Positions 1 to 64,000 of a stretch of 64,000 bases of DNA are shown piece by piece. Each line of letters starts with the position of its first letter. Within the stretch, counting starts at the first letter, position 1. The notes below the pieces were generated by a model that worked only from the letters and a program-made list of their open reading frames with translations, was not told where the DNA came from and did not search any database. The position numbers and the translations under genes are program-made. The stretch is from the NCBI GenBank assembly GCA_021847015.1, contig JAJZVW010000001.1, positions 62,001-126,000 on the forward strand. Reading direction: 5' to 3'. Origin of the DNA: Pseudomonadota bacterium. GTDB lineage: Bacteria; Pseudomonadota; Alphaproteobacteria; Rhodospirillales; Magnetospirillaceae.

Positions 1-42
1 CGTGGAAATCGAGCGGAATGGGCATTCCTTCACGAACTCTCA
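1..42 (-). repeat. Family A palindromic repeat, copy 1 (cut by window edge)
   Basis: Read on the minus strand, this begins TGAGAGTT and continues GTGAAGGAATGCCCATTCCG, matching the left half of the complete copy at 2380-2483 with few changes. The window edge removes the rest. Its first three bases are the TGA stop codon of the response-regulator gene ending at 40. Confidence 0.75.
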
Positions 43-405
43 GGCGAGGAACCTGCTCACGGTCTGGAGGAACGCGCTAATAGCGATGGGTTTGGCCATA
101 TAGCCATCGCACCCGCCCTCGCGGATTTTCTCCTCGTCGCCCTTCATGGCGAAAGCGGTCACCGCGATCACGGGGATGCGCTTCAACCCCTCGTCGCCCT
201 TCAGCACCCTCGTGACCTCAAGGCCGGAGAGCTCGGGGAGTTGGATATCCATCAGGATGAGATCGGGACGGTGCTGGCGGGCGATGTCGATCGCCTCGCG
301 TCCGTTCTTGGTGTGCAGCGTGTTGTAGCCGTTGGCCAGCAAGAGGTCCCGAAACAATTTCATGTTCAGGTCGTTGTCTTCAACGATGAGAATAGTCTTC
401 GGCAT
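40..405 (-). CDS. divK: Single-domain response regulator, DivK-like
   Basis: A 121-residue protein made only of a receiver domain. The acidic pocket is E9-D10, the phosphoacceptor is D53 ([11 protein letters not shown]), and the conserved T (VTAFAM) and K (MAKP) are present. In alphaproteobacteria DivK feeds the CckA-ChpT-CtrA cell-cycle phosphorelay. cckA lies at 25.4 kb in this window with a CtrA-type box upstream of its operon, which supports the assignment. The gene is single, ATG-started, and its stop codon lies in a family A repeat. Other stand-alone receivers (CheY-like) are possible, but the [18 protein letters not shown] opening is typical of DivK. Confidence 0.85.
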
Positions 406-610
406 GAGACGTAAAGCCGGACGGTTGGCACGGTGCGTCGGCCATCATCAGCAATCCCGACAGGCAAGTCAAACTGGAATGGACTGGGCGGGCGACCGGA
501 TGACGTCAGAAGTCCCGTGGCCATACATCTTTTGGCCGTATCGTCGGCCTGTTCAAAGAAATGCGCGCAGGTACGTCCAAAAACGCGAATCCCTTTAATG
601 TCTCCATATT

Positions 611-982
611 TTACTTGCCCCTGACGGCGCCGGCGATGCCGAGCGCCAACCATCCCAGCATGAGCGCCACTCCGCCGCTCGGAGTGAAGAGGGGAAATGC
701 CAAAGGCCCGGTCAACGCCTTGAGGTAGAGCGATCCCGAAAACAGGATCATGCCAAGGGTGAACAGAGCGGCGGACGCGCTTGCGGCGCGGTTGCCGTCA
801 CCGGTCAGGCGCTCGGCGGCCAGAAGCGCCAGCGCATGCACAAGCTGGTACTGCGAGGCGCGATCGGCCAATTGCCGGGCGTACGGATCACCGGCCAGCC
901 CATGGGCGGCATAGGCCCCGAACGCGATGGCCATCAGCCCGTTGACGGCGGCGACGACCACCCACGGCCGTGTGCGCCGCAT
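611..982 (-). CDS. DUF423 family small membrane protein
   Basis: A 123-residue protein starting at MRRTRPWV. It has about four hydrophobic segments and the family signature GAYAAHGL near the N-terminus, then a conserved SGSLYLKALTG stretch. It is inner-membrane; the family's biochemical role is unknown. The ATG at 982 lies one base beyond the purU stop codon (984-986), so it is probably translated as the second gene of a purU operon. A longer in-frame start exists but would run into purU coding sequence. Confidence 0.85.
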   Translation of the reverse strand: MRRTRPWVVVAAVNGLMAIAFGAYAAHGLAGDPYARQLADRASQYQLVHALALLAAERLTGDGNRAASASAALFTLGMILFSGSLYLKALTGPLAFPLFTPSGGVALMLGWLALGIAGAVRGK

Positions 983-983
983 G

Positions 984-1844
984 CTATTTGAACACCACGG
1001 TCTTGCTGCCGTTGGGCAGCACGCGATGCTCGACATGCCAGCGCACCGCCCGCGCCAGCACGACGTTTTCGATATCGCGGCCGATGGCGACCAGATCGTC
1101 CGGAGTGGCGGTGTGATCCACGCGCTCGACGCCCTGTTCGATAATGGGCCCCTCGTCCAGATCCGGCGTGACGTAATGGGCGGTGGCCCCGATGATCTTG
1201 ACGCCGCGGGCGTGGGCTTGGTGATAGGGCTTGGCGCCCTTGAAACTGGGCAGGAAGGAATGGTGGATGTTGATGGCCTTGCCCGACAGCCGCACGCACA
1301 TCTCGCGGGAAAGGATTTGCATGTAGCGCGCCAATACCACGAGGTCCGCGTGGCTGTGGTCGATCACCTCGGCGACCCGCTTTTCCTGCGCGAACTTGTC
1401 GTGCTTGTCGACGGCGAAATAATGGTACGGGATGCCGTGCCATTCGACGATGGCCCGCATGTCCGGGTGATTGGAGATCACCGCGGGGATTTCGATGGGC
1501 AATTGTCCGGTATGGTAGCGGTGCAGCAGGTCGACCAGGCAATGGCCGAATTTCGAGACCAGAATCACCACCCGCGCCTTGCGGCCAAGGTCGTGCAGTT
1601 TCCAGATCATCTGGAACCGCTCCGCCACCAGGCTGAACAGCTTTTCCAGTTCGGGCACCGGCGGGGTGAGGGCTCCATAGCAAAAGACGATGCGGCAGAA
1701 GAACCGGCGCGAAATGGGATCACCGTACTGCGCCGCCTCGGTGATGAAACAATCGTGCTGGGTCAGGAACCCTGAGACCGCGGCAACGATGCCGACGGTG
1801 TCGGGGCATGTGATCGTGAGGACGAAAGTCTGCCTGTCGGCCAT
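984..1844 (-). CDS. purU: Formyltetrahydrofolate deformylase
   Basis: 286 residues. An N-terminal ACT domain (FVLTITCPDTVGIVAAVSGF) is followed by a formyltransferase fold. The active-site block INIHHSFLPSFKGAKPY lies near residue 193, with the catalytic-Asp segment TPDLDEGP near 228. PurU hydrolyses 10-formyl-THF to THF and formate. The formate can feed PurT, whose gene begins at 63624. The ATG at 1844 was chosen because the ACT domain begins immediately after it; the longer open frame has no family similarity. The upstream region holds a 17-bp perfect stem. Confidence 0.95.
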   Translation of the reverse strand: MADRQTFVLTITCPDTVGIVAAVSGFLTQHDCFITEAAQYGDPISRRFFCRIVFCYGALTPPVPELEKLFSLVAERFQMIWKLHDLGRKARVVILVSKFGHCLVDLLHRYHTGQLPIEIPAVISNHPDMRAIVEWHGIPYHYFAVDKHDKFAQEKRVAEVIDHSHADLVVLARYMQILSREMCVRLSGKAINIHHSFLPSFKGAKPYHQAHARGVKIIGATAHYVTPDLDEGPIIEQGVERVDHTATPDDLVAIGRDIENVVLARAVRWHVEHRVLPNGSKTVVFK

Positions 1845-1946
1845 GGGTCCGGCTCCAGTTCGGACCTTGATAGCCGAGACCGGGGCGTGCGCCAAGGCGG
1901 CAAACGCTCCCTTGCCTTTTTTCCGCGGATGGCCGATGGTCGCGCC

Positions 1947-1984
1947 GCGTGGACCGGGGCCGGCCCGCCGGCCCCGGTCCACGC
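1947..1984. repeat. 17-bp perfect inverted repeat between divergent genes
   Basis: The arm GCGTGGACCGGGGCCGG is followed by the loop CCCG and a perfect complement. It lies between the purU start (1844) and the acidic-protein start (2041), so it is in the shared upstream region and not at a gene end. It may be a hairpin in either leader transcript or a regulator site. It lacks a T-run on either side. Confidence 0.8.
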
Positions 1985-2040
1985 CGTTGGAGACGCCCCG
2001 TTACCGGCGACGACCGCTCACCCCCGAGGAGCCCCTTGCG

Positions 2041-2382
2041 ATGATCACCGTTTACTACAAGTCCAGCAAGGCTCAATGGAAGTACGAGCTTGAGGAAAGC
2101 GAGCACGAGGAAATCATCAAGAACCTGATGGAGGGAAAACCCGACATCAGCGAAATGTTCGAGGAATCTCTCGATATCCTCCAGGAAGTGTCGGCGCTGG
2201 ATGACGCTGACATGGACGAGGACGAGCAGATCGACCAGACGATCGCGGTTGCCTTCCTCTGGCAATATTTCAATCACCTCGCTCCCGAGGACGAGCGCAT
2301 CCTCGGCGACATCGCCATCCTCGAAGACGAGGACGGGACCGGCGTCACCGTGCTGCCGGCCGAGAGCGTCGTCGAAGACTGA
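2041..2382 (+). CDS. Hypothetical highly acidic protein
   Basis: 113 residues starting MITVYYKSSKAQWKYEL at an ATG. About 32 residues are Asp or Glu against only a handful of Lys and Arg, so the isoelectric point must be very low. It has no signal peptide or membrane segment, and the composition suggests a soluble helical protein. I do not recognise the family. It is divergent from purU, and its stop codon TGA (2380-2382) is also the first triplet of a complete family A repeat. Coding is supported by codon periodicity and an acidic pattern ending cleanly at VVED; function is unknown. Confidence 0.7.
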   Translation: MITVYYKSSKAQWKYELEESEHEEIIKNLMEGKPDISEMFEESLDILQEVSALDDADMDEDEQIDQTIAVAFLWQYFNHLAPEDERILGDIAILEDEDGTGVTVLPAESVVED

Positions 2383-2483
2383 GAGTTTGTGAAGGAATGC
2401 CCATTCCGCGCGATTCCGACGGAAAAGCGCCAACGTTTTTAATGGGCGTTCTTTCACAAGTTCGATTGATTTACAAACTCTCA
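2380..2483 (+). repeat. Family A palindromic repeat, copy 2 (complete)
   Basis: A 104-bp element bounded by perfect 11-bp inverted ends, TGAGAGTTTGT and ACAAACTCTCA. Inner arms GTGAAGGAATGCCCATT and AATGGGCGTTCTTTCAC also pair imperfectly, so the whole element can fold into one long hairpin. It begins exactly on the stop codon of the preceding gene. Related copies lie at 1-42 (minus strand) and 27792-27894. Confidence 0.85.
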
Positions 2484-2564
2484 GCAGTCCCAAGTGCAAC
2501 GGGGCGCCGTGCGGTGGTCGCGCCAATGGCCGCCACGGCAACGTCGCGCCCCGGGGCTGGGCCG

Positions 2565-2598
2565 TTAACCTGGATTTCCCCATCCCCCCGCGGGTTAA
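2565..2598. repeat. Family B repeat, shortened copy
   Basis: It begins TTAACCTGGATTTC, identical to the left end of the complete inverted repeat at 18250-18334, and ends GGGTTAA like its right end. The middle is shortened and replaced by a C-rich stretch. The minus-strand TAA stop of the neighbouring Crp-like gene (2595-2597) is part of the terminal TTAA. Confidence 0.6.
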
Positions 2599-3287
2599 GC
2601 GTCCGCCTCCCGCATGAGCCGCCGCAAGGCTTCGATATCCGTGATCACGACCTTGCGGCCGCGGCTTTCGACGCCGGCCGCCTTCAGCCGTGCAAGCGCC
2701 CGCGACAGGGATTCGGGGGCGATGCCGATGCGGCTGGCGAGCGCCGATTTCGACAGCGGAAGCTGGAGATGGGCGCTGCCTTCCGCCGCCGGAGCCAGCG
2801 CGATCAGGAACGATGCCAGCCGCTGCACCGGAGAATTGCCTTTCAGCGCCGCGATTTCGCGGATCAGCCGCGCCTGCCAGAGGGCGAGACCGCCCAGCAA
2901 CTGCATCGCCACGCGCCGGTTCTCGGACAGACGCTTGAGAAACGGGGACGCCGGCACATGGACGAGGCGGGAACCGGCGGTCACCTCGCAATTCAGCGGG
3001 AAGCGGCCCGATGAGAAGATCGCAGCCTCGGCGAAGGAATTGACCGCATCGAACACCTCGATGATGGTTTGGTCGCCCGCCTCGGTCAGCGCGAACAGAT
3101 TGACGCTCCCCGCCACGATCACGAAGAAGCGGTCCGCCGTGTCCCCTTCATTGAAAAGGAGTTCGGTCTCGGCATAGGCGACGGCCTGCGCGCCCTGCAT
3201 GAGAGCCTCGAGGTCGGCGCGGGCGATACCGGCGAACAGCGGGGCTTGGCCCACCAGGTCGAGATCGGCTTTGGACAATCCGGCCAA
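2595..3287 (-). CDS. Crp/Fnr family transcriptional regulator (first of two)
   Basis: About 230 residues: an N-terminal cyclic-nucleotide-binding-type beta barrel (FVIVAGSVNLFALTEAG), a long dimerisation helix, then a C-terminal winged helix with KSALASRIGIAPESLSRALA. It lacks the N-terminal Cys cluster of Fnr, so an oxygen-sensing iron-sulfur cluster is unlikely; haem/NO-type (DNR-like) or other ligands are possible. TTG at 3287 is preferred because GGAGG lies five bases upstream. An upstream in-frame ATG would overlap the neighbouring gene by 47 bases. It is 13 bases downstream of a paralogue and probably co-transcribed with it. Confidence 0.85.
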   Translation of the reverse strand: MAGLSKADLDLVGQAPLFAGIARADLEALMQGAQAVAYAETELLFNEGDTADRFFVIVAGSVNLFALTEAGDQTIIEVFDAVNSFAEAAIFSSGRFPLNCEVTAGSRLVHVPASPFLKRLSENRRVAMQLLGGLALWQARLIREIAALKGNSPVQRLASFLIALAPAAEGSAHLQLPLSKSALASRIGIAPESLSRALARLKAAGVESRGRKVVITDIEALRRLMREADA

Positions 3288-3300
3288 GTCGGCCTCCCCC

Positions 3301-3990
3301 CTAAGGCGTTTCCTCTTCGATGCAGAACCGGCGCAGCCGCCCCACATCGGCGATGCTCACCGCGTTGTCCGGCAAGGATCGGACCTCCACGGCGGCCAAG
3401 CGGGCCAGCGCCCGCGACAGGCTTTCCGGCTTCATCCCCAGTTCCTCGGCAACCAGCTTCTTGTCGTAGGGGAACCGTATCACGGCCGCGCCCGAGGACG
3501 CCTGGGTCAGCGACAGGATGAAGCTTCCCAGGCGCTGCGCCGTGGTCTTCAGCTTGAGTTCGGCGATCTGGCGCACCTGCATCCGCAGGCGCACCGACAT
3601 CGCCGACAGCATGTGAAGGATGATGTCGAAACGCGTTTCCAGCTTGTCGAGGAACGGGGCGGCGGGAATGGACAACAGCCTCGCCCCCGCGATCACCCGC
3701 GCCGACATCAGGAAGCGCCGGCCGCCAAAGAGCGCCGCGTCGCCCAACACCGTGCCCTTGCGCGCCACTTCGACGACGCTGCGCCGCCCCTCTCTTTCGG
3801 TGGACAATTCCACGTGGCCGTCGAGAACGACATAGAACGTCTCCACCGGATCACCCGCCGCGTACAATCCGTGATCGCGAGGGCAGGCGATGATCACCGC
3901 CCCATCGAGCAATTCACGCAAATCCTTATCGGCCAGCCCGGAAAACAACGGCGTCGCACGCAGTTCCGGTGGAATGTCCGTATCGAACAC
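3301..3990 (-). CDS. Crp/Fnr family transcriptional regulator (second of two)
   Basis: About 229 residues with the same architecture as its downstream neighbour: effector barrel (FYVVLDGHVELSTEREG), dimer helix and winged helix (KKLVAEELGMKPESLSRALARL). The recognition helix SLSRALARL is the same in both proteins, so they may read the same DNA site. It has no Fnr-type Cys cluster. GTG at 3990 follows an AGAGGA motif and gives a length matching the paralogue. An alternative GTG at 4041 gives 246 residues but has no visible ribosome site. Effector and targets are unknown. Confidence 0.85.
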   Translation of the reverse strand: MFDTDIPPELRATPLFSGLADKDLRELLDGAVIIACPRDHGLYAAGDPVETFYVVLDGHVELSTEREGRRSVVEVARKGTVLGDAALFGGRRFLMSARVIAGARLLSIPAAPFLDKLETRFDIILHMLSAMSVRLRMQVRQIAELKLKTTAQRLGSFILSLTQASSGAAVIRFPYDKKLVAEELGMKPESLSRALARLAAVEVRSLPDNAVSIADVGRLRRFCIEEETP

Positions 3991-4068
3991 AATGCCCAAT
4001 CCTCTGCCATGACCGTCCGAAGACGACCGTACTTCGGACACCCCGGTTGGGCCAGAAAAACGTGCGAG

Positions 4069-4473
4069 TCAATGGAAGCCGTAGATGTCCGTGGGCGAGG
4101 CGGGTCGGACGGGAGTCAGCGACGACACCGTCGGGAGCTTCGAGTCGATAGCCGACAGCGCCAGCCAAAGATCGACTCCCTCCTGGGGCGAAGCCGGTCC
4201 CCCGGCGGAACCGCCGGCCCTCTGGGCGGCCTCGGTGGCGGCCAGGTCGTCCGGCGGAAGCGCGCCATCCGCGGATGGCGCATCCGCGGCGCCGCCATCC
4301 CCACCATCCAGAAGCCGGTCGGACCGGCTCAACTGCGCGATACAGGACCGGAAGGCGGCGGTGCCGGCGGGATAGCCTGCGACCACGCAGCTCTCCGTCA
4401 CCGACCAGCTTGCCGCCCGAGCCGCCCCGGACCAGGTCAGCAACACCCCCAGGGCCAGGATGATCTTCGCCAT
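4069..4473 (-). CDS. Hypothetical secreted protein
   Basis: 134 residues. The N-terminus MAKIILALGVLLTWSGAARA is a clear signal peptide with an AxA-type cleavage site. The mature part has two Cys (ESCVVAGY, FRSCIAQL), which could form a disulfide, then a low-complexity Gly/Ala/Asp region. The start at 4473 has GGGAGG six bases upstream. I do not recognise the family. It lies directly upstream of the two Crp/Fnr genes on the same strand, so a periplasmic or surface role regulated with them is possible but not shown. Confidence 0.65.
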   Translation of the reverse strand: MAKIILALGVLLTWSGAARAASWSVTESCVVAGYPAGTAAFRSCIAQLSRSDRLLDGGDGGAADAPSADGALPPDDLAATEAAQRAGGSAGGPASPQEGVDLWLALSAIDSKLPTVSSLTPVRPASPTDIYGFH

Positions 4474-4596
4474 GGCGGCCTCCCGCATCCACTGATCGCG
4501 CAATCATCGCGCTTTCTCGGCGGCCCCATGAGGACGCATCCGCGTGAACAAGATCGGCAAACGAGGCAGCCCTTCGGAAGAGATCGGCCGGCTTCG

Positions 4597-5376
4597 TCAA
4601 TGCATGGTCGCCGACGGTTGCTCGCCGGAACGCGCCTGGCCCGAGGGTTTGGCAACGCGCATGGCGTTTTTCGCCACCCGGCCGGCGCGTTCCACCAGTT
4701 CGCCGCCTCGTTCGCGCGCCTGACGCATGACGTCCCCCATCGTCCCGGCCAACAAACGGCCTTCCAGCCGCGTGCGCGGCAGTACGGCGCCCAAGACGGC
4801 TCCCAGCGCCGCCGCGGCAACGCCGATGACCAGAGGATGCTCCTGGTAGGTGTCGCGTGTGCGATTGGCCGCGCCGCTGGCCGTATCGCCCGCCGCCCGC
4901 CCCCATTCCGTTACGCGCTGGCGGGTATATTCCCTCGCGTGCCGGATACCGAGGCGAGCCCGCCCCGCCGCCTGAGCGATGCGGGACGCAGCCGTTTCCC
5001 CCGCCATCGACGCCATACCCTCCTCCCCCTCGGCACCGTAGCCGGACGAACCGGCGCCGGCAGCGGTGGGATACCCGGGTTCGGACGGCGCCGGCCGGCC
5101 TTCGCCCTTCCCATAGGCCTCGCCGTTGGCCCGGCGAGCCCTCAGCGTCCCTTCGACGGCGAGCCAGCCTATCCCCAGGCCGATGAGAGCGAGGGGAAGA
5201 GGATGCTCACGCATCATCGACCGCACCTGTGAGCCGTCGCTGGTCAATCCGCGCATGATGTCCACCGCCTGATCCAGGAGTTGCAGGGGAGAGAGCTTGC
5301 GTTCAATAGCCTGGAGCGTGCCGGCCATCTCCCCCCGCGTCCGCTCGATTTGCTGCTGGATTTCATCCGTCGTCAT
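4597..5376 (-). CDS. DUF3618 family envelope protein
   Basis: 259 residues. The N-terminal 40 residues (TTDEIQQQIERTRGEMAGTLQAIERKLSP) match the DUF3618 motif. Two hydrophobic segments (PLALIGLGIGWLAVEG and PLVIGVAAAALGAVLGAVLP) are separated by a Gly/Ala-rich helical stretch, so it is membrane-anchored. Its ATG overlaps the stop of the upstream holin-like gene by four bases (ATGA), so translation is coupled. DUF3618 proteins commonly accompany YqjD/YqjE-like proteins in alphaproteobacteria. The molecular role is unknown; cell-envelope or ribosome tethering has been proposed for the YqjD group. Confidence 0.85.
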   Translation of the reverse strand: MTTDEIQQQIERTRGEMAGTLQAIERKLSPLQLLDQAVDIMRGLTSDGSQVRSMMREHPLPLALIGLGIGWLAVEGTLRARRANGEAYGKGEGRPAPSEPGYPTAAGAGSSGYGAEGEEGMASMAGETAASRIAQAAGRARLGIRHAREYTRQRVTEWGRAAGDTASGAANRTRDTYQEHPLVIGVAAAALGAVLGAVLPRTRLEGRLLAGTMGDVMRQARERGGELVERAGRVAKNAMRVAKPSGQARSGEQPSATMH

Positions 5377-5768
5377 GGCATCTGCTCCCGCGCCCAGCGG
5401 GTATTCGCCTTCAATGTGTCGAGCGTCCGTCTGGGGGTAAGGTTGTCCCGTTTGAAGATGGCCAGCCCCCTGGCCATGGCAACGGCGCCGATCAGCGCCA
5501 GCAGGGCGCCGACCACCAGGGCGGCGAGCCAGCCACCCAATACCGTCGCCAGACCGAGGACGGCCGCCGCCACCAGAGCCTGGAAGGCTCCGAACAGCAG
5601 GGCGCCCCCGGCGATGACGGCGACCAGGCCGAATCTGGCCTGACCGATCTTTTCCGCCACTTCCGCCTTGGCCAATTCGAGTTCCTGGCGGAACAGCATG
5701 CCGGTTTCCCGCGTCAGCTCGGCAAAGAGCGTGGCGAGGGTACGGTCCGGAGAGGACATCTCGTTCAT
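5373..5768 (-). CDS. YqjE / phage-holin superfamily membrane protein
   Basis: 131 residues. An amphipathic N-terminal helix (LATLFAELTRETGMLFRQELELAKAEV) precedes two adjacent transmembrane segments (GLVAVIAGGALLFGAFQALVAAA and WLAALVVGALLALIGAVAMA). This is the DUF1469/holin-X layout. It overlaps its neighbours by ATGA junctions on both sides and is the middle gene of a three-gene operon. It is probably an inner-membrane partner of the flanking proteins; a lytic function is unlikely in this context. Confidence 0.85.
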   Translation of the reverse strand: MNEMSSPDRTLATLFAELTRETGMLFRQELELAKAEVAEKIGQARFGLVAVIAGGALLFGAFQALVAAAVLGLATVLGGWLAALVVGALLALIGAVAMARGLAIFKRDNLTPRRTLDTLKANTRWAREQMP

Positions 5769-6298
5769 GACCCCTCCCCTGCCGGTGCCGTGACGGTGGA
5801 GCCGGCCGGATGAGGCGCGGCGGCGGATCCACCGAGTTCGGCCGTGCCGGCTACGGCGGGTTCACCCCCGCCCTTTGGCAGCGAGCCCTTGACCGCACGC
5901 GCCAGGATGAAGCCGGCCGCGGCCGCCCCGCCGATGAACCACCAGGGCTGACGGCGGGCGAAATCCACGGTTTCATCGACGATGTCGTTCCAATGCGCTT
6001 GTCGCAGGTAGCGGGAAACCTGCTCCAACCGCTCGGCAGCCATATCAGTGTAGCGGGCCATGCTCTTGCTCTCCGAATCGATGTCCTGGGCCGTCCGATG
6101 CAGAGCCTGGGCCATCCCGCCCAAAGCGTCGGCCACCTTGCGGCGCTGGGTGTCGGCGACATCGCGCACCAGGGACTTGGCCTCGGTGATCGTCTGCCCG
6201 GTCCCTTCAGGGATGGTTTCGCCGGGAGAGCTTGCCTCCGCTGCGGACGAAGAAGGATCGAAGCCCTCCCCCGACGCCCGCGCGATTGGTTCCGCCAT
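5765..6298 (-). CDS. YqjD/ElaB-like membrane-anchored stress protein
   Basis: 177 residues. An Ala/Ser-rich disordered N-terminus is followed by a long amphipathic helix (residues about 35-110, AKSLVRDVADTQRRKVADALGGMAQALHRTAQDID), then RRQPWWFIGGAAAAGFILARAVKG as one transmembrane segment and a disordered tail. This resembles the C-terminal anchor of YqjD/ElaB-type proteins. It is the first gene of the operon with the YqjE-like and DUF3618 proteins and overlaps the next by four bases. No operon promoter could be identified with confidence. Confidence 0.75.
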   Translation of the reverse strand: MAEPIARASGEGFDPSSSAAEASSPGETIPEGTGQTITEAKSLVRDVADTQRRKVADALGGMAQALHRTAQDIDSESKSMARYTDMAAERLEQVSRYLRQAHWNDIVDETVDFARRQPWWFIGGAAAAGFILARAVKGSLPKGGGEPAVAGTAELGGSAAAPHPAGSTVTAPAGEGS

Positions 6299-6694
6299 GT
6301 CTCGATCCTCCTCCGCCGCTCACTCATCAGCCCTCCCCGGACTGATCCGGCAGGATTGGTCCGGCAACAGGCCAACACCGATGGCCCACCCGCATGTTCC
6401 CCTCAAAAACGGCGAACCTGGCGCGGCCTTCCCCCGCCCCGGGTCGGTGCCCAACGCCGCGATCGAGACGCTTTCGGGATACGGATGAGGTGGGGCGAGT
6501 CCGGACGCGGCTGAACGCCCCCTCTCCGCATGGATGCGGGGACAACCACTGGGGATACCCCCCAATTCATCAGGATAGGGCCGCATCCCCTTTGAGGCCG
6601 CCCGCACTGGCTTGTGACGAGATTTTGACGGGCGGCATGGGCGCCTCCCGCCAGTGCCTCATCGCCAGGGCGGCTCCCTTGGGGATGGAATCGG
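6299..6694. other. Intergenic region, no gene seen
   Basis: This 396-base gap separates the 3' end of the cytochrome c gene from the 5' end of the envelope operon. It must hold the promoter of the envelope operon. An 8-bp inverted repeat GCACTGGC/GCCAGTGC (about 6604 and 6646) and a short CCGCAT-GG-ATGCGG hairpin (about 6528) are visible. No frame here has a convincing start or codon pattern. Confidence 0.5.
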
Positions 6695-7081
6695 CTATTT
6701 CTTTTCCTTGGGGAGTTGGGCCAGATAGGCGATGACGTTCTGGCGATCCTGGGGATTCTTCAATCCCGGGAAGGCCATTTTGTTTCCGGGAACCATGGCT
6801 TTTGGATCGGTGAGATATTTGTCGAGATTTTCCGGCGTCCAAACGATGTTGGCGGTCTTCATGGCCGGAGAATAATTGAAGCCTTCGGCGCTGCCGCTCT
6901 TACGGCCGACCACTCCGTACAGGCTCGGGCCGATCTTGTTCTTTCCCGGTTCGGCGGTATGGCAAACCTGGCATTGCTTGAAGACCTTCTCACCGGCCGC
7001 GGCGTCGCCGGCGACCTGGGCGTAGGCGGTTCCGGCGAACAGCGCCAGCACGGGCAAGGAAACAACAATCCGCACGATCAT
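6695..7081 (-). CDS. Class I cytochrome c (cytochrome c2 type)
   Basis: 128 residues: signal peptide MIVRIVVSLPVLALFAGTAYA, then a haem c site CQVCH near residue 36, the conserved GPSLYGVVGRKSG loop, and the methionine ligand in NKMAFPG near residue 100. This is a soluble periplasmic electron carrier between the bc1 complex or dehydrogenases and oxidases or reductases. Start 7081 is chosen because the signal peptide begins there. It stands alone between an intergenic gap and the divergent murI-like gene. Confidence 0.92.
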   Translation of the reverse strand: MIVRIVVSLPVLALFAGTAYAQVAGDAAAGEKVFKQCQVCHTAEPGKNKIGPSLYGVVGRKSGSAEGFNYSPAMKTANIVWTPENLDKYLTDPKAMVPGNKMAFPGLKNPQDRQNVIAYLAQLPKEKK

Positions 7082-7236
7082 GCCGACCTCCCTCGGTGTC
7101 CGCGGGCACGCCACGCCGGGCGCGGCCGCTCCGCGTCGCGATGTCACAACAGCCGGCCCCCCATATGGTTCCTCCAGGCTTGCTTTTCGCGCGCATCCCC
7201 GGATGATGCCGCCGTTCATCCTTCAAAGGAGGCGCC

Positions 7237-8118
7237 ATGACCGCGAACCGTCCCATCGGGGTGTTCGATTCCGGTGTCGGCGGGCTGACGGTCCTGAAGG
7301 CCCTGCGTGATCGCATGCCCTCCGAAGCCTTGCTGTATCTGGGCGACACGGCCAGGCTGCCCTACGGCACCAAGAGCGCCCGGGCGGTAAACGCCTACGC
7401 GTTGGAGGCGGCGCGTGCGCTTGTGGATGCCGGCATCAAGGCGCTGGTGGTGGCCGACAACACCTCGTCCGCCCATGCGCTGGACAGCCTGCGGAACGTC
7501 TTCCCCGGACTGCCGGTCGTCGGGGTGGTCGAACCCGGAGCCGCCGCCGCGGCGCATGCCAGCGCCACCGGCCGCATCGTCGTCATCGCCACGGAAAGCA
7601 CGGTCCAGGCCGAGACCTACCCCCCCGCCATCCGCGCGACCCGGCCGGATGCGACGGTAATCCAGCAGGCCTGCCCCCTGTTCGTGGCGCTGGCCGAGGA
7701 AGGTATGGTGGACGGCCCCATCGCCGAACAGGTGGCGCGTCACTATCTGGCGCCGCTGTTTGCCGATCGGCCGCCGGCCGAACGGGGCGACTGCCTGCTG
7801 TTGGGATGCACCCACTTCCCGGTCTTCGCCCCCCTGCTGCGCCGCCTGCTGGGACCGGAGGTCGCGATCGTCGATTCGGCCACCACCACCGCCCGTGCGG
7901 TGGAAAGCCTTCTCGACGCTCTCGCCCTCGCCGCTCCCCGCCGGGACGCCCCCGCCCCCTTGCGCTACCTCGCGACGGATTCCCCGGATCGCTTCGCCCA
8001 GGTGTCCAAGGTGTTCGTATCCTGGCGGATCGCTGCCGCAGAGGTGGAACGCATGGATCTCGCTTCCGCGGCCTTTTCCGGAAATATCGAACCGGTCCCA
8101 CTGCCCTCCGTCGGGTGA
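7237..8118 (+). CDS. murI: Glutamate racemase homologue lacking the first catalytic Cys
   Basis: 293 residues, the usual MurI length. Family landmarks are present: IGVFDSGVGGLTVL at the N-terminus, YLGDTARLPYGTKS, VVGVVEPGA, IATESTVQ, and the second cysteine in LLGCTHFPVF. The first catalytic motif, normally ACNTASA, here reads ADNTSSA with codon GAC, so the Cys that acts on one face of glutamate is replaced by Asp. MurI makes D-glutamate for peptidoglycan; this copy may be altered, one-sided or non-racemising. It has a strong AAAGGAGG ribosome site. The frame is intact, so it is not a decayed pseudogene. Confidence 0.85.
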   Translation: MTANRPIGVFDSGVGGLTVLKALRDRMPSEALLYLGDTARLPYGTKSARAVNAYALEAARALVDAGIKALVVADNTSSAHALDSLRNVFPGLPVVGVVEPGAAAAAHASATGRIVVIATESTVQAETYPPAIRATRPDATVIQQACPLFVALAEEGMVDGPIAEQVARHYLAPLFADRPPAERGDCLLLGCTHFPVFAPLLRRLLGPEVAIVDSATTTARAVESLLDALALAAPRRDAPAPLRYLATDSPDRFAQVSKVFVSWRIAAAEVERMDLASAAFSGNIEPVPLPSVG

Positions 8119-8176
8119 AAAACCGGCGCACCGATGCCCGCTTGCCCGCCTCCGCGGCTTCGGTTCTAATGATCCG

Positions 8177-9004
8177 ATGATTACCTCGTCGGATTCATCC
8201 GGCCCCACCTACGGGCTGCCGCGCGATCTCGCCGCCCATTTCATGGATTGCGGTTCGCTCGACACCAATTTGACTCTGGGCCCGGGCGGACGGTTGGTCA
8301 TTACCGACGATCTCCTTGACGGCACCGTCGACGATCTTGCCGCCATCAGCATGGCGGCCGTCGTGGCCCGCGACAGCATGGTCGCCCGGGCGGCGATCCT
8401 GCCCCTGGGCATGGCCGCCAGCCGGGTCGGCGACCGCAACCGGGCAAAGTACGAAAAGCTGTTCGCCCTGATCGAGGACAGCGCCTTCGACACCGGCGCG
8501 CGCGAATCGGCCGAGGTCCTGATCCACAGCCGTTTCCGCGAAGCGCAGATCCGCGAACTGGCCGAGGAACTGGGCGGCACGATCCAGCCGGCGCGCCAGC
8601 GCTACCGCGCCTTCCTCGACATCATCCGCCAGCTTGCGGAAAAACGGATTTCCGAACGGTCGTTCCTGGAGGAATTCCTGGACTTCACCCGCGCGGTGGC
8701 GGGGAAGTTGGATTTCGGCATCTACGCCATGTGCGTCGACCGCATGTTCACCAGCGCGCGCATCCCCATGGGGGTCAAGCTGTCGCTGCTGCGGGAAATC
8801 CTGAACTATCCGCCGCTGGTCCGCAGGGAACTGATGACCAGCCTCATGGCGTCGCCATCGGCCCCGCCCGAACTGCGCCGCCATGCCGAGCGGGAAATGG
8901 CGGGAACGATGTCGCACGATCAATTGACGGAGATCGTGCTGTTCACCACTCTCAAGCTGGCTTGGCAAGCGCAGCGAAAAGCCCCGGGCCGCCCCACCAT
9001 CTGA
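8177..9004 (+). CDS. Hypothetical protein
   Basis: 275 residues starting MITSSDSSGPTYGLPRDLAAHF. It has no signal peptide or membrane helices; it is mostly charged helix (for example GARESAEVLIHSRFREAQIRELAEELGG and LRRHAEREMAGTM), suggesting an all-alpha soluble protein. I do not recognise a family. It follows the murI homologue by 58 bases on the same strand and may be co-transcribed. No strong ribosome site precedes this ATG. The conserved-looking LVRRELMTSLMASPSAPPELRR segment near the C-terminus would be the best search query. Confidence 0.7.
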   Translation: MITSSDSSGPTYGLPRDLAAHFMDCGSLDTNLTLGPGGRLVITDDLLDGTVDDLAAISMAAVVARDSMVARAAILPLGMAASRVGDRNRAKYEKLFALIEDSAFDTGARESAEVLIHSRFREAQIRELAEELGGTIQPARQRYRAFLDIIRQLAEKRISERSFLEEFLDFTRAVAGKLDFGIYAMCVDRMFTSARIPMGVKLSLLREILNYPPLVRRELMTSLMASPSAPPELRRHAEREMAGTMSHDQLTEIVLFTTLKLAWQAQRKAPGRPTI

Positions 9005-9037
9005 CGCCCCCATCTGACATCCTTAAGGGGAGGCCCC

Positions 9038-10009
9038 ATGCGTGCCGTCCTCTGCCCAGCCTTCGGAGAAAAGCTGACGGTCGCCGACGTGCCCCCACCC
9101 GACATGGGAATGGGACAGGTGCGCATAGCCGTCAGCGCCGCCGGCGTGAATTTCGCCGACACGCTGATGCTCCGCGGGGAGTACCAGGAGCGCCTCGAAC
9201 CGCCGTTCGTGCCCGGTCTCGAACTGGCCGGCAGGGTGATCGAGGTGGGCGATGGGGTCGATACCTGCCGGCCGGGCGACATGGTGATGGCGGTGGTCAC
9301 CGGCGGCGCCTTCGCCGAACAGGCCGTCGCCGCCGCCTCCGACGTCTTCCGGCTTCCCGACGGCGTGGCCCCGGTGGCGGCGGCGGGCTTCCCGGTGGCT
9401 TACGGCACATCGCATCTGGCGCTGACCTGGAAGGCGCAATTGCGCGCCGGCGAGGTCCTGCTGGTCCACGGCGCCGCCGGGAGCGTCGGCTTGACGGCGG
9501 TGGAGATCGGCGCCGCCCTGGGCGCGACGGTCATCGCCACCGCCGGCAGTGCCGACAAACTGGCCATCGCCCTGGCGCACGGGGCTCGGCATGGGATCGA
9601 CAGCCGCCACGAGGACGTGCGCGCGCGCGTCAAGGCGCTGACCGGCGGGCGCGGGGCGGACGTGGTGTTCGATCCGGTCGGCGGAGCCCTGTTCGACGCG
9701 TCCTTGCGCGCCGTGGTCCCCGGCGGCCGCATCCTTGTCGTGGGCTTCGCCTCCGGCCGGATTCCCCAAATCCCCGCCAACATCCTGCTGGTCAAGAACA
9801 TCGGCGTCCTGGGCATCAACTGGAACGCTTATCGCACCCTCGATCCCGGAGCCCTGCGGCGCTCGATGGCGGAGGCGGTGGCGTGGTGGGCTGCCGGGCG
9901 GCTGAGGCCGCTGGTCTCGGCGGTATTGCCGCCGGACCGCGCGGAAGAGGCCCTCGACCGCCTGAGGAACCGGACGGCCACCGGCAAGGTCGTCCTGACC
10001 TTCGGATGA
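9038..10009 (+). CDS. NAD(P)H:quinone oxidoreductase, zinc-free MDR family
   Basis: 323 residues. A GroES-like N-terminal domain (GVNFADTLMLRGEYQ, PFVPGLELAGRVIEVG) is followed by a Rossmann domain with the nucleotide-binding motif LLVHGAAGSVGLTAVEIGAA near residue 145. The zinc-binding Cys/His of alcohol dehydrogenases are absent, as in the quinone oxidoreductase branch. It probably reduces quinones or enoyl-type substrates with NADPH in the cytosol. AGGGGAGG precedes the ATG. It is followed by two hairpins before the convergent phasin gene. Confidence 0.88.
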   Translation: MRAVLCPAFGEKLTVADVPPPDMGMGQVRIAVSAAGVNFADTLMLRGEYQERLEPPFVPGLELAGRVIEVGDGVDTCRPGDMVMAVVTGGAFAEQAVAAASDVFRLPDGVAPVAAAGFPVAYGTSHLALTWKAQLRAGEVLLVHGAAGSVGLTAVEIGAALGATVIATAGSADKLAIALAHGARHGIDSRHEDVRARVKALTGGRGADVVFDPVGGALFDASLRAVVPGGRILVVGFASGRIPQIPANILLVKNIGVLGINWNAYRTLDPGALRRSMAEAVAWWAAGRLRPLVSAVLPPDRAEEALDRLRNRTATGKVVLTFG

Positions 10010-10020
10010 GGAAAACGAAG

Positions 10021-10085
10021 GGGGGCTCCGGCGGGAGGAATGCCGGAGCCCCCTACCAAGGCTTCGGCCGGGAGGTGCCGAAGCC
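10021..10085. terminator. Two tandem hairpins between convergent genes
   Basis: The first hairpin has 12-bp arms GGGGGCTCCGGC/GCCGGAGCCCCC (10021-10032 and 10042-10053). The second has 9-bp arms GGCTTCGGC/GCCGAAGCC (10060-10068 and 10077-10085). Both loops are GGGAGG-like. They lie between the convergent oxidoreductase and phasin genes, so they probably act as terminators or 3' stabilisers for both. T-runs are weak. Confidence 0.6.
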
Positions 10086-10111
10086 CAACACTCGCGCCCG
10101 TCGACGGCCGC

Positions 10112-10465
10112 TCAGGCGGCGGTCTTCGCGGTCGTCTGGAACGCGGCGAACCGGGCGTTCAGGGGTTCGAGCGCGGCGGTATAAGTGGTGGTCGCGAGTT
10201 CGACGAGCATGCGGCCTTGGGCGATGGCCGTCTCGATGGATTCGCGCGCCAACTTGTTCTGCAAGTCGGCCACATCGGTGGGAGTGCGGCAGGCGAACAG
10301 CGCGCGGACGGCCGCATCCACCTGCTCGGCCGTTTTGGCGGCCAGCGTCTGGCTGGCCTTGCTCATTTCCTCAAAGCCCTTCAGCGCGGCAGCGCCGCTC
10401 CTGATAAGGGCGTCCGCGTTGTCCCGCCCCAACGTCATGAACTTGTCGTAGCCGTCGATCTTCAT
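10112..10465 (-). CDS. Phasin family protein
   Basis: 117 residues, small and almost wholly amphipathic helix: YDKFMTLGRDNADALIRSGAAALKGFEEMSKASQTL, then LQNKLARESIETAIAQGRMLVELATTT. This is the phasin-2 pattern of proteins coating polyhydroxyalkanoate granules. GAGGAC lies just upstream of the ATG. The gene is monocistronic, bounded by hairpins downstream. It implies PHA storage in this organism; the synthase is not in the window. Confidence 0.88.
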   Translation of the reverse strand: MKIDGYDKFMTLGRDNADALIRSGAAALKGFEEMSKASQTLAAKTAEQVDAAVRALFACRTPTDVADLQNKLARESIETAIAQGRMLVELATTTYTAALEPLNARFAAFQTTAKTAA

Positions 10466-10582
10466 GTCCGTCCTCGTCTAACCTCCAGGAACCGCCGCCC
10501 AGAAGAATTTGTGCGGCGCAACACGATGGAATATTAGCCCTTCGGCGACAGAACGCAAGTGTGTTTTTGCAGCGCAGCAAAA

Positions 10583-10609
10583 GCCTCCCCCACGCCAAGT
10601 GGGGGAGGC
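10583..10609 (-). terminator. Intrinsic terminator of the cytochrome c peroxidase gene
   Basis: Read on the minus strand, this is an 11-bp perfect stem GCCTCCCCCAC/GTGGGGGAGGC with a five-base loop, followed by TTTT. It lies seven bases after the stop codon of the peroxidase gene. Confidence 0.8.
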
Positions 10610-10615
10610 CGCCGA

Positions 10616-11665
10616 TCACTCGACAGGCTTGGGAAGCGGCGTGTCCGCGCTCCGGATGGGGAGAATCGGGTATTCGACCTTGGGCTGCTTGCCGGTGAGC
10701 GTACCGAGGAAGGCGACGATCGCGTCCTCCTCCCTGTCGCTCAAGGTTTGGCCCAACTGGCTGGCGGCCATGATTCCAACCGCCTCCTTCAGGTTCCACA
10801 CCTTGCCGGAATGGAAATAGGGCGCGGTCAGGGCCACGTTCCGCAAGGGAGCCACGCGGAAGACGTATTCGTCGTCGGCGCTCTTGGTCACGTTAAAGCG
10901 CCCCTTGTCGCCGGGCGGCAGGATGTCCGCCGAGGGTTTGGCCACGACGCCGAACGGGAAATAGGCCTGCCCGCCGACATTGACGCCGTTGTGGCAGCCG
11001 GAGCAGCCCTTGTCCATGAACAGCGCCAGCCCTTCCTTTTCCTGCGCGTTCAGTGCCGATGCCTTGCCCTGGAGATACGAATCGAAGCGCGAGGCGGGGG
11101 TGGTGAGCGTCGCCTCGAAAGCCTCGATCGCCTTCGCCATGTTGTCGAACGTCACCGGGGAAGCCTCGCCGGGGAAAGCCTTCTTGAAGGACTCCACGTA
11201 GGCCGGCATCGACGCCAGGGTGGACTCGACATGGGCGGGAGTCGCGTTCATCTCGACGGGCGCCTGAACCGGCCCCTTGGCCTGAGCCTTCAGGTCCTTG
11301 GCGCGGCCATCCCAGAATTGGGCGACGTTGAACACCGCGTTCAGCACCGTCGGCGCGTTGCGGGGGCCCTTCTGCCAGCCGTGGCCGATCGAGGTCTCCT
11401 CGCCATCGACACCGCCCATGCCCAGATTGTGGCAGGTGTTGCAGGACACTAGGCCGCTCACCGACAGGCGCGGATCGAAGAACAGCACCTTGCCGAGATC
11501 GACCTTCGCGGCGGTGACGGGATTGTCCTCGATTTGCGGCGTCGCCGTGGGGATCGGCTGAAAGGCCTCCTGGGCCTTCTTCATGAGATCGTCCGCCGAA
11601 GCGTTCGCCGAACCGATGCTCGCCGCAATGGCGGCGGCTGCGGTTGTGAAGGCCAGTTTGCGCAT
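10616..11665 (-). CDS. Dihaem cytochrome c peroxidase
   Basis: 349 residues: signal peptide (MRKLAFTTAAAAIAASIGSANA), then two c-type haem sites, CNTCHNLGMGG near residue 76 and CSGCHNGVNVGG near 222, the spacing of bacterial CcpA/MauG proteins. It probably reduces H2O2 to water in the periplasm with electrons from small cytochromes such as the c2 encoded at 6.7 kb. It is monocistronic with its own terminator. The upstream sequence contains a TTGAT half-site on the minus strand, which could be a half Fnr/Crp box; this is weak. Confidence 0.92.
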   Translation of the reverse strand: MRKLAFTTAAAAIAASIGSANASADDLMKKAQEAFQPIPTATPQIEDNPVTAAKVDLGKVLFFDPRLSVSGLVSCNTCHNLGMGGVDGEETSIGHGWQKGPRNAPTVLNAVFNVAQFWDGRAKDLKAQAKGPVQAPVEMNATPAHVESTLASMPAYVESFKKAFPGEASPVTFDNMAKAIEAFEATLTTPASRFDSYLQGKASALNAQEKEGLALFMDKGCSGCHNGVNVGGQAYFPFGVVAKPSADILPPGDKGRFNVTKSADDEYVFRVAPLRNVALTAPYFHSGKVWNLKEAVGIMAASQLGQTLSDREEDAIVAFLGTLTGKQPKVEYPILPIRSADTPLPKPVE

Positions 11666-11733
11666 GCGTGCATCTCCTCCCGGATTAAATCAAAACGGAG
11701 TATGACACCGACCTTTAGTGTCCGCAATTATAA

Positions 11734-13086
11734 TTATTCTAATTTATTCGCCCGCCCCTGAAATGCCACGGTGGCCCGCAGCCCGCCGAGGGGTGAGCGG
11801 TCGAGGCGCAGGCTGGCGCCAAGCAGGGCGACGAGGTCCGAGACCACGGCGAGCCCCAAACCCCATCCGGGCGCGCGCTCGTCCAGGCGCACACCGCGGT
11901 TGGCGGCCAGGGCGGCCTGTTCGGGATCGAGGCCGGGACCGTCGTCCTCCACCGCTATGATCAGGGCGCCGCCCGTCCCCCGCGCGGACACCGCGACCGT
12001 CGTCGCCGCCCATTTGCAGGCATTGTCGAGAAGGTTGCCGACGATTTCCTCCAAATCGCCCCGCTCGCCGACGAATTCCGCGTCTTCGGCGACGTCGATC
12101 CTCCAGGACAGATTCCGCTCGCCGTAAACCTTCGCCAGGACCGGGCGCAGCCCCTCCACCACCTCGGCCACCGGCACCCGCAAGCCCAGGGCGACGGCGG
12201 AGGATGCCGAAGACCGGGCCCGGTTGAGGTGGTATTCGACCAGCCGGGTCATGGCCGTGACCTGCTCGGTGATGACCACCCCGTCCGGATGAGGATTGCG
12301 GCTCTCGACCTTCAGCACCGACAACGGTGTTTTCAACGCATGGGCCAGGTTGCCCACATGGGTGCGCGCCCGCTCGATCAGGTCGGCGTCGTGATCGAGG
12401 ACGGCGTTCATGGCCCGCACCAGCGGCGCGACCTCGACCGGATACTCCAACCCCAGCCGGCGTCCCGGCGCCTTGCGCAGCGCAGCCAATTCGCCCGCCA
12501 ATGCCCGCAACGGCCGCAACCCGAAACGGACTTGGCTGATCACGGCGGCAAGCAGAACCCCGCCCAACGACCCCAGCGCCAGCAGCAGAAGCAGATCGAA
12601 ATGCCGGACCTCGTCGTCGACCTCGGTCCGGTCGGCGGCGATCAGCACATGGATGGTGCCCTCACGGTCGGGAAAGGTCAGGTCGCGCTCGATCACCACC
12701 AGCGGCTGGCGGCGCGGCCCCATCATCTCGCGCCGCTGCGGCGCACCGCCATGCCGGGCGCCGTCCGGCGGCAACACCTGATCCCACAGCGAGCGCGAGC
12801 GCAACGCCGGTCCGCCGTCGCCGGAAACCTGCCAATACCAGCCGGAGAACACCTGTTCGAAACGAGGGTCGCCCAGGGGGCGCGACAAGGTCAGCGTGCC
12901 GTCGGGCCGGACCTCGACGGCCGCGACCAGCGCCTGCACCAGGGCGTCGAGGCGGCGGTCGAAGGACCGTTCCACCGTATCGCGGAAGGCGAAGGCAAGC
13001 ACCGTCCCGCCCACGCCCAGCGCCACCGCCAGCCAGACGAGGGCGGAAACCACCAAACGGGCGGTGAGAGACCTAATTCTCCGCAT
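11734..13086 (-). CDS. Sensor histidine kinase, PhoQ-like
   Basis: 450 residues. TM1 is at about residues 8-33, a periplasmic sensor region spans about 34-170, TM2 is around 172-192 (LLLLLALGSLGGVLLAAVISQ), then come a HAMP-like linker, the H box HVGNLAHALKTPL with H249, the N box (LLDNACKWA) and G boxes (DDGPGLDP, GWGLGLAVV). It overlaps the response-regulator gene by 14 bases. The closest architecture is PhoQ. The signal is unknown; the cognate operators proposed here control haem-protein genes. Confidence 0.88.
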   Translation of the reverse strand: MRRIRSLTARLVVSALVWLAVALGVGGTVLAFAFRDTVERSFDRRLDALVQALVAAVEVRPDGTLTLSRPLGDPRFEQVFSGWYWQVSGDGGPALRSRSLWDQVLPPDGARHGGAPQRREMMGPRRQPLVVIERDLTFPDREGTIHVLIAADRTEVDDEVRHFDLLLLLALGSLGGVLLAAVISQVRFGLRPLRALAGELAALRKAPGRRLGLEYPVEVAPLVRAMNAVLDHDADLIERARTHVGNLAHALKTPLSVLKVESRNPHPDGVVITEQVTAMTRLVEYHLNRARSSASSAVALGLRVPVAEVVEGLRPVLAKVYGERNLSWRIDVAEDAEFVGERGDLEEIVGNLLDNACKWAATTVAVSARGTGGALIIAVEDDGPGLDPEQAALAANRGVRLDERAPGWGLGLAVVSDLVALLGASLRLDRSPLGGLRATVAFQGRANKLE

Positions 13087-13735
13087 CGACGCGCCAGCCC
13101 TGGCCGCGCAAGGTATGGATGATGTCGGCCCCGAGCTTCTTGCGGATGCGCCCGACCAGGACGTCGAGAACGTTGGAATCGACCTCGGCGTTGCGGTCGT
13201 AAACGTGCTCGACAAGATCGGTGCGGCTGACCACCCGCCCCCGATGGTGCATCAGGTAGCTCAGGATGCGCAGCTCCTGGGCCGTCAGGACGACCGGCTG
13301 CCCTGACACCGTCACCCGCCCCGAATGGGTATCCAGGCGCACCAGCCCGCAGAGAATCTCGGGCTGGGCATGGCCCGCCGCGCGGCGGATGAGGGCTTTC
13401 AGCCGGTAGACCACTTCGTCCATCTCGAACGGTTTGGTCAGGTAGTCGTCGGCACCGGCGTTGAACCCCGCCATTTTTTCCGACCAGCGGCCGCGTGCCG
13501 TCAAGATCAGCACCGGCATGGTGCGGCCGCCCGCCCGCCAGCGCTGCAACACGGTGACGCCATCGACCTTGGGGAGCCCCAGATCGAGCACCACCGCGTC
13601 GTAGGATTCGGTGTCGCCGAGAAACCACCCTTCCTCGCCGTCGTAAGCGACGTCCACGGCGAAGCCGGCAGCCTCCAGCGTCCGCTGAAGATTGAGGGCC
13701 AGCGCGGGCTCATCCTCAACCACCAACACCCTCAT
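13073..13735 (-). CDS. OmpR/PhoP family response regulator
   Basis: 220 residues. An N-terminal receiver has the acidic pair E8-D9, phosphoacceptor D51 and the K of LTKPF. The C-terminal winged helix (VVLTAQELRILSYLMHHRGRVVSRTDLVEHVY) binds direct repeats in this family. Its ATG overlaps the PepSY gene by four bases and its end overlaps the kinase gene by 14, forming a translationally coupled three-gene operon. It probably binds the 11-bp-periodic repeats at 14062-14100 and 18062-18100. Confidence 0.9.
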   Translation of the reverse strand: MRVLVVEDEPALALNLQRTLEAAGFAVDVAYDGEEGWFLGDTESYDAVVLDLGLPKVDGVTVLQRWRAGGRTMPVLILTARGRWSEKMAGFNAGADDYLTKPFEMDEVVYRLKALIRRAAGHAQPEILCGLVRLDTHSGRVTVSGQPVVLTAQELRILSYLMHHRGRVVSRTDLVEHVYDRNAEVDSNVLDVLVGRIRKKLGADIIHTLRGQGWRVDAEN

Positions 13736-14037
13736 CGCCGGGGCCCTCCGCGCATCCGCAACAACGTGCCGTCGCGGGCATCGTAAAGCAGCTTGAGCAC
13801 CCGGCCATCGGGGGCGATGACGCGGATCTCGTAGACTGGACGCCCGCCTTCCTCCTCCAGTTCGGTGCCGACGATCTCGCCGGGAGCATCGGCCTGGACC
13901 CGGTCGAGAATGGTTTGAAGCGGCAGAATCTCCCCGGCTTCCATCGCACGCAGCGCGCGGTCGTGATCCTCCTCGGCGCACAGCGGGCCGGGCGAGGCGA
14001 AAAGCAGGGCAAACGCAACGAGGGGCGCGGTCTTCAT
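13732..14037 (-). CDS. PepSY domain periplasmic protein
   Basis: 101 residues: a signal peptide (MKTAPLVAFALLFASPGPLCA), then one PepSY domain with the typical ILPLQTILDRVQADAPGEIVGTELEEEGG and YEIRVIAPDGRVLKLLYDARDGTLL. Small PepSY proteins often sit next to PhoPQ-type systems and cytochrome b genes, probably modulating the sensor or a redox partner in the periplasm. First gene of the PepSY-regulator-kinase operon, divergent from the haem-protein operon. Confidence 0.9.
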   Translation of the reverse strand: MKTAPLVAFALLFASPGPLCAEEDHDRALRAMEAGEILPLQTILDRVQADAPGEIVGTELEEEGGRPVYEIRVIAPDGRVLKLLYDARDGTLLRMRGGPRR

Positions 14038-14061
14038 GACCTTCCACCCTAACGGACCACC

Positions 14062-14117
14062 ATGAACGGCGGATGAACCATCCGGTCAGCCCCGGTTCAG
14101 CCGTCCCCCCTCATCCT
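14062..14117 (+). promoter_or_regulatory. Predicted PhoP-type operator and promoter, site 1
   Basis: Four half-sites occur at exact 11-bp steps: TGAAC at 14063 and 14074, GTCAG at 14085, TTCAG at 14096. A CATCCT -10-like hexamer follows 11 bases later at 14112. The start codon of the downstream gene is 53 bases after the last half-site. The site at 18062-18117 matches it at 30 of 39 positions in the same register. It lies between the divergent PepSY-regulator-kinase operon and the haem operon, so it may control both. Confidence 0.65.
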
Positions 14118-14152
14118 GGCGCAATCCCATCCCCGGACAAAGGCGGAAATCC

Positions 14153-14281
14153 ATGATCCGCAGAGTTCTGCTTCACGGCGCCCTCGCCACCCTGATCATC
14201 GCCGGCATGGCGGTTCTCTACGCCCAGGGCGGGCTGACGGGCAACGTCCAGGCGGCCCCGGTGGCCTCCGAAAATGGATAG
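14153..14281 (+). CDS. Small single-pass membrane protein (42 aa)
   Basis: 42 residues: MIRRVLLHGALATLIIAGMAVLYAQ is one hydrophobic helix with a positive N-terminus (inside), followed by GGLTGNVQAAPVASENG outside. It is too short for routine gene calling. It sits 53 bases after the predicted operator and overlaps the cytochrome b start by eight bases, so coupling to the cytochrome is likely. Positioned like the 26-residue gene at 18151, which also follows the same operator and precedes a cytochrome b gene. Possible role: small subunit or assembly factor of the cytochrome b. Confidence 0.6.
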   Translation: MIRRVLLHGALATLIIAGMAVLYAQGGLTGNVQAAPVASENG

Positions 14282-14777
14282 GGAACGCGCCGCGGCCGCC
14301 CGCAGGCCACACAGGCTGGAGTTCGCCGCGATGCGCTTCTGGCACGCGGTGATGTTCGGCGGCTTCATCGTCGCCTACGCGACGGCCGACGAAGACACCT
14401 ACGCCATGCACCTGTTCGCCGGCTATCTGACGCTCGCGGCGCTGACCGTGCGCCTGTTGGCCGCCGCCGTGGCGCCCCAGGGCAGCCCGCTGCGATTGCC
14501 GCGCCCCCGGCCGGGCATTCTTCTGGCCTGGCTGCGGCGTCCTCGGGGGCGCAGCCCCCTCTACGCCTGGATGGCCGCCATCCTGCTGGCGGTAATCGGA
14601 GCCGCAGCCCTGTCGGGTGTGGCCGCCGACGGCATCGTCTGGCTGGAAGACCCCCACGAAGCCGTCTCCGAGCTGTCGCTGTGGCTGGTCCTCGCCCACG
14701 CGGCCATCGTGCTGCTGCTGGTCCATGGGCATCGCCTTCGCGCCCGTGTGTGGCCGACCCGAACATCCGCAACCTGA
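14274..14777 (+). CDS. Cytochrome b561-type membrane cytochrome
   Basis: 167 residues, four hydrophobic segments. Histidines likely to bind haem are in RFWHAVMFGGF, AMHLFAGYLTLAAL and LVLAHAAIVLLLVHGH. Shorter than classical di-haem b561. It is part of the cluster cytochrome b, SHP, DHC, an arrangement known from Rhodobacter sphaeroides, in which the b-type cytochrome is thought to pass quinol electrons to DHC and then SHP. Starts inside the end of the 42-aa gene. Confidence 0.85.
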   Translation: MDRERAAAARRPHRLEFAAMRFWHAVMFGGFIVAYATADEDTYAMHLFAGYLTLAALTVRLLAAAVAPQGSPLRLPRPRPGILLAWLRRPRGRSPLYAWMAAILLAVIGAAALSGVAADGIVWLEDPHEAVSELSLWLVLAHAAIVLLLVHGHRLRARVWPTRTSAT

Positions 14778-14801
14778 CATCGCCAAGAAAAAGGACGTCC
14801 C

Positions 14802-15218
14802 ATGCGTGCCCTACCCATACTGGCGACCGCGCTGGTCTTGGCCACCGTCACCGCCGCCCTGGCCGATCCCGCCCGCGACGCCATTCTGGAGGACTACCTG
14901 CGCCAGGCGCGCGCGGCGGACCCGGGCTTCACCGGCTTCTCACCGGAGCGCGGTGCCGCCTTCTTCCGCGCGCGCCACACCAACACCGCGGACATGGCGT
15001 CCTGCACCGCCTGTCACACCGGCGATCCCGCGGGTCAGGGACGGCACGTCAAGACCGGCCGTCCCATCGCACCGGTGGCGGTGTCCCAGTCGCCGAAGCG
15101 CTTCATCGACCGGGACAAGGTCGAACAGCGTTTCCGCCGGGATTGCACCAAGGTCCTGGGGCGCGAATGCACCCCGGCCGAAAAGGGCGATTACATCGCC
15201 TTCATGGCCTCGCGCTGA
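14802..15218 (+). CDS. SHP-type cytochrome c (DUF1924)
   Basis: 138 residues: signal peptide (MRALPILATALVLATVTAALA), then a mature domain with one haem site C68-T-A-C71-H72 and the DUF1924 pattern FSPERGAAFFRARH and KVLGRECTPAEKGDYIAFM. Sphaeroides haem protein (SHP) is an unusual class I cytochrome whose sixth ligand can be displaced by O2 or NO. The neighbours cytochrome b and DHC match the known SHP operon. It probably binds or reduces small oxidants in the periplasm using DHC electrons. Confidence 0.88.
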   Translation: MRALPILATALVLATVTAALADPARDAILEDYLRQARAADPGFTGFSPERGAAFFRARHTNTADMASCTACHTGDPAGQGRHVKTGRPIAPVAVSQSPKRFIDRDKVEQRFRRDCTKVLGRECTPAEKGDYIAFMASR

Positions 15219-15229
15219 CGGAGAGAACC

Positions 15230-15712
15230 ATGCGTATTCGCAAAATAATAACGGCGTTGACGCTGGCCGCCCTGATCGGCACGGAAGGCCTGGCATCGGC
15301 GGCGCGGGCCGAGGACGACCGCGTGCCGCCGGTAACCCACGAGCTTACCCGCAGCGAGTGCGGCCAGTGCCACATGGCGTTCCAGCCGGCCTTCCTGCCG
15401 GCACGGTCCTGGAACGCGATCATGGACGGGCTGGGCGATCATTTCGGCGAGGACGCCAGCCTCCGGCCGGAAAAAGCCAAGTCCATCCGCGACTACCTCG
15501 TCGCCAACGCGGGCGGCGGCGCCCGGCCATCCTTCCTGCGCCGGCTGGCCGCGGATGCCGCGCCGTTGCGGATCACCGAGACGCCGGCTTTCCTGCGCAA
15601 ACACCGCTTTGCCGACTCGGTCTGGACGAAGCCCGGCATCGTATCGAAATCCAACTGCGCCGCATGCCACCAAGGCGCCGAGGCCGGCGTGTACGAGGAC
15701 GAAGACGACTGA
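15230..15712 (+). CDS. Dihaem cytochrome c (DHC)
   Basis: 160 residues: signal peptide, then C44-G-Q-C47-H48 in TRSECGQCHMAFQPAFLP, and C143-A-A-C146-H147 near the C-terminus, followed by an acidic tail. This is the DHC layout: two haems in separate domains, a redox partner of SHP. GGAGAG precedes the ATG, and only 12 bases separate it from SHP. Family knowledge: DHC reduces SHP; the upstream cytochrome b probably reduces DHC. Confidence 0.9.
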   Translation: MRIRKIITALTLAALIGTEGLASAARAEDDRVPPVTHELTRSECGQCHMAFQPAFLPARSWNAIMDGLGDHFGEDASLRPEKAKSIRDYLVANAGGGARPSFLRRLAADAAPLRITETPAFLRKHRFADSVWTKPGIVSKSNCAACHQGAEAGVYEDEDD

Positions 15713-15763
15713 CCCAAGCGGGCGTAAAATACGGGTCATCCGCCATTGCGCGGCGAGGCTGCG

Positions 15764-18055
<2,292 letters not shown>

Positions 18056-18061
18056 CGGCGA

Positions 18062-18117
18062 ATGAACGGATGCTGAACGCGCGGGTCAACCACGGTTCAG
18101 GTCGGTCCTTCCATACT
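18062..18117 (+). promoter_or_regulatory. Predicted PhoP-type operator and promoter, site 2
   Basis: The same 11-bp-periodic half-sites as site 1 in the same register: TGAAC at 18063 and 18074, GTCAA at 18085, TTCAG at 18096, then CATACT at 18112. The start codon follows 51 bases after the last half-site. The similarity to site 1 covers operator, spacer and -10 position but not the rest of the leader. Confidence 0.65.
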
Positions 18118-18150
18118 CCCATCACCTGACGGATACGGAGGACCATCACC

Positions 18151-18231
18151 ATGTTGCGTGCCATCGACCTCGTCGTCGTCGCCGTTGCCGCCGCCTGGGT
18201 AGCCGTGGGCTTCGGCACGGGCATGTTCTGA
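18151..18231 (+). CDS. Small membrane peptide (26 aa)
   Basis: Encodes MLRAIDLVVVAVAAAWVAVG followed by FGTGMF. It is one hydrophobic helix with an excellent GGAGGA ribosome site nine bases upstream. It is too short for standard gene calling. It is positioned 51 bases after operator site 2, exactly like the 42-aa gene after site 1, and is followed by a cytochrome b gene beyond a family B repeat. Possibly a small cytochrome subunit. Confidence 0.5.
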   Translation: MLRAIDLVVVAVAAAWVAVGFGTGMF

Positions 18232-18249
18232 CCGACGACCCAAAAGCGC

Positions 18250-18334
18250 TTAACCTGGATTTCTCACATGGGCGCCGATCTGATCGCGTTTCGGCGGAAC
18301 GGCTGCCGGCGCCCATGTGAGAAATCCGGGTTAA
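18250..18334. repeat. Family B inverted repeat, complete copy
   Basis: 85 bp with 28-bp arms (18250-18277 and 18307-18334) differing at one position, and a 29-base loop. The ends are TTAACCTGGATTTC and its near complement. It lies between the 26-aa gene and the cytochrome b gene. The stem would form a strong hairpin in either transcript and could act as terminator, attenuator or mRNA stabiliser. A shortened relative is at 2565-2598. Confidence 0.85.
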
Positions 18335-18350
18335 CGGGGAGAACGCCGCC

Positions 18351-18926
18351 ATGACATACGACCGCGTAACCCGGCTGCTGCATCTGCTGATCGCGGCAGG
18401 CATTACCGCGCAGATGCTGGTCAGCCTGGTCATGGTAACCCCAAGACCGGGCCGGCCCGAAAACGCTTGGTTCGAGCTTCACGAAACCTTGGGCGTGGTC
18501 TTGCTGATCGTGCTGGCGGCCCATTGGCTGTGGTCGATTCGCCTGACCTTGGCGTCCGGCGGCCCCCTACCCTTGTTCCCCTGGTTCTCGCCCCGCGGTC
18601 TGAAGGCCCTGGGCGATGACGCGGCGATCACCGCCGGAACGCTGCTGCGCGGCCATTTGCCGCCAACCGAAGCGCCAAGGCCGCTGCCTGCCGCGTTTCA
18701 AGGGCTGGGGCTCCTGGTCGCCACATTCCTGGGCGCGACCGGGACGGTCATGCTGGTGGGCATGGGGCCGCAGGGAGAGATGGCTGGGCTGCTCCATGCC
18801 ATCAAGGAATCGCACGAAACCGCGGGAACCTTGATGTGGATCTACCTGGTCGCCCACCCGTCGGTCGCCGTCATCCATCAACTTGCCGGCCACGACACGC
18901 TGAAGCGCATGTTCCGCTTGAATTGA
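18351..18926 (+). CDS. Cytochrome b561-family membrane protein
   Basis: 191 residues with four membrane segments and histidines suited to two b haems: TRLLHLLIAAG, ELHETLGVVLLIVLAAHWLW, LLHAIKESHETAGTLMWIYLVAH and VAVIHQLAGHD. It has the length and pattern of bacterial cytochrome b561 or Ni/Fe-hydrogenase b-type subunits. It lies downstream of operator site 2 and the family B hairpin. Presumably moves electrons from quinol to a periplasmic acceptor; the partner is not adjacent. Confidence 0.88.
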   Translation: MTYDRVTRLLHLLIAAGITAQMLVSLVMVTPRPGRPENAWFELHETLGVVLLIVLAAHWLWSIRLTLASGGPLPLFPWFSPRGLKALGDDAAITAGTLLRGHLPPTEAPRPLPAAFQGLGLLVATFLGATGTVMLVGMGPQGEMAGLLHAIKESHETAGTLMWIYLVAHPSVAVIHQLAGHDTLKRMFRLN

Positions 18927-18933
18927 GCCGTTC

Positions 18934-18961
18934 CCCGGCCGGCCGGGACAGGCCGGCCGGG
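18934..18961. terminator. Hairpin between convergent genes
   Basis: 11-bp perfect arms CCCGGCCGGCC/GGCCGGCCGGG with a six-base loop. It lies between the convergent cytochrome b and CBS-protein genes, seven bases from each stop. It probably terminates one or both, although no T-run follows. Confidence 0.65.
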
Positions 18962-18968
18962 ACTGCGT

Positions 18969-19400
18969 TCACCGGGTGGCGGCGAAATCGCGCAGCACGC
19001 CGACTTCGAGTTGCGCCTCCTTGAGCCGGAAGCTGACGGCGTCGCCGATGGACACCAGGCCGACCAGTTCGCCATGATCGACCACCGGCAGATGGCGGAC
19101 ACGGCGCTCGGTCATGATCTCGAGGACCTTCTTCGCCGAATCCCCCGGCTGGCACGTCACGACCGGCGCGGTCATGACGTTGCGCACCGGCATGTCGACG
19201 ACGCCCTTGCCGTATTCGGTCATGCCCGCGACGATGTCGCGTTCCGAGACCACGCCGACGATGTGGCCCTTCGCATCGCACACCACGGCCACGCCCACCC
19301 GCTTGCCGGTCATCAGCGCGGCCGCCAGGGCGATCGAGTGCTCGGGCCGGACGGTGTAAACGTTACGCCCTTTGGTCTTGAGAATATCCTCGACGGACAT
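18969..19400 (-). CDS. CBS-domain protein
   Basis: 143 residues consisting of two CBS motifs: (GRNVYTVRPEHSIALAAALMTGKRVGVAVVCDAKGHIVGVVSERDIV) and (VMTAPVVTCQPGDSAKKVLEIMTERRVRHLPVVDHGELVGLVSIGDAV). Such stand-alone pairs bind adenine nucleotides and act as energy sensors. ATG at 19400 is preferred because GGAGG is about ten bases upstream; the ATG at 19409 abuts it. It has no other domain, so the regulated partner is unknown. Confidence 0.9.
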   Translation of the reverse strand: MSVEDILKTKGRNVYTVRPEHSIALAAALMTGKRVGVAVVCDAKGHIVGVVSERDIVAGMTEYGKGVVDMPVRNVMTAPVVTCQPGDSAKKVLEIMTERRVRHLPVVDHGELVGLVSIGDAVSFRLKEAQLEVGVLRDFAATR

Positions 19401-19567
19401 GGCCGCCATTCCTCCCCTTGGTCGCTTGGCCGTGCTTTCTCTCGGAGCCCAGCTTCTGCCCAAAGGATGCGGCTCGCTCGGGTAAATTTCAACGAGCAAG
19501 TGGACGTCGAAGGCTCCCTCCTCCCCATGGAGGAGGGAGCCGTTCAAAGGGCGAGCCAGGGACCGTT

Positions 19568-20095
19568 TCAGTGGGCCTTGACGTCGATCTTTTTCTGCTG
19601 AGCCTTGGCTTCCTGGCGTTTCGGCACCGTAATGGAAAGCACGCCCTTGCTGAAGTCGGCGGAAACCTTGTCCTCATCGGCCGTTTCCGGCAGGCGGAAG
19701 GTGCGAACGAACCTGCCGTAGGAGCGCTCGTTCAGATAGAAATCCGTCCTCTCCTCCTTCCTCTCCATCTTCTTTTCGCCGGAAATCGACAGGACTCCTT
19801 GGCGCAACGTCACCGCGACGTCATGCTCGTCCATTCCCGGCAATTCCGCGGTGATTTCGAATTTGTCGTCCATTTCCTTGACATCGACGTTGGGAGCCAG
19901 TTCGCCGGCGGTGCGCACGATGCCGCCCAAACGCCGGAACGGATCAAGCTCCCAGCCTCCGCGCCCGAACGGGGCCGCGAAGAACGTGTCGAACAGACGA
20001 TCGACTTCGTCGCGCAAGCTCGCCACCGGGTGGGGTATCCCGCCGGCCGGCGCGACGGAGGTCTCGGGCGAATGCTTCTGGATGTTGGCTGCCAT
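19568..20095 (-). CDS. Small heat shock protein, Hsp20/IbpA family
   Basis: 175 residues: N-terminal arm with LRDEVDRLFDTFFAAPFGRGG, then an alpha-crystallin domain (NVDVKEMDDKFEITAELPGMDEHDVAVTL, GVLSISGEKK) and the C-terminal GVLSITVPKR, where IxV is the inter-dimer anchor. An ATP-independent holdase that binds unfolding proteins. GGAGG lies six bases upstream of the chosen ATG. Monocistronic. No clear RpoH promoter or ROSE-type leader was identified. Confidence 0.93.
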   Translation of the reverse strand: MAANIQKHSPETSVAPAGGIPHPVASLRDEVDRLFDTFFAAPFGRGGWELDPFRRLGGIVRTAGELAPNVDVKEMDDKFEITAELPGMDEHDVAVTLRQGVLSISGEKKMERKEERTDFYLNERSYGRFVRTFRLPETADEDKVSADFSKGVLSITVPKRQEAKAQQKKIDVKAH

Positions 20096-20237
20096 GGCTG
20101 CCTCCTGGGTTGCAATCACGCCGATGGCCGTCTTCGCCATCGTCGTAATTCTAACACCAGCGGCGCGGCCGAGGACGCGCATCGAAACGATGCCAGCCAT
20201 TCGATGGCGGCATTCCCGGTGGCACGCCCTCGGATCG

Positions 20238-20966
20238 TCAGCCGAAACTCTGGACCAGCGAACCCACGACCATGTACCACCCGTCGACGAGGACGAAGAA
20301 GATCAGCTTGAACGGAAGCGAGATCATCGCCGGCGGGATCATCATCATGCCCATGCTCATCAGCACCGACGCGACCACCATGTCGATGATGACGAAGGGC
20401 AGGAAGATGAGGAAGCCCATCTCGAAGGCCCGGCGCAGTTCGCTGATCATGAAGGCCGGAATCAACGCCTGCAACGGCGTGTCCTCCGCCTTAGTCGTCT
20501 CCGGCGCGTGGGAGAGGTCGAGAAACAACCGGATGTCGCGCTCGCGCGCATGCTTCAGCATGAAGACACGCAGCGGCTGCATGGTGCGGTCGAAGGCGTC
20601 GGCTTCCTCGATCTGGCCGTCGATGTAGGGCTGCACCCCTTGCGACCAGGATTGCTGAAGGGTGGGCGCCATGACGAAACCGGTGAGAAAGAGCGCCAGG
20701 CTCACCATCACCATGTTGGGAGGGCTCTGCTGCGTGCCCAGCGCTTGGCGCAGGAAGCTCAGCACCACCACGATCCGGGTGAAGGAGGTCACCATCACCA
20801 GAATGGACGGCGCCACCGACAGTACGGTCGTCAAGGCGATAAGCTGAATGATCCGCGTGGTCGAACTGGTGGTGCCGCTCCCCAGATCGATGTTGAACTG
20901 CTGCGCCGCCGCGGGCAGCGCCGTCAGCACCCCTGCGACGACCAGAGCGGCCCCCAGTTTCCTCAT
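20238..20966 (-). CDS. fliP: Flagellar export-gate protein FliP
   Basis: 242 residues with a cleavable signal peptide (LGAALVVAGVLTALPAAAQ) as usual for FliP, then four membrane helices and the family blocks ILVMVTSFTRIVVVLSFLRQALGTQQSPPN and SELRRAFEMGFLIFLPFVIIDMVVASVLMSMGMMM. It forms the export gate with FliQ and FliR, encoded on the opposite strand from 23279. Overlaps fliO by ATGA. Last gene of the leftward flagellar operon. Confidence 0.97.
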   Translation of the reverse strand: MRKLGAALVVAGVLTALPAAAQQFNIDLGSGTTSSTTRIIQLIALTTVLSVAPSILVMVTSFTRIVVVLSFLRQALGTQQSPPNMVMVSLALFLTGFVMAPTLQQSWSQGVQPYIDGQIEEADAFDRTMQPLRVFMLKHARERDIRLFLDLSHAPETTKAEDTPLQALIPAFMISELRRAFEMGFLIFLPFVIIDMVVASVLMSMGMMMIPPAMISLPFKLIFFVLVDGWYMVVGSLVQSFG

Positions 20967-21250
20967 GGCGTGTTCTCCGTCGGGACCGGCGGGGCGATGC
21001 CGCTTTCGACCACCACCGCACCGGCGCCGCCGATGAGGAGGAGATGTTCGCGCTCGTCGCGGCGGACGAGAACGAGGCGGTTTTTGGCGTCGAGCGACAG
21101 CCCCTCGACCAGCGCCAGCCGGCGGCGGCGGGCCGGGATCACCCGCAGGCCTCCCAAACCGAAACGGCGCACGGCCCATAGGCCCGCGAGGATCAGGCCG
21201 AGGACCAGCACGAGGGAGGCGGCGGCACGAAGATAAAGGGTGGAATCCAT
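20963..21250 (-). CDS. fliO: Flagellar biosynthesis protein FliO
   Basis: 95 residues: one N-terminal membrane helix (YLRAAASLVLVLGLILAGLWAVRRFG), then the cytoplasmic FliO domain (RRRLALVEGLSLDAKNRLVLVRRDEREHLLLIGG). FliO helps assemble or stabilise FliP. Its last four bases overlap the fliP start. Start 21250 gives the membrane helix right at the N-terminus. Confidence 0.92.
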   Translation of the reverse strand: MDSTLYLRAAASLVLVLGLILAGLWAVRRFGLGGLRVIPARRRRLALVEGLSLDAKNRLVLVRRDEREHLLLIGGAGAVVVESGIAPPVPTENTP

Positions 21251-21261
21251 CGGCTTCCCGG

Positions 21262-21543
21262 TCAGGATGATTGGAGAGGCCCGAGGCGCTCGGCCAGGGG
21301 CTCGCTGCGTTCGCGGATGGCGTCGGCCAGGCGGTCGAGATCGGCGATCAGCGCTTCCATCGCCTGCGCCAGCGGCCGTCCCTGGTCGCGTTCCATTCCG
21401 GACACGGTGGAACAGACCTGCCGGACCTTGCCTTCCAGGGCGGACAGATCGACCATCGTGCCGGTCGCCAGAAGCCGCCGCGCCGTGGTCACCAGCGAGG
21501 AGGCTTTCTCCAAGTCCTCGCGAACCCGATCGGCGGCGTTCAT
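21262..21543 (-). CDS. Flagellar-operon hypothetical protein
   Basis: 93 residues, all-helical and soluble: NAADRVREDLEKASSLVTTARRLLATGTMVDLSALEGKVRQVCSTVSG followed by LAQAMEALIADLDRLADAIRER. This size and position between a FhlB-like gene and fliO is seen in alphaproteobacterial flagellar loci; the pattern resembles small export chaperones. Overlaps the upstream gene by ATGA, so it is translated with it. Function not known. Confidence 0.7.
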   Translation of the reverse strand: MNAADRVREDLEKASSLVTTARRLLATGTMVDLSALEGKVRQVCSTVSGMERDQGRPLAQAMEALIADLDRLADAIRERSEPLAERLGPLQSS

Positions 21544-21887
21544 TCCGGCCCGCCATCCGCCCATGCCGGCAGGCCGCCATTGGCGCGGTACACGTAGGCA
21601 AGGATTTCGGCCACGGCCAAAAAGGCCTCGGCGGGAATGACGCTGTCGACGTCCACGGCCGCCAGCACCTGCGCCAGGTCGGGATCGGTTCTGACCTTGA
21701 CCCCGTGGGCGAAGGCGAATTCCAGGATCTTCTCGGCGATGAAGCCCTTTCCCGAGGCGACCACCCGCGGCGCATTGGCGATGGCGGGATCGAAGGACAG
21801 CGCCACAGCCACCGGCTCGCGCGGCGGCGATGCCCCGCCACGCTCGGCTTCGGCGCGCTCATCCAGGAGGTCCCGGCCCCTCGTCAT
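21540..21887 (-). CDS. FlhB C-terminal-domain homologue (FhlB-like)
   Basis: About 115 residues, corresponding to the cytoplasmic switch domain of FlhB without its membrane part: VAVALSFDPAIANAPRVVASGKGFIAEKILEFAFAHGVKVRTDPDLAQVL and VIPAEAFLAVAEILAYVYR. The autocleavage motif NPTH is replaced by FDPAIANAP, so it is not expected to self-cleave. Such proteins can substitute for the FlhB C-terminal domain in export switching. Full-length flhB is at 24338. ATG at 21887 is chosen; a TTG at 21899 is possible. Confidence 0.85.
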   Translation of the reverse strand: MTRGRDLLDERAEAERGGASPPREPVAVALSFDPAIANAPRVVASGKGFIAEKILEFAFAHGVKVRTDPDLAQVLAAVDVDSVIPAEAFLAVAEILAYVYRANGGLPAWADGGPE

Positions 21888-21954
21888 CGGCAGCAGCAAT
21901 CCCGGTTGAGTTGGCTTAGGCGATCGCGATAGGCTGATGGTGGTAGCGCGCCGC

Positions 21955-21992
21955 TTAAAAAACGCTTAAGCCTTTTTCGCGGCCGCCTTCAC
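21955..21992 (+). promoter_or_regulatory. Predicted CtrA-binding site between divergent flagellar operons
   Basis: A perfect TTAA-N7-TTAA lies at 21955-21969, with a further TTAA half-site at 21989-21992. This is the alphaproteobacterial CtrA box. It lies about 100 bases before flgB and 70 before the leftward FhlB-like gene, so it may control both. Two GCGGCCGC sequences flank the second half-site and form a weak inverted repeat. Confidence 0.65.
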
Positions 21993-22070
21993 CAATTTTT
22001 AAGTGGCGCGGCCGCATCCTGTTAGGGTTTAGGGGTCGTGTATTCCCTTGCTGCAAGGAACGGTGCGGAG

Positions 22071-22469
22071 ATGTTCGACAAGATCGACGTGCTGGCGATG
22101 GCCACGAAGAAGATGGACTGGCTGGCCGAACGCCAGGAGGTTCTGGCCGAGAACATCGCCAACTCGGACACCCCGAAATACACGCCGCGCGACCTCAAGC
22201 CGCTCGATTTCAAGAGCGTCCTGCAGGAGACGGGCCAGCCCGCCGTGCTGCCGGTGGCCACGAACCCCAGGCACATCGTGCCGCAGATGACCGACCCCAA
22301 CGTGGTCCAGACCGAAAAGAAGGCCTACGAGTCCTCCCCCGACGGCAACGCGGTGGTGCTTGAGGAGCAGATGTCCAAGGTCGGCGAGGACCGCGCCGCC
22401 TACGAGGTCGCGTCGACCCTTTTCCAGAAGCAGGTCAGTTTGCTGAAGCTGGTCACCATCGAACACTGA
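22071..22469 (+). CDS. flgB: Flagellar basal-body rod protein FlgB
   Basis: 132 residues with rod-protein hallmarks: N-terminal WLAERQEVLAENIANSDTPKYTPRDL and a C-terminal helix (DRAAYEVASTLFQKQVSLLKLVTIEH). It builds the proximal rod with FlgC, FlgF and FliE. First gene of the rightward operon, following the CtrA-type box. The ATG at 22071 gives the normal family length; an upstream in-frame GTG would add 11 residues. Confidence 0.95.
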   Translation: MFDKIDVLAMATKKMDWLAERQEVLAENIANSDTPKYTPRDLKPLDFKSVLQETGQPAVLPVATNPRHIVPQMTDPNVVQTEKKAYESSPDGNAVVLEEQMSKVGEDRAAYEVASTLFQKQVSLLKLVTIEH

Positions 22470-22490
22470 CGGCCGTAAAGGTTCGGGAAA

Positions 22491-22901
22491 ATGGACGATC
22501 TGGAAAAGAGCACGAACGTCGCCATTTCGGGGCTGAAAGCCCAGGCCGAACGTCTGCGCGTCATCTCCGAAAACCTGGCCAACGCCGATTCCACGGCGCA
22601 GACGCCGGATGGCCAGCCCTACCGCCGCAAGGTCATCACCTTCAAGAACGTCTTCGACCGGGTGAACGGGATCAATCAGGTGGAAGTGAACAGGGTCCAG
22701 CAGGACCAATCGGACCCCCAGCGCCGTTACGATCCCAAGAACCCCGCCGCCGACCGCGAGGGATATGTGCTGACCCCCAACATCAACCCCATGATCGAGA
22801 TCATGGACATGCGGGAGGCCCAGCGCAGTTACGAGGCAAACCTCAACGTCGTCAACACGTCCCGCGCCCTGCTGTCGCAGACCGTGCAGCTCCTGCGCTG
22901 A
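22491..22901 (+). CDS. flgC: Flagellar basal-body rod protein FlgC
   Basis: 136 residues: N-terminal AISGLKAQAERLRVISENLANADSTAQTPDGQPYRRK, middle segment with the family's PxNPAADREGYVLTPNIN region, and the C-terminal rod helix EIMDMREAQRSYEANLNVVNTSRALLSQTVQLLR. Proximal rod subunit. 21 bases after flgB in the same operon. Confidence 0.97.
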   Translation: MDDLEKSTNVAISGLKAQAERLRVISENLANADSTAQTPDGQPYRRKVITFKNVFDRVNGINQVEVNRVQQDQSDPQRRYDPKNPAADREGYVLTPNINPMIEIMDMREAQRSYEANLNVVNTSRALLSQTVQLLR

Positions 22902-22942
22902 CCGGCGTGCGCCGCCACGAATAGGGAAGGCAAGGCTCCGCC

Positions 22943-23269
22943 ATGAACACCATCTCGTCAGCGATCAACGCCTACTCTGCCCTGGCCAAGGCCGTCGGCA
23001 GCGACGGCACGGAGACCGGCGACACCCAGGACCAGCAACCGGCCGCCCCGGGCGCGGACTTCGCCAGCGTCCTGAAGGACACGGCCAAAGGCGCCGTGAA
23101 CACGCTGAAGGAAGGCGAAACGGCCACCGCCGCCGGCATCGCCGGCAAGGCCGACATCCGTGACGTGGTCGCCGCCGTCACCAGCGCCGAACTGACGCTG
23201 GAAACGGTCGTCAACGTCCGCGACAAGGTGGTGAACGCCTACAACGAAATCCTCCGCATGCCGATCTAG
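22943..23269 (+). CDS. fliE: Flagellar hook-basal body protein FliE
   Basis: 108 residues. The C-terminal half carries the FliE pattern ADIRDVVAAVTSAELTLETVVNVRDKVVNAYNEILRMPI. FliE joins the MS ring to the rod and is the first rod-type substrate exported. GGGAAGGCAAGG precedes the ATG. Sits between flgC and fliQ. Confidence 0.95.
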   Translation: MNTISSAINAYSALAKAVGSDGTETGDTQDQQPAAPGADFASVLKDTAKGAVNTLKEGETATAAGIAGKADIRDVVAAVTSAELTLETVVNVRDKVVNAYNEILRMPI

Positions 23270-23278
23270 GCCGCCTCC

Positions 23279-23548
23279 ATGACCGAGGCGGAGCTCATGG
23301 ATGTCGCGCGCGAAGGCATCTGGACCATGATCAAGGTGACGACACCGGTGCTGATGACCGCCCTGGTGGTTGGCCTGCTCATTTCCATCCTGCAAGCCGT
23401 GGTCCAGTTGCAGGAGCAGACGCTGACATTCGTGCCCAAGGTGCTGGCCGTATTCGGGGCGCTGATGCTGTTCTTGCCGTTTATGATCAGCACCCTCGGC
23501 GATTTCTGGCGATCGGTGCTCGACCGCATGGTCGCCGGCGGTGGATAG
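23279..23548 (+). CDS. fliQ: Flagellar export-gate protein FliQ
   Basis: 89 residues with two membrane helices (VTTPVLMTALVVGLLISILQAVVQLQEQTLTFVPK and VLAVFGALMLFLPFMISTLGDFW). The QLQEQTLTFVPK turn is diagnostic for FliQ. Export-gate component with FliP and FliR. Only nine bases after fliE. Confidence 0.97.
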   Translation: MTEAELMDVAREGIWTMIKVTTPVLMTALVVGLLISILQAVVQLQEQTLTFVPKVLAVFGALMLFLPFMISTLGDFWRSVLDRMVAGGG

Positions 23549-23569
23549 GCCGCCGAGACGCGCGCGGCC

Positions 23570-24334
23570 ATGCTGAGCCAAATCCTTTCCACCGACATCT
23601 ATCGCTTCTTCATCCTCTTCGCGCGTTTGGGCGCGGCGATGATGCTGCTGCCCGGCTTGGGCAGCGCCCTCGTGCAGGCCCGCATACGCCTGTTGTTGGG
23701 CGTGTCCATGGCGTTCCTGCTGCTGCCGGTTCTGAGCGCGAAGATCCCGCCGTTGCCGGACCACCCGTCGCAATTGGCCGTCCTCGTGCTGGCCGAGGTA
23801 ACCATCGGCGCCTTCCTCGGCATGATTGCGCAGATGCTGTTGAGCGCGATCCAGATCGCCGGCACCTTCATCAGCTTCCAGGTCGGCCTGACCAACGCGT
23901 TCTCCTACGACGCCATCGCCCAGCAGCAGGGCCAGCTTCTCACCGGCTTCCTCTCCAACGTCGCCCTGGCGGTGATCTTCGCCACCGACATGCACCACCT
24001 GATGTTGCAGGCCGTGGTCGATTCGTACGACCTTTTCCAACCGGGCGCGCCCCTGCCGCTCGGGGATTTCTCGCAGGTGATCGCCAAGATGGTGTCCCAG
24101 TCCTTCAGCCTGGGGATGCGGATCGCCGCGCCGCTGCTGGTGTTCGGCCTGGTCTTCTATACCGGGCTTGGCCTGCTGTCGCGCATGGTGCCGCAGATGC
24201 AGGTCTTCTTCGTCATCATGCCGGTGCAGGTGCTGAGCGGCCTGTGGCTGATGATGGTCTCGCTGCCCGTGATGATCTTGTTGTTCCTGCACGGGTTCGA
24301 GGCGGGATTGCTGCCCTACCTCACGCCGAGGTGA
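23570..24334 (+). CDS. fliR: Flagellar export-gate protein FliR
   Basis: 254 residues, about six membrane helices, including FFILFARLGAAMMLLPGLGSALVQARIRLLLG and LSAIQIAGTFISFQVGLTNAFSYD, as expected for FliR. Forms the export gate with FliP and FliQ. Three bases separate its stop from the flhB start. Confidence 0.97.
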   Translation: MLSQILSTDIYRFFILFARLGAAMMLLPGLGSALVQARIRLLLGVSMAFLLLPVLSAKIPPLPDHPSQLAVLVLAEVTIGAFLGMIAQMLLSAIQIAGTFISFQVGLTNAFSYDAIAQQQGQLLTGFLSNVALAVIFATDMHHLMLQAVVDSYDLFQPGAPLPLGDFSQVIAKMVSQSFSLGMRIAAPLLVFGLVFYTGLGLLSRMVPQMQVFFVIMPVQVLSGLWLMMVSLPVMILLFLHGFEAGLLPYLTPR

Positions 24335-24337
24335 CGG

Positions 24338-25408
24338 ATGGCGGCCGAAGACGACGGCAGGACAGAGCAAGCAACCGGCAAACGGCTGAACGAGGCGCGC
24401 GACCACGGACAGGTGGCGCAATCCCCCGAAGTGCGCGTGTGGGCCTCGCTCCTGTCGGTGTTCATCATCATCTCGCTGCTGTCCGGACGCATGGCGCGCG
24501 GGGTCGAGGCCGTGATCCTGCCGCTGATCGCGCAGCCCCATACCATGCACATGACCGTCGACAATCTCCGCGCCCTCCTGGTCGAACTGGCGATCGGCGT
24601 TCTCAAGGCGGTGATGTGGCCCTTCGCGGTGATGATCGCGGTGACGATCACGGCCATGCTCGTCCAGTCGAAAGGGCTGCTGTGGGTGCCCGAAAAGCTG
24701 CTGCCGGATTTCAGCCGCCTCAGCCCGCTCGCCGGCATCAAGCGAATATTCTCGCTCAACCAGCTCGTGGAACTGGCCAAACAACTTGTCAAGACGATTG
24801 CCATAGGCAGTGTCATTTTGTTGGCGATCTGGCCCCACCTGCATGAATACCAGAATATCGGCCGGCTCGATATTCTGGGGGTGTTTTCGTACACCTACGA
24901 CCGTGTGTTCACCATTTCCCTTACGGTCTTGCTCGTTTCGACCGTTTTGGTCGGTGCCGACTATTTTTATCAGTATCGCCGTTACCTTGAAGATCTGAAG
25001 ATGACCAAGCAGGAAGTGCGCGACGAGAACAAGCAGCAGGAAGGCGACCCGATGGTCAAGGGCAAGCTGCGCAGCATCCGAGCCAAGCGCGCACGCCAGC
25101 GTATGATGCAGGCGGTGCCCAAGGCCGACGTCGTGGTGACCAATCCCACCCATTACGCGGTGGCCTTGAAATACGACATCGACACCATGCCGGCCCCCGT
25201 GCTGGTGGCCAAGGGGGCCGATCTGGTGGCCAAGCGCATCCGTGACCTGGCCACCGAAAGCGACGTCCCCATCGTTGAAAATCCGCCGCTTGCGCGTACC
25301 CTGTACGCCACGGTCGAATTGGACCAGGAAATACCGCCTGAACACTACCGGCCGGTGGCCGAAGTGATCGGCTACGTCATGCGTCTGAAAGGGAAGCTTG
25401 CGCGCTAA
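24338..25408 (+). CDS. flhB: Flagellar export switch protein FlhB
   Basis: 356 residues. N-terminal ADDGRTEQATGKRLNEARDHGQVAQSPEV, four membrane helices, then the cytoplasmic domain with the autocleavage motif N269-P270-T271-H272 (VVVTNPTHYAVALKYD). It switches export specificity from rod/hook to filament. Its 3' end overlaps the cckA start by 11 bases. Confidence 0.97.
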   Translation: MAAEDDGRTEQATGKRLNEARDHGQVAQSPEVRVWASLLSVFIIISLLSGRMARGVEAVILPLIAQPHTMHMTVDNLRALLVELAIGVLKAVMWPFAVMIAVTITAMLVQSKGLLWVPEKLLPDFSRLSPLAGIKRIFSLNQLVELAKQLVKTIAIGSVILLAIWPHLHEYQNIGRLDILGVFSYTYDRVFTISLTVLLVSTVLVGADYFYQYRRYLEDLKMTKQEVRDENKQQEGDPMVKGKLRSIRAKRARQRMMQAVPKADVVVTNPTHYAVALKYDIDTMPAPVLVAKGADLVAKRIRDLATESDVPIVENPPLARTLYATVELDQEIPPEHYRPVAEVIGYVMRLKGKLAR

Positions 25409-27794
25409 GCGGTGGCAGGAGCCGTTGCCCTGGGCCTTGGGGGCGGCGGTGGTCGCGGTAACGGGTCTGGCGGCCGCCAATGGCGGCGCCATCGCCATTC
25501 CGGCCACCATCGCCGGGGCGGTGGCGCTGGCCAGCGGCGGCATCCTCGCCCGTCGCTGGGAGCACGCGCGCCATGCAGCCAGCCAGAATGCATTGCTGGC
25601 CGGCGCCCTCGAATCCGAGTCCCGCGCCTGCCTGATCACCGACGGCAATGGCCGCGAAATCTTGCGCAACCAGGCTGGGCGGCGTCTGCTCGGCCCGGCC
25701 CAGTCTCCGCTGGCGGCGTTCGCCAAGCGCGCCCAAGGCGACGAACGCGCCCAGGAGGAGATCCAACGCCTCGCCGCGGCGGCGGCCGCCGCCGCTCCGC
25801 GCCGCGCGGAAATCACCTTGCCCTTGGCAGGCGGCGGACGCGAATGGTTCGCCATCGAGGTGCGGCCCTCCGGACCCGGGGCGATGTGCTGGACCGTCGA
25901 GGACATTACCGCCCGGCGGGCCATCGAAGAGACGGCACGGCGGGAAGCCGAGACCCTGGCCGACTTCGTCGATCTGCTTCCGGTGGGTTGCTACTCGGCC
26001 GACGCTGCCGGCGTCATCCGCTGGGTCAATCATCGCCTGGCCGAATGGCTGGGGCACCAGCCCGGGGAACTGGTCGGCCAAAACCTCGCGGACGTTCTCG
26101 GCGCCGTCCCCGACCCCGAGCAGGGGCGGACCGAAATGCGCCTCACCGGGCGTGGCGGCGAGGTATTCCAGGCGATGGTGGCGCACACCGTGTTCGACGA
26201 GGGCGGCGAGATTTTCACCCGCTCGGTGGTGATCCGCGACCTGATGCCGGAACACCAGTGGGAACGCGCGCTTCGCTCGGCGGAACGCCGTTTCCGCTGG
26301 CTGTTCGACGACGCGCCCGTGGGCATCGCGCTGATCGAGCTGGATGGAACCGTCGGTGCCTGCAACCTTGCATTGCAGTCCATGATGGGAATCGCCCACG
26401 AGGACATGGCCGGCCGCCCGGTGGCGAACCTCATCGCCGAGGAGAACCGCGTGGCGGCCTCCGACCAGCTCGCCAAGGTGATCTCCGGCTCGGTGCCGGG
26501 AACCCATCTCGAGGTCAAGCTGAAGGGCCGTCGGGACTTGATCGCCCAGCTTTTCGTCAGCCCCACCCATGAGGACGGCGAAATTTCGGGCCTGATCGTC
26601 CACTTCATCGACGCCACCGAGCAGCGCAACCTGGAAATCCAGTTCGCCCAGTCGCAGAAGATGCAGGCGATGGGCCAGCTTGCCGGCGGCGTCGCCCACG
26701 ATTTCAACAATCTGCTGACCGCCATGATCGGGTTCTGCGACCTGCTGTTGCAGCGTCATGGCCCGGGCGATCCCAGTTTCGCCGACATCATGCAGATCAA
26801 GCAGAACGCCAACCGCGCCGCCAGCCTGGTACGGCAGCTTCTCGCCTTCTCCCGCCGGCAAGCCCTGCAACCGCGCCTGCTCAACATCACCGACGCCCTG
26901 GCGGAGCTGTCCAATCTGCTGCGCCGCCTGCTGGGCGAGACCATCGAACTCAAGATCATCCATGGCCGCCAGTTGGGGCTGGTGCGCGTGGACCCCGGCC
27001 AGTTCGATCAGGTCATCATCAATCTGGCGGTCAACGCCCGCGACGCCATGCCCGGCGGCGGCGCGCTGAGCATCCGCACCAACGCGGTCTCGGTGGCCAA
27101 GCCCGTGCCGCGCGGGCCGGAAGTCATGCCGGCCGGCGATTACGTGCTGATCGAGGTGTCCGACACCGGAACGGGCATCCCGCGCGAGAATTTGGGCCGG
27201 ATCTTCGAGCCCTTTTTCTCCACCAAGGAGGTGGGGGCCGGGACCGGCCTGGGCCTGTCCACCGTCTACGGCATCGTCCGCCAGACCGATGGCTTCATTT
27301 TCGTCGAAAGCGAGCTTGGCCAGGGCGCCACCTTCTCGATCCACCTGCCCAGGGTGGAGGCCGAGCCCGCCGCCGAGTCCAAGCCCCTTTCCGTGCCCGC
27401 CGAGCCGCACGGCAACGACCTGACCGGCAACGCCACCGTTCTGTTGGTGGAGGACGAGGACGCCGTCCGCCTGTTCGGCGCCCGCGCGTTGCGCAACAAG
27501 GGATATCGCGTGCTGGAAGCCCGATCGGGCGAACAGGCGCTGGACATGCTGCGCGGCGACGAAACGGTGGAGGTCCTCATCACCGACGTGGTGATGCCCG
27601 GCATGGACGGGGTGACCCTGGCCCGCCTGGTCCGGCTGGAGCGTCCCACCATCCGGGTGATCCTGATCTCGGGCTATTCCGAGGACGTCGCCCGCAACGG
27701 CATCGACCCGGCCGAGGGCATCCATTTCCTGCCCAAGCCGTTCACCCTCAAGCAACTGGCCGGCGCCGTCAAACAGGTGATCGGCGACGACTGA
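25398..27794 (+). CDS. cckA: Hybrid histidine kinase CckA
   Basis: 798 residues. Two N-terminal membrane segments (about 12-50), two PAS domains, then HisKA with H434 in GGVAHDFNNLLTAMIGF, the HATPase domain (VNARDAMPGGG, DTGTGIPRENLGRIFEPFFSTK, GTGLGLSTVYGIV), and a C-terminal receiver with D730 (ITDVVMPGMDG). This is the CckA layout; CckA phosphorylates CtrA and CpdR via ChpT and is inhibited through DivK/DivL. The start is TTG at 25398 inside flhB, behind GGGAAG, so expression is linked to the flagellar operon. Its stop codon lies in a family A repeat. Confidence 0.93.
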   Translation: MRAKRWQEPLPWALGAAVVAVTGLAAANGGAIAIPATIAGAVALASGGILARRWEHARHAASQNALLAGALESESRACLITDGNGREILRNQAGRRLLGPAQSPLAAFAKRAQGDERAQEEIQRLAAAAAAAAPRRAEITLPLAGGGREWFAIEVRPSGPGAMCWTVEDITARRAIEETARREAETLADFVDLLPVGCYSADAAGVIRWVNHRLAEWLGHQPGELVGQNLADVLGAVPDPEQGRTEMRLTGRGGEVFQAMVAHTVFDEGGEIFTRSVVIRDLMPEHQWERALRSAERRFRWLFDDAPVGIALIELDGTVGACNLALQSMMGIAHEDMAGRPVANLIAEENRVAASDQLAKVISGSVPGTHLEVKLKGRRDLIAQLFVSPTHEDGEISGLIVHFIDATEQRNLEIQFAQSQKMQAMGQLAGGVAHDFNNLLTAMIGFCDLLLQRHGPGDPSFADIMQIKQNANRAASLVRQLLAFSRRQALQPRLLNITDALAELSNLLRRLLGETIELKIIHGRQLGLVRVDPGQFDQVIINLAVNARDAMPGGGALSIRTNAVSVAKPVPRGPEVMPAGDYVLIEVSDTGTGIPRENLGRIFEPFFSTKEVGAGTGLGLSTVYGIVRQTDGFIFVESELGQGATFSIHLPRVEAEPAAESKPLSVPAEPHGNDLTGNATVLLVEDEDAVRLFGARALRNKGYRVLEARSGEQALDMLRGDETVEVLITDVVMPGMDGVTLARLVRLERPTIRVILISGYSEDVARNGIDPAEGIHFLPKPFTLKQLAGAVKQVIGDD

Positions 27795-27894
27795 GGGTTT
27801 ATGAACGTTGCTCATCCCGCTCGATTCTGACGGAAAAACGCCAATATTTTCAATGGGCGTTCGTTCATACGCTCGATTGACTTACAAACTCCGG
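27792..27894 (+). repeat. Family A palindromic repeat, copy 3
   Basis: Begins TGAGGGTTTATGAA at the cckA stop codon, contains the family core CTCGATTCTGACGG and AATGGGCGTTC, and ends TTACAAACTC. It is clearly related to 2380-2483 but its terminal inverted repeats have diverged. It lies between cckA and the recA promoter. Confidence 0.8.
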
Positions 27895-27914
27895 GCCTGC
27901 CCCGAAGGCCCTGA

Positions 27915-27960
27915 GAACAAAAGTGGACTTTCCGCTTGCCAACCGGAACGGATCGTGTAC
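27915..27960 (+). promoter_or_regulatory. Possible SOS (LexA) box region of recA
   Basis: Alphaproteobacterial LexA sites have the form GAAC-N7-GAAC or its complement. Two imperfect matches occur here: GAACAAAAGTGGACT at 27915 (two mismatches in the second half) and GAACGGATCGTGTAC at 27946 (one mismatch). Position 54-100 bases before the recA ATG is right, but neither site is perfect. Confidence 0.35.
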
Positions 27961-28013
27961 ATTATTCCGCGTTGCATCGGTTGCCCGGATCGCCTTAAGT
28001 AGGGGGAACGGCC

Positions 28014-29090
28014 ATGTCGCAGGCTATGTTGCGTCTCGTGGACAAGGACACCATGGATAGACAGAAGGCACTCGAAGCCGCGGTCACCCAGATCGAGCGG
28101 GCCTTCGGCAAAGGCTCGATCATGCGCCTGGGCCAGAAGGAGCATGTGGAGACCGAAGTGGTGTCCACCGGCTCGCTCGGGCTCGACGTCGCGCTGGGCA
28201 TCGGCGGCCTGCCGCGCGGACGCATCGTCGAAATCTACGGGCCGGAAAGTTCGGGCAAGACCACGCTGGCCCTGCACGTCCTCGCCGAGGCCCAGAAGAA
28301 GGGCGGCACCTGCGCGTTCATCGACGCCGAACACGCGCTGGACCCCATCTACGCCCGCAAGCTGGGCGTGAACCTCGACGACCTTTTGATCAGCCAGCCG
28401 GATGCCGGCGAGCAGGCGCTGGAAATCGCCGATACCCTGGTGCGCTCGGGCGCGGTCGACGTGCTGGTGGTGGATTCCGTCGCCGCCCTGGTGCCACGCG
28501 CCGAACTGGAAGGCGAGATGGGCGACAGCCATGTCGGCCTGCATGCCCGGCTGATGAGCCAGGCCTTGCGCAAGCTGACCGGCTCGGTCTCCAAGTCCAA
28601 GTGCATCGTCATCTTCATCAACCAGATCCGCATGAAGATCGGCGTGATGTTCGGCAACCCGGAGACCACCACCGGCGGCAACGCGCTGAAGTTCTACGCC
28701 TCGGTCCGCATGGAAATCCGCCGGATCGGCGCCATCAAGGACCGCGACGAGGTAGTCGGCAACCAGACCCGCGTCAAGGTGGTCAAGAACAAGCTGGCGC
28801 CGCCATTCAAGGTGGTCGATTTCGACATCATGTACGGCGAGGGCGTGTCCAAGACCGGCGAGCTTATCGACCTCGGCCTCAAGGCCGGCATCATCGAAAA
28901 GTCGGGCGCCTGGTTCTCCTACAATTCGACCCGCATCGGCCAGGGCCGGGAGAATGCCAAGACCTACCTGCGCGAACATCCCGACATGGCCGCCGAGATC
29001 GGGAATGCCATCCGCGGCAGCGCCGGCCAGATTTCGGAAGCCCTGTCCGGCGGTCCGGGGGATCTCGACGGCTCTCCGGTCGAGGAATGA
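28014..29090 (+). CDS. recA: Recombinase RecA
   Basis: 358 residues. Walker A is GPESSGKTT near residue 75; other landmarks are [51 protein letters not shown] and the C-terminal domain. It forms filaments on single-stranded DNA, pairs homologous strands and triggers LexA cleavage. The ATG at 28014 follows GGGGGAA; MDRQKAL 13 residues later is a plausible alternative start. Monocistronic, followed by a hairpin. Confidence 0.98.
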
Positions 29091-29095
29091 GGGCG

Positions 29096-29119
29096 GCGGC
29101 GGAGGGTCTCCTCCGCCGC
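29096..29119 (+). terminator. Hairpin after recA
   Basis: A 10-bp perfect stem GCGGCGGAGG/CCTCCGCCGC with loop GTCT, five bases after the recA stop codon. No T-run follows, so it may stabilise the 3' end as much as terminate. Confidence 0.6.
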
Positions 29120-29201
29120 ATGGTCTACGGCCCCAACCGTGGTGCCTCCTTTTCGCGGCGATGGTATAAAGGCGGTCTCCGCCGGCTACCCGGACCTTCC
29201 C

Positions 29202-30617
29202 ATGCTCCGTCTTCGCATCCTCGCAGCCCTCGCCATCCTCGCCCTGACCGCGGTCACGCCTCTCCCCGCAGGGGCGGAATCGGCCGTTCCCGGATCGCGG
29301 GAACAGATCAAACTGTCCTTCGCTCCGATCGTCCGCCAGACGGCGCCGGCGGTGGTCAACATCTATACCCGCCGCGTGGTGAAGGCGGCCGCGTCGCCCC
29401 TGTTGGCCGACCCGTTCTTCCGCCAGTTCTTCGGCGACATGATGCCACCCGGGATAATGCAGGACCGGGTGCAGCGCTCGCTGGGCTCCGGGGTCATCGT
29501 CAGCGCCGACGGCACGGTGGTCACCAACCACCATGTCATCCGCGATGCCGACGCCATCACGGTGGTCCTGGCCGACCATCGGGAGTACGGGGCGCGCGTA
29601 GTGGGTAGCGACGACCGTGCCGATCTTGCCGTGTTGAAGATCGATCCCAAGGGCGAGGCGCTTCCGACCCTTCCCCTGGGGGATTCCGACGCGCTTGAGG
29701 TCGGCGACCTGGTCATCGCCATCGGCGATCCGTTCGGCGTCGGGCAGACCGTTACCAGCGGCATCGTCTCGGCGCTGGCGCGCACGAATGTCGGACTGTC
29801 CGACTACCGTTCCTTCATCCAGACCGATGCCGCCATCAACCCCGGCAATTCCGGGGGAGCGCTGGTGGACATGGACGGCCGGCTGGTCGGCATCAACACC
29901 GCCATCTATTCCCGCAACGGCGGCGGTTCGATCGGCATCGGCTTCGCCATCCCCTCCTCCCTGGTCAAGGCGGTGCTGTCGGACCTCGCCCACGGCGGCA
30001 AGGTCGTGCACCCGTGGATGGGGGCCAGCGGCCAACCGGTAACGCCGGACATCGCCCAGCAGCTGAAATTGCCCCGCCCGGTGGGCGTTCTGCTCAGTCA
30101 GGTGAGCAAGGACGGGCCGGCGGCGAAGGCCGGCCTGACGGCGGGCGACGTCATCGTCGCCGTCAACGGCCGCGAGGTGGAGGACCCCGAGAGCTTGCGG
30201 TTCCGCATCGCCACCCTGCCGATGGGGGGCGACGCCCATCTCACGGTGATCCGCGACGGCGCCGAGCGCACCATCGACGTCCATCCCGTCCCGCCTCCCG
30301 AGATTCCTCCCCGCGACACCACCGACATCAAGGGCGACAATCCCTTGTCCGGCGCAACGCTCGCCAACCTCAACCCGGCTTTGGCCGACGAGGTCGGCAT
30401 GAACGCCGAGACCGGTGGGGTGGTGGTTCTGCGCGTCGGACGCGCCTCCATTGCGCAACGGCTGCAATTCCGTCCCGGGGATATCATCTTGCGAATCAAC
30501 GACCGTCCCGTGGCCAGCGTCGCCGACGCCAAGCTCGCCATTGACCGCGGGGCGGGGTCCTGGCGGGTGATGCTGAGCCGCCAGGGTCAAACCATGACAC
30601 TGATGATCAACGGGTGA
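29202..30617 (+). CDS. Do/DegP-type periplasmic serine protease
   Basis: 471 residues: signal peptide (LRILAALAILALTAVTPLPAGA), then a trypsin-like domain with triad H111 (TNHHVI), D141 (RADLAVLKID) and S217 (NPGNSGGAL), then two PDZ domains (about 270-360 and 375-465). Protein quality control in the periplasm. It lacks the long loop insert and Q-linker of DegP, so DegQ/DegS-like naming is equally possible. The rarA start overlaps its stop by four bases. Confidence 0.93.
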   Translation: MLRLRILAALAILALTAVTPLPAGAESAVPGSREQIKLSFAPIVRQTAPAVVNIYTRRVVKAAASPLLADPFFRQFFGDMMPPGIMQDRVQRSLGSGVIVSADGTVVTNHHVIRDADAITVVLADHREYGARVVGSDDRADLAVLKIDPKGEALPTLPLGDSDALEVGDLVIAIGDPFGVGQTVTSGIVSALARTNVGLSDYRSFIQTDAAINPGNSGGALVDMDGRLVGINTAIYSRNGGGSIGIGFAIPSSLVKAVLSDLAHGGKVVHPWMGASGQPVTPDIAQQLKLPRPVGVLLSQVSKDGPAAKAGLTAGDVIVAVNGREVEDPESLRFRIATLPMGGDAHLTVIRDGAERTIDVHPVPPPEIPPRDTTDIKGDNPLSGATLANLNPALADEVGMNAETGGVVVLRVGRASIAQRLQFRPGDIILRINDRPVASVADAKLAIDRGAGSWRVMLSRQGQTMTLMING

Positions 30618-31909
30618 AAACGCTGTTCGAACGGGACGAGGACCGGCCGCTGGCCGACCGTCTGCGGCCCAGGTCCCTTGACGAGGTGGTCGGTCAAGAC
30701 CACCTGCTGGCCCCTTCCGCCCCGCTGGGGCGGATGCTGGCCAGCGCCAAGCTGGCCTCGATCATCCTGTGGGGTCCTCCCGGCTGCGGCAAGACCACCA
30801 TCGCCCGTCTGCTCGCCGACCATACCCGGCTGGCGTTCGAGCCTTTGAGCGCCGTATTTTCCGGCGTCGCCGACCTTCGCAAGGTCTTCGATGCGGCGCG
30901 CAAGCGGCGCGAACAGGGTACGGGCACCTTGCTGTTCGTCGATGAAATTCACCGGTTCAACCGTGCCCAGCAGGACGGCTTCCTGCCGTATGTGGAGGAT
31001 GGCACGGTGGTGCTGGTGGGTGCCACCACCGAAAACCCTTCGTTCGAGTTGAACGGCGCGCTGTTGTCGCGCTGCCAGGTGCTTGTGCTCCACCGCCTGG
31101 ACGAGCCGGCGCTGGAGACCCTGCTGGAGCGCGCCGAAGCGGCCATCGGCCACCCCCTGCCGCTGGATGCGGACGCCCGCGCGGCGCTCAAGGCCCTGGC
31201 CGACGGGGACGGCCGCTACCTCCTCAATCTGGTCGAGGCGCTGGCACCGTTGCCGGCGGCTCCTGTTTTGGACGCCGGGGGCCTCGCGGCAGTCGTACAG
31301 AAGCGCGCCCCCGCCTACGACAAGGACCGCGAGGGCCATTACAACCTGATCAGCGCCCTTCACAAATCCCTGCGCGGCTCGGATACGGATGCGGCGCTGT
31401 ACTGGATGGCGCGGATGCTGGACGGCGGCGAAGACCCGCTCTACATCGCGCGCCGGCTCACCCGCTTCGCCGTCGAGGATATCGGCCTCGCCGATCCCGG
31501 CGCCGTGACCCAGGCTCTCGCCGCCTGGGACGTCTACGAACGGCTGGGCTCGCCCGAGGGAGAGTTGGCCTTGGCGCAGTTGGTGGTCTACCTGGGGACC
31601 GCGCCGAAATCGAATGCCGCCTACATGGCCTTCAAGGCGGCCATGCGCGCCGCCAAGGATACCGGCAGCCTGATGCCGCCCAAGCATACCCTCAACGCGC
31701 CGACCCGGCTGATGAAGGATCTCGGCTACTCCAAGGGTTACCGGTACGATCACGACACCGCCGAGGGATTTTCGGGGCAGAACTACTTTCCCGACGGCAT
31801 GGAACGGCGGCGGTTCTACGACCCGCCCGAACGGGGGTTCGAACGCGAGATCCGCAAGCGCCTGGAGTACTGGGACAAGCTGAGGGAACGCAACAAGGGG
31901 CAAGCGTGA
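30614..31909 (+). CDS. rarA: Replication-associated recombination protein RarA (MgsA)
   Basis: 431 residues, AAA+ ATPase: Walker A GPPGCGKTT, Walker B LLFVDEIHRFNRAQQDGFLPYVEDG, sensor 1 GATTENPSFELNGALLSRCQV, then the C-terminal tetramerisation region ending with YDPPERGFEREIRKRLEYW. Acts at stalled replication forks. GTG start at 30614 overlaps the protease stop (GTGA), so the two are coupled; the pairing is common in alphaproteobacteria. Confidence 0.95.
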   Translation: MKTLFERDEDRPLADRLRPRSLDEVVGQDHLLAPSAPLGRMLASAKLASIILWGPPGCGKTTIARLLADHTRLAFEPLSAVFSGVADLRKVFDAARKRREQGTGTLLFVDEIHRFNRAQQDGFLPYVEDGTVVLVGATTENPSFELNGALLSRCQVLVLHRLDEPALETLLERAEAAIGHPLPLDADARAALKALADGDGRYLLNLVEALAPLPAAPVLDAGGLAAVVQKRAPAYDKDREGHYNLISALHKSLRGSDTDAALYWMARMLDGGEDPLYIARRLTRFAVEDIGLADPGAVTQALAAWDVYERLGSPEGELALAQLVVYLGTAPKSNAAYMAFKAAMRAAKDTGSLMPPKHTLNAPTRLMKDLGYSKGYRYDHDTAEGFSGQNYFPDGMERRRFYDPPERGFEREIRKRLEYWDKLRERNKGQA

Positions 31910-31923
31910 CTGCCGGGAAGCCG

Positions 31924-33984
31924 ATGAACCGGAAGGAGAGACGTGCGGCGGCCAAGATGGCGGCGACGGCCGGGGCCGGAGATTCCCCGTCCCCTTCCCT
32001 TGCCGGAGAAATCGACCGGCTGATGACGTTGGCGGGAACCTGTCAGGCGCGGGGTGACCTGGCCGCGGCCGCACTCGCCTACCGGCAGGCGATCGCCCTC
32101 GCCCCTCACATCCCCGAGGCCTGCAACAATCTCGGCATCGTCCTGCAAGGCCTCGGACGGCTGGACGAGGCTGTCGCCATCCTGCGCCGGGCCGTCGCCC
32201 TGCGGCCGGACATGTCCGCCGCCCACAACAATCTGGGCAACGCCCTCAAAACGTCCGGCCGGCTTTCCGAAGCCGTGGCCAGCTATCGCCGATCCCTGGC
32301 CGGCCAGCCCGGAAATCCCACCGTTCTGGTCAATCTCGCCATCGCCCTTCTCGCCGTCGGCCAAGGCGAGGAGGCGGCGGAATGCTGCCGGCGCGCGCTG
32401 GCCGTCCAGCCCAACCTGCCCGAGGCGCATTTCAACCTCGGCAATGCCCTCAAGCGGTTGGGACGGTTCGACGATGCCGTCCAGGCATTCCTCGGCGCCG
32501 TCTCGCTCCGGCCAAACCACGCCGAAGGCTGGCTCAATCTCGGCAACGCCTTCGCTTCCCTGGACCGCCACGACGAGGCCCTTGGGGCCTACGGCAAGAC
32601 CCTCGCCCTGAAACCCGATTACGCCGAGGCGCTCTCCAATCTCGGCGCCCTCCTTCAGGCGATGGGCCGCTACGATGACGCCCTCGACAGCTTGCGCCGG
32701 GCCGTCGCCCTGAAGCCGGACCACGCCGAGGCCCACAACAACATGGGCGCGACATTGCAGGCGCTGGGACGCATGGACGAAGCGCTGCAATCCTACCGGC
32801 AGGCTCTCGCCCTCCAGCCGGCTTCCGCCGAGGCCGAGGCCAACCTTGCCGAAGCGGAACTGGAAGGGGGAAACCCGGAAGGTGCGGAAGCCCGCTGCCG
32901 GCACGCCGTCGCCTTGGCCCCCGACAACCCGAGCGTCCTCAACAATTTCGGCAACGTCCTGGCGCGGCGGGGACGCGCGGACGAGGCTCTCGCCGCCTTC
33001 GAATCGGCCCTGGCCCGCAAGCCGGATTACGCCGACGTCCACCTCAATTACGCCATGGCGCTGCTGCGGAGGGGGCGGCTGCGCGAAGGTTGGACCGAAT
33101 TCGAGTGGCGCCGCGAGACCCGGAAATACCTGGCGGCCACGGCCGCGTTTGCCCAGCCGGAATGGACGGGCCAGGCGTTGGAGGGCAAGAGCATCCTGCT
33201 CCACGGCGAGCAGGGGCTTGGCGACGTGCTGCAATTCGCGCGCTTCGCCACTCCCTTCGCCGCCCGGGGCGCGCGGGTGGTGCTCTGGGTTCAGCCGCCC
33301 TTGGTCCGTCTTCTCCGCACGGTGCCGGGCGCCGCCGAAATCGTCGGCTTCGGCCAGTCGCCACCACCAACCGATTTCCATCTGCCGCTGATGAGCGCGC
33401 CCTATGCGCTGGGCACCGGCCTTGACGGCATCCCCGCCGACATCCCCTATCTCCGCCCCGATTCCGTGGAGGCGGAAGCTTGGACGCGGCGGCTGGCGGA
33501 CTACGAGGGCGCCAAGGTGGGATTGGTCTGGGCCGGGGCACCCCGTCCCCATGACCGCCAGGCGCACCTGACGGATCGGCGCCGCAGCCTGCGGCTGGAC
33601 CATTTCGCCGGGCTGGCGGGGATCCCGGGGGTGACTCTTTTCAGCCTGCAAAAAGGTCCCCCCGCCGAACAGGCCAAGACGCCGCCGCCCGGCCTCGCCC
33701 TGGTGGATTTCATGGACGGGATCGACGATTTCGCCGGCACGGCCGCCCTGGTGGCCAATCTCGATCTGGTCATTTCGGTGGACACGTCGACCGCCCATCT
33801 CGCGGGCGCGCTGGGCGTTCCGGTATGGATTCTGTCCCGCTTCGACGCCTGCTGGCGGTGGCTTGAGGACAGGGAGGATTCCCCCTGGTATCCGACGGCT
33901 CGGCTATTCCGCCAGCCCGGTCCGGGCGATTGGGAAAGCGTCCTCGGCCGGATTCCGGTTGAGTTGGCGCGTTTCGCGGCGTGA
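31924..33984 (+). CDS. TPR protein with glycosyltransferase-like C-terminus
   Basis: 686 residues. Starts MNRKERRAAAKMA, then about eleven consecutive 34-residue TPR units to about residue 400 (pattern AxxNLGxxLxxLGRxDEAvxxxRrAvaLkP). The last 280 residues resemble the nucleotide-sugar-binding half of GT-B enzymes (LHGEQGLGDVLQFARF, GLVWAGAPRPHD, VDTSTAHLAGALGVPVWIL). It probably glycosylates a protein or is a degenerate enzyme of the SPINDLY/heptosyltransferase type. ATG at 31924 is preferred over GTG at 31906, which overlaps rarA. Confidence 0.85.
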   Translation: MNRKERRAAAKMAATAGAGDSPSPSLAGEIDRLMTLAGTCQARGDLAAAALAYRQAIALAPHIPEACNNLGIVLQGLGRLDEAVAILRRAVALRPDMSAAHNNLGNALKTSGRLSEAVASYRRSLAGQPGNPTVLVNLAIALLAVGQGEEAAECCRRALAVQPNLPEAHFNLGNALKRLGRFDDAVQAFLGAVSLRPNHAEGWLNLGNAFASLDRHDEALGAYGKTLALKPDYAEALSNLGALLQAMGRYDDALDSLRRAVALKPDHAEAHNNMGATLQALGRMDEALQSYRQALALQPASAEAEANLAEAELEGGNPEGAEARCRHAVALAPDNPSVLNNFGNVLARRGRADEALAAFESALARKPDYADVHLNYAMALLRRGRLREGWTEFEWRRETRKYLAATAAFAQPEWTGQALEGKSILLHGEQGLGDVLQFARFATPFAARGARVVLWVQPPLVRLLRTVPGAAEIVGFGQSPPPTDFHLPLMSAPYALGTGLDGIPADIPYLRPDSVEAEAWTRRLADYEGAKVGLVWAGAPRPHDRQAHLTDRRRSLRLDHFAGLAGIPGVTLFSLQKGPPAEQAKTPPPGLALVDFMDGIDDFAGTAALVANLDLVISVDTSTAHLAGALGVPVWILSRFDACWRWLEDREDSPWYPTARLFRQPGPGDWESVLGRIPVELARFAA

Positions 33985-34038
33985 GCGCCTGCGTCATCGC
34001 CCTTGGCAGAGGAACGGCCGCAGGGTAGCTTGCCCGCC

Positions 34039-35025
34039 ATGTCCGTCCAGATCCTCACAGTCGCCAGCGACGAGGCCGATCTTCGCCTCGACCGCTGGTT
34101 CAAACGCCATTTCCCCGCCGTCGGCCATGGACTGTTGGAAAAGTGGCTGCGGACCGGCCAGGTTCGCATCGATGGCAAGCGGGCGAAATCGAACCAGCGG
34201 CTGGAGGCCAGCCAGCAAATCCGCGTCCCGCCGCTTCCCGAGGGTCCCCGCCCCGAGGCCGCGCCACGGCCGGCCGTGGACGCGAAGATCGCCCGCATGC
34301 TGGAGGATTCCGTCCTTTACCTCGACGACGACGTCATCGTCATCGACAAGCCGCCGGGATTGGCGGTGCAGGGGGGGACGGGCATGGCGGAGCATCACCT
34401 CGACGCCATGCTCGACGTCTTGCGCTTCGGCGCCGCCGAGCGTCCCCGGCTGGTCCATCGGCTCGACAAGGACACCTCGGGCGTCCTGGTGCTCGGACGC
34501 AGCGCCGGCGCGGCGGCCAAGCTGGCCGCCGCCTTCAAGAGCCGCGCCGCCCACAAATGCTATTGGGCCCTGGTGGTGGGCGTGCCGAAAATCCGCCAGG
34601 GGCGCATCGACGCCCCCCTGGCCAAGCTGCCCGGCCCCATGGGCGACAAGGTCGCGGTCGACGAAGACGAAGGCAAGCGGGCCGTGACCTGGTACCGGGT
34701 GGTGGAATACGCCGGCAAACGGGCCGCCTGGCTGGAAATGGAGCCCCGCACCGGGCGCACCCACCAGCTTCGCGCCCATTGCGCCTTGCTGGGAACGCCG
34801 ATCCTGGGCGACGGCAAGTACGGCGGCAAAGCGGCGTTCATCGAGGGCCAGGGGGTGAGCCGCAAGCTCCACCTTCATGCCCGCGCCATCCGCATGCCCC
34901 ATCCCCGCAACGGGACCATCGAGGTGACCGCGCCCTTGCCCCCGCACATCGCCGCCAGCTTCGCCTTTTTCGGCTTCGAGGAAGCCCAGGCGGGCGAAGC
35001 CTTCGCGGCCTTCGAGTCCGAGTGA
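34039..35025 (+). CDS. rluC: Ribosomal large-subunit pseudouridine synthase, RluC/RluD family
   Basis: 328 residues: N-terminal S4 domain (RLDRWFKRHFPAVGHGLLEKWLRTGQVRIDGKR), then the catalytic domain with the HRLDKDTSGVLVLGR motif carrying the catalytic Asp, and RTGRTHQLRAHCALLGTPILGDGKYGG. It isomerises specific uridines in 23S rRNA. RluC best fits the S4 sequence, but RluD cannot be excluded. ATG at 34039 is chosen because the S4 domain follows directly. Confidence 0.92.
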   Translation: MSVQILTVASDEADLRLDRWFKRHFPAVGHGLLEKWLRTGQVRIDGKRAKSNQRLEASQQIRVPPLPEGPRPEAAPRPAVDAKIARMLEDSVLYLDDDVIVIDKPPGLAVQGGTGMAEHHLDAMLDVLRFGAAERPRLVHRLDKDTSGVLVLGRSAGAAAKLAAAFKSRAAHKCYWALVVGVPKIRQGRIDAPLAKLPGPMGDKVAVDEDEGKRAVTWYRVVEYAGKRAAWLEMEPRTGRTHQLRAHCALLGTPILGDGKYGGKAAFIEGQGVSRKLHLHARAIRMPHPRNGTIEVTAPLPPHIAASFAFFGFEEAQAGEAFAAFESE

Positions 35026-35044
35026 CGGCGGGGGCGCCGCCGGC

Positions 35045-35599
35045 TCACCGCCCGTAGGTGGCGGTCAGGCTGGCCTTGCCGATATCGTGGGCGTGCAGCA
35101 TGAACCCCACCATCGCCGCCGACGTCTGGCTGTCCAGCGGAAGGGAGGCCACATCCAGGGCGTGGATGGTGAAGATGTAATGGTGGGGCGCGTTCCCCTT
35201 CGGCGGGCACGGCCCCCCGTAGCCCACAGTGCCGAAATCGGTGCGGCTTTGCACGGCGCCGGCCGGCATCAGGCCCTTGGCCGGGTCGCCTGCCCCTTCG
35301 TCCAGACGAGTCGTGGCGGGCGGGATGTTGACCACGAGCCAATGCCACCACCCGCTTCCCGTCGGGGCATCCGGATCGTAGACCGTCAGCGCGAAACTTT
35401 TGGTGCCGGCCGGAGCGCCGCTCCATTCCAGGTCGGGAGAGACGTTCTGCCCCGTACAGCCAAACCCCGAGAATACGTACTTTTCGGCGATGGGCCGGCC
35501 TTCGGCGATATCGTGGCTGGACAGGGTGAACGCCCCGGCCCAAGCGGGCGCTCCGGCGAAAAGCGCCGCCAGCGCCACGGCAGTGGAGAGTTTCTTCAT
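35045..35599 (-). CDS. YbhB/YbcL family PEBP-like protein
   Basis: 184 residues: signal peptide (MKKLSTAVALAALFAGAPAWA), then the PEBP fold with GFGCTGQNVSPDLEWSGAPAGTKSFALTVYDPDAPTGSGWWHWLVVNIP and GYGGPCPPKGNAPHHYIFTIHAL, the anion-binding pocket. Periplasmic; the biochemical role in bacteria is unclear. Stand-alone gene. Confidence 0.92.
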   Translation of the reverse strand: MKKLSTAVALAALFAGAPAWAGAFTLSSHDIAEGRPIAEKYVFSGFGCTGQNVSPDLEWSGAPAGTKSFALTVYDPDAPTGSGWWHWLVVNIPPATTRLDEGAGDPAKGLMPAGAVQSRTDFGTVGYGGPCPPKGNAPHHYIFTIHALDVASLPLDSQTSAAMVGFMLHAHDIGKASLTATYGR

Positions 35600-35751
35600 C
35601 GCGTCGCACTCCCTTTCCCGTCAAATCGTCCCGGCCGGGCGCGAACGCGCATGGGCTCTCTCGGCCACGGTGCCGGAGGGCTCCCTCGCCTGCGCATGGG
35701 ATGGCAACAAAAAAGCGCATATTCTGCCATAATGCAAGCTCAGCGTGCCCG

Positions 35752-36426
35752 TCACTTGGCGGGCGATGCCTGGAACGTGGCGCTGCCCTTGCCGTCGGCG
35801 CTGAACACCATCCCCACCTTCTGATCCTTCCCGCAGGCGCGGAAGGTCCACACCTCCCTCCACTTCCCGGCCACCAGAATCCCCTTGGGATCGGCCTTCA
35901 CCGGCTCCAGCACCTTGTCCTGGCGGGTGTTGGAGACGATCACGCGGTTGGGGTCCCGGCATTTGCCGGCCTTCATGGCCTCCTCGGCCCCCGCTTGCAG
36001 CGCCCGGAACTGCATGGGAACGGGCAGGTCGGTGTCACCGGGCAGGAGCAGGCCCACATGGGGACCGTCCGGCTCGACGTCGATCAGCACGTTGTGGGTC
36101 ACCTGGCTTCCGCACCGATCCACCCGAATCCGGTCCTTCCAGGCCCCGGCCACGGGAGCGGCGACGCCATCCTTGAACTTGGGCATCGCGAAGAGGACGA
36201 GCCCCACCCGCCCGAGCGCCTTCGCGCCCTTGCATTCGGGCGTGATGTCATGCTCCCCGCCCAGCACAACGGTCTCGACACTCTTGAGGTAGTCGGGAGA
36301 CGTCACATATTGCTGGAACCGAGCCATTTCCGGCGACGGCGCGACCGCCCCGTTGCCGGGCGTCTGGGCGGCGGCCGGGATCGCAGCGGCGAGAGCGGCC
36401 AGAACGGCCATGGCACCTGCACGCAT
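35752..36426 (-). CDS. Hypothetical secreted protein
   Basis: 224 residues: signal peptide (MRAGAMAVLAALAAAIPAAAQ), then EMARFQQYVTSPDYLKSVETVVLGGEHDITPECKGAKALGR and a C-terminal Cys pair region (WTFRACGKDQKVGMVFSADGKGSATFQAS). GGAG lies ten bases upstream of the ATG at 36426. Four cysteines suggest disulfides. I do not recognise the family. Divergent from the HAD-phosphatase gene. Confidence 0.75.
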   Translation of the reverse strand: MRAGAMAVLAALAAAIPAAAQTPGNGAVAPSPEMARFQQYVTSPDYLKSVETVVLGGEHDITPECKGAKALGRVGLVLFAMPKFKDGVAAPVAGAWKDRIRVDRCGSQVTHNVLIDVEPDGPHVGLLLPGDTDLPVPMQFRALQAGAEEAMKAGKCRDPNRVIVSNTRQDKVLEPVKADPKGILVAGKWREVWTFRACGKDQKVGMVFSADGKGSATFQASPAK

Positions 36427-36612
36427 AGGGTTTGCTCCTCCCTGCCGAAACGCCCGCAACCATAGCCGAAGCGGATAGCACCCACCAAGACTCTTGACGA
36501 AGCCGCAGGCCGAAGGGATACCATCCGTCACCGGTTTGCCTTGGTTGAGCGGTTGGTTCCCGCCGCACCCATGCGGTACTGTGGGGAGGGACAAACGAAT
36601 GCCACGCCAGCC

Positions 36613-37296
36613 ATGAGCCATCTTCGCCTCGCCGTCTTCGACGTCGACGGGACATTGATCGATTCCCAGCACAACATCATCACCGCCATGACCGAAGCTT
36701 GGGCGGCGTTGGGGATCGGGGTGCCCCGTCCCGAACAGGTTCGCCGCATCATCGGCCTGTCGCTGACCGAGGCGTGCGCGGCGATGCTGCCCTGGGCATC
36801 CCCCTCGACCCACCGTGCCGTGGCCGAGGCTTACAAGGACGCGTTCCGCGCGCTCCGGCTGCTGCCCGACTCCACCGAGCCGCTGTTTTCCGGCGTTGTG
36901 AATGCGCTCGACACGTTGGAAGCGGGGGGCTGGCTGCTCGGAATCGCCACCGGGAAATCGCGGCGGGCCCTTGTCCCCACCCTGGAGGCGCACGGGCTGG
37001 AAGACCGTTTCGTCACCATCCAGACCGCCGACGACAATCCCGGGAAACCGCATCCGGGCATGCTGTTGAGAGCCGCCCGGGAGGTTGGGGCCGATGCGGG
37101 CGACATGGTGATGGTCGGCGACACCTCGTATGACATGCTGATGGCCAATGCGGCGAACGTCGCCGCCCTCGGCGTATCGTGGGGGTACCACTCCCTCGAC
37201 GAGCTTCGCAAAGCCGGGGCCCGCGCGGTCATCGACAGCTTCGACGATCTCGACGGAATCCTCGCCACCCTGGGGAGAGGCAGCAAATGCGTCTGA
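36613..37296 (+). CDS. HAD hydrolase, phosphoglycolate phosphatase-like
   Basis: 227 residues: HAD motif I VFDVDGTLIDS, motif II ATGKSRRAL, motif III/IV NPGKPHPGM and VMVGDTSYDMLMAN, with a helical C1 cap. It dephosphorylates a small phosphometabolite; Gph-type is the nearest match, but substrate cannot be fixed from sequence. ATG at 36613 begins right before motif I. Overlaps the AsmA gene by ten bases. Confidence 0.88.
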   Translation: MSHLRLAVFDVDGTLIDSQHNIITAMTEAWAALGIGVPRPEQVRRIIGLSLTEACAAMLPWASPSTHRAVAEAYKDAFRALRLLPDSTEPLFSGVVNALDTLEAGGWLLGIATGKSRRALVPTLEAHGLEDRFVTIQTADDNPGKPHPGMLLRAAREVGADAGDMVMVGDTSYDMLMANAANVAALGVSWGYHSLDELRKAGARAVIDSFDDLDGILATLGRGSKCV

Positions 37297-39551
37297 GTTC
37301 GCTGCTGAAGACGGCCGCCATCGCCGCGCTGGCGATGGCCGTTGCGCTGATCGCCGTCGTGAAGTCCATCGACGTCGAACGCTACAAGGGCTTCCTTACG
37401 GCAAAAGTGCGGAGCGTCACCGGCCGCGACATGGCCATCACCGGGCCGCTTCGCCTCGAACTCGGCCTTTCGCCCAAAGTGGTTGCGAGTGGCGTGACGT
37501 TGGCCAACGCCCCCTGGGGCTCGCGCAGAAACATGCTGACGATCCAACGGGTCGAGGCGCAACTGGCGCTGCTGCCGTTGCTGTCGCGCGACGTGGTGAT
37601 CGAAAGTCTAACCTTGGTGGCGCCGGACCTGCTGATCGAAACCGATGCCCACGGCCGGGGCAATTGGCTGCTGAACACGGCCAAACCGGTGGAGAGGGTC
37701 CCCGCCAACGGGGCGCCACCCACCCAGTTCGCCATCAACGCCGTTTCGATCAGGGACGCTCGGGTGTCGTGGCACGATGGACGCGGGCGCGGAACGGCGA
37801 GTTTCGTAATTTCAAGGATGGCGCTCCAGCCGAGCGGTCCCGGCGGCAAGCTCGGTGTCCAGATGACGGGAGATTTTGAGGGCAAGGCGTTCACGGCAAG
37901 CGGGGTGGTCGGGCCGTTGGGCGCCCTAAAGGGCGGCAAGCCGTGGGACGTGAACCTCAAGGCGAGCATGGCGGGCACGCTGGTGACGGTGGACGGCATC
38001 GCCGCGCCGCCATCCAGCGGAACCGCCCTGGACCTCACCGTCAAGGCCCAGGGCGACGAACTGGCCCAGGCCGCCACCCTGGCCGGAGTGCCCTTCGGAA
38101 CCGCCCATGACGGCACATGGCCGGCGGTCGGCCCATTCCGGCTGTCCACCCACCTCACCGCGCCCGGCGGGCGGCTGCGGCTGGACGGGTTGGATCTGGC
38201 GGCCGGCAATCGCGACACCGCGATGCTCTCGGCACGGGGCGCGATCGGCGACGTGAAGGCGATGCGCGACGTCGATCTCGCGGTCTCGATCGCGAGCGAC
38301 AACATGGCCGGCCTATCGCGCCTGACCGGCTCTGCCATACCGCCGATCGGACCTCTGGAGGTGGGCGCCAGGCTCACCGACACCCGGACGGGTTGGCATC
38401 TCGCGGATATCCGGGGCACGCTGGCGGACAGCGACTTTTCCGGCGATCTCACGCTGACGCAACTCCCCCGCCCCGTGTTGCGCGGCACCCTGATTTCCAC
38501 CTCCCTGACGTTGGCGGATTTCGTGACCCCCGCGGCCAAGCCGGGAGAGCGCCAGGCATCCCCCCGCACGGTCGCGCCCGGCGGCGACGGCCGGCTGTTT
38601 TCCGCCTCGCCGCTGCCGTTCGGCGCGCTGACGGCGATGGATGGCGACCTGTCGCTGAAGGCCCAGAACGTCAAGGCCGGAAGGGTAGCCCTAAGCGATC
38701 TTGCCGGCCATGTGCGGCTCGACGGCGGCCGGCTTTCCTTCGATCCGGTCACCGCGCGCCTCGCCGGCGGCACGCTCACCGGCGCACTCGGCCTCGACGC
38801 GTCGTCGGGCAAGACCGCCGTGCTGGCCATCCATCTCGATGGGGAAAACCTCGACCTCGGGAAAATCCTGCGCGATACCGGCGGGACGGACGTGCTGAAC
38901 GGCGGCCCGACCCGGGTGCATCTCGATCTTCACAGCCAGGGTCCGTCGGTGCGAGCGCTCATGGCCGGGCTGGGTGGCGAGGCCGTGACCACCGTCGGCA
39001 CCGGGAGCATCCGCAACGACGCCGTGGACTGGGCGGGCGCCGATATGCTCCTTCAGTTCCTGGCCAGCGTCGACCCCACATCCAAACCCGACGACACCAC
39101 GGCCATGCAATGCGCGGTTGTCCGCTTCGTCGTCCACGATGGCGTGGCCACAGCCGACAAAGGCATCGCCGTCGAAACCGACCGGGTCAACGTGGTCGGC
39201 GCAGGGACCGTCGATTTGCGCAACGAGGCCCTCGACCTGGGGATCAGCCCTGTCGCCCGCGATGGCGGCAGCCTCGGTTTCGGCGGGGCCATCGCGGGAG
39301 TGACGCGGATTCGCGGAACCCTGGCCGATCCCCGGATCGGCTTCGACGGAATGGGCGCCGCCCGCACGGCGGCCGCCTTCGGCGCCGCGGTCACCACCGG
39401 AGGGCTTCCTCCTCTCGGCGAAGCGATCTATGACGGGACGCCCAGCACCGCTCACCCGTGCCAGGTAGCCCTTGGCAAGGCGCCGCCCCGCAAGCCGGCC
39501 AAGGCGCACAAATCGAGGGCGCGGGCGATCGAGGCTCCCCGGCAGCGTTAA
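37287..39551 (+). CDS. AsmA family envelope protein
   Basis: 754 residues: an N-terminal membrane anchor (LLKTAAIAALAMAVALIAVV), then the AsmA N-terminal module (VERYKGFLTAKVRSVTGRDMAITGPLRLELGLSPKVVASGVTLANAPWG) and repeated beta-rich segments to the AsmA_2 C-terminal domain (GTGSIRNDAVDWAGADMLLQFL, TDRVNVVGAGTVDLRNEALDLGI). AsmA-like proteins form periplasmic bridges that move phospholipids or affect outer-membrane assembly. GGGGAGAGG precedes the ATG, which lies inside the HAD gene's end. Confidence 0.9.
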   Translation: MRLSSLLKTAAIAALAMAVALIAVVKSIDVERYKGFLTAKVRSVTGRDMAITGPLRLELGLSPKVVASGVTLANAPWGSRRNMLTIQRVEAQLALLPLLSRDVVIESLTLVAPDLLIETDAHGRGNWLLNTAKPVERVPANGAPPTQFAINAVSIRDARVSWHDGRGRGTASFVISRMALQPSGPGGKLGVQMTGDFEGKAFTASGVVGPLGALKGGKPWDVNLKASMAGTLVTVDGIAAPPSSGTALDLTVKAQGDELAQAATLAGVPFGTAHDGTWPAVGPFRLSTHLTAPGGRLRLDGLDLAAGNRDTAMLSARGAIGDVKAMRDVDLAVSIASDNMAGLSRLTGSAIPPIGPLEVGARLTDTRTGWHLADIRGTLADSDFSGDLTLTQLPRPVLRGTLISTSLTLADFVTPAAKPGERQASPRTVAPGGDGRLFSASPLPFGALTAMDGDLSLKAQNVKAGRVALSDLAGHVRLDGGRLSFDPVTARLAGGTLTGALGLDASSGKTAVLAIHLDGENLDLGKILRDTGGTDVLNGGPTRVHLDLHSQGPSVRALMAGLGGEAVTTVGTGSIRNDAVDWAGADMLLQFLASVDPTSKPDDTTAMQCAVVRFVVHDGVATADKGIAVETDRVNVVGAGTVDLRNEALDLGISPVARDGGSLGFGGAIAGVTRIRGTLADPRIGFDGMGAARTAAAFGAAVTTGGLPPLGEAIYDGTPSTAHPCQVALGKAPPRKPAKAHKSRARAIEAPRQR

Positions 39552-39608
39552 CGTACCGGCCGGCAGGGGGTGTACGGGCCGGGACAGGGTGCGACAGCGG
39601 AAGAGGTC

Positions 39609-40313
39609 ATGGCTTTCAAGACGCTCAAGCGGTTTTACCGAAAGGCCGGTGCGGCTGCGCTCGGCGGACAATTCACCGTCGAACTGGACGGCAAGCCCAT
39701 CAAGACCCCGGCCGGCCGGCCGTTGGCGGTGCCGACCACCCGGCTCGCCGCGGAAATGGCGGCCGAATGGGCGGCGCAAGGCGACACCGTGCGGCCGGAG
39801 ACCATGCCCGTCACCCAGCTTGCCGCCACCGCATTGGACCGGGTCGAGCCCGAGCGTGCCGCCATCCTCGATCAGTTGATCAAGTTCGGCGAAACCGATC
39901 TGCTCTGCTACCGCGCCGATTGCCCAGCCGACCTGGTGGCGCGGCAGCGGCGGGATTGGCAGCCGGTGCTGGACTGGGCGAAATCCGCCCTCGGCGCCCA
40001 CTTGGCGGTTACCGCCGGAGTGGTCGCCGTTCCCCAGCCTCCCGAAGCCCTGGCGGCGCTGGCCGCACGGCTCGAATCCTATGACCCGTGGCGGCTGACC
40101 GCCGTTCAATGCGCTTGCGCCGCAGCCGGATCGCTGGTCCTGGCGCTCGCTCTGGCCGAAGGCCGCCTCGGTTCCGCCGAGGTGTTCGCGCTCTCCCAGC
40201 TGGACGAAACCTACCAGATCGAGCAATGGGGAGAGGATGAAGAGGCCCGGCAACGCTGGGCCGCCCTCGAACGCGACATCGCCGCAGCCGCGCGCCTCCT
40301 GGCGTTGCTCTAG
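39609..40313 (+). CDS. ATP12 family F1-ATPase assembly chaperone
   Basis: 234 residues: N-terminal KRFYRKAGAAALGGQFTVELDGKPIKTPAGRPLAVPTTRLAAEMAAEWAAQGDTVRPETMPVTQLAATALD, then FGETDLLCYRADCPADLVARQRRDWQPVLDWA and the LSQLDETYQIEQWGEDEEA motif. In mitochondria Atp12 binds the F1 alpha subunit; alphaproteobacteria keep the gene. GAGG precedes the ATG. Stop codon is immediately followed by the permease ATG. Confidence 0.95.
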   Translation: MAFKTLKRFYRKAGAAALGGQFTVELDGKPIKTPAGRPLAVPTTRLAAEMAAEWAAQGDTVRPETMPVTQLAATALDRVEPERAAILDQLIKFGETDLLCYRADCPADLVARQRRDWQPVLDWAKSALGAHLAVTAGVVAVPQPPEALAALAARLESYDPWRLTAVQCACAAAGSLVLALALAEGRLGSAEVFALSQLDETYQIEQWGEDEEARQRWAALERDIAAAARLLALL

Positions 40314-41546
40314 ATGGCGGCCTGGCTCGTCCCTGTCGTCTTCCTGGCCACCTATCTGGGCATGGCCGCGGGCGGCGTGCCGGGCCTCAGGCTCGACCGC
40401 AGCGGCATCGCCCTTCTGGCGGTGGTCGTCCTGCTCGCCTCGGAGCGGATCAGCGAGGCCGAGGCGGGTGCGGCGATCGACATGCCGACCCTGCTCCTGC
40501 TGTTCGCCCTGATGATTGTCTCGGCGCAATTTCAGGCGGCCGGCGTCTACGACGCGCTGGCTGCCCGCGTGGCGGCCGCCCGGGGATCGGCCGACCGTTT
40601 GCTGCTGCTGACCATCCTGGTGGCCGGCGGGCTGTCGGCCGTGCTCGCCAACGACATCGTCGTGTTCGCCATGACCCCCATCGTCGCCACGGGAATCCGC
40701 GCCCGCGGGATGGACCCTCGGCCGTTCCTCCTGGGGCTTGCCGGCGGAGCCAACGCGGGCAGCGCCATGACCATCATCGGCAACCCGCAGAACATCCTGA
40801 TCGGCCAGGTGGGCGGGCTGGATTTCTGGCGCTTTCTTGTGGTTTGCGGCGTGCCGGGAGCCCTCTCCCTGGGCCTCGTCTTCGTCGCCATACGGTGGCT
40901 CTGGCGCGGGCCGCTGAGCATGCCTCCGGGCCCGCCGACGGCGGCCCCGTTGCCAGGATTCAAGCGCTGGCAGACCGCCAAGGGAATCGCCGCCGTGATC
41001 GGCTTGCTTGCGCTGTTCGCCACGCCCCTGCCGCGCGAGATCGGCGCGCTGGTGATCGCCGGCATCCTGCTGATGTCGCGGCGCCTCGCCAGCCGGACCA
41101 TGATCGGCGCGGTCGATTGGCACCTTCTGCTGCTGTTCGCCTGCCTGTTCATCGTCACCAGCGCCTTTGCCAATACCGGGCTGGCCACGGAGGGAATCCG
41201 GCGGCTGGCCGATGCGGGGCTGCTGCCCGACCGCCTGACGGTCATGGCGCCCTTGATGCTTGCCGCGTCCAACACGATCGGCAACGTCCCGGCCACCATG
41301 CTGATCCTGTCGGTCTGGCCCAGCCCCCCGGCCAGTGGGCTCTACGGACTGGCGGTGCTCGCGACCCTGGCGGGGAATTTCCTGCTGGTGGGCAGCCTCG
41401 CCAACATCATCGTCGCCGAACGCGCCGCCGGGGTGGGCATCCGCCTCGCCTTCGGCGATTTCGCCCGCGCGGGAATGCCGATGGCCCTGGCCTCGATGGC
41501 GCTGGCGATGGGCTGGCTGCGGCTGGGCGGCTGGATGGCCTGGTGA
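40314..41546 (+). CDS. SLC13/ArsB-type anion permease
   Basis: 410 residues, about eleven membrane helices. The family half-site motifs are LANDIVVFAMTPIVATG and SAMTIIGNPQNILIGQ in the first half and ASNTIGNVPATMLILSVW and VGSLANIIVAE in the second. Substrate could be a dicarboxylate, sulfate, phosphate or arsenite. The ATG directly abuts the ATP12 stop, with no spacer. Ends two bases from the convergent TetR gene. Confidence 0.88.
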   Translation: MAAWLVPVVFLATYLGMAAGGVPGLRLDRSGIALLAVVVLLASERISEAEAGAAIDMPTLLLLFALMIVSAQFQAAGVYDALAARVAAARGSADRLLLLTILVAGGLSAVLANDIVVFAMTPIVATGIRARGMDPRPFLLGLAGGANAGSAMTIIGNPQNILIGQVGGLDFWRFLVVCGVPGALSLGLVFVAIRWLWRGPLSMPPGPPTAAPLPGFKRWQTAKGIAAVIGLLALFATPLPREIGALVIAGILLMSRRLASRTMIGAVDWHLLLLFACLFIVTSAFANTGLATEGIRRLADAGLLPDRLTVMAPLMLAASNTIGNVPATMLILSVWPSPPASGLYGLAVLATLAGNFLLVGSLANIIVAERAAGVGIRLAFGDFARAGMPMALASMALAMGWLRLGGWMAW

Positions 41547-41548
41547 GC

Positions 41549-42124
41549 TTATCGCGCCCGCTCGACAAGGAAAGCCGCCACCGCGCGCGCATCGCCGGCG
41601 GCGTCGAGATTGCCGCGCACATGGGCCTCCGCGATGGCGCCTTCCTTGAGGAGAATTAGTTGGCGCGCCAAGGCGGATGCCTGGGTGAAACCAGCAGAGG
41701 CGGCAAGGGTTTCGATATGATCCAAGACCAAGCCCTTGTGGCGGGCCGCCAAGCGATGCACGGGATCGGCAGGCGAGCCATATTCGGCGGCCGCGTTGAC
41801 GAAGGCACAGCCCAGGAACGGCCCGATCGGAGCCTCGCCGCGAAACCATTCCGCCAAAGCATCGAATAGGGCCAGCAACTGCCCTCGGGGTTCGCCCCCA
41901 AGCTCCGCCATCCGCGCCAACAGCCACTCGCGAAACTGCCGATCGCGCAATTCCAGAGCGGCCAACACCAGCGCCTCCTTCGAGGCGAAATGGCCATAGA
42001 GCGTCATCTTCGACACGCCGGCCTCGTCCAGCACCGCGGCGATGCCGGTGGCGTGTATGCCATCGCGCATGAACAGGCGCAATGCCGCCTCGACCAGAGG
42101 TTCCCGCCGCGATGGGGCTGCCAT
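41549..42124 (-). CDS. TetR family repressor, probably of the HPP gene
   Basis: 191 residues: helix-turn-helix (GIAAVLDEAGVSKMTLYGHFASKEALVLAALE), then a ligand domain with the GPFLGCAFVNAAAEY pattern common in this branch. AAGGAGG eight bases before the ATG. A perfect 22-bp palindrome lies between it and the divergent HPP gene, so it probably represses itself and that gene. Ligand unknown. Confidence 0.92.
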   Translation of the reverse strand: MAAPSRREPLVEAALRLFMRDGIHATGIAAVLDEAGVSKMTLYGHFASKEALVLAALELRDRQFREWLLARMAELGGEPRGQLLALFDALAEWFRGEAPIGPFLGCAFVNAAAEYGSPADPVHRLAARHKGLVLDHIETLAASAGFTQASALARQLILLKEGAIAEAHVRGNLDAAGDARAVAAFLVERAR

Positions 42125-42190
42125 TCGATTCCCCTCCTTGCAACCGAGCGAACGTAAGGCGCCCCGCCCCATCCGGCAAGACACTTGCGG

Positions 42191-42212
42191 CAATACTGAC
42201 CGGTCAGTATTG
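42191..42212. promoter_or_regulatory. Perfect 22-bp palindrome, TetR operator
   Basis: The half-site CAATACTGACC is followed immediately by its exact complement. It lies between the divergent TetR and HPP-protein genes, 31 bases from the HPP start and 67 from the TetR start. The ACTGACCGGTCAGT core is a familiar type of TetR-family operator. Confidence 0.85.
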
Positions 42213-42242
42213 TTGGTGCGGAACATCGAAAGGAGCACGCTT

Positions 42243-42770
42243 ATGATCAAATTTTCAAAACTTGCCGGTGGCACGCCGCTGCCCCCGCGTCCGCAGCTTC
42301 GCCACATCCTGTGGTCCTGGGCCGGAGCCGCCCTCGCCATCGGCTTCGTGGCCTTTTTGTCCACCGCCAGCGGGAAGCCGTGGCTGACGGCCCCTTTCGG
42401 AGCCAGCGCTGTCCTGGTCTTCGGCCTGCCCGACTCTCCTCTCGCCCAGCCCCGCAACGTAGTTGGCGGCCACGTGCTCACCACGATAGTGGGGCTGTCG
42501 TTCCTGCACCTTTTCGGAACCGAATGGTGGTCCCTCGCCCTGGCGGTGGCGACCGCCGTCGCGCTGATGCAGGCGACCCGAACGGTGCATCCGCCGGCGG
42601 GGGCGAATCCGCTGGTAGTCATGCTGAGCGCGGCGCCGTGGGGATTCGTCTTAACCCCGGCCCTGGCCGGCTCCTTGGCCATCGTCGCCATCGCGGTGAT
42701 TTGGAACAACCTGGCGCCGCAACGGCGGTATCCGCTGTACTGGATCGGATCGAGGACGACGGCGCGATAG
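42243..42770 (+). CDS. HPP family membrane protein
   Basis: 175 residues, about four membrane helices: ILWSWAGAALAIGFVAFLST, TAPFGASAVLVFGLPDSPLAQPRNVVGGHVLTTIVGLSFLHL, and the name motif TRTVHPPAGANPLVVML. HPP proteins have been linked to nitrite transport in chloroplasts and cyanobacteria; the substrate here is unknown. Controlled by the divergent TetR. Confidence 0.92.
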   Translation: MIKFSKLAGGTPLPPRPQLRHILWSWAGAALAIGFVAFLSTASGKPWLTAPFGASAVLVFGLPDSPLAQPRNVVGGHVLTTIVGLSFLHLFGTEWWSLALAVATAVALMQATRTVHPPAGANPLVVMLSAAPWGFVLTPALAGSLAIVAIAVIWNNLAPQRRYPLYWIGSRTTAR

Positions 42771-42909
42771 GCGCCGGCGCTCGGGCATACCCCGCCGTGA
42801 CGCCGCCGCGGGCCATATTCGGCGGATCCGCGTATTCGCGTCATCGGGCAGTTTACCGAACGCCGAAGCGGGCTTACCTTTGCTCCAGAACCAGCGAGAA
42901 GGTGGACCC

Positions 42910-43800
42910 ATGGGCAAGACACAGGCCGACACCACCCTCGAAGACGCCGAGAGGATGTGGCTGGCCGGCGACCTCCAGCAGGCACGCGAGGCGTATCGCC
43001 GCGCGCGGCTTCTCTACCATGAAAGCGGTGATCCCGGCGGCGAAGCCGGTGCCCTCACCGCACTGGGCGACCTGGAAGCCGAGAGCGGCCACACCTTTGC
43101 CGCGCGCGAAGCCTATATCGCCGCCCGCAACCTGTTCGCCCGGGACGCGGACCAGCGGGACCAGGCCGGAATTCTCGTGCGGTTGGGGCAGATCGCCCAT
43201 CGCGAAGGCAAGGAGGACGAGGCGCGGCAGTGCTACCAATCCGCACGCGAGCTTTACCGGAGCGCCTCGGACTATTCCGGGCTCGGCCATGTCGCCCGGC
43301 GCCAAGGGGCCATGGAACGCGATCTCGGCCGCCAGGATCGCGCCCTCGATTTCTGCACCGAGGCGCTGGCGCTCTACCGCCGCGGCAACGACACGCTTGG
43401 GCAGGCCAATACGCTCAAGACCCTTGCCCTGCTGCATCGGCAACTGGGGCACAACGACGAGGCGCACAACGATTACGAGAGCGCACTGGACCTGTACCGG
43501 GAAGCCGGCGATGCGCTCGGAGAGGCGGGCGCCCAGCAAGGGCTGGGACACCTGCTGACGGCGATCGGCAACGCCGATGACGCCATCGGCGCGCTGGAGA
43601 GGGCCAGTTCGCTCTACGGCGCAGCCGGCCACCTCCAAGGCGAGGCGGAGGTTCTCGCCGACCTTGGGCGCCTGCTTGCGGCCGAGGAGGCCGCGCGGGC
43701 CCGGGAATGTTTCCTCCATGCCGCGAGGCTGTTCCGCCGCCTGGGACAGGCCGAACGCGCGGCGGAGGCGGATGGCGAGGCGCTCCGCTTGGCGCCCTGA
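42910..43800 (+). CDS. TPR repeat protein
   Basis: 296 residues, almost entirely TPR units of about 40 residues (for example AREAYRRARLLYHESGDPGGEAGALTALGDLEAESGHTFAAREAY). The slightly longer units with GDxxGEAxxLxxLG resemble the TPR_12/Rapsyn type. Soluble scaffold for protein contacts. ATG at 42910 follows AGAAGG. No partner is evident from context. Confidence 0.85.
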   Translation: MGKTQADTTLEDAERMWLAGDLQQAREAYRRARLLYHESGDPGGEAGALTALGDLEAESGHTFAAREAYIAARNLFARDADQRDQAGILVRLGQIAHREGKEDEARQCYQSARELYRSASDYSGLGHVARRQGAMERDLGRQDRALDFCTEALALYRRGNDTLGQANTLKTLALLHRQLGHNDEAHNDYESALDLYREAGDALGEAGAQQGLGHLLTAIGNADDAIGALERASSLYGAAGHLQGEAEVLADLGRLLAAEEAARARECFLHAARLFRRLGQAERAAEADGEALRLAP

Positions 43801-43973
43801 CGGCCCAGTCCCCCCTTGGCGCGGCTGCGGGTGGTCGGTATATTGCAATCCTCTAAATTAGGGGCTGCGAAATAAATTTTTACGTAGGCAAATGCTACTA
43901 CCATGAAAAGTCATTAAGCCATCATGGATGAGATACTTGAAATTCCGAATTGTGCCTGACCAAGGAGCTTGCC

Positions 43974-44456
43974 ATGGCCGCCAAAAAGATGTCGATCATC
44001 GTCACCAAGGGTTCCCTCGATTGGGGCTACCCGCCTCTCATCCTCGCCACCACGGCGGCCAGCATGGGACTGGACGTGACGCTGTTTTTCACTTTCTACG
44101 GGCTCGCACTGTTGAAGAAGAAACTTGATCTCAAGGTCACCACGCTGGGCAATGCCGCGATGGAGATGCCGATGATGGGCATGCATATGGCGATGCCCAA
44201 TCTGGTCGGCGCCCTGCCCGGCATGGACGGCATGGCCACGGCGATGATGAAGGACCTGATCAAAAAGAAGGGCGTCGCCTCGATCGAGGAGCTGCGCGAG
44301 ATGGCGAAGGAGTGCGAAGTCCGCATGATCGCCTGCCAGATGACAATGGACTTGTTCGAGTACGATCGTTGCGACATGATCGACGGTATCGAGTACGCGG
44401 GTGCTGCGACCTACATCGAGACCGCGACCAACAGCGAAATCAACCTGTTCATCTAA
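43974..44456 (+). CDS. DsrE/DsrF-like sulfurtransferase family protein
   Basis: 160 residues: KKMSIIVTKGSLDWGYPPLILATTAASMGLDVTLFFTFYGLALLKK, a Met-rich middle stretch (MEMPMMGMHMAMPNLVGALPGMDGMATAMM), then MAKECEVRMIACQMTMDLFEYDRCDMIDGIEYAGAATY, with the Cys of IACQMTMD in the usual active-site place. This is the DsrE2-type family, partnered with TusA and rhodaneses in sulfur trafficking. AAGGAG precedes the ATG. Followed by an RHH protein (TAATG overlap) and TusA. Confidence 0.9.
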   Translation: MAAKKMSIIVTKGSLDWGYPPLILATTAASMGLDVTLFFTFYGLALLKKKLDLKVTTLGNAAMEMPMMGMHMAMPNLVGALPGMDGMATAMMKDLIKKKGVASIEELREMAKECEVRMIACQMTMDLFEYDRCDMIDGIEYAGAATYIETATNSEINLFI

Positions 44457-44767
44457 TGCTGGCGGCGAAGAGCGATAACGACGACAGCGCGGAAGGGCCG
44501 CTCTATCGGCTCTTCTCGCTTTGCAATGCCGAGCAGGTTCGGGAATACCTTCCTGAGAAACGCTCGATCCGTATCCATGGCCACAGCACGACCATCCGGC
44601 TTGAACGCGCCTTCTGGACCGTGTTGGATGAAATGGCCGCGGAGGAGGGCATCACCGCAAGTGCCCTCGTGACCCGCATCCACGACCATTGTCTGGTCAA
44701 CAACGACAAGAATCTGGCCTCGTGTCTGCGGGTTGTCTGCTTGAAATACATTAATCTCGGCGTTTAG
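44456..44767 (+). CDS. Ribbon-helix-helix domain protein
   Basis: 103 residues. The middle segment RSIRIHGHSTTIRLERAFWTVLDEMAAEEGITASALVTRIHDHCLV matches the RHH_4 type common in alphaproteobacteria. Two C-terminal Cys (ASCLRVVC) are notable next to sulfur-relay proteins. Its ATG overlaps the DsrE-like stop codon (TAATG), so the two are translated together. It may regulate this cluster. Confidence 0.85.
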   Translation: MLAAKSDNDDSAEGPLYRLFSLCNAEQVREYLPEKRSIRIHGHSTTIRLERAFWTVLDEMAAEEGITASALVTRIHDHCLVNNDKNLASCLRVVCLKYINLGV

Positions 44768-44808
44768 CGGTAACGTCGGGGAGGAACGAACCTTAGGGAG
44801 TACGAGAG

Positions 44809-45036
44809 ATGTCGGTTACCGTTCTCGATGTGAAGGGCTTGAACTGCCCGTTGCCGATTCTGCGCACCAAGAAGGCGATCAAGGACATCGCCATGGATTC
44901 GATGCTCCAGGTGGTCGCCACCGACCCGGGCTCGGTCAAGGACATGGAAGCCTTCTGCAAGCAGACCGGCAACGAGCTGGTCGAGTGGAAGGATGAAGGC
45001 GGCACGTACACCTTCAGCATCAAGCGCAAGGCGTGA
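44809..45036 (+). CDS. tusA: TusA family sulfur carrier (copy 1)
   Basis: 75 residues: TVLDVKGLNCPLPILRTKKAIKD with the CPxP motif and catalytic C13, then VVATDPGSVKDMEAFCKQTGNEL. It carries persulfide sulfur. About 79% identical (59 of 75) to copy 2 at 46643. Follows the DsrE-like and RHH genes; ends in a strong terminator. In sulfur oxidisers DsrE-TusA pairs move sulfur to oxidation; in others to molybdopterin or tRNA thiolation. Confidence 0.95.
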   Translation: MSVTVLDVKGLNCPLPILRTKKAIKDIAMDSMLQVVATDPGSVKDMEAFCKQTGNELVEWKDEGGTYTFSIKRKA

Positions 45037-45092
45037 ACCGCGTCTCTCGGGACCCTGCGGGTGTTCCGGGACTCACGGGTGGCCCGATCAAG

Positions 45093-45126
45093 GCGGACCC
45101 CGGCGGCGGCCGTGGGTCCGCTTTTT
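45093..45126 (+). terminator. Intrinsic terminator of the DsrE-RHH-TusA operon
   Basis: An 8-bp perfect stem GCGGACCC/GGGTCCGC, a 13-base loop, then TTTTT. It lies 57 bases after the tusA stop. The T-run overlaps the stop codon of the convergent TetR gene. Confidence 0.85.
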
Positions 45127-45745
45127 ATTGGGAAACGGCCTGCGCCAAACCGAGCGCACGCATGAACATGGACACCAGCGTGCCGACCTGGGCGTCCACA
45201 TCCCCGCGGCAATAGGGCTCCTCGCCCAATACCGCCCTGGCGTAGACGAGCTCGCGCACCATGCCGCGGAACAACAGGCAGACCGCGTCGACATCCGCCA
45301 CCGGCCGCTCTCCCCGTTGCGCAGCCTCCTCGATCTCGTAGCGGATGTAGTCGGTGAAATGCCGCCACCGGTTGCCGAAGACGTGCTGCGCCGCCGCCGT
45401 CCCGTCCAGGGCGCTCAACAGCTCGATGCGGATATAGTCCGGATCGTCCAACATGCTGCGGACGAACCGGACCGTCATCCGCGTCAGCAGGCTGGCGAAG
45501 TCGGTGGGGCCCGCGAAAATGGCGTCCCGGTAGCTGTCCCGCCGGCAGGACATCTCGCTCAGGACATCCTGATAGAGTGTCTCCTTGGAGCGGTAGTGCT
45601 GGTAGAGGATCGCCGGGCTGACCCCGACCTCGCGGGCGATCTCATCGACCGAAACGCCGTGATAGCCCGCGCGGGCGAACAGCCTTTTGGCGACCGCTAT
45701 GATCGACGCCTTGCGCTCGGCCCCCTTCAGTCGCGTTCTCGCCAT
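45125..45745 (-). CDS. TetR family regulator
   Basis: 206 residues: N-terminal helix-turn-helix (VSVDEIAREVGVSPAILYQHYRSKETLYQDVLSEM), then a helical ligand domain. GAGGG lies nine bases before the ATG. Divergent from the nitroreductase gene; the TGAACGTTCA palindrome in between is the best operator candidate. Probably represses the nitroreductase-TusA2 unit. Confidence 0.92.
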   Translation of the reverse strand: MARTRLKGAERKASIIAVAKRLFARAGYHGVSVDEIAREVGVSPAILYQHYRSKETLYQDVLSEMSCRRDSYRDAIFAGPTDFASLLTRMTVRFVRSMLDDPDYIRIELLSALDGTAAAQHVFGNRWRHFTDYIRYEIEEAAQRGERPVADVDAVCLLFRGMVRELVYARAVLGEEPYCRGDVDAQVGTLVSMFMRALGLAQAVSQ

Positions 45746-45868
45746 ATCGAAGCCCTCCCACGGCCTTGAGCGCACGGCCAAACGTGAACCTTGGTTATAC
45801 GTCATCCGAGCCCGCATTTCTCATACTCCGGCAGGCTTGATCGCCGCCGCGAAACATGATTTTATAAA

Positions 45869-45878
45869 TGAACGTTCA
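45869..45878. promoter_or_regulatory. Candidate TetR operator
   Basis: The perfect palindrome TGAACGTTCA, in an AT-rich setting (TTATAAA before, CATATAA after), lies between the divergent TetR and nitroreductase genes. The arms are short and the match could be partly chance. Confidence 0.5.
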
Positions 45879-45951
45879 CATATAACGAACGGGAGGATAC
45901 GGTGGCACTGCGCGCATGCGCTTGCGGACCATCACCCGCGCAAGGAGTAGG

Positions 45952-46602
45952 ATGATGCAAATCGACCCCCCGCTTACCGCCCCTTTCGAGAATGTCGTCC
46001 GCGAGCGTCGCTCGGTACACCGTTTCGAGCCGGGCCAACGGATTTCCAAGGCACAGTGGCGCAAGCTCTTCGAACTGAGCGCGCTCAGCCCGTCATCCTG
46101 GAATTTTCAGCCCTGGGATTTCGTCGTCGTCGAGGATGACGATCGGCGCCGGGAATTGCGGCCCTTGTGCTGGAACCAGAGCCAGATCGTCGATTCCGCC
46201 GCCGTCATCGCCGTGATCGGGGACAAGAACCCCCATCGCCGCGACGAGGAGATTTTCGCGCAATTCCTGGAGAACGGCTATATCGACGACGCCACGCTCC
46301 AGGCTTACCGGGGCGCGGTCGATGTGGTCTATCACGACGACGCGCGCCGCATCGAACACGCCGTCGGAGGCGCCTGCCTGGCGGCCATGACCCTGATGCT
46401 GACCGCCCAGGCCATGGGGCTCGGGACCCTTCCCATCATCGGCTTCGATCCCTCGGGCGTCCGCAAATTCTTCAACGTCACCGGCGACTACATGGTGGCG
46501 ATGCTGATCGCCATCGGCCCGGCCAAGGGCGGCGAGTTGCCACGCCAGCAGCGGCGGCCGTTCGAGGACATCGTCCACTGGGACCGGTTCGGCAACCTCT
46601 GA
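45952..46602 (+). CDS. Nitroreductase family flavoprotein
   Basis: 216 residues: RRSVHRFEPGQRISKAQWRKLFELSALSPSSWNFQPWDFVVVEDDDRR is the FMN-binding N-terminus, ACLAAMTLMLTAQAMGLGTLPIIGFDP the middle, and MLIAIGPAKGG near the end. NAD(P)H-dependent reduction of nitro compounds or quinones. AAGGAG precedes two adjacent ATGs (45952, 45955). Followed by TusA copy 2 and divergent from a TetR. Confidence 0.9.
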   Translation: MMQIDPPLTAPFENVVRERRSVHRFEPGQRISKAQWRKLFELSALSPSSWNFQPWDFVVVEDDDRRRELRPLCWNQSQIVDSAAVIAVIGDKNPHRRDEEIFAQFLENGYIDDATLQAYRGAVDVVYHDDARRIEHAVGGACLAAMTLMLTAQAMGLGTLPIIGFDPSGVRKFFNVTGDYMVAMLIAIGPAKGGELPRQQRRPFEDIVHWDRFGNL

Positions 46603-46642
46603 TCCCGGACGCCAAGACAACCACAGCAAGGGAGTATGCGAA

Positions 46643-46870
46643 ATGTCCACCCACGTTCTCGACGTCAAAGGTCTCAACTGCCCGCTGCCCATCCTGCGCA
46701 CCAAGAAGGCGATCAAGGATGTCCCCGCAGGCGCCACGTTGCAGGTGATCGCCACCGATCCCGGCTCGGTCAAGGACATGGAAGCCTTCTGCAAGCAGAC
46801 CGGCAACGAACTCCTCGGCTGGAAGGACGAGGGCGGCAGCTACGTCTTCGACATCCGCCGCACGGCATGA
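46643..46870 (+). CDS. TusA family sulfur carrier (copy 2)
   Basis: 75 residues: HVLDVKGLNCPLPILRTKKAIKD with CPxP (C13), VIATDPGSVKDMEAFCKQTGNEL. The part most different from copy 1 is residues 27-32 (VPAGAT versus IAMDSM). It follows the nitroreductase by 40 bases on the same strand, probably under the divergent TetR. A second TusA under separate control within 2 kb suggests a conditional sulfur-relay role. Confidence 0.93.
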   Translation: MSTHVLDVKGLNCPLPILRTKKAIKDVPAGATLQVIATDPGSVKDMEAFCKQTGNELLGWKDEGGSYVFDIRRTA

Positions 46871-46876
46871 CCTTTC

Positions 46877-46904
46877 CCCGGGGGCTCGGGTGCGGGCCCC
46901 CGGG
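46877..46904. terminator. Hairpin between convergent tusA copy 2 and amidase
   Basis: 9-bp arms CCCGGGGGC/GCCCCCGGG with a ten-base loop, six bases after the TusA stop and ending one base before the amidase stop. Probably a shared terminator; there is no T-run. Confidence 0.6.
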
Positions 46905-47603
46905 TCAACCGCCGCCCACGGCGGCCAGCAGGCGCGCCAGCCGCCCCGCGGTCTCCCCGTCCATCGCGCCGTCAACCCGGCTGGGGCGGAAGTGCCGCTG
47001 AAAGGCGGCGATCGCCGCCTTGGGATCGGCCACATCGTACCCGTATTCGGCCAGCATCCTCAGACTGTCCTCCAGGGGAGGCACCGGCCCCGTCTCGTCG
47101 TCCTCGAACGGCCACAGGCCGATCCCGGCCGATTTCAGCCGTTCCCAAGGAAAGTATTCGCCCGGGTCCTGCTTGCGGGTGGGCGCCACGTCGGAGTGGC
47201 CGACCACATTGCGGGCCGGAATGCCGTGACGGAACACGACGCTGGTGGCCAGCACCATCAGCACCGAGATCTGCGCGTCCGGGAACGGCCGGTAGCCGAA
47301 TTCATGACCGGGATTGACCAGTTCGATGCCGACCGAACGCGAATTGATGTCGGCGTGTCCCCGCCATACCGACGCCCCCGCATGCCAGGCCCGCTGGTCC
47401 TCGGGCACCAGGGAATACACGCTGCCGTCCTCGTCGATGAGGTAATGGGCCGAGACTTCCGCGGCCGGATCGCACAGTCGCGCCAGGGCGGCTTCAGCCG
47501 TCGGCATGCCGGTATAGTGGATCACCAGCATGTCGACGATGTCGCCCTTGCGCGGCCCGGAATTCGGGGAGGGCCTGTGAATCGGGGTCATCATCTTGCG
47601 CAT
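46905..47603 (-). CDS. N-acetylmuramoyl-L-alanine amidase, AmiD/AmpD type
   Basis: About 232 residues. The Amidase_2 domain has zinc-ligand regions MLVIHYTGM and VGHSDVAPTRKQDPGEYFPW, with VSAHYLIDEDGSVYSLVPEDQRAWHAG between. A C-terminal peptidoglycan-binding module (EYGYDVADPKAAIAAFQRHFRPSRVDGAMDGETAGRL) makes it AmiD-like. It cleaves the amide between muramic acid and stem peptide. No signal peptide is visible at this start; ATG at 47594 is an alternative. Upstream neighbour is the ABC-F gene, 88 bases away. Confidence 0.9.
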   Translation of the reverse strand: MRKMMTPIHRPSPNSGPRKGDIVDMLVIHYTGMPTAEAALARLCDPAAEVSAHYLIDEDGSVYSLVPEDQRAWHAGASVWRGHADINSRSVGIELVNPGHEFGYRPFPDAQISVLMVLATSVVFRHGIPARNVVGHSDVAPTRKQDPGEYFPWERLKSAGIGLWPFEDDETGPVPPLEDSLRMLAEYGYDVADPKAAIAAFQRHFRPSRVDGAMDGETAGRLARLLAAVGGG

Positions 47604-47691
47604 TCCCGTTCTTAGGCGGCCGACCGGCGAGCGGCACCGGCCGTCTGTAGATGGTGGCGTCCGGACCGGACACCACCCGGACGAATCGCCG

Positions 47692-49506
47692 CTACCGCGC
47701 CAATTCCTCGCGCATGGCTTCCAGAACCAGCCAGCGATCCTCGGCCGATGCCAATTCCGCACGGGCGGCATGCATTCGATCGGCCGCCCGGTCGAAACCC
47801 GCGCGATCGCGCGCGTAAAGGCCGGGATCGGCCAGCGCGGCCTCCAATTTGGCGATCTCCGCGTGCAGGGCATCCATGCGGCCGGGCAGTTCCTCCAGCT
47901 CGCGCGCATCCTTATAGGACAGGCGGGTGGCCGTCTTGGGCCGGGCGGCCTCGCCGCGTGCCGCGGCAAGCGGCTTGGCGCCCGGCTGCGGGGCGCCCTG
48001 CCGGCGCCGTTGCCTCACGTAATCCGAGTAGCCGCCGGCATATTCGGCGACGTCGCCCTGGCCCTCGACCGCGATCACGCTGGTCACCAGGCGGTCGAGG
48101 AAATCGCGATCATGGCTGACCACCAGCAAGGTGCCGTCGTAATCGGCCAGCATCTCCTCGAGCAGGTCGAGGGTATCCATGTCGAGGTCGTTGGTGGGCT
48201 CGTCCAGGATCAGCAGGTTCGACGGCTTGGCGAGCAGCTTGGCCAGCAGCAGCCGGTTGCGCTCGCCGCCGGACAAGGCCTTGACCGGAGTGCGCGCCTG
48301 AGCCTCGGAAAAGAGGAAATCCTTCATGTAGCCGACCACATGCTGGGGTCGCCCGCGTACCCAGACGTTGTCCCCGCGCCCGTCGGTGAGCGTGTCCCAC
48401 ACGCTTTTCTCGGGATCGAGGCGGTCGCGCCGCTGGTCGAAATAGGCCGGCTCCAGATTGGTGCCCAGCCGCACGACCCCCGCATCCGGGGCGATATCTC
48501 CGGTGAGCAGGCGCAACAGCGTGGTCTTGCCCGCACCGTTGGGGCCGATCAGGCCGACGCGGTCACCGCGCAGGATGCGGGTGGAGAAATCCTTTACCAC
48601 CACCGTCTCGCCGAACCCCTTGGCGATCCGGTCCGCCTCGATCACCAGGCGGCCGGACAATTCCCCCGCGTCCGCGGCGAGTTTGGCTTGGCGGGACGAA
48701 TCGTTCTTGGCCTGCACGCGCTGGGCACGCTCGGCGCGCAGGCCGTTGAGCGCCCGCAACCGCCCCATGTTCCGCTTGCGCCGCGCGGTGACGCCGCGCG
48801 CCAGCCAGTGCAGCTCCTGGCGCAGCCGCGTGTTCATGCGCGCCAGTTCCGCCTCTTCCGCGGCATAGACCTCGTCCTGCCAGGTGGGGAAATGGGCAAA
48901 GCCCTGCTCCGAGCGGCGCACCACGCCCCGTTCCAGCCACAAGGTCTGGCGCGATACGGTCTCCAGGAACCGGCGGTCGTGGCTGATGACCACGGTCGCC
49001 CCTTGGAAAGCAGCCAGCCACTCCTCCAGCCACATTATGGTGGGAAGGTCGAGATGGTTGGTCGGCTCGTCGAGCAGGAGGACGTCCGGTTCGCCGACCA
49101 GGGCTCGGGCCAAGGCCGCCCGCCGCCCCTCGCCGCCCGACAACGTCGCCGGGTCGCGTCCGCCCGCCAGCTTGACCGCCGCCAGCACGGCCTCGACCCG
49201 ATAGAGCTGTCCGCGCTCGTCGGGCGGCAGGCCCCCGCCGACGAAATCGGCAACGGTCGCGCCGGCCAGAGCCGGGTCCTGGGCGAGAACGGTGATGCGC
49301 GTGCCGGGCTGAACGAAGCGCTCGCCCGAATCCGGCAGGACATCCCCGGCAAGCACCGCAAGCAGAGTAGATTTTCCCGAGCCGTTGCGGCCGACCAGGC
49401 AGGTCTTGTCGCCACGGCCGATCCAGGTGGTGACGCCTTCGAAAAGCGGGCTGCCGCCGAAGGTCAAACGGACGTCGCGGAGCGCCAGGAGCGGAGGAGG
49501 AGCCAT
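47692..49506 (-). CDS. uup: ABC-F family ATPase, Uup-like
   Basis: 604 residues with two ATP-binding domains in tandem: Walker A GRNGSGKST and GPNGAGKTT, signature LSGGEGRR and LSGGERNR, and Walker B LLLDEPTNHLD and LILDEPTNDLD. No membrane segments. A P-site-tRNA-interaction-type linker lies between (ARMNTRLRQELHWLARGVTARRKRNMGRLRALNGLRAERAQ). C-terminal coiled region (LPGRMDALHAEIAKLEAALADP) as in Uup. Acts on ribosomes or in DNA-related processes rather than transport. Confidence 0.93.
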   Translation of the reverse strand: MAPPPLLALRDVRLTFGGSPLFEGVTTWIGRGDKTCLVGRNGSGKSTLLAVLAGDVLPDSGERFVQPGTRITVLAQDPALAGATVADFVGGGLPPDERGQLYRVEAVLAAVKLAGGRDPATLSGGEGRRAALARALVGEPDVLLLDEPTNHLDLPTIMWLEEWLAAFQGATVVISHDRRFLETVSRQTLWLERGVVRRSEQGFAHFPTWQDEVYAAEEAELARMNTRLRQELHWLARGVTARRKRNMGRLRALNGLRAERAQRVQAKNDSSRQAKLAADAGELSGRLVIEADRIAKGFGETVVVKDFSTRILRGDRVGLIGPNGAGKTTLLRLLTGDIAPDAGVVRLGTNLEPAYFDQRRDRLDPEKSVWDTLTDGRGDNVWVRGRPQHVVGYMKDFLFSEAQARTPVKALSGGERNRLLLAKLLAKPSNLLILDEPTNDLDMDTLDLLEEMLADYDGTLLVVSHDRDFLDRLVTSVIAVEGQGDVAEYAGGYSDYVRQRRRQGAPQPGAKPLAAARGEAARPKTATRLSYKDARELEELPGRMDALHAEIAKLEAALADPGLYARDRAGFDRAADRMHAARAELASAEDRWLVLEAMREELAR

Positions 49507-49575
49507 GACGCTTCACCTACACCGAGGCCCGCGCCGGTTCAAGGAAAGCCTGCCGGCGAACGGCCGCCCACGCGG

Positions 49576-49767
49576 TCAAGCGTCGGTGTGGACGCCTCCG
49601 CCGAGCAGGACGCCGCAGCCTCCGGGCGCGGATATGGCGCGCGGCGGCAGGCTGCCCTCGTTTGGAGCGGCCTGGGGCTGCGACGCCTCGGCGGGACGGG
49701 GAAACGTCTCCGGCGGCACCGATAAGGCGGCCAGCGCGAGCAGGAAATTTGGCGCTCGTTTTTTCAT
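49576..49767 (-). CDS. Small secreted protein (63 aa)
   Basis: 63 residues starting MKKRAPNFLLALAALSVPP, which resembles a signal peptide, then a Pro/Ala-rich mature part with one Cys (GGCGVLLGGGVHTDA). GGGAG lies eight bases upstream of the ATG. Not a recognised family. It sits between the ABC-F gene and an AT-rich intergenic stretch that would contain its promoter. Confidence 0.45.
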   Translation of the reverse strand: MKKRAPNFLLALAALSVPPETFPRPAEASQPQAAPNEGSLPPRAISAPGGCGVLLGGGVHTDA

Positions 49768-50096
49768 GGCAAACTCCCGGAAGGGGCGGCCCGCGACGAG
49801 CACCTCTGCAAAGCCCATGCCTGTCAGATGCCGGCCGCATCCGCCCGCCCGGCGGCGGCACGGCCGTCCGGACGAGGGGAAATTCTTGCCGCCAGGCAAA
49901 AAGTGCCGAAGATCACCTATGCCTTAGCGCCTAAATCACGGCAGCAAAACACAGCCATCCGGCGTTATTGACGCTCGATTGTTTTCAGCGATCATAGGTG
50001 TCGTTGATTGCCGCTCTGGATATTACGCAGGCTGGCGGCATGCCCAACGCACGTATATGAAACTTATATGTGCATACAATTTTTCTATAATTCCGA
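49768..50096. other. Intergenic region with AT-rich core
   Basis: Most of this gap is ordinary GC content, but about 49980-50100 is clearly AT-rich (runs such as TTATATGTGCATACAATTTT), unlike the surroundings. It probably holds promoters for the small secreted gene on the minus strand. No RNA gene was recognised. Confidence 0.4.
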
Positions 50097-50351
50097 TTAT
50101 ACGGAAATATGCTTGATATGCTTTGCTATTTCTTGAGCCAGCCCGGACCATGCATTGTCACCACGGCGGCATGCCGGGCAAACGGCGACATTCGGCCTGA
50201 CGGCCTGTTTGGAGGCAAGTGGGTGCCTTGATAGCCCCATCGTGAACGCGGCCCAATAATACGAAGATGAAAGAAGAAGAACCGCGACGACGATCCCCGT
50301 CGGCACACGCCGCCGACGCACCCTTGCCTCCGGGGCGGTTCGTGCCCTCAT
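50097..50351 (-). CDS. Possible small single-pass membrane protein (84 aa)
   Basis: MRARTAPEARVRRRRVPTG leads into IVVAVLLLSSSYYWAAFTMG, one membrane helix with a strongly positive N-terminus, then a tail with a CPAC pair (AVCPACRRGDN). Coding is uncertain: it lies in a gene-poor stretch and has only a weak AAGGGG ribosome site. Its ATG falls in the left arm of a 13-bp hairpin. Confidence 0.3.
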   Translation of the reverse strand: MRARTAPEARVRRRRVPTGIVVAVLLLSSSYYWAAFTMGLSRHPLASKQAVRPNVAVCPACRRGDNAWSGLAQEIAKHIKHISV

Positions 50352-50377
50352 CCCCTTGTCCCCGGGATGAGGGCACG
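50341..50377. repeat. 13-bp perfect inverted repeat
   Basis: Arms CGTGCCCTCATCC and GGATGAGGGCACG with an 11-base loop. It lies between the possible 84-aa gene and the family C repeat. It could be a terminator-like hairpin, a regulator site or a relic of a mobile element. Confidence 0.75.
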
Positions 50378-50418
50378 CCGCCCCACCCCCACAGACACAG
50401 GCGCCCCGCATCCGCGAC

Positions 50419-50545
50419 CAGCAGTTCTTCATTATGCATTTTCCGCCGTCATCCCGAGCCGCAGGCGAGGGATCTTTCCGGCACTTTCGCGTGAAGGAGC
50501 CCTCTGTCGCTCCGCTCCCTCGGGATGACAACATTCCTGATGCGG
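50419..50545 (-). repeat. Family C MITE-like repeat, degenerate copy
   Basis: It runs inverted relative to the complete copy at 57557-57700. The outer end CAGCAGTTCTTCATTATGC matches the 18-bp terminal repeat with one substitution and one insertion. The core GTCATCCCGAG...CTCGGGATGAC palindrome and GATCTTTCCGGCACTTTCGC are shared. The far end has decayed after CTGATGCGGC. Confidence 0.75.
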
Positions 50546-50607
50546 CGATGCTTGGGCGCGGGCTCCGGTTGAGCTAGAACGGTCGGATGGCATCGCGGGA
50601 GGCCCCC

Positions 50608-54186
<3,579 letters not shown>

Positions 54187-54303
54187 GGGGCCGCGCCATG
54201 GGCTTGTCCTTGCGCGCAACCGGTGCTCGGACAACTGTCTCTTTCGTTCGGGGGGCATCCCCGACATAGTGCTGAAAACGTGGGGCCGATCAGGGGGGAC
54301 CTT

Positions 54304-55658
54304 ATGGAGATGCTGGGCAACGCCGCCTCGGACAGTTGGCTGGCCGCGCAACGCTCCCATCTCATGCACTGGCTGACGAAATCGGTGTTCGACTGGTCGG
54401 TGGCGTGGCAGTTGGGAACCACGGCCCTGGCCCTGGTGGCCGCCTATTTTCTCACCCGGCGGATTCACCGGCTGCTGCTGGACGCCGGCCATCACTGGCC
54501 CTGGCTGATGGGCGGGCGGACCAAGACCGTGTGGCTCACCCTGCACCAATTGGCCCGGCCCGCCCTGTGGCTGGTCGGCCAATGGATCGGGACGGTGGCG
54601 CTGGCCGAAGCCGATATGCCCAACCGCCTGAGCGAGACGGTGGCGTCCCTGCTGACGGCCTGGCTGGTGATCCGTCTGTCCACCGCGCTGATCGCCGAGC
54701 ACATGTGGTCGCGGGTGATCGCCATCACCGTTTGGGCGGTGGCGGCACTCGACATCATGGGGCTGCTGGATTCCACCATCCGCCTTTTGGACCGCGTCGG
54801 CTTCAACCTGGGCGACACGCGGCTGTCGCTGTTGCTGGCGATCAAGGCGTTCATCTCGCTCTCCCTGCTGCTGTGGCTGTCGGGAGCGCTGTCGCGGACG
54901 CTGGAAAAGCGCATTTCGGCATTGCCCAACCTGACGCCCTCCGCCCAGGTGCTGTTCGCCAAAGTCAGCAAGGTGACCCTGGTCACGCTTGGCGTGGTGG
55001 TGGCGCTGAAAAGCGTGGGCATCGACCTGTCCGCCTTTACGGTACTGTCCGGAGCGTTGGGCCTCGGCGTCGGTTTCGGTTTGCAGAAGGTGGTCTCCAA
55101 TCTGGTCAGCGGCCTGATCCTGCTGCTCGACAAGTCCATCAAGCCGGGCGACGTCATTTCGGTCGGCCAGACCTACGGCTGGATCAGTTCGCTGGGCGCC
55201 CGCTACGTCTCGGTGGTCACCCGCGACGGCACCGAACACCTGATCCCCAACGAGGAGCTGATCACCCAGCGCGTGGAAAACTGGTCGCACACCCACGACC
55301 GCGTGCGCCTGAAGATCCCCGTCGGCGTCGCCTATGATACCGACCTGCGCCTGGCGATGAGGCTGTGCGTCGAAGCCGCGCGGGCGGCGCCGCGCATCCT
55401 GAGGGACCCGGCGCCGGAATGCCTGTTCCTCGGCTTCGGCGATAGCGCGCTCAATCTGGAATTGCGCTGCTGGATCGACGACCCGGAAAACGGCGTCAGC
55501 GCGGCCAAGAGCGCCGTGCTGCTGGGCATCTGGGACCGCTTCCGCGCCGTCGGCATTCAGATCCCCTTCCCCCAGAGCGAATTGCACATCCGCAGCTTGC
55601 CGGCCGGTTCCCCGGCCGTTAAAGTCCCCGCGCAGCCCATGGAAACGCCGAGGGATTG

Positions 55659-55659
<1 letters not shown>
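54304..55659 (+). CDS. MscS family mechanosensitive channel
   Basis: 451 residues: about five membrane helices, then the pore helix and beta domain [64 protein letters not shown], and the alpha/beta C-terminal domain. It opens on membrane tension to release solutes. GGGGGGA precedes the ATG. Its stop codon overlaps the guaA start (TGATG), so the two are coupled. Confidence 0.92.
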
Positions 55660-57212
<1,553 letters not shown>

Positions 57213-57214
57213 GG

Positions 57215-57556
57215 GGAAAGAGAGCCGTGGAGGGAATTTGTGTGAACTCTCAGTGGCCGAGCCCATGATACGGTAATGATGCGTGGTGTATGGTCAATTG
57301 GACCTGGGCGGCCGAAAACTTTAACAATATGAGAGGATAAGCCCCGGCGGCCCAATGAGGTGGGCGGGGAGAATGCTTTGATCAGACGGTATTGTTGTGA
57401 CGGGCCGTGGGGGCGAGGCCCGCAGCCTTCGCCTCGCCGGAACCAAACACGAGCGACCGAACATTGACACGGCGCCGACCACCCTCCGGCAGTGGGATCG
57501 TGGAGGGCACCCAGAATGGGCAGGTCTTGAAACCGCTATCTGCGCTGTCCATTCTG
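57215..57556. other. Island left end, no gene seen
   Basis: 342 bases between guaA and the MITE, in the putative island. The first part is AT-richer than the surroundings (for example AACTTTAACAATATGAGAGG). No frame has a convincing start and codon pattern, and no terminator for guaA was found here. It may contain remnants of lost island genes. Confidence 0.45.
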
Positions 57557-57700
57557 CAGCGGTTCTCATTATGCGGCATCAGGGCATGTTGTCATCCCGA
57601 GGGAGCGGAGCGACTGAGGGATCTTTCACGCGAAAGTGCCGGAAAGATCCCTCGCCGTCGGCTCGGGATGACGGCGAAAAATGCATAATGAGAACCGCTG
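57557..57700. repeat. Family C MITE-like element, complete copy
   Basis: 144 bp with 18-bp perfect terminal inverted repeats (CAGCGGTTCTCATTATGC and complement) directly flanked by 10-bp direct repeats GTCCATTCTG (57547-57556 and 57701-57710), which look like a target-site duplication. The inner GTCATCCCGAG/CTCGGGATGAC palindrome and GGATCTTTC arms give a long hairpin. It does not encode a transposase. The degenerate copy is at 50419-50545. Confidence 0.85.
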
Positions 57701-57795
57701 GTCCATTCTGCCCACAGCACGAATGTCGTGCTAGATTGGCGACCATGGCTTTGCTCCCCGTCGACGAAGGCAATTCGACAATCCGGACCCCGCCC

Positions 57796-58086
57796 ATGAA
57801 ACCGTCTGATGCCTTACACGCTCACCGGGATACAATCCGCCGCGCGGTCGAATCGCACCGCGCCTGCAATGGGCGCGTATTTGGTTCCGTGGTCCATGGC
57901 AATGATTGTGACGGCAGCGACCTCGACCTGTTGGTCGATCCCCTTCCGGGGGCGACCTTGTTCGATCTCGGCGGCCTGCAAGTCGAGTTGGAAGAGCTCC
58001 TCGGCGTCCCTATCGATGTCCGGACACCGGGTGACCTGCCATTGAAATTCCGCGCCCGGGTGCTTGCCGAAGCCGTGCCGATATGA
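57796..58086 (+). CDS. MNT-type nucleotidyltransferase (antitoxin of MNT/HEPN pair)
   Basis: 96 residues with the minimal nucleotidyltransferase signature GS-x10-DxD: FGSVVHGNDCDGSDLDLLVD. A third acidic residue is probably in the PIDVRTP strand. In MNT/HEPN systems this protein AMPylates and silences the HEPN toxin. It overlaps the HEPN gene by ATGA, and the frame is intact although its partner is broken. Confidence 0.88.
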   Translation: MKPSDALHAHRDTIRRAVESHRACNGRVFGSVVHGNDCDGSDLDLLVDPLPGATLFDLGGLQVELEELLGVPIDVRTPGDLPLKFRARVLAEAVPI

Positions 58087-58460
58087 CCGCGAACCGCCTC
58101 GCCGATTGCCTCGACCATATGCTCGAAGCCACTCACTTGGCTTGTTCGTACATCGAAGGCATGAGCAAAGAGGAATTTTTCGCCGGCAAACGTACCCAGC
58201 AGGCGGTGATCATGAATCTCCTGATCATCGGCGAAGCGCCGACCAAATTGTTGAAAGACCACATCGACTTTCTTGACGCACACCCTGACGTTCCATGGAA
58301 AAACATGAAGGGAATGCGGAATTGAATCGCACACGGCTACTTCGAAATCAATCTCGACGTTGTGTGGGAAACGACGCAATCCGCTCTGCCGGACTTGCTC
58401 GCGGGATTGCCCGCTATCCGCGATGAAGCGGTTGCCAACAAGTCGAATGGCCACAGGTGA
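58083..58460 (+). pseudogene. HEPN (DUF86) toxin gene broken by an internal stop codon
   Basis: The first 80 residues match a DUF86 HEPN protein and end at TGA 58323-58325, after MKGMRN. Reading on in the same frame gives IAHGYFEINLDVVWETTQSA and a natural end at 58460, total 126 codons, the normal family length. The stop falls between the R and H of the catalytic R-x4-H motif (RNxIAH), so the product lacks the catalytic His. One change from an Arg codon (CGA) would explain it. Coupled to the MNT gene by ATGA. Confidence 0.85.
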
Positions 58461-58522
58461 TAAGACCGCGCAGCCGCACCACCTCGTCAAACTTGCTGTC
58501 ATCGACTCTGCCCGCGCGGTGA

Positions 58523-61500
58523 TCACGCGGTGCCCCGGATCAAATCGAGAAGTTCCTCTTCCGACAGTCGTCCGGACGCTTCGGCGCCTTCCAGCAAGGC
58601 GTCGGCGAGATCGCGTTTGTGGCGGTGCAGGGCGACGATGCCTTCCTCGATGCTGTCCTTGACGATCAGCCGATAGATGGTGACCGGGCGCTGCTGGCCG
58701 ATGCGGTGGGCGCGATCGGAGGCCTGGTCCTCGACCGCCGGATTCCACCACGGATCCAGGTGGATGACGTAGTCGGCGGCGGTGAGGTTCAGACCGAAGC
58801 CCCCGGCCTTCAGGCTGATCAGGAACAGTTCGCCCTCGCCGGCCTGGAACGCCGCCACCCGCTTCTCGCGCTCGCGTGCCGGAGTCGAGCCATCCAGGTA
58901 CTGGTAGGAGATTCCGGCCGCGTCGAGGGCGGCGCGGACCTTGTCCAGATGGCCGACGAACTGGCTGAACACCAGGGCACGGTGGCGCCCCTCGCGCAGT
59001 TCTGCCACCAGTTCCATCAGCGCGTCCAGCTTGGCCGCCGGCACGCCGGTCTCGGGGGCGGCCAGGGCGGGATGGCAGCATGCCTGGCGCAGTTTGGTGA
59101 TTTCCGCCAGGATGTGGATGCGTGTGCGCTCGCCGCCTGCGTCCTCAAGCCGTTCGAGGGCACGGCGGCGCAGCGCCTCGTAGAAGGCGCGCTCCTCCTC
59201 GTCCCGCTCGATCAGTATCGTCTGTTCGGTACGAGGCGGAAGTTCGGCCAGGACGGCGGCCTTGGTACGGCGCAACAGGAACGGGCGGACCAGCGCCTTC
59301 AGCGCGGCCTTGGCATGGGGGTCGCCATCGCGTTCGATGGGGGTGGAGAAGCGTTTGCCGAAGGCCTCGCGGCTGCCCAGCAGGACAGGATTGACGAAGC
59401 GAAATATGCTCCACAATTCGTCGAGATCGTTCTCGACCGGAGTGCCTGTCAGCGCCAGCCGCAAAGCCGCCTTCAGGCGTTGACTGGCCTTGGCGCGCTG
59501 GGTGTCGGGGTTCTTGATCGCCTGGGCCTCGTCGAGCACGGCCATCGCCCAGGAAATGGTGGCCAGCCTATCCTCTTCCCGCGCCAGCAAGCCGTAGGAG
59601 GCGATCAGCACGTCGCCGGGTCCGAGCGATTTCAGCGTCTCGCCGCGATCACCGGTTTCGGCCAAACGGAGTGCCTTCAAGGATGGGGCGAAGCGCGACA
59701 GTTCGGTTTCCCAGTTGCCGCATACCGACGTGGGGGCCACCACCAGAACCGGCCCCTCGGCCGCCTTGGTCATCATCACCGCGATGGCCTGCACCGTCTT
59801 GCCCAGGCCCATGTCGTCGGCCAGCAGGGCGCCGGCACCCCAGCGACCCAGCCGGCACATCCAGGCAAAGCCCTCCATCTGGTATTCGCGCAAATCGGCA
59901 GCGAATCCAGCGGGAAGGCGGGGCTGCCAGTTTTCGGCCTCGTCCAGGCGGCGGGTGAAGTCTTTCCACCTGGCATCGGCCTTCAGCGAGGCGGCCCCCT
60001 CCAGCACGTCGCGCACAGCCATCCCTGCCACGGTGGGGATCTTCATGCCGTCGCCCAGGCGGCGCAGGCGCTCCAACTGCTGCCGGAAATGGCGGTCCAG
60101 CGCGATGAACCCGCCGTCGTCCAGCGGCATGAAGCGCCCCTGCATCCGATCCAGGCGCGACAGCAGGTCCTTGAGATCAAGGACCAGATCCTCGTCGATA
60201 GCCACCGAACCGCCCAGGGCGAACCAGTTCTCCGCCCCTTTTACGCTGGCCTTGAACCGCTTGGCCGAGGCTTCGCCGCGCAGGGTGAATTTCTTTCCCT
60301 CCGGCCATTCCAGGGACGGATGGGTGGGCAGGGACTGAAGCTCGGCCAGGAAATCCAGGCAGGACAGCAGGTCGTCGAGCATCCATTCTGGGCCGTCTCC
60401 ACCCAGGCTGGGACAGGATTCGGCCAGGGCGCGAGCTTGGCGTTTCTCGGCGTCGAGATCGCGGCGCACGCGTTGCGTTCCCACCGCCACCAATCGCCCG
60501 CCTATGCCGGGCAGGAAGTGGGGGCCTTGCGCCCCCGCCGGGCGAACCATCAGCGATACCTTCAATCCATCGCCCAGCGGCAGCAGCCGCACCACCGGGG
60601 CGGGGTCTCCCTCCGATGCGGCGACGTCCTCGATGTCGGCGGTGTCGATGCGTAGCGGCAGGGCGGGCGCCTGGGCGCGGGTCAGGGCGACCAAACGGTT
60701 GCGGGCGGATTTCGGCACGACGATGCCCTGTTCCGACAGAATGGCTGCGGCCTCGACCGCTTTTTCGTCGACCACCACAACACGCCAGCGCCCGGGAGCT
60801 TCGACCTCGATGAAGGCGCCGGGGCGCTCGGCGGCATGGGACAGTGTCAGGCGGAAGCCGCTTCCACTCGCGGACAGCACCAGTTCCGGCCGCCCCTCCA
60901 CCAGTTCCACCGACTGGGTCGGGGTCATCGCGTCGAACACCCGTGGATGGCCGATCAGCGCCGGCAGGGTCCGATCCGCCAGACATTCGAAATGCTCCTG
61001 GCCATAGCCATGCCAGCCATCGACGGACCGATGGATGGTACGGGCGGCGCGGCGGTCGAAGTCGTCCAGGTAGTCGAGCTTGGGGTCGCCTTGCTGCAGG
61101 CGCTTCAGGGACACGGCGCGGCCGGCGCTCCAGCCGCGTGCCTGAAGCGATTGCTCTAGCGGCTGGATATATCCGGATGCCTGTTCCACCTGCCAGACCA
61201 GTCGCTTGGTCTTGGCCGCCGGTTCGGGCTGGGCCGGTCTGGCGGGATGGAGCATGGCCTCGATGCTCTCCAGCGCCCGCTCCCACGCTGCCTTGACGGC
61301 GATCATAGCGGTGAAGCGGAAGAGCACCTCCCGCTCGGGGCGGGCGAGCCAGGCGCGATAGGGGGCCGGATCGGGGGCGACGCGCTCCAGCGCCTCGGCC
61401 AGCATGCCGGCCGCCAGCGGCATCGTCGGTTCGATCTTGCGGAACAGGGGGATGAAGGTCTTGGCGGCAAGCCTCCGGGCGATGTCCGGATCGACCAGCA

Positions 61501-62605
61501 CGGCGGCCACCGCCAGCAGGCCGGTGCTGAACGGTGGAAGATGGGGCATCATCCCCAGCGTCGCCACGCCCGACTGCACGATCTCGCGTGCCGCCGCCTG
61601 CTTGTTGCGGGCCATTTCCAACAGGGCGCGAATGGCGAACAGGCCGAGATGCGCTTCCTTGGTTTCCGACAAGGCTTCGATTTCGGGATGCAGTGCGGCA
61701 TCGTCGGCGGCCAGCAGGGCACAGAGATGCAGCAGGCCCATATAGCCGGGCAGCCCGCCTTTCCGCTTGCGGGTGGCCTTGCGGTGCAGTTTCAGCGCGT
61801 CGGAGAACAACTGGACCGATGGGGCGACGTCGCCTGACAGCAGCGCATGAGCAGCGGCGAAGGCTACCGGCATGTCGGCCTGGATGTCGCCGGGAGCGGT
61901 GGCGACGGTCTCGGCCAAGCGCGACAGTTTTCCGCTCAGGACGTCAAAATCGACGACCATGGGGAAGGCGACGCCGCGCAGGCCGGCATCACCGCGGCAC
62001 AGATCCATCAGTTCGGCGTAATCCGAGCTGGCGGTTCCGGTGGCGATCCACCAATCGGCCTTGGCCCGCAGGATGGCGTATTGAAACGTGCGGGTGCGCG
62101 AGGCCAGCCACTCCGCCCCCACCACGACGCCGACGAAATGTTGGTCGAAGACCGGAGGTGCGGCGCGGTAGGTCCGCTTCCTGTGAAGTTCCGTCGCCTG
62201 CCGATACGCGTCCTCGTCGTTGAGCAGCACGGCAAGGCGCTGCCAGCGCAACGTATTGACCTCCATCACCCGCCAATCCCAGCCACGCCTGTCGTCCTGC
62301 GGCAGGGTGACACGAATGGCGTCGACCTGCGCCGCACCGTCGGGCGAGGCCAGTGCCTCGACCGCCAGCGGATGAGCGATCTCGGGCATGCAGGCGAGTT
62401 CGTCGGTCAACAGCCCCTTACGTCGCAGATCTTCAAGCTCCGGCGTCAGCGTCTTGTTGGTCCAGGCCGGCGTGGTCAGGCGCAAGCGGTTGAGGCATTC
62501 CATGAACACCGTCTTGCCCGTCGCGGCGCCAATCAGCGCCTTCAGATGCAGGATGGCACGATGCTGTGGCGTCAACGAACGGAGAATAGAAGGCAGTGCT
62601 GTCAC
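58523..62605 (-). CDS. SNF2-family DEAD/DEAH-box helicase, 1360 aa
   Basis: SWI2/SNF2 ATPase core at about residues 900-1360: DDMGLGKTVQAIAVMM (Walker A), VLDEAQAIKNPDTQRA (DEAQ box), LTGTPVENDLDELWSIFRFVNP, ALVFSQFVGHLDKVRAAL, and SLKAGGFGLNLTAADYVIHLDPWWNPAVEDQASDRAHRIGQ. The first 900 residues are a large, mostly helical extension I do not recognise. It translocates on double-stranded DNA by family, remodelling DNA-bound proteins. GTG at 62605 is the most likely start, but no strong ribosome site precedes it. Lone minus-strand gene in the guaA island, flanked by toxin-antitoxin pairs. Confidence 0.88.
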   Translation of the reverse strand: MTALPSILRSLTPQHRAILHLKALIGAATGKTVFMECLNRLRLTTPAWTNKTLTPELEDLRRKGLLTDELACMPEIAHPLAVEALASPDGAAQVDAIRVTLPQDDRRGWDWRVMEVNTLRWQRLAVLLNDEDAYRQATELHRKRTYRAAPPVFDQHFVGVVVGAEWLASRTRTFQYAILRAKADWWIATGTASSDYAELMDLCRGDAGLRGVAFPMVVDFDVLSGKLSRLAETVATAPGDIQADMPVAFAAAHALLSGDVAPSVQLFSDALKLHRKATRKRKGGLPGYMGLLHLCALLAADDAALHPEIEALSETKEAHLGLFAIRALLEMARNKQAAAREIVQSGVATLGMMPHLPPFSTGLLAVAAVLVDPDIARRLAAKTFIPLFRKIEPTMPLAAGMLAEALERVAPDPAPYRAWLARPEREVLFRFTAMIAVKAAWERALESIEAMLHPARPAQPEPAAKTKRLVWQVEQASGYIQPLEQSLQARGWSAGRAVSLKRLQQGDPKLDYLDDFDRRAARTIHRSVDGWHGYGQEHFECLADRTLPALIGHPRVFDAMTPTQSVELVEGRPELVLSASGSGFRLTLSHAAERPGAFIEVEAPGRWRVVVVDEKAVEAAAILSEQGIVVPKSARNRLVALTRAQAPALPLRIDTADIEDVAASEGDPAPVVRLLPLGDGLKVSLMVRPAGAQGPHFLPGIGGRLVAVGTQRVRRDLDAEKRQARALAESCPSLGGDGPEWMLDDLLSCLDFLAELQSLPTHPSLEWPEGKKFTLRGEASAKRFKASVKGAENWFALGGSVAIDEDLVLDLKDLLSRLDRMQGRFMPLDDGGFIALDRHFRQQLERLRRLGDGMKIPTVAGMAVRDVLEGAASLKADARWKDFTRRLDEAENWQPRLPAGFAADLREYQMEGFAWMCRLGRWGAGALLADDMGLGKTVQAIAVMMTKAAEGPVLVVAPTSVCGNWETELSRFAPSLKALRLAETGDRGETLKSLGPGDVLIASYGLLAREEDRLATISWAMAVLDEAQAIKNPDTQRAKASQRLKAALRLALTGTPVENDLDELWSIFRFVNPVLLGSREAFGKRFSTPIERDGDPHAKAALKALVRPFLLRRTKAAVLAELPPRTEQTILIERDEEERAFYEALRRRALERLEDAGGERTRIHILAEITKLRQACCHPALAAPETGVPAAKLDALMELVAELREGRHRALVFSQFVGHLDKVRAALDAAGISYQYLDGSTPAREREKRVAAFQAGEGELFLISLKAGGFGLNLTAADYVIHLDPWWNPAVEDQASDRAHRIGQQRPVTIYRLIVKDSIEEGIVALHRHKRDLADALLEGAEASGRLSEEELLDLIRGTA

Positions 62606-62723
62606 GGAATCACCGGCGGCAAGTGGAAAGGGGCAAAGGTACCGCCTGCCCCGGGGCCGCACAAGCAAGGGGGGCGGCCAGATACGATGCCTGTGTGATG
62701 CCCAATTGATTCCAGCCATGATT

Positions 62724-62733
62724 GCATATATGC
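62724..62733. promoter_or_regulatory. Candidate toxin-antitoxin operator
   Basis: The palindrome GCATATATGC lies eight bases before the PIN-toxin ATG in an AT-rich patch. RHH antitoxins usually bind such short palindromes to repress their own operon. It also lies in the upstream region of the divergent helicase gene. Confidence 0.45.
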
Positions 62734-62740
62734 TGTCATC

Positions 62741-63160
62741 ATGATTCCCGTGGTGATCGACACCAACGTCTTCGTCGCCGCGCTCCGCTCCGGTGGAGGG
62801 GCGTCCCGTCAGGTGTTGCGGCGGGCGCTGGAGGGAGCCTATCGTCCGCTGTTTTCCAACGCCCTTTGGCTGGAATACGAGGATCTTCTGGCGCGCCCAG
62901 TATGGACGGAGGAAACCACGCCTGAGGAACGCGTTCAGGTGCTGGCAGCCCTTGCCGCGGCAGGTCGGTGGGTCAAAATCTACTACGGTTGGCGCCCCAA
63001 CCTGCGCGATGCAGGCGATGATCACCTGATCGAACTTGCCGTTGCCGGGTCCGCTCGCGCGGTGGTGACCCACAACATCCGTGACCTGCGCCACGCCGAG
63101 TTGCGCTGGCCCGACCTGCTGGTGTTGACCCCATCCGAATGTCTGGAGAAGTTCCGATGA
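62741..63160 (+). CDS. PIN-domain toxin of a toxin-antitoxin pair
   Basis: 139 residues of the COG1569 type: VVIDTNVFVAALRSGGGASRQVLR at the N-terminus, with conserved Asp, SNALWLEYEDLL with Glu, and RDAGDDHLIELAVAGSARAVVTHNIRDL with further acidic residues for a metal-dependent RNase site. All acidic positions appear intact. Its last bases overlap the antitoxin start (ATGA), toxin first. Confidence 0.9.
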   Translation: MIPVVIDTNVFVAALRSGGGASRQVLRRALEGAYRPLFSNALWLEYEDLLARPVWTEETTPEERVQVLAALAAAGRWVKIYYGWRPNLRDAGDDHLIELAVAGSARAVVTHNIRDLRHAELRWPDLLVLTPSECLEKFR

Positions 63161-63387
63161 GCACGGTGACCCTTCGCCTTCCCGACGATACCTGCCAACG
63201 CCTCAAGCAGCTTGCGGCCTCCCGCGGCATCAGCCTCAACAAGCTGATGGAAGAACTGGGCACAGCCGCCATCGCCGCGCACGACGCAGAAACCCGCTTC
63301 CACGCCATGGCGGCCGGCGCCGATCGCGAAAAGGCCCTGTCCATCCTGGACCGTCTCGACGCGAACGACCGCTCGAAGGCATCGTGA
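63157..63387 (+). CDS. Ribbon-helix-helix antitoxin
   Basis: 76 residues: STVTLRLPDDTCQRLKQLAASRGISLNKLMEELGTAAIAAHDAE is a CopG/Arc-like DNA-binding fold, followed by a C-terminal tail that would wrap the toxin. Overlap with the PIN gene gives tight coupling. Last gene before the right attachment repeat. Confidence 0.88.
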   Translation: MSTVTLRLPDDTCQRLKQLAASRGISLNKLMEELGTAAIAAHDAETRFHAMAAGADREKALSILDRLDANDRSKAS

Positions 63388-63481
63388 GGCATGGCGGCTG
63401 ACGGTAAATCTGACGGTAAGATCGATTTGCCAAGCCGAAGATCCGTGCAGCTTCAATGCTGTATCGTGGAACGAGACAATG

Positions 63482-63495
63482 GAGTGGGAGTGAGG
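63482..63495 (+). other. Putative attachment site attR
   Basis: GAGTGGGAGTGAGG, an exact copy of the guaA 3' end at 57201-57214, lying in non-coding sequence 94 bases after the antitoxin gene and just before the terminator and purT. Confidence 0.7.
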
Positions 63496-63508
63496 TCGTA
63501 ACATTGGG

Positions 63509-63528
63509 AAGGCGCCGCAAGGCGCCTT
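63509..63528 (+). terminator. Terminator, probably originally of guaA
   Basis: An 8-bp perfect stem AAGGCGCC/GGCGCCTT with a GCAA tetraloop, followed by CTTG. It lies 14 bases after attR. Without the island it would lie about 15 bases after the guaA stop codon, the right place for its terminator. Confidence 0.75.
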
Positions 63529-63623
63529 CTTGCTGTGCGGGCCAGGCACTTTGCGTTCGACCCCGCACCCCGGCTGCCGCTATAACACGGGCGCGACAAC
63601 CGAGGACGTGGGGGGGCTTCGAC

Positions 63624-64000
63624 ATGGCCGCCATTGCCAAGATTCTGCTGCTGGGTTCGGGCGAGCTGGGCCGGGAATTCGTGATTTCCGCCAAGCGTCT
63701 GGGGGCGCACGTGGTGGCGTGCGATGCCTATGCCGGGGCGCCGGCCATGCAGGTGGCGGACGAGGCGGACGTGTTTTCCATGCTGGACGGAGCGGCGCTG
63801 GCGGCGGCCATCGACAGGCACAAGCCCGACCTGATCGTCCCCGAGGTGGAGGCCATCCGCACCGAGGTCCTGAAGGATTACGAGGACCGGGGCCTCACCG
63901 TGGTTCCCTCGGCGCGGGCGACGCTGATGACCATGAACCGCGACCGCATCCGCGAGGTGGCGGCCGCCGAGCTGGGCCTGCCCACCTCGAAATACCTCTA
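63624..64000 (+). CDS. purT: Formate-dependent GAR transformylase PurT (cut by window end)
   Basis: The first 125 residues are present: [50 protein letters not shown] and [57 protein letters not shown], the ATP-grasp N-terminus of PurT (about 390 residues when complete). It uses formate and ATP to formylate GAR in purine synthesis. The formate may come from PurU, encoded at 984. Originally next to guaA, now separated by the island. Confidence 0.95.

Follow-up and report, generated by a model that had tools for sequence, protein, structure and literature searches.

Insertion sequences of the IS200/IS605 family, as represented by IS608 and ISDra2, insert 3' of a fixed short sequence that is kept on their left flank. 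In the accessible accounts of IS608 this sequence is TTAC, the guides AAAG and GAAT precede the hairpins, and a preference of ~70% at position +1 is given for the base that also starts the element. REP sequences, which are associated with TnpA-REP (RAYT) transposases, are palindromic non-coding repeats of 20-40 bp. The MITEs ERIC/RU-1, YPAL/RU-2, RUP and CIR (Caulobacter) are, by the accounts at hand, non-autonomous elements of ~100-200 bp with base-paired transcripts, found mainly between genes, and the accessible literature on bacterial MITEs mostly describes such repeats just as intergenic. YPAL repeats are said, with De Gregorio in 2006 as the source, to lie near or over stop codons.

The repeat described here, family A, resembles IS608 and ISDra2, as far as their available descriptions go, in lying directly behind a constant short sequence that remains on its left, in having a hairpin beside a guide-like tetranucleotide, and in a +1 preference for the element's own first base. 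Unlike IS200/IS605 elements, it carries no TnpA gene, has a single strong hairpin where those elements have one at each end, and shows the same CTGA at both ends; no bias towards stop codons is mentioned in the available descriptions of IS608 and ISDra2. With REP sequences it shares a palindromic, non-coding form, and the A-G near its hairpin foot could pair with CT at the cleavage site, a pairing that the accessible REP literature proposes for GTAG. In contrast to REP sequences, it is ~101 bp long, has no GTAG at the hairpin foot and sits on the stop codon itself, whereas REP sequences are described there as predominantly downstream of coding regions. No REP-type transposase gene flanked by family A was found, and no element ends lie by the Y1 genes of the carriers. 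The MITEs named above are like family A in size, lack of autonomy, base pairing and mainly intergenic position, but most of them show TA termini or duplications that vary in size (3-26 bp in YPAL), and their available descriptions do not mention exact stop-codon placement. The openly available text of the literature searched (PMC2229807, PMC2759123, PMC3733652, PMC8266576, PMC5934647 and PMC10969869; most subscription journals lay outside this scope) describes no comparable element that targets stop codons. We read family A as a non-autonomous mobile element of ~101 bp that inserts 3' of CTGA in a single orientation, that would move by an HUH-type mechanism, and whose excess on stop codons is mostly insertional; we give this reading as a whole a probability of about 0.68.

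Family A copies in the window and in other genomes

The window, by which we mean the whole 64,000-nucleotide stretch analysed, holds three copies of family A (Table 1), and in all three the first bases, TGA, are indeed the in-frame stop codon of the upstream gene, as the original prediction had it. The right-end triplet of copy 2 is TCA (2481-2483), where the usual triplet is TGA. The reading frame of the acidic protein can be extended further upstream, the start at ATG 2041 being our choice. Copy 3 is the least similar full-length copy in the genome (82%, BLAST), and two of its stem positions are altered on both sides with pairing kept. The gene names PstB, XthA, CckA and DivK (the last for the 121-aa response regulator) are presumptive, CckA and DivK being those of the original prediction.

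Table 1. Positions of family A copies, their parts and the adjoining genes in the window
Feature	Position	Strand	Remarks
Element copy 1	1..42	-	cut by window edge; whole copy is G000:C36:61942-62042
121-aa response regulator gene (Pfam Response_reg)	40..405	-	stop is the complement of 40-42, the first TGA of copy 1
113-aa acidic protein gene	2041..2382	+	stop TGA (2380-2382) doubles as first TGA of copy 2
Element copy 2	2380..2483	+	CTGA target 2379-2382, then 101-bp unit
Hairpin 5' arm (conserved 19-bp hairpin), copy 2	2386..2404	+	
Hairpin 3' arm, copy 2	2442..2460	+	
AGTT at +2 behind CTGA, copy 2	2384..2387	+	would fit the guide that IS608-type pairing predicts for CTGA
Second AGTT, copy 2	2459..2462	+	25 nt before right end
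Element copy 3, diverged	27792..27894	+	begins on the stop (TGA 27792-27794) of a CckA-like kinase gene upstream

With the 104-bp copy as query, BLAST detected 14 copies in the whole of the window's genome (G000), and the end motif led to one further, right-truncated relic at C42:100210, which also begins on a stop. The left TGA is the stop of a called gene in 11 of the 14 BLAST copies. A twelfth, behind a PhoU gene (L007), was probably once on a stop as well, the T of its TGA apparently having been lost; the reading frame now continues to the following TGA of the element, which gives the tail -ESL. Two exceptions (L002 and L005) are intergenic. Thus copies away from stop codons do not form the majority, either in this genome (11/14) or in the pooled set (96/131), and the regularity seen in the three window copies extends to the family. 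Pfam domains found in ten upstream proteins were ABC transporter, PhoU, response regulator, ribose-phosphate pyrophosphokinase, decarboxylase, PGK, GreA, HrcA and Exo_endo_phos; one of the ten (L003) had no Pfam match at E<=1e-10.

BLAST against 98 other genomes found the element in just two of them, G004 (23 copies) and G028 (one copy). A pattern scan of 84,980 species genomes returned 112 stretches, from which we dropped two chance matches in Lachnospiraceae (L052, L138) and one cut by a contig end and lacking CTGA (L103); genome_contigs duplicates of G004 and G028 and L097, whose site surroundings are identical to those of L056, were also dropped. The remaining stretches come from metagenome-assembled genomes titled Acetobacteraceae, Rhodospirillaceae or Proteobacteria and from named carriers, Roseomonas acroporae, Paeniroseomonas aquatica and two Lichenibacterium species. 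Lichenibacterium minor, Paeniroseomonas and Roseomonas belong to the Alphaproteobacteria. An RNA model run under strict filters against 385 genomes of the class, with 10 candidates scored per genome among the matches listed, matched in its own genome only. The distribution of the element among alphaproteobacteria is patchy. Identical copies occur at separate places of one genome (L135, L146, L149), which points to recent movement.

Target sequence, ends and hairpin

A typical copy reads C/TGA GAGTTTGTGAA ... CTC TGA, with flanks C/TGA-(101 bp)-TGA. The right end is TGA in 112 of the 125 complete copies and TCA in two, so the outer bases TGA...TGA are normally a direct repeat; the TGA-to-TGA span is 104 in 101 of the 125, and 106 have CTGA at both ends. 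The base before the left TGA is C in 130 of 131 copies, a base left free in the search pattern by which 93 of them were found (it fixed the GA of the left TGA, with C and T free) as well as in the BLAST searches that gave the other 38 (G000, G004 and G028; all letters of the left TGA free). Relaxed patterns were also run. Left ends matching CTRAGNGTTTGTGAA in nine genomes (n = 133) are CTGA in 131 cases and CTAA in two, and a relaxed pattern applied to 10 genomes found no left CTCA or CTTA, hence no copy with TCA or TTA on the left. Both CTAA-left copies (L205, L206) lie on TAA stops and still have CTGA at the right end. The element always has the same orientation relative to CTGA. Among 91 stop copies the fraction with G after the target is 0.71, versus 0.25 among 181 control stops; of the 125 complete copies, 86 have G there. 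The suggestion that the element inserts at TGA sites is therefore supported and can be sharpened to CTGA, in one orientation, with G preferred next.

CTGA at both ends cannot be told apart from a target duplication; the copies with CTAA on the left and CTGA on the right favour the absence of a duplication, unless in these TGA later mutated to TAA. In seven of the 125 complete copies a second whole unit is joined at the shared CTGA and has its own right end at the expected distance. Tandem copies with one common CTGA were seen at L050, L069, L082, L091, L092, L098, L105 and L216, the second unit ending ~101 bp on. The perfect 11-bp terminal inverted repeat noted for copy 2 is real, but it does not hold as a rule of the family (TCA right ends in 2/125): terminal inverted repeats are imperfect or weak in other lineages, and weak by eye in the G2_14 lineage. 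A variant at G100:C82:111908 (L208) lies on a stop codon, lacks the TTCGATTG tail and has the inverted ends TGAGAGTTTG...CAAACTCTCA.

In an alignment of 62 copies, columns 8-26 and 66-84 form a 19-bp hairpin in which 93.8% of cells are paired. Two-sided stem changes number 65 versus 26 in shuffles, indicating covariation between lineages. G-T pairs in the stem outnumber A-C pairs (162 versus 22; 65 versus 22 without the G-T consensus columns), which identifies the folded strand as the sense strand. At the right end there is no evidently conserved second hairpin. The hairpin is followed by TTCGATTG and no T-run, and an intrinsic terminator was rejected on these grounds; a known Rfam RNA was likewise rejected, as the window gave 0 matches above the gathering score.

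Within G000, where the copies are old, divergence is 0.097 and 0.070 in the stem versus 0.056 in the loop, and stem pairing is 0.929 in copies on stops versus 0.921 in intergenic ones (two copies only). This comparison uses G000 alone, since in the pattern-found genomes 5' stem divergence is biased low by the letters that the search pattern fixed there. The hairpin is thus kept between active lineages and is without visible constraint after insertion in G000. Conservation between lineages combined with decay after insertion argues for a role in movement, and the hairpin looks like a part of the mobility apparatus and not like a selected 3' signal. The proposal that the element is selected at stop codons as a 3' hairpin finds no backing in these values, with the G000 stem diverging as much as the loop and pairing alike at both kinds of site.

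Placement on stop codons

Across 131 distinct copies from 15 genomes, with genes called by our codon-usage script and not a standard caller, 96 begin on a called gene's stop codon, 29 lie between genes and six at a gene edge. Five of the intergenic copies (L019, L023, L037, L074, L082) are stacked behind a repeat that starts on a stop. Control CTGA sites in the same DNA number 3499 inside genes, 511 intergenic and 181 at stops, which places 181 of the 692 sites outside genes (26%) on stops. The view that chance placement is unlikely is borne out by this difference.

The stop excess holds in both gene arrangements. Between tandem genes the stop:intergenic ratio is 59:8 for copies versus 80:84 for CTGA[GC] controls (p=9e-9), and between convergent genes it is 32:4 versus 32:39 (p=8e-6); avoidance of promoters is therefore not the cause. 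Expressed as copies per control sites, the stop itself has 95/116, sense CTGA behind a stop has 4/26 at <=60 nt, 3/36 at 61-150 nt and 6/66 farther away, and sites whose upstream gene is antisense have 7/135; these rates omit copies at a contig edge (5), on another repeat (6) or overlapping a gene (5). The odds of finding a copy are 5 to 16 times higher at a stop CTGA[GC] than at a CTGA[GC] of any other position outside genes, the sites <=60 nt behind a stop among them. When the controls were weighted by context, the expected stop share was 0.29-0.45 at most, and the observed share was 91/112. A longer target sequence was rejected as the whole explanation on this basis, and chance placement was rejected by the CTGA controls, the gene-arrangement splits, the per-site rates and the context weighting.

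The ages of copies were compared in the complete copies of four genomes. Young copies, defined by a sibling at a distance <=0.02, comprise 17 on stops, 10 intergenic and one at an edge, and older copies comprise 54, 14 and five, respectively. Their stop:intergenic ratios do not differ significantly (p=0.12), and both are above the control of 112:233 (young, p=0.0026; older, p=1e-12). Since young copies already surpass the control, an insertion bias towards stops is likely; some later purging is possible.

Upstream genes were also compared with orthologs extracted, for a subset, from 12 family genomes. Prs ends in SVSSLFD in all nine sequences compared (one filled site, eight empty), PstB ends in GRFG in both G000 (filled) and G004 (empty), and HrcA ends in IGRLIG in both G004 (filled) and G000 (empty), although HrcA of six genus-g7 relatives is 2 to 9 residues longer than in these two. 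GreA, at a filled site in G004, ends there in RFG; among 11 relatives with an empty site, six end likewise, one ends in KFG, two have a different residue at the same place (RFV, KFV) and two end one residue later. The last residues of XthA, PhoU and Pgk are variable and uninformative here. The empty sites of HrcA and Prs contain one CTGA and the filled ones two, and the flanks join to give the empty site. Several relatives have TAA or TAG at the corresponding stop positions. Because the element-free orthologs of Prs, PstB and HrcA in the sister genome stop at the identical residue, the element landed on pre-existing stops and left these C-termini unaltered.

It had also been suggested that the element supplies new stops that trim genes, and there are copies that would fit this. 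Six of the 131 lie at a gene edge, and in five of these the gene reads past the first TGA in the +1 frame and stops at the element's second TGA. When the element was excised in silico from the 125 complete copies, six were then spanned by a called gene, three in sense (L085, L112, L143, all of them gene-edge copies) and three in antisense (L005, L135, L080); the three sense cases are possible gene truncations, and stop-supplying or trimming may hold for such single copies. Genes that pass the element's first TGA were seen at L007, L044, L079, L085, L112 and L143, and five of the six end on the next TGA. Against trimming or replacement of gene ends as a rule stand the identical termini of element-free sister genes, the 91 of 92 stop copies that remain on a stop after excision, and the reading frame at the element, which is frame 0 in 96 copies and +1 in five. 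As a rule this explanation is largely refuted, and we regard it as hardly credible.

Mobilisation and the origin of the stop-codon excess

That family A is a mobile element we hold firmly. In the mechanism proposed, a strand-specific transposase of the IS200/IS605 (HUH) type would recognise the hairpin together with the 3' tail in folded, single-stranded form and would cleave 3' of CTGA at both ends. The element begins with G, the same base that is favoured at +1. The pairing rule read off the two IS608 ends predicts AGNT as the guide for CTGA, and of 125 copies 115 have AGNT at +2 and 109 have it 25-26 nt ahead of the right end, consistent with a guide for each end; the rule was derived from one known element, and the left match alone would arise by chance at ~5% by our estimate. 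In 47 of these copies AGNT also lies 8 nt short of the right end. A Y1 transposase (PF01797, E<=1e-3) is absent in 11 of 16 carriers, including G004 with its 23 copies, and the PF01797 matches in the other five have no element ends nearby; Y2_Tnp is present in one of 10 carriers. All left ends in nine genomes belong to short copies, with no longer, gene-bearing version among them, and no autonomous parent was found through left-end patterns (nine genomes), Y1/Y2 transposase families, phages, plasmids or viral contigs, the phage search giving only two weak 25-base matches in one Vibrio phage. Taken by itself, the HUH mechanism is a tentative proposal, to which we give slightly less than even odds.

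Transposases of the IS5-type DDE family duplicate TNA, with CTNAG preferred. Family A might accordingly be a terminal-inverted-repeat MITE moved by such an enzyme, with TGA...TGA as the duplicated TNA and TGA stops as harmless TNA sites. The TGA/TGA flanks with GAG...CTC ends, the ends themselves as imperfect inverted repeats of the kind found in DDE elements, the 11-bp perfect inverted repeat in the window copy and the likeness of C at -1 and G at +1 to CTNAG are all in keeping with this. So is a second palindromic repeat of G004, repeat B (~45 to 150 bp, GAGCCCGACCCGAAAATCG...CGGGTCGGGCTC; L019, L023, L035, L037, L041, L043, L044, L121 and L134), which shares GAG...CTC ends and TGA flanks with family A and of which four copies (L121 only in part) begin on stops. 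Repeat B differs from family A in having long inverted repeats and flanks that are TGA/TGA, TAA/TAA or TCA/TCA, and by its sequence it looks like a conventional TNA-duplicating MITE; several of its copies are stacked directly with family A. For family A itself, if the target were palindromic, TCA and TGA should be equally frequent on the left, and the 10 genomes scanned with the relaxed pattern hold no copy with TCA there; C before TGA is nearly invariant but G after it is not; and the CTAA-left copies have no CTAA on the right, barring a later mutation of TGA to TAA. A target duplication varying with the target, in both orientations, was thus not found. The inverted repeats are weak in the G2_14 lineage, and the covariation of a sense-strand hairpin and the excess on stops are left unexplained. 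We consider a DDE transposase somewhat unlikely, and an HUH enzyme the likelier of the two.

The excess on stops could instead have arisen by selection, if insertion took place at any CTGA and copies on stops were retained through a benefit of the hairpin to the mRNA, or if other copies were purged. Older copies are more often on stops than young ones, at the level of significance given above, and the sense-strand hairpin is conserved between lineages, as this would predict. However, the stem in G000 does not diverge less than the loop and pairs as well in the two intergenic copies as on stops, young copies already exceed the control (17:10 versus 112:233), and sense sites <=60 nt behind stops are not favoured as the stop is. 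Moreover, for 23 of the 59 stop copies with a same-strand next gene the gap to that gene is <50 nt, which is odd for a 3' signal. We judge selection as the source of the excess to be improbable. A separate question is whether the element homes on stop codons as such, beyond CTGA, being attracted to the point of translation termination, for instance by an exposed coding strand or a terminating ribosome; we think this rather unlikely. On our reading of family A as a mobile element 3' of CTGA, the stop excess would come mostly from the choice of insertion site and partly from later loss of other insertions. By landing on an existing stop, which leaves the protein unchanged there, as for Prs, PstB and HrcA, the element would spread without altering a gene product.

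Family A has a target of four defined bases, one orientation and a preference for the exact stop that can be measured, and several bacteria also carry identical young copies of it; it offers a simple system for asking whether transposons reach harmless sites through insertion or through selection. Gene tagging at 3' ends without altering proteins is a natural lead. The case also carries a caution, in that repeats sitting on stop codons need not be regulatory hairpins. If homing on stop codons is true, it would be a safe-harbour strategy by which the element spares the proteins of its host.
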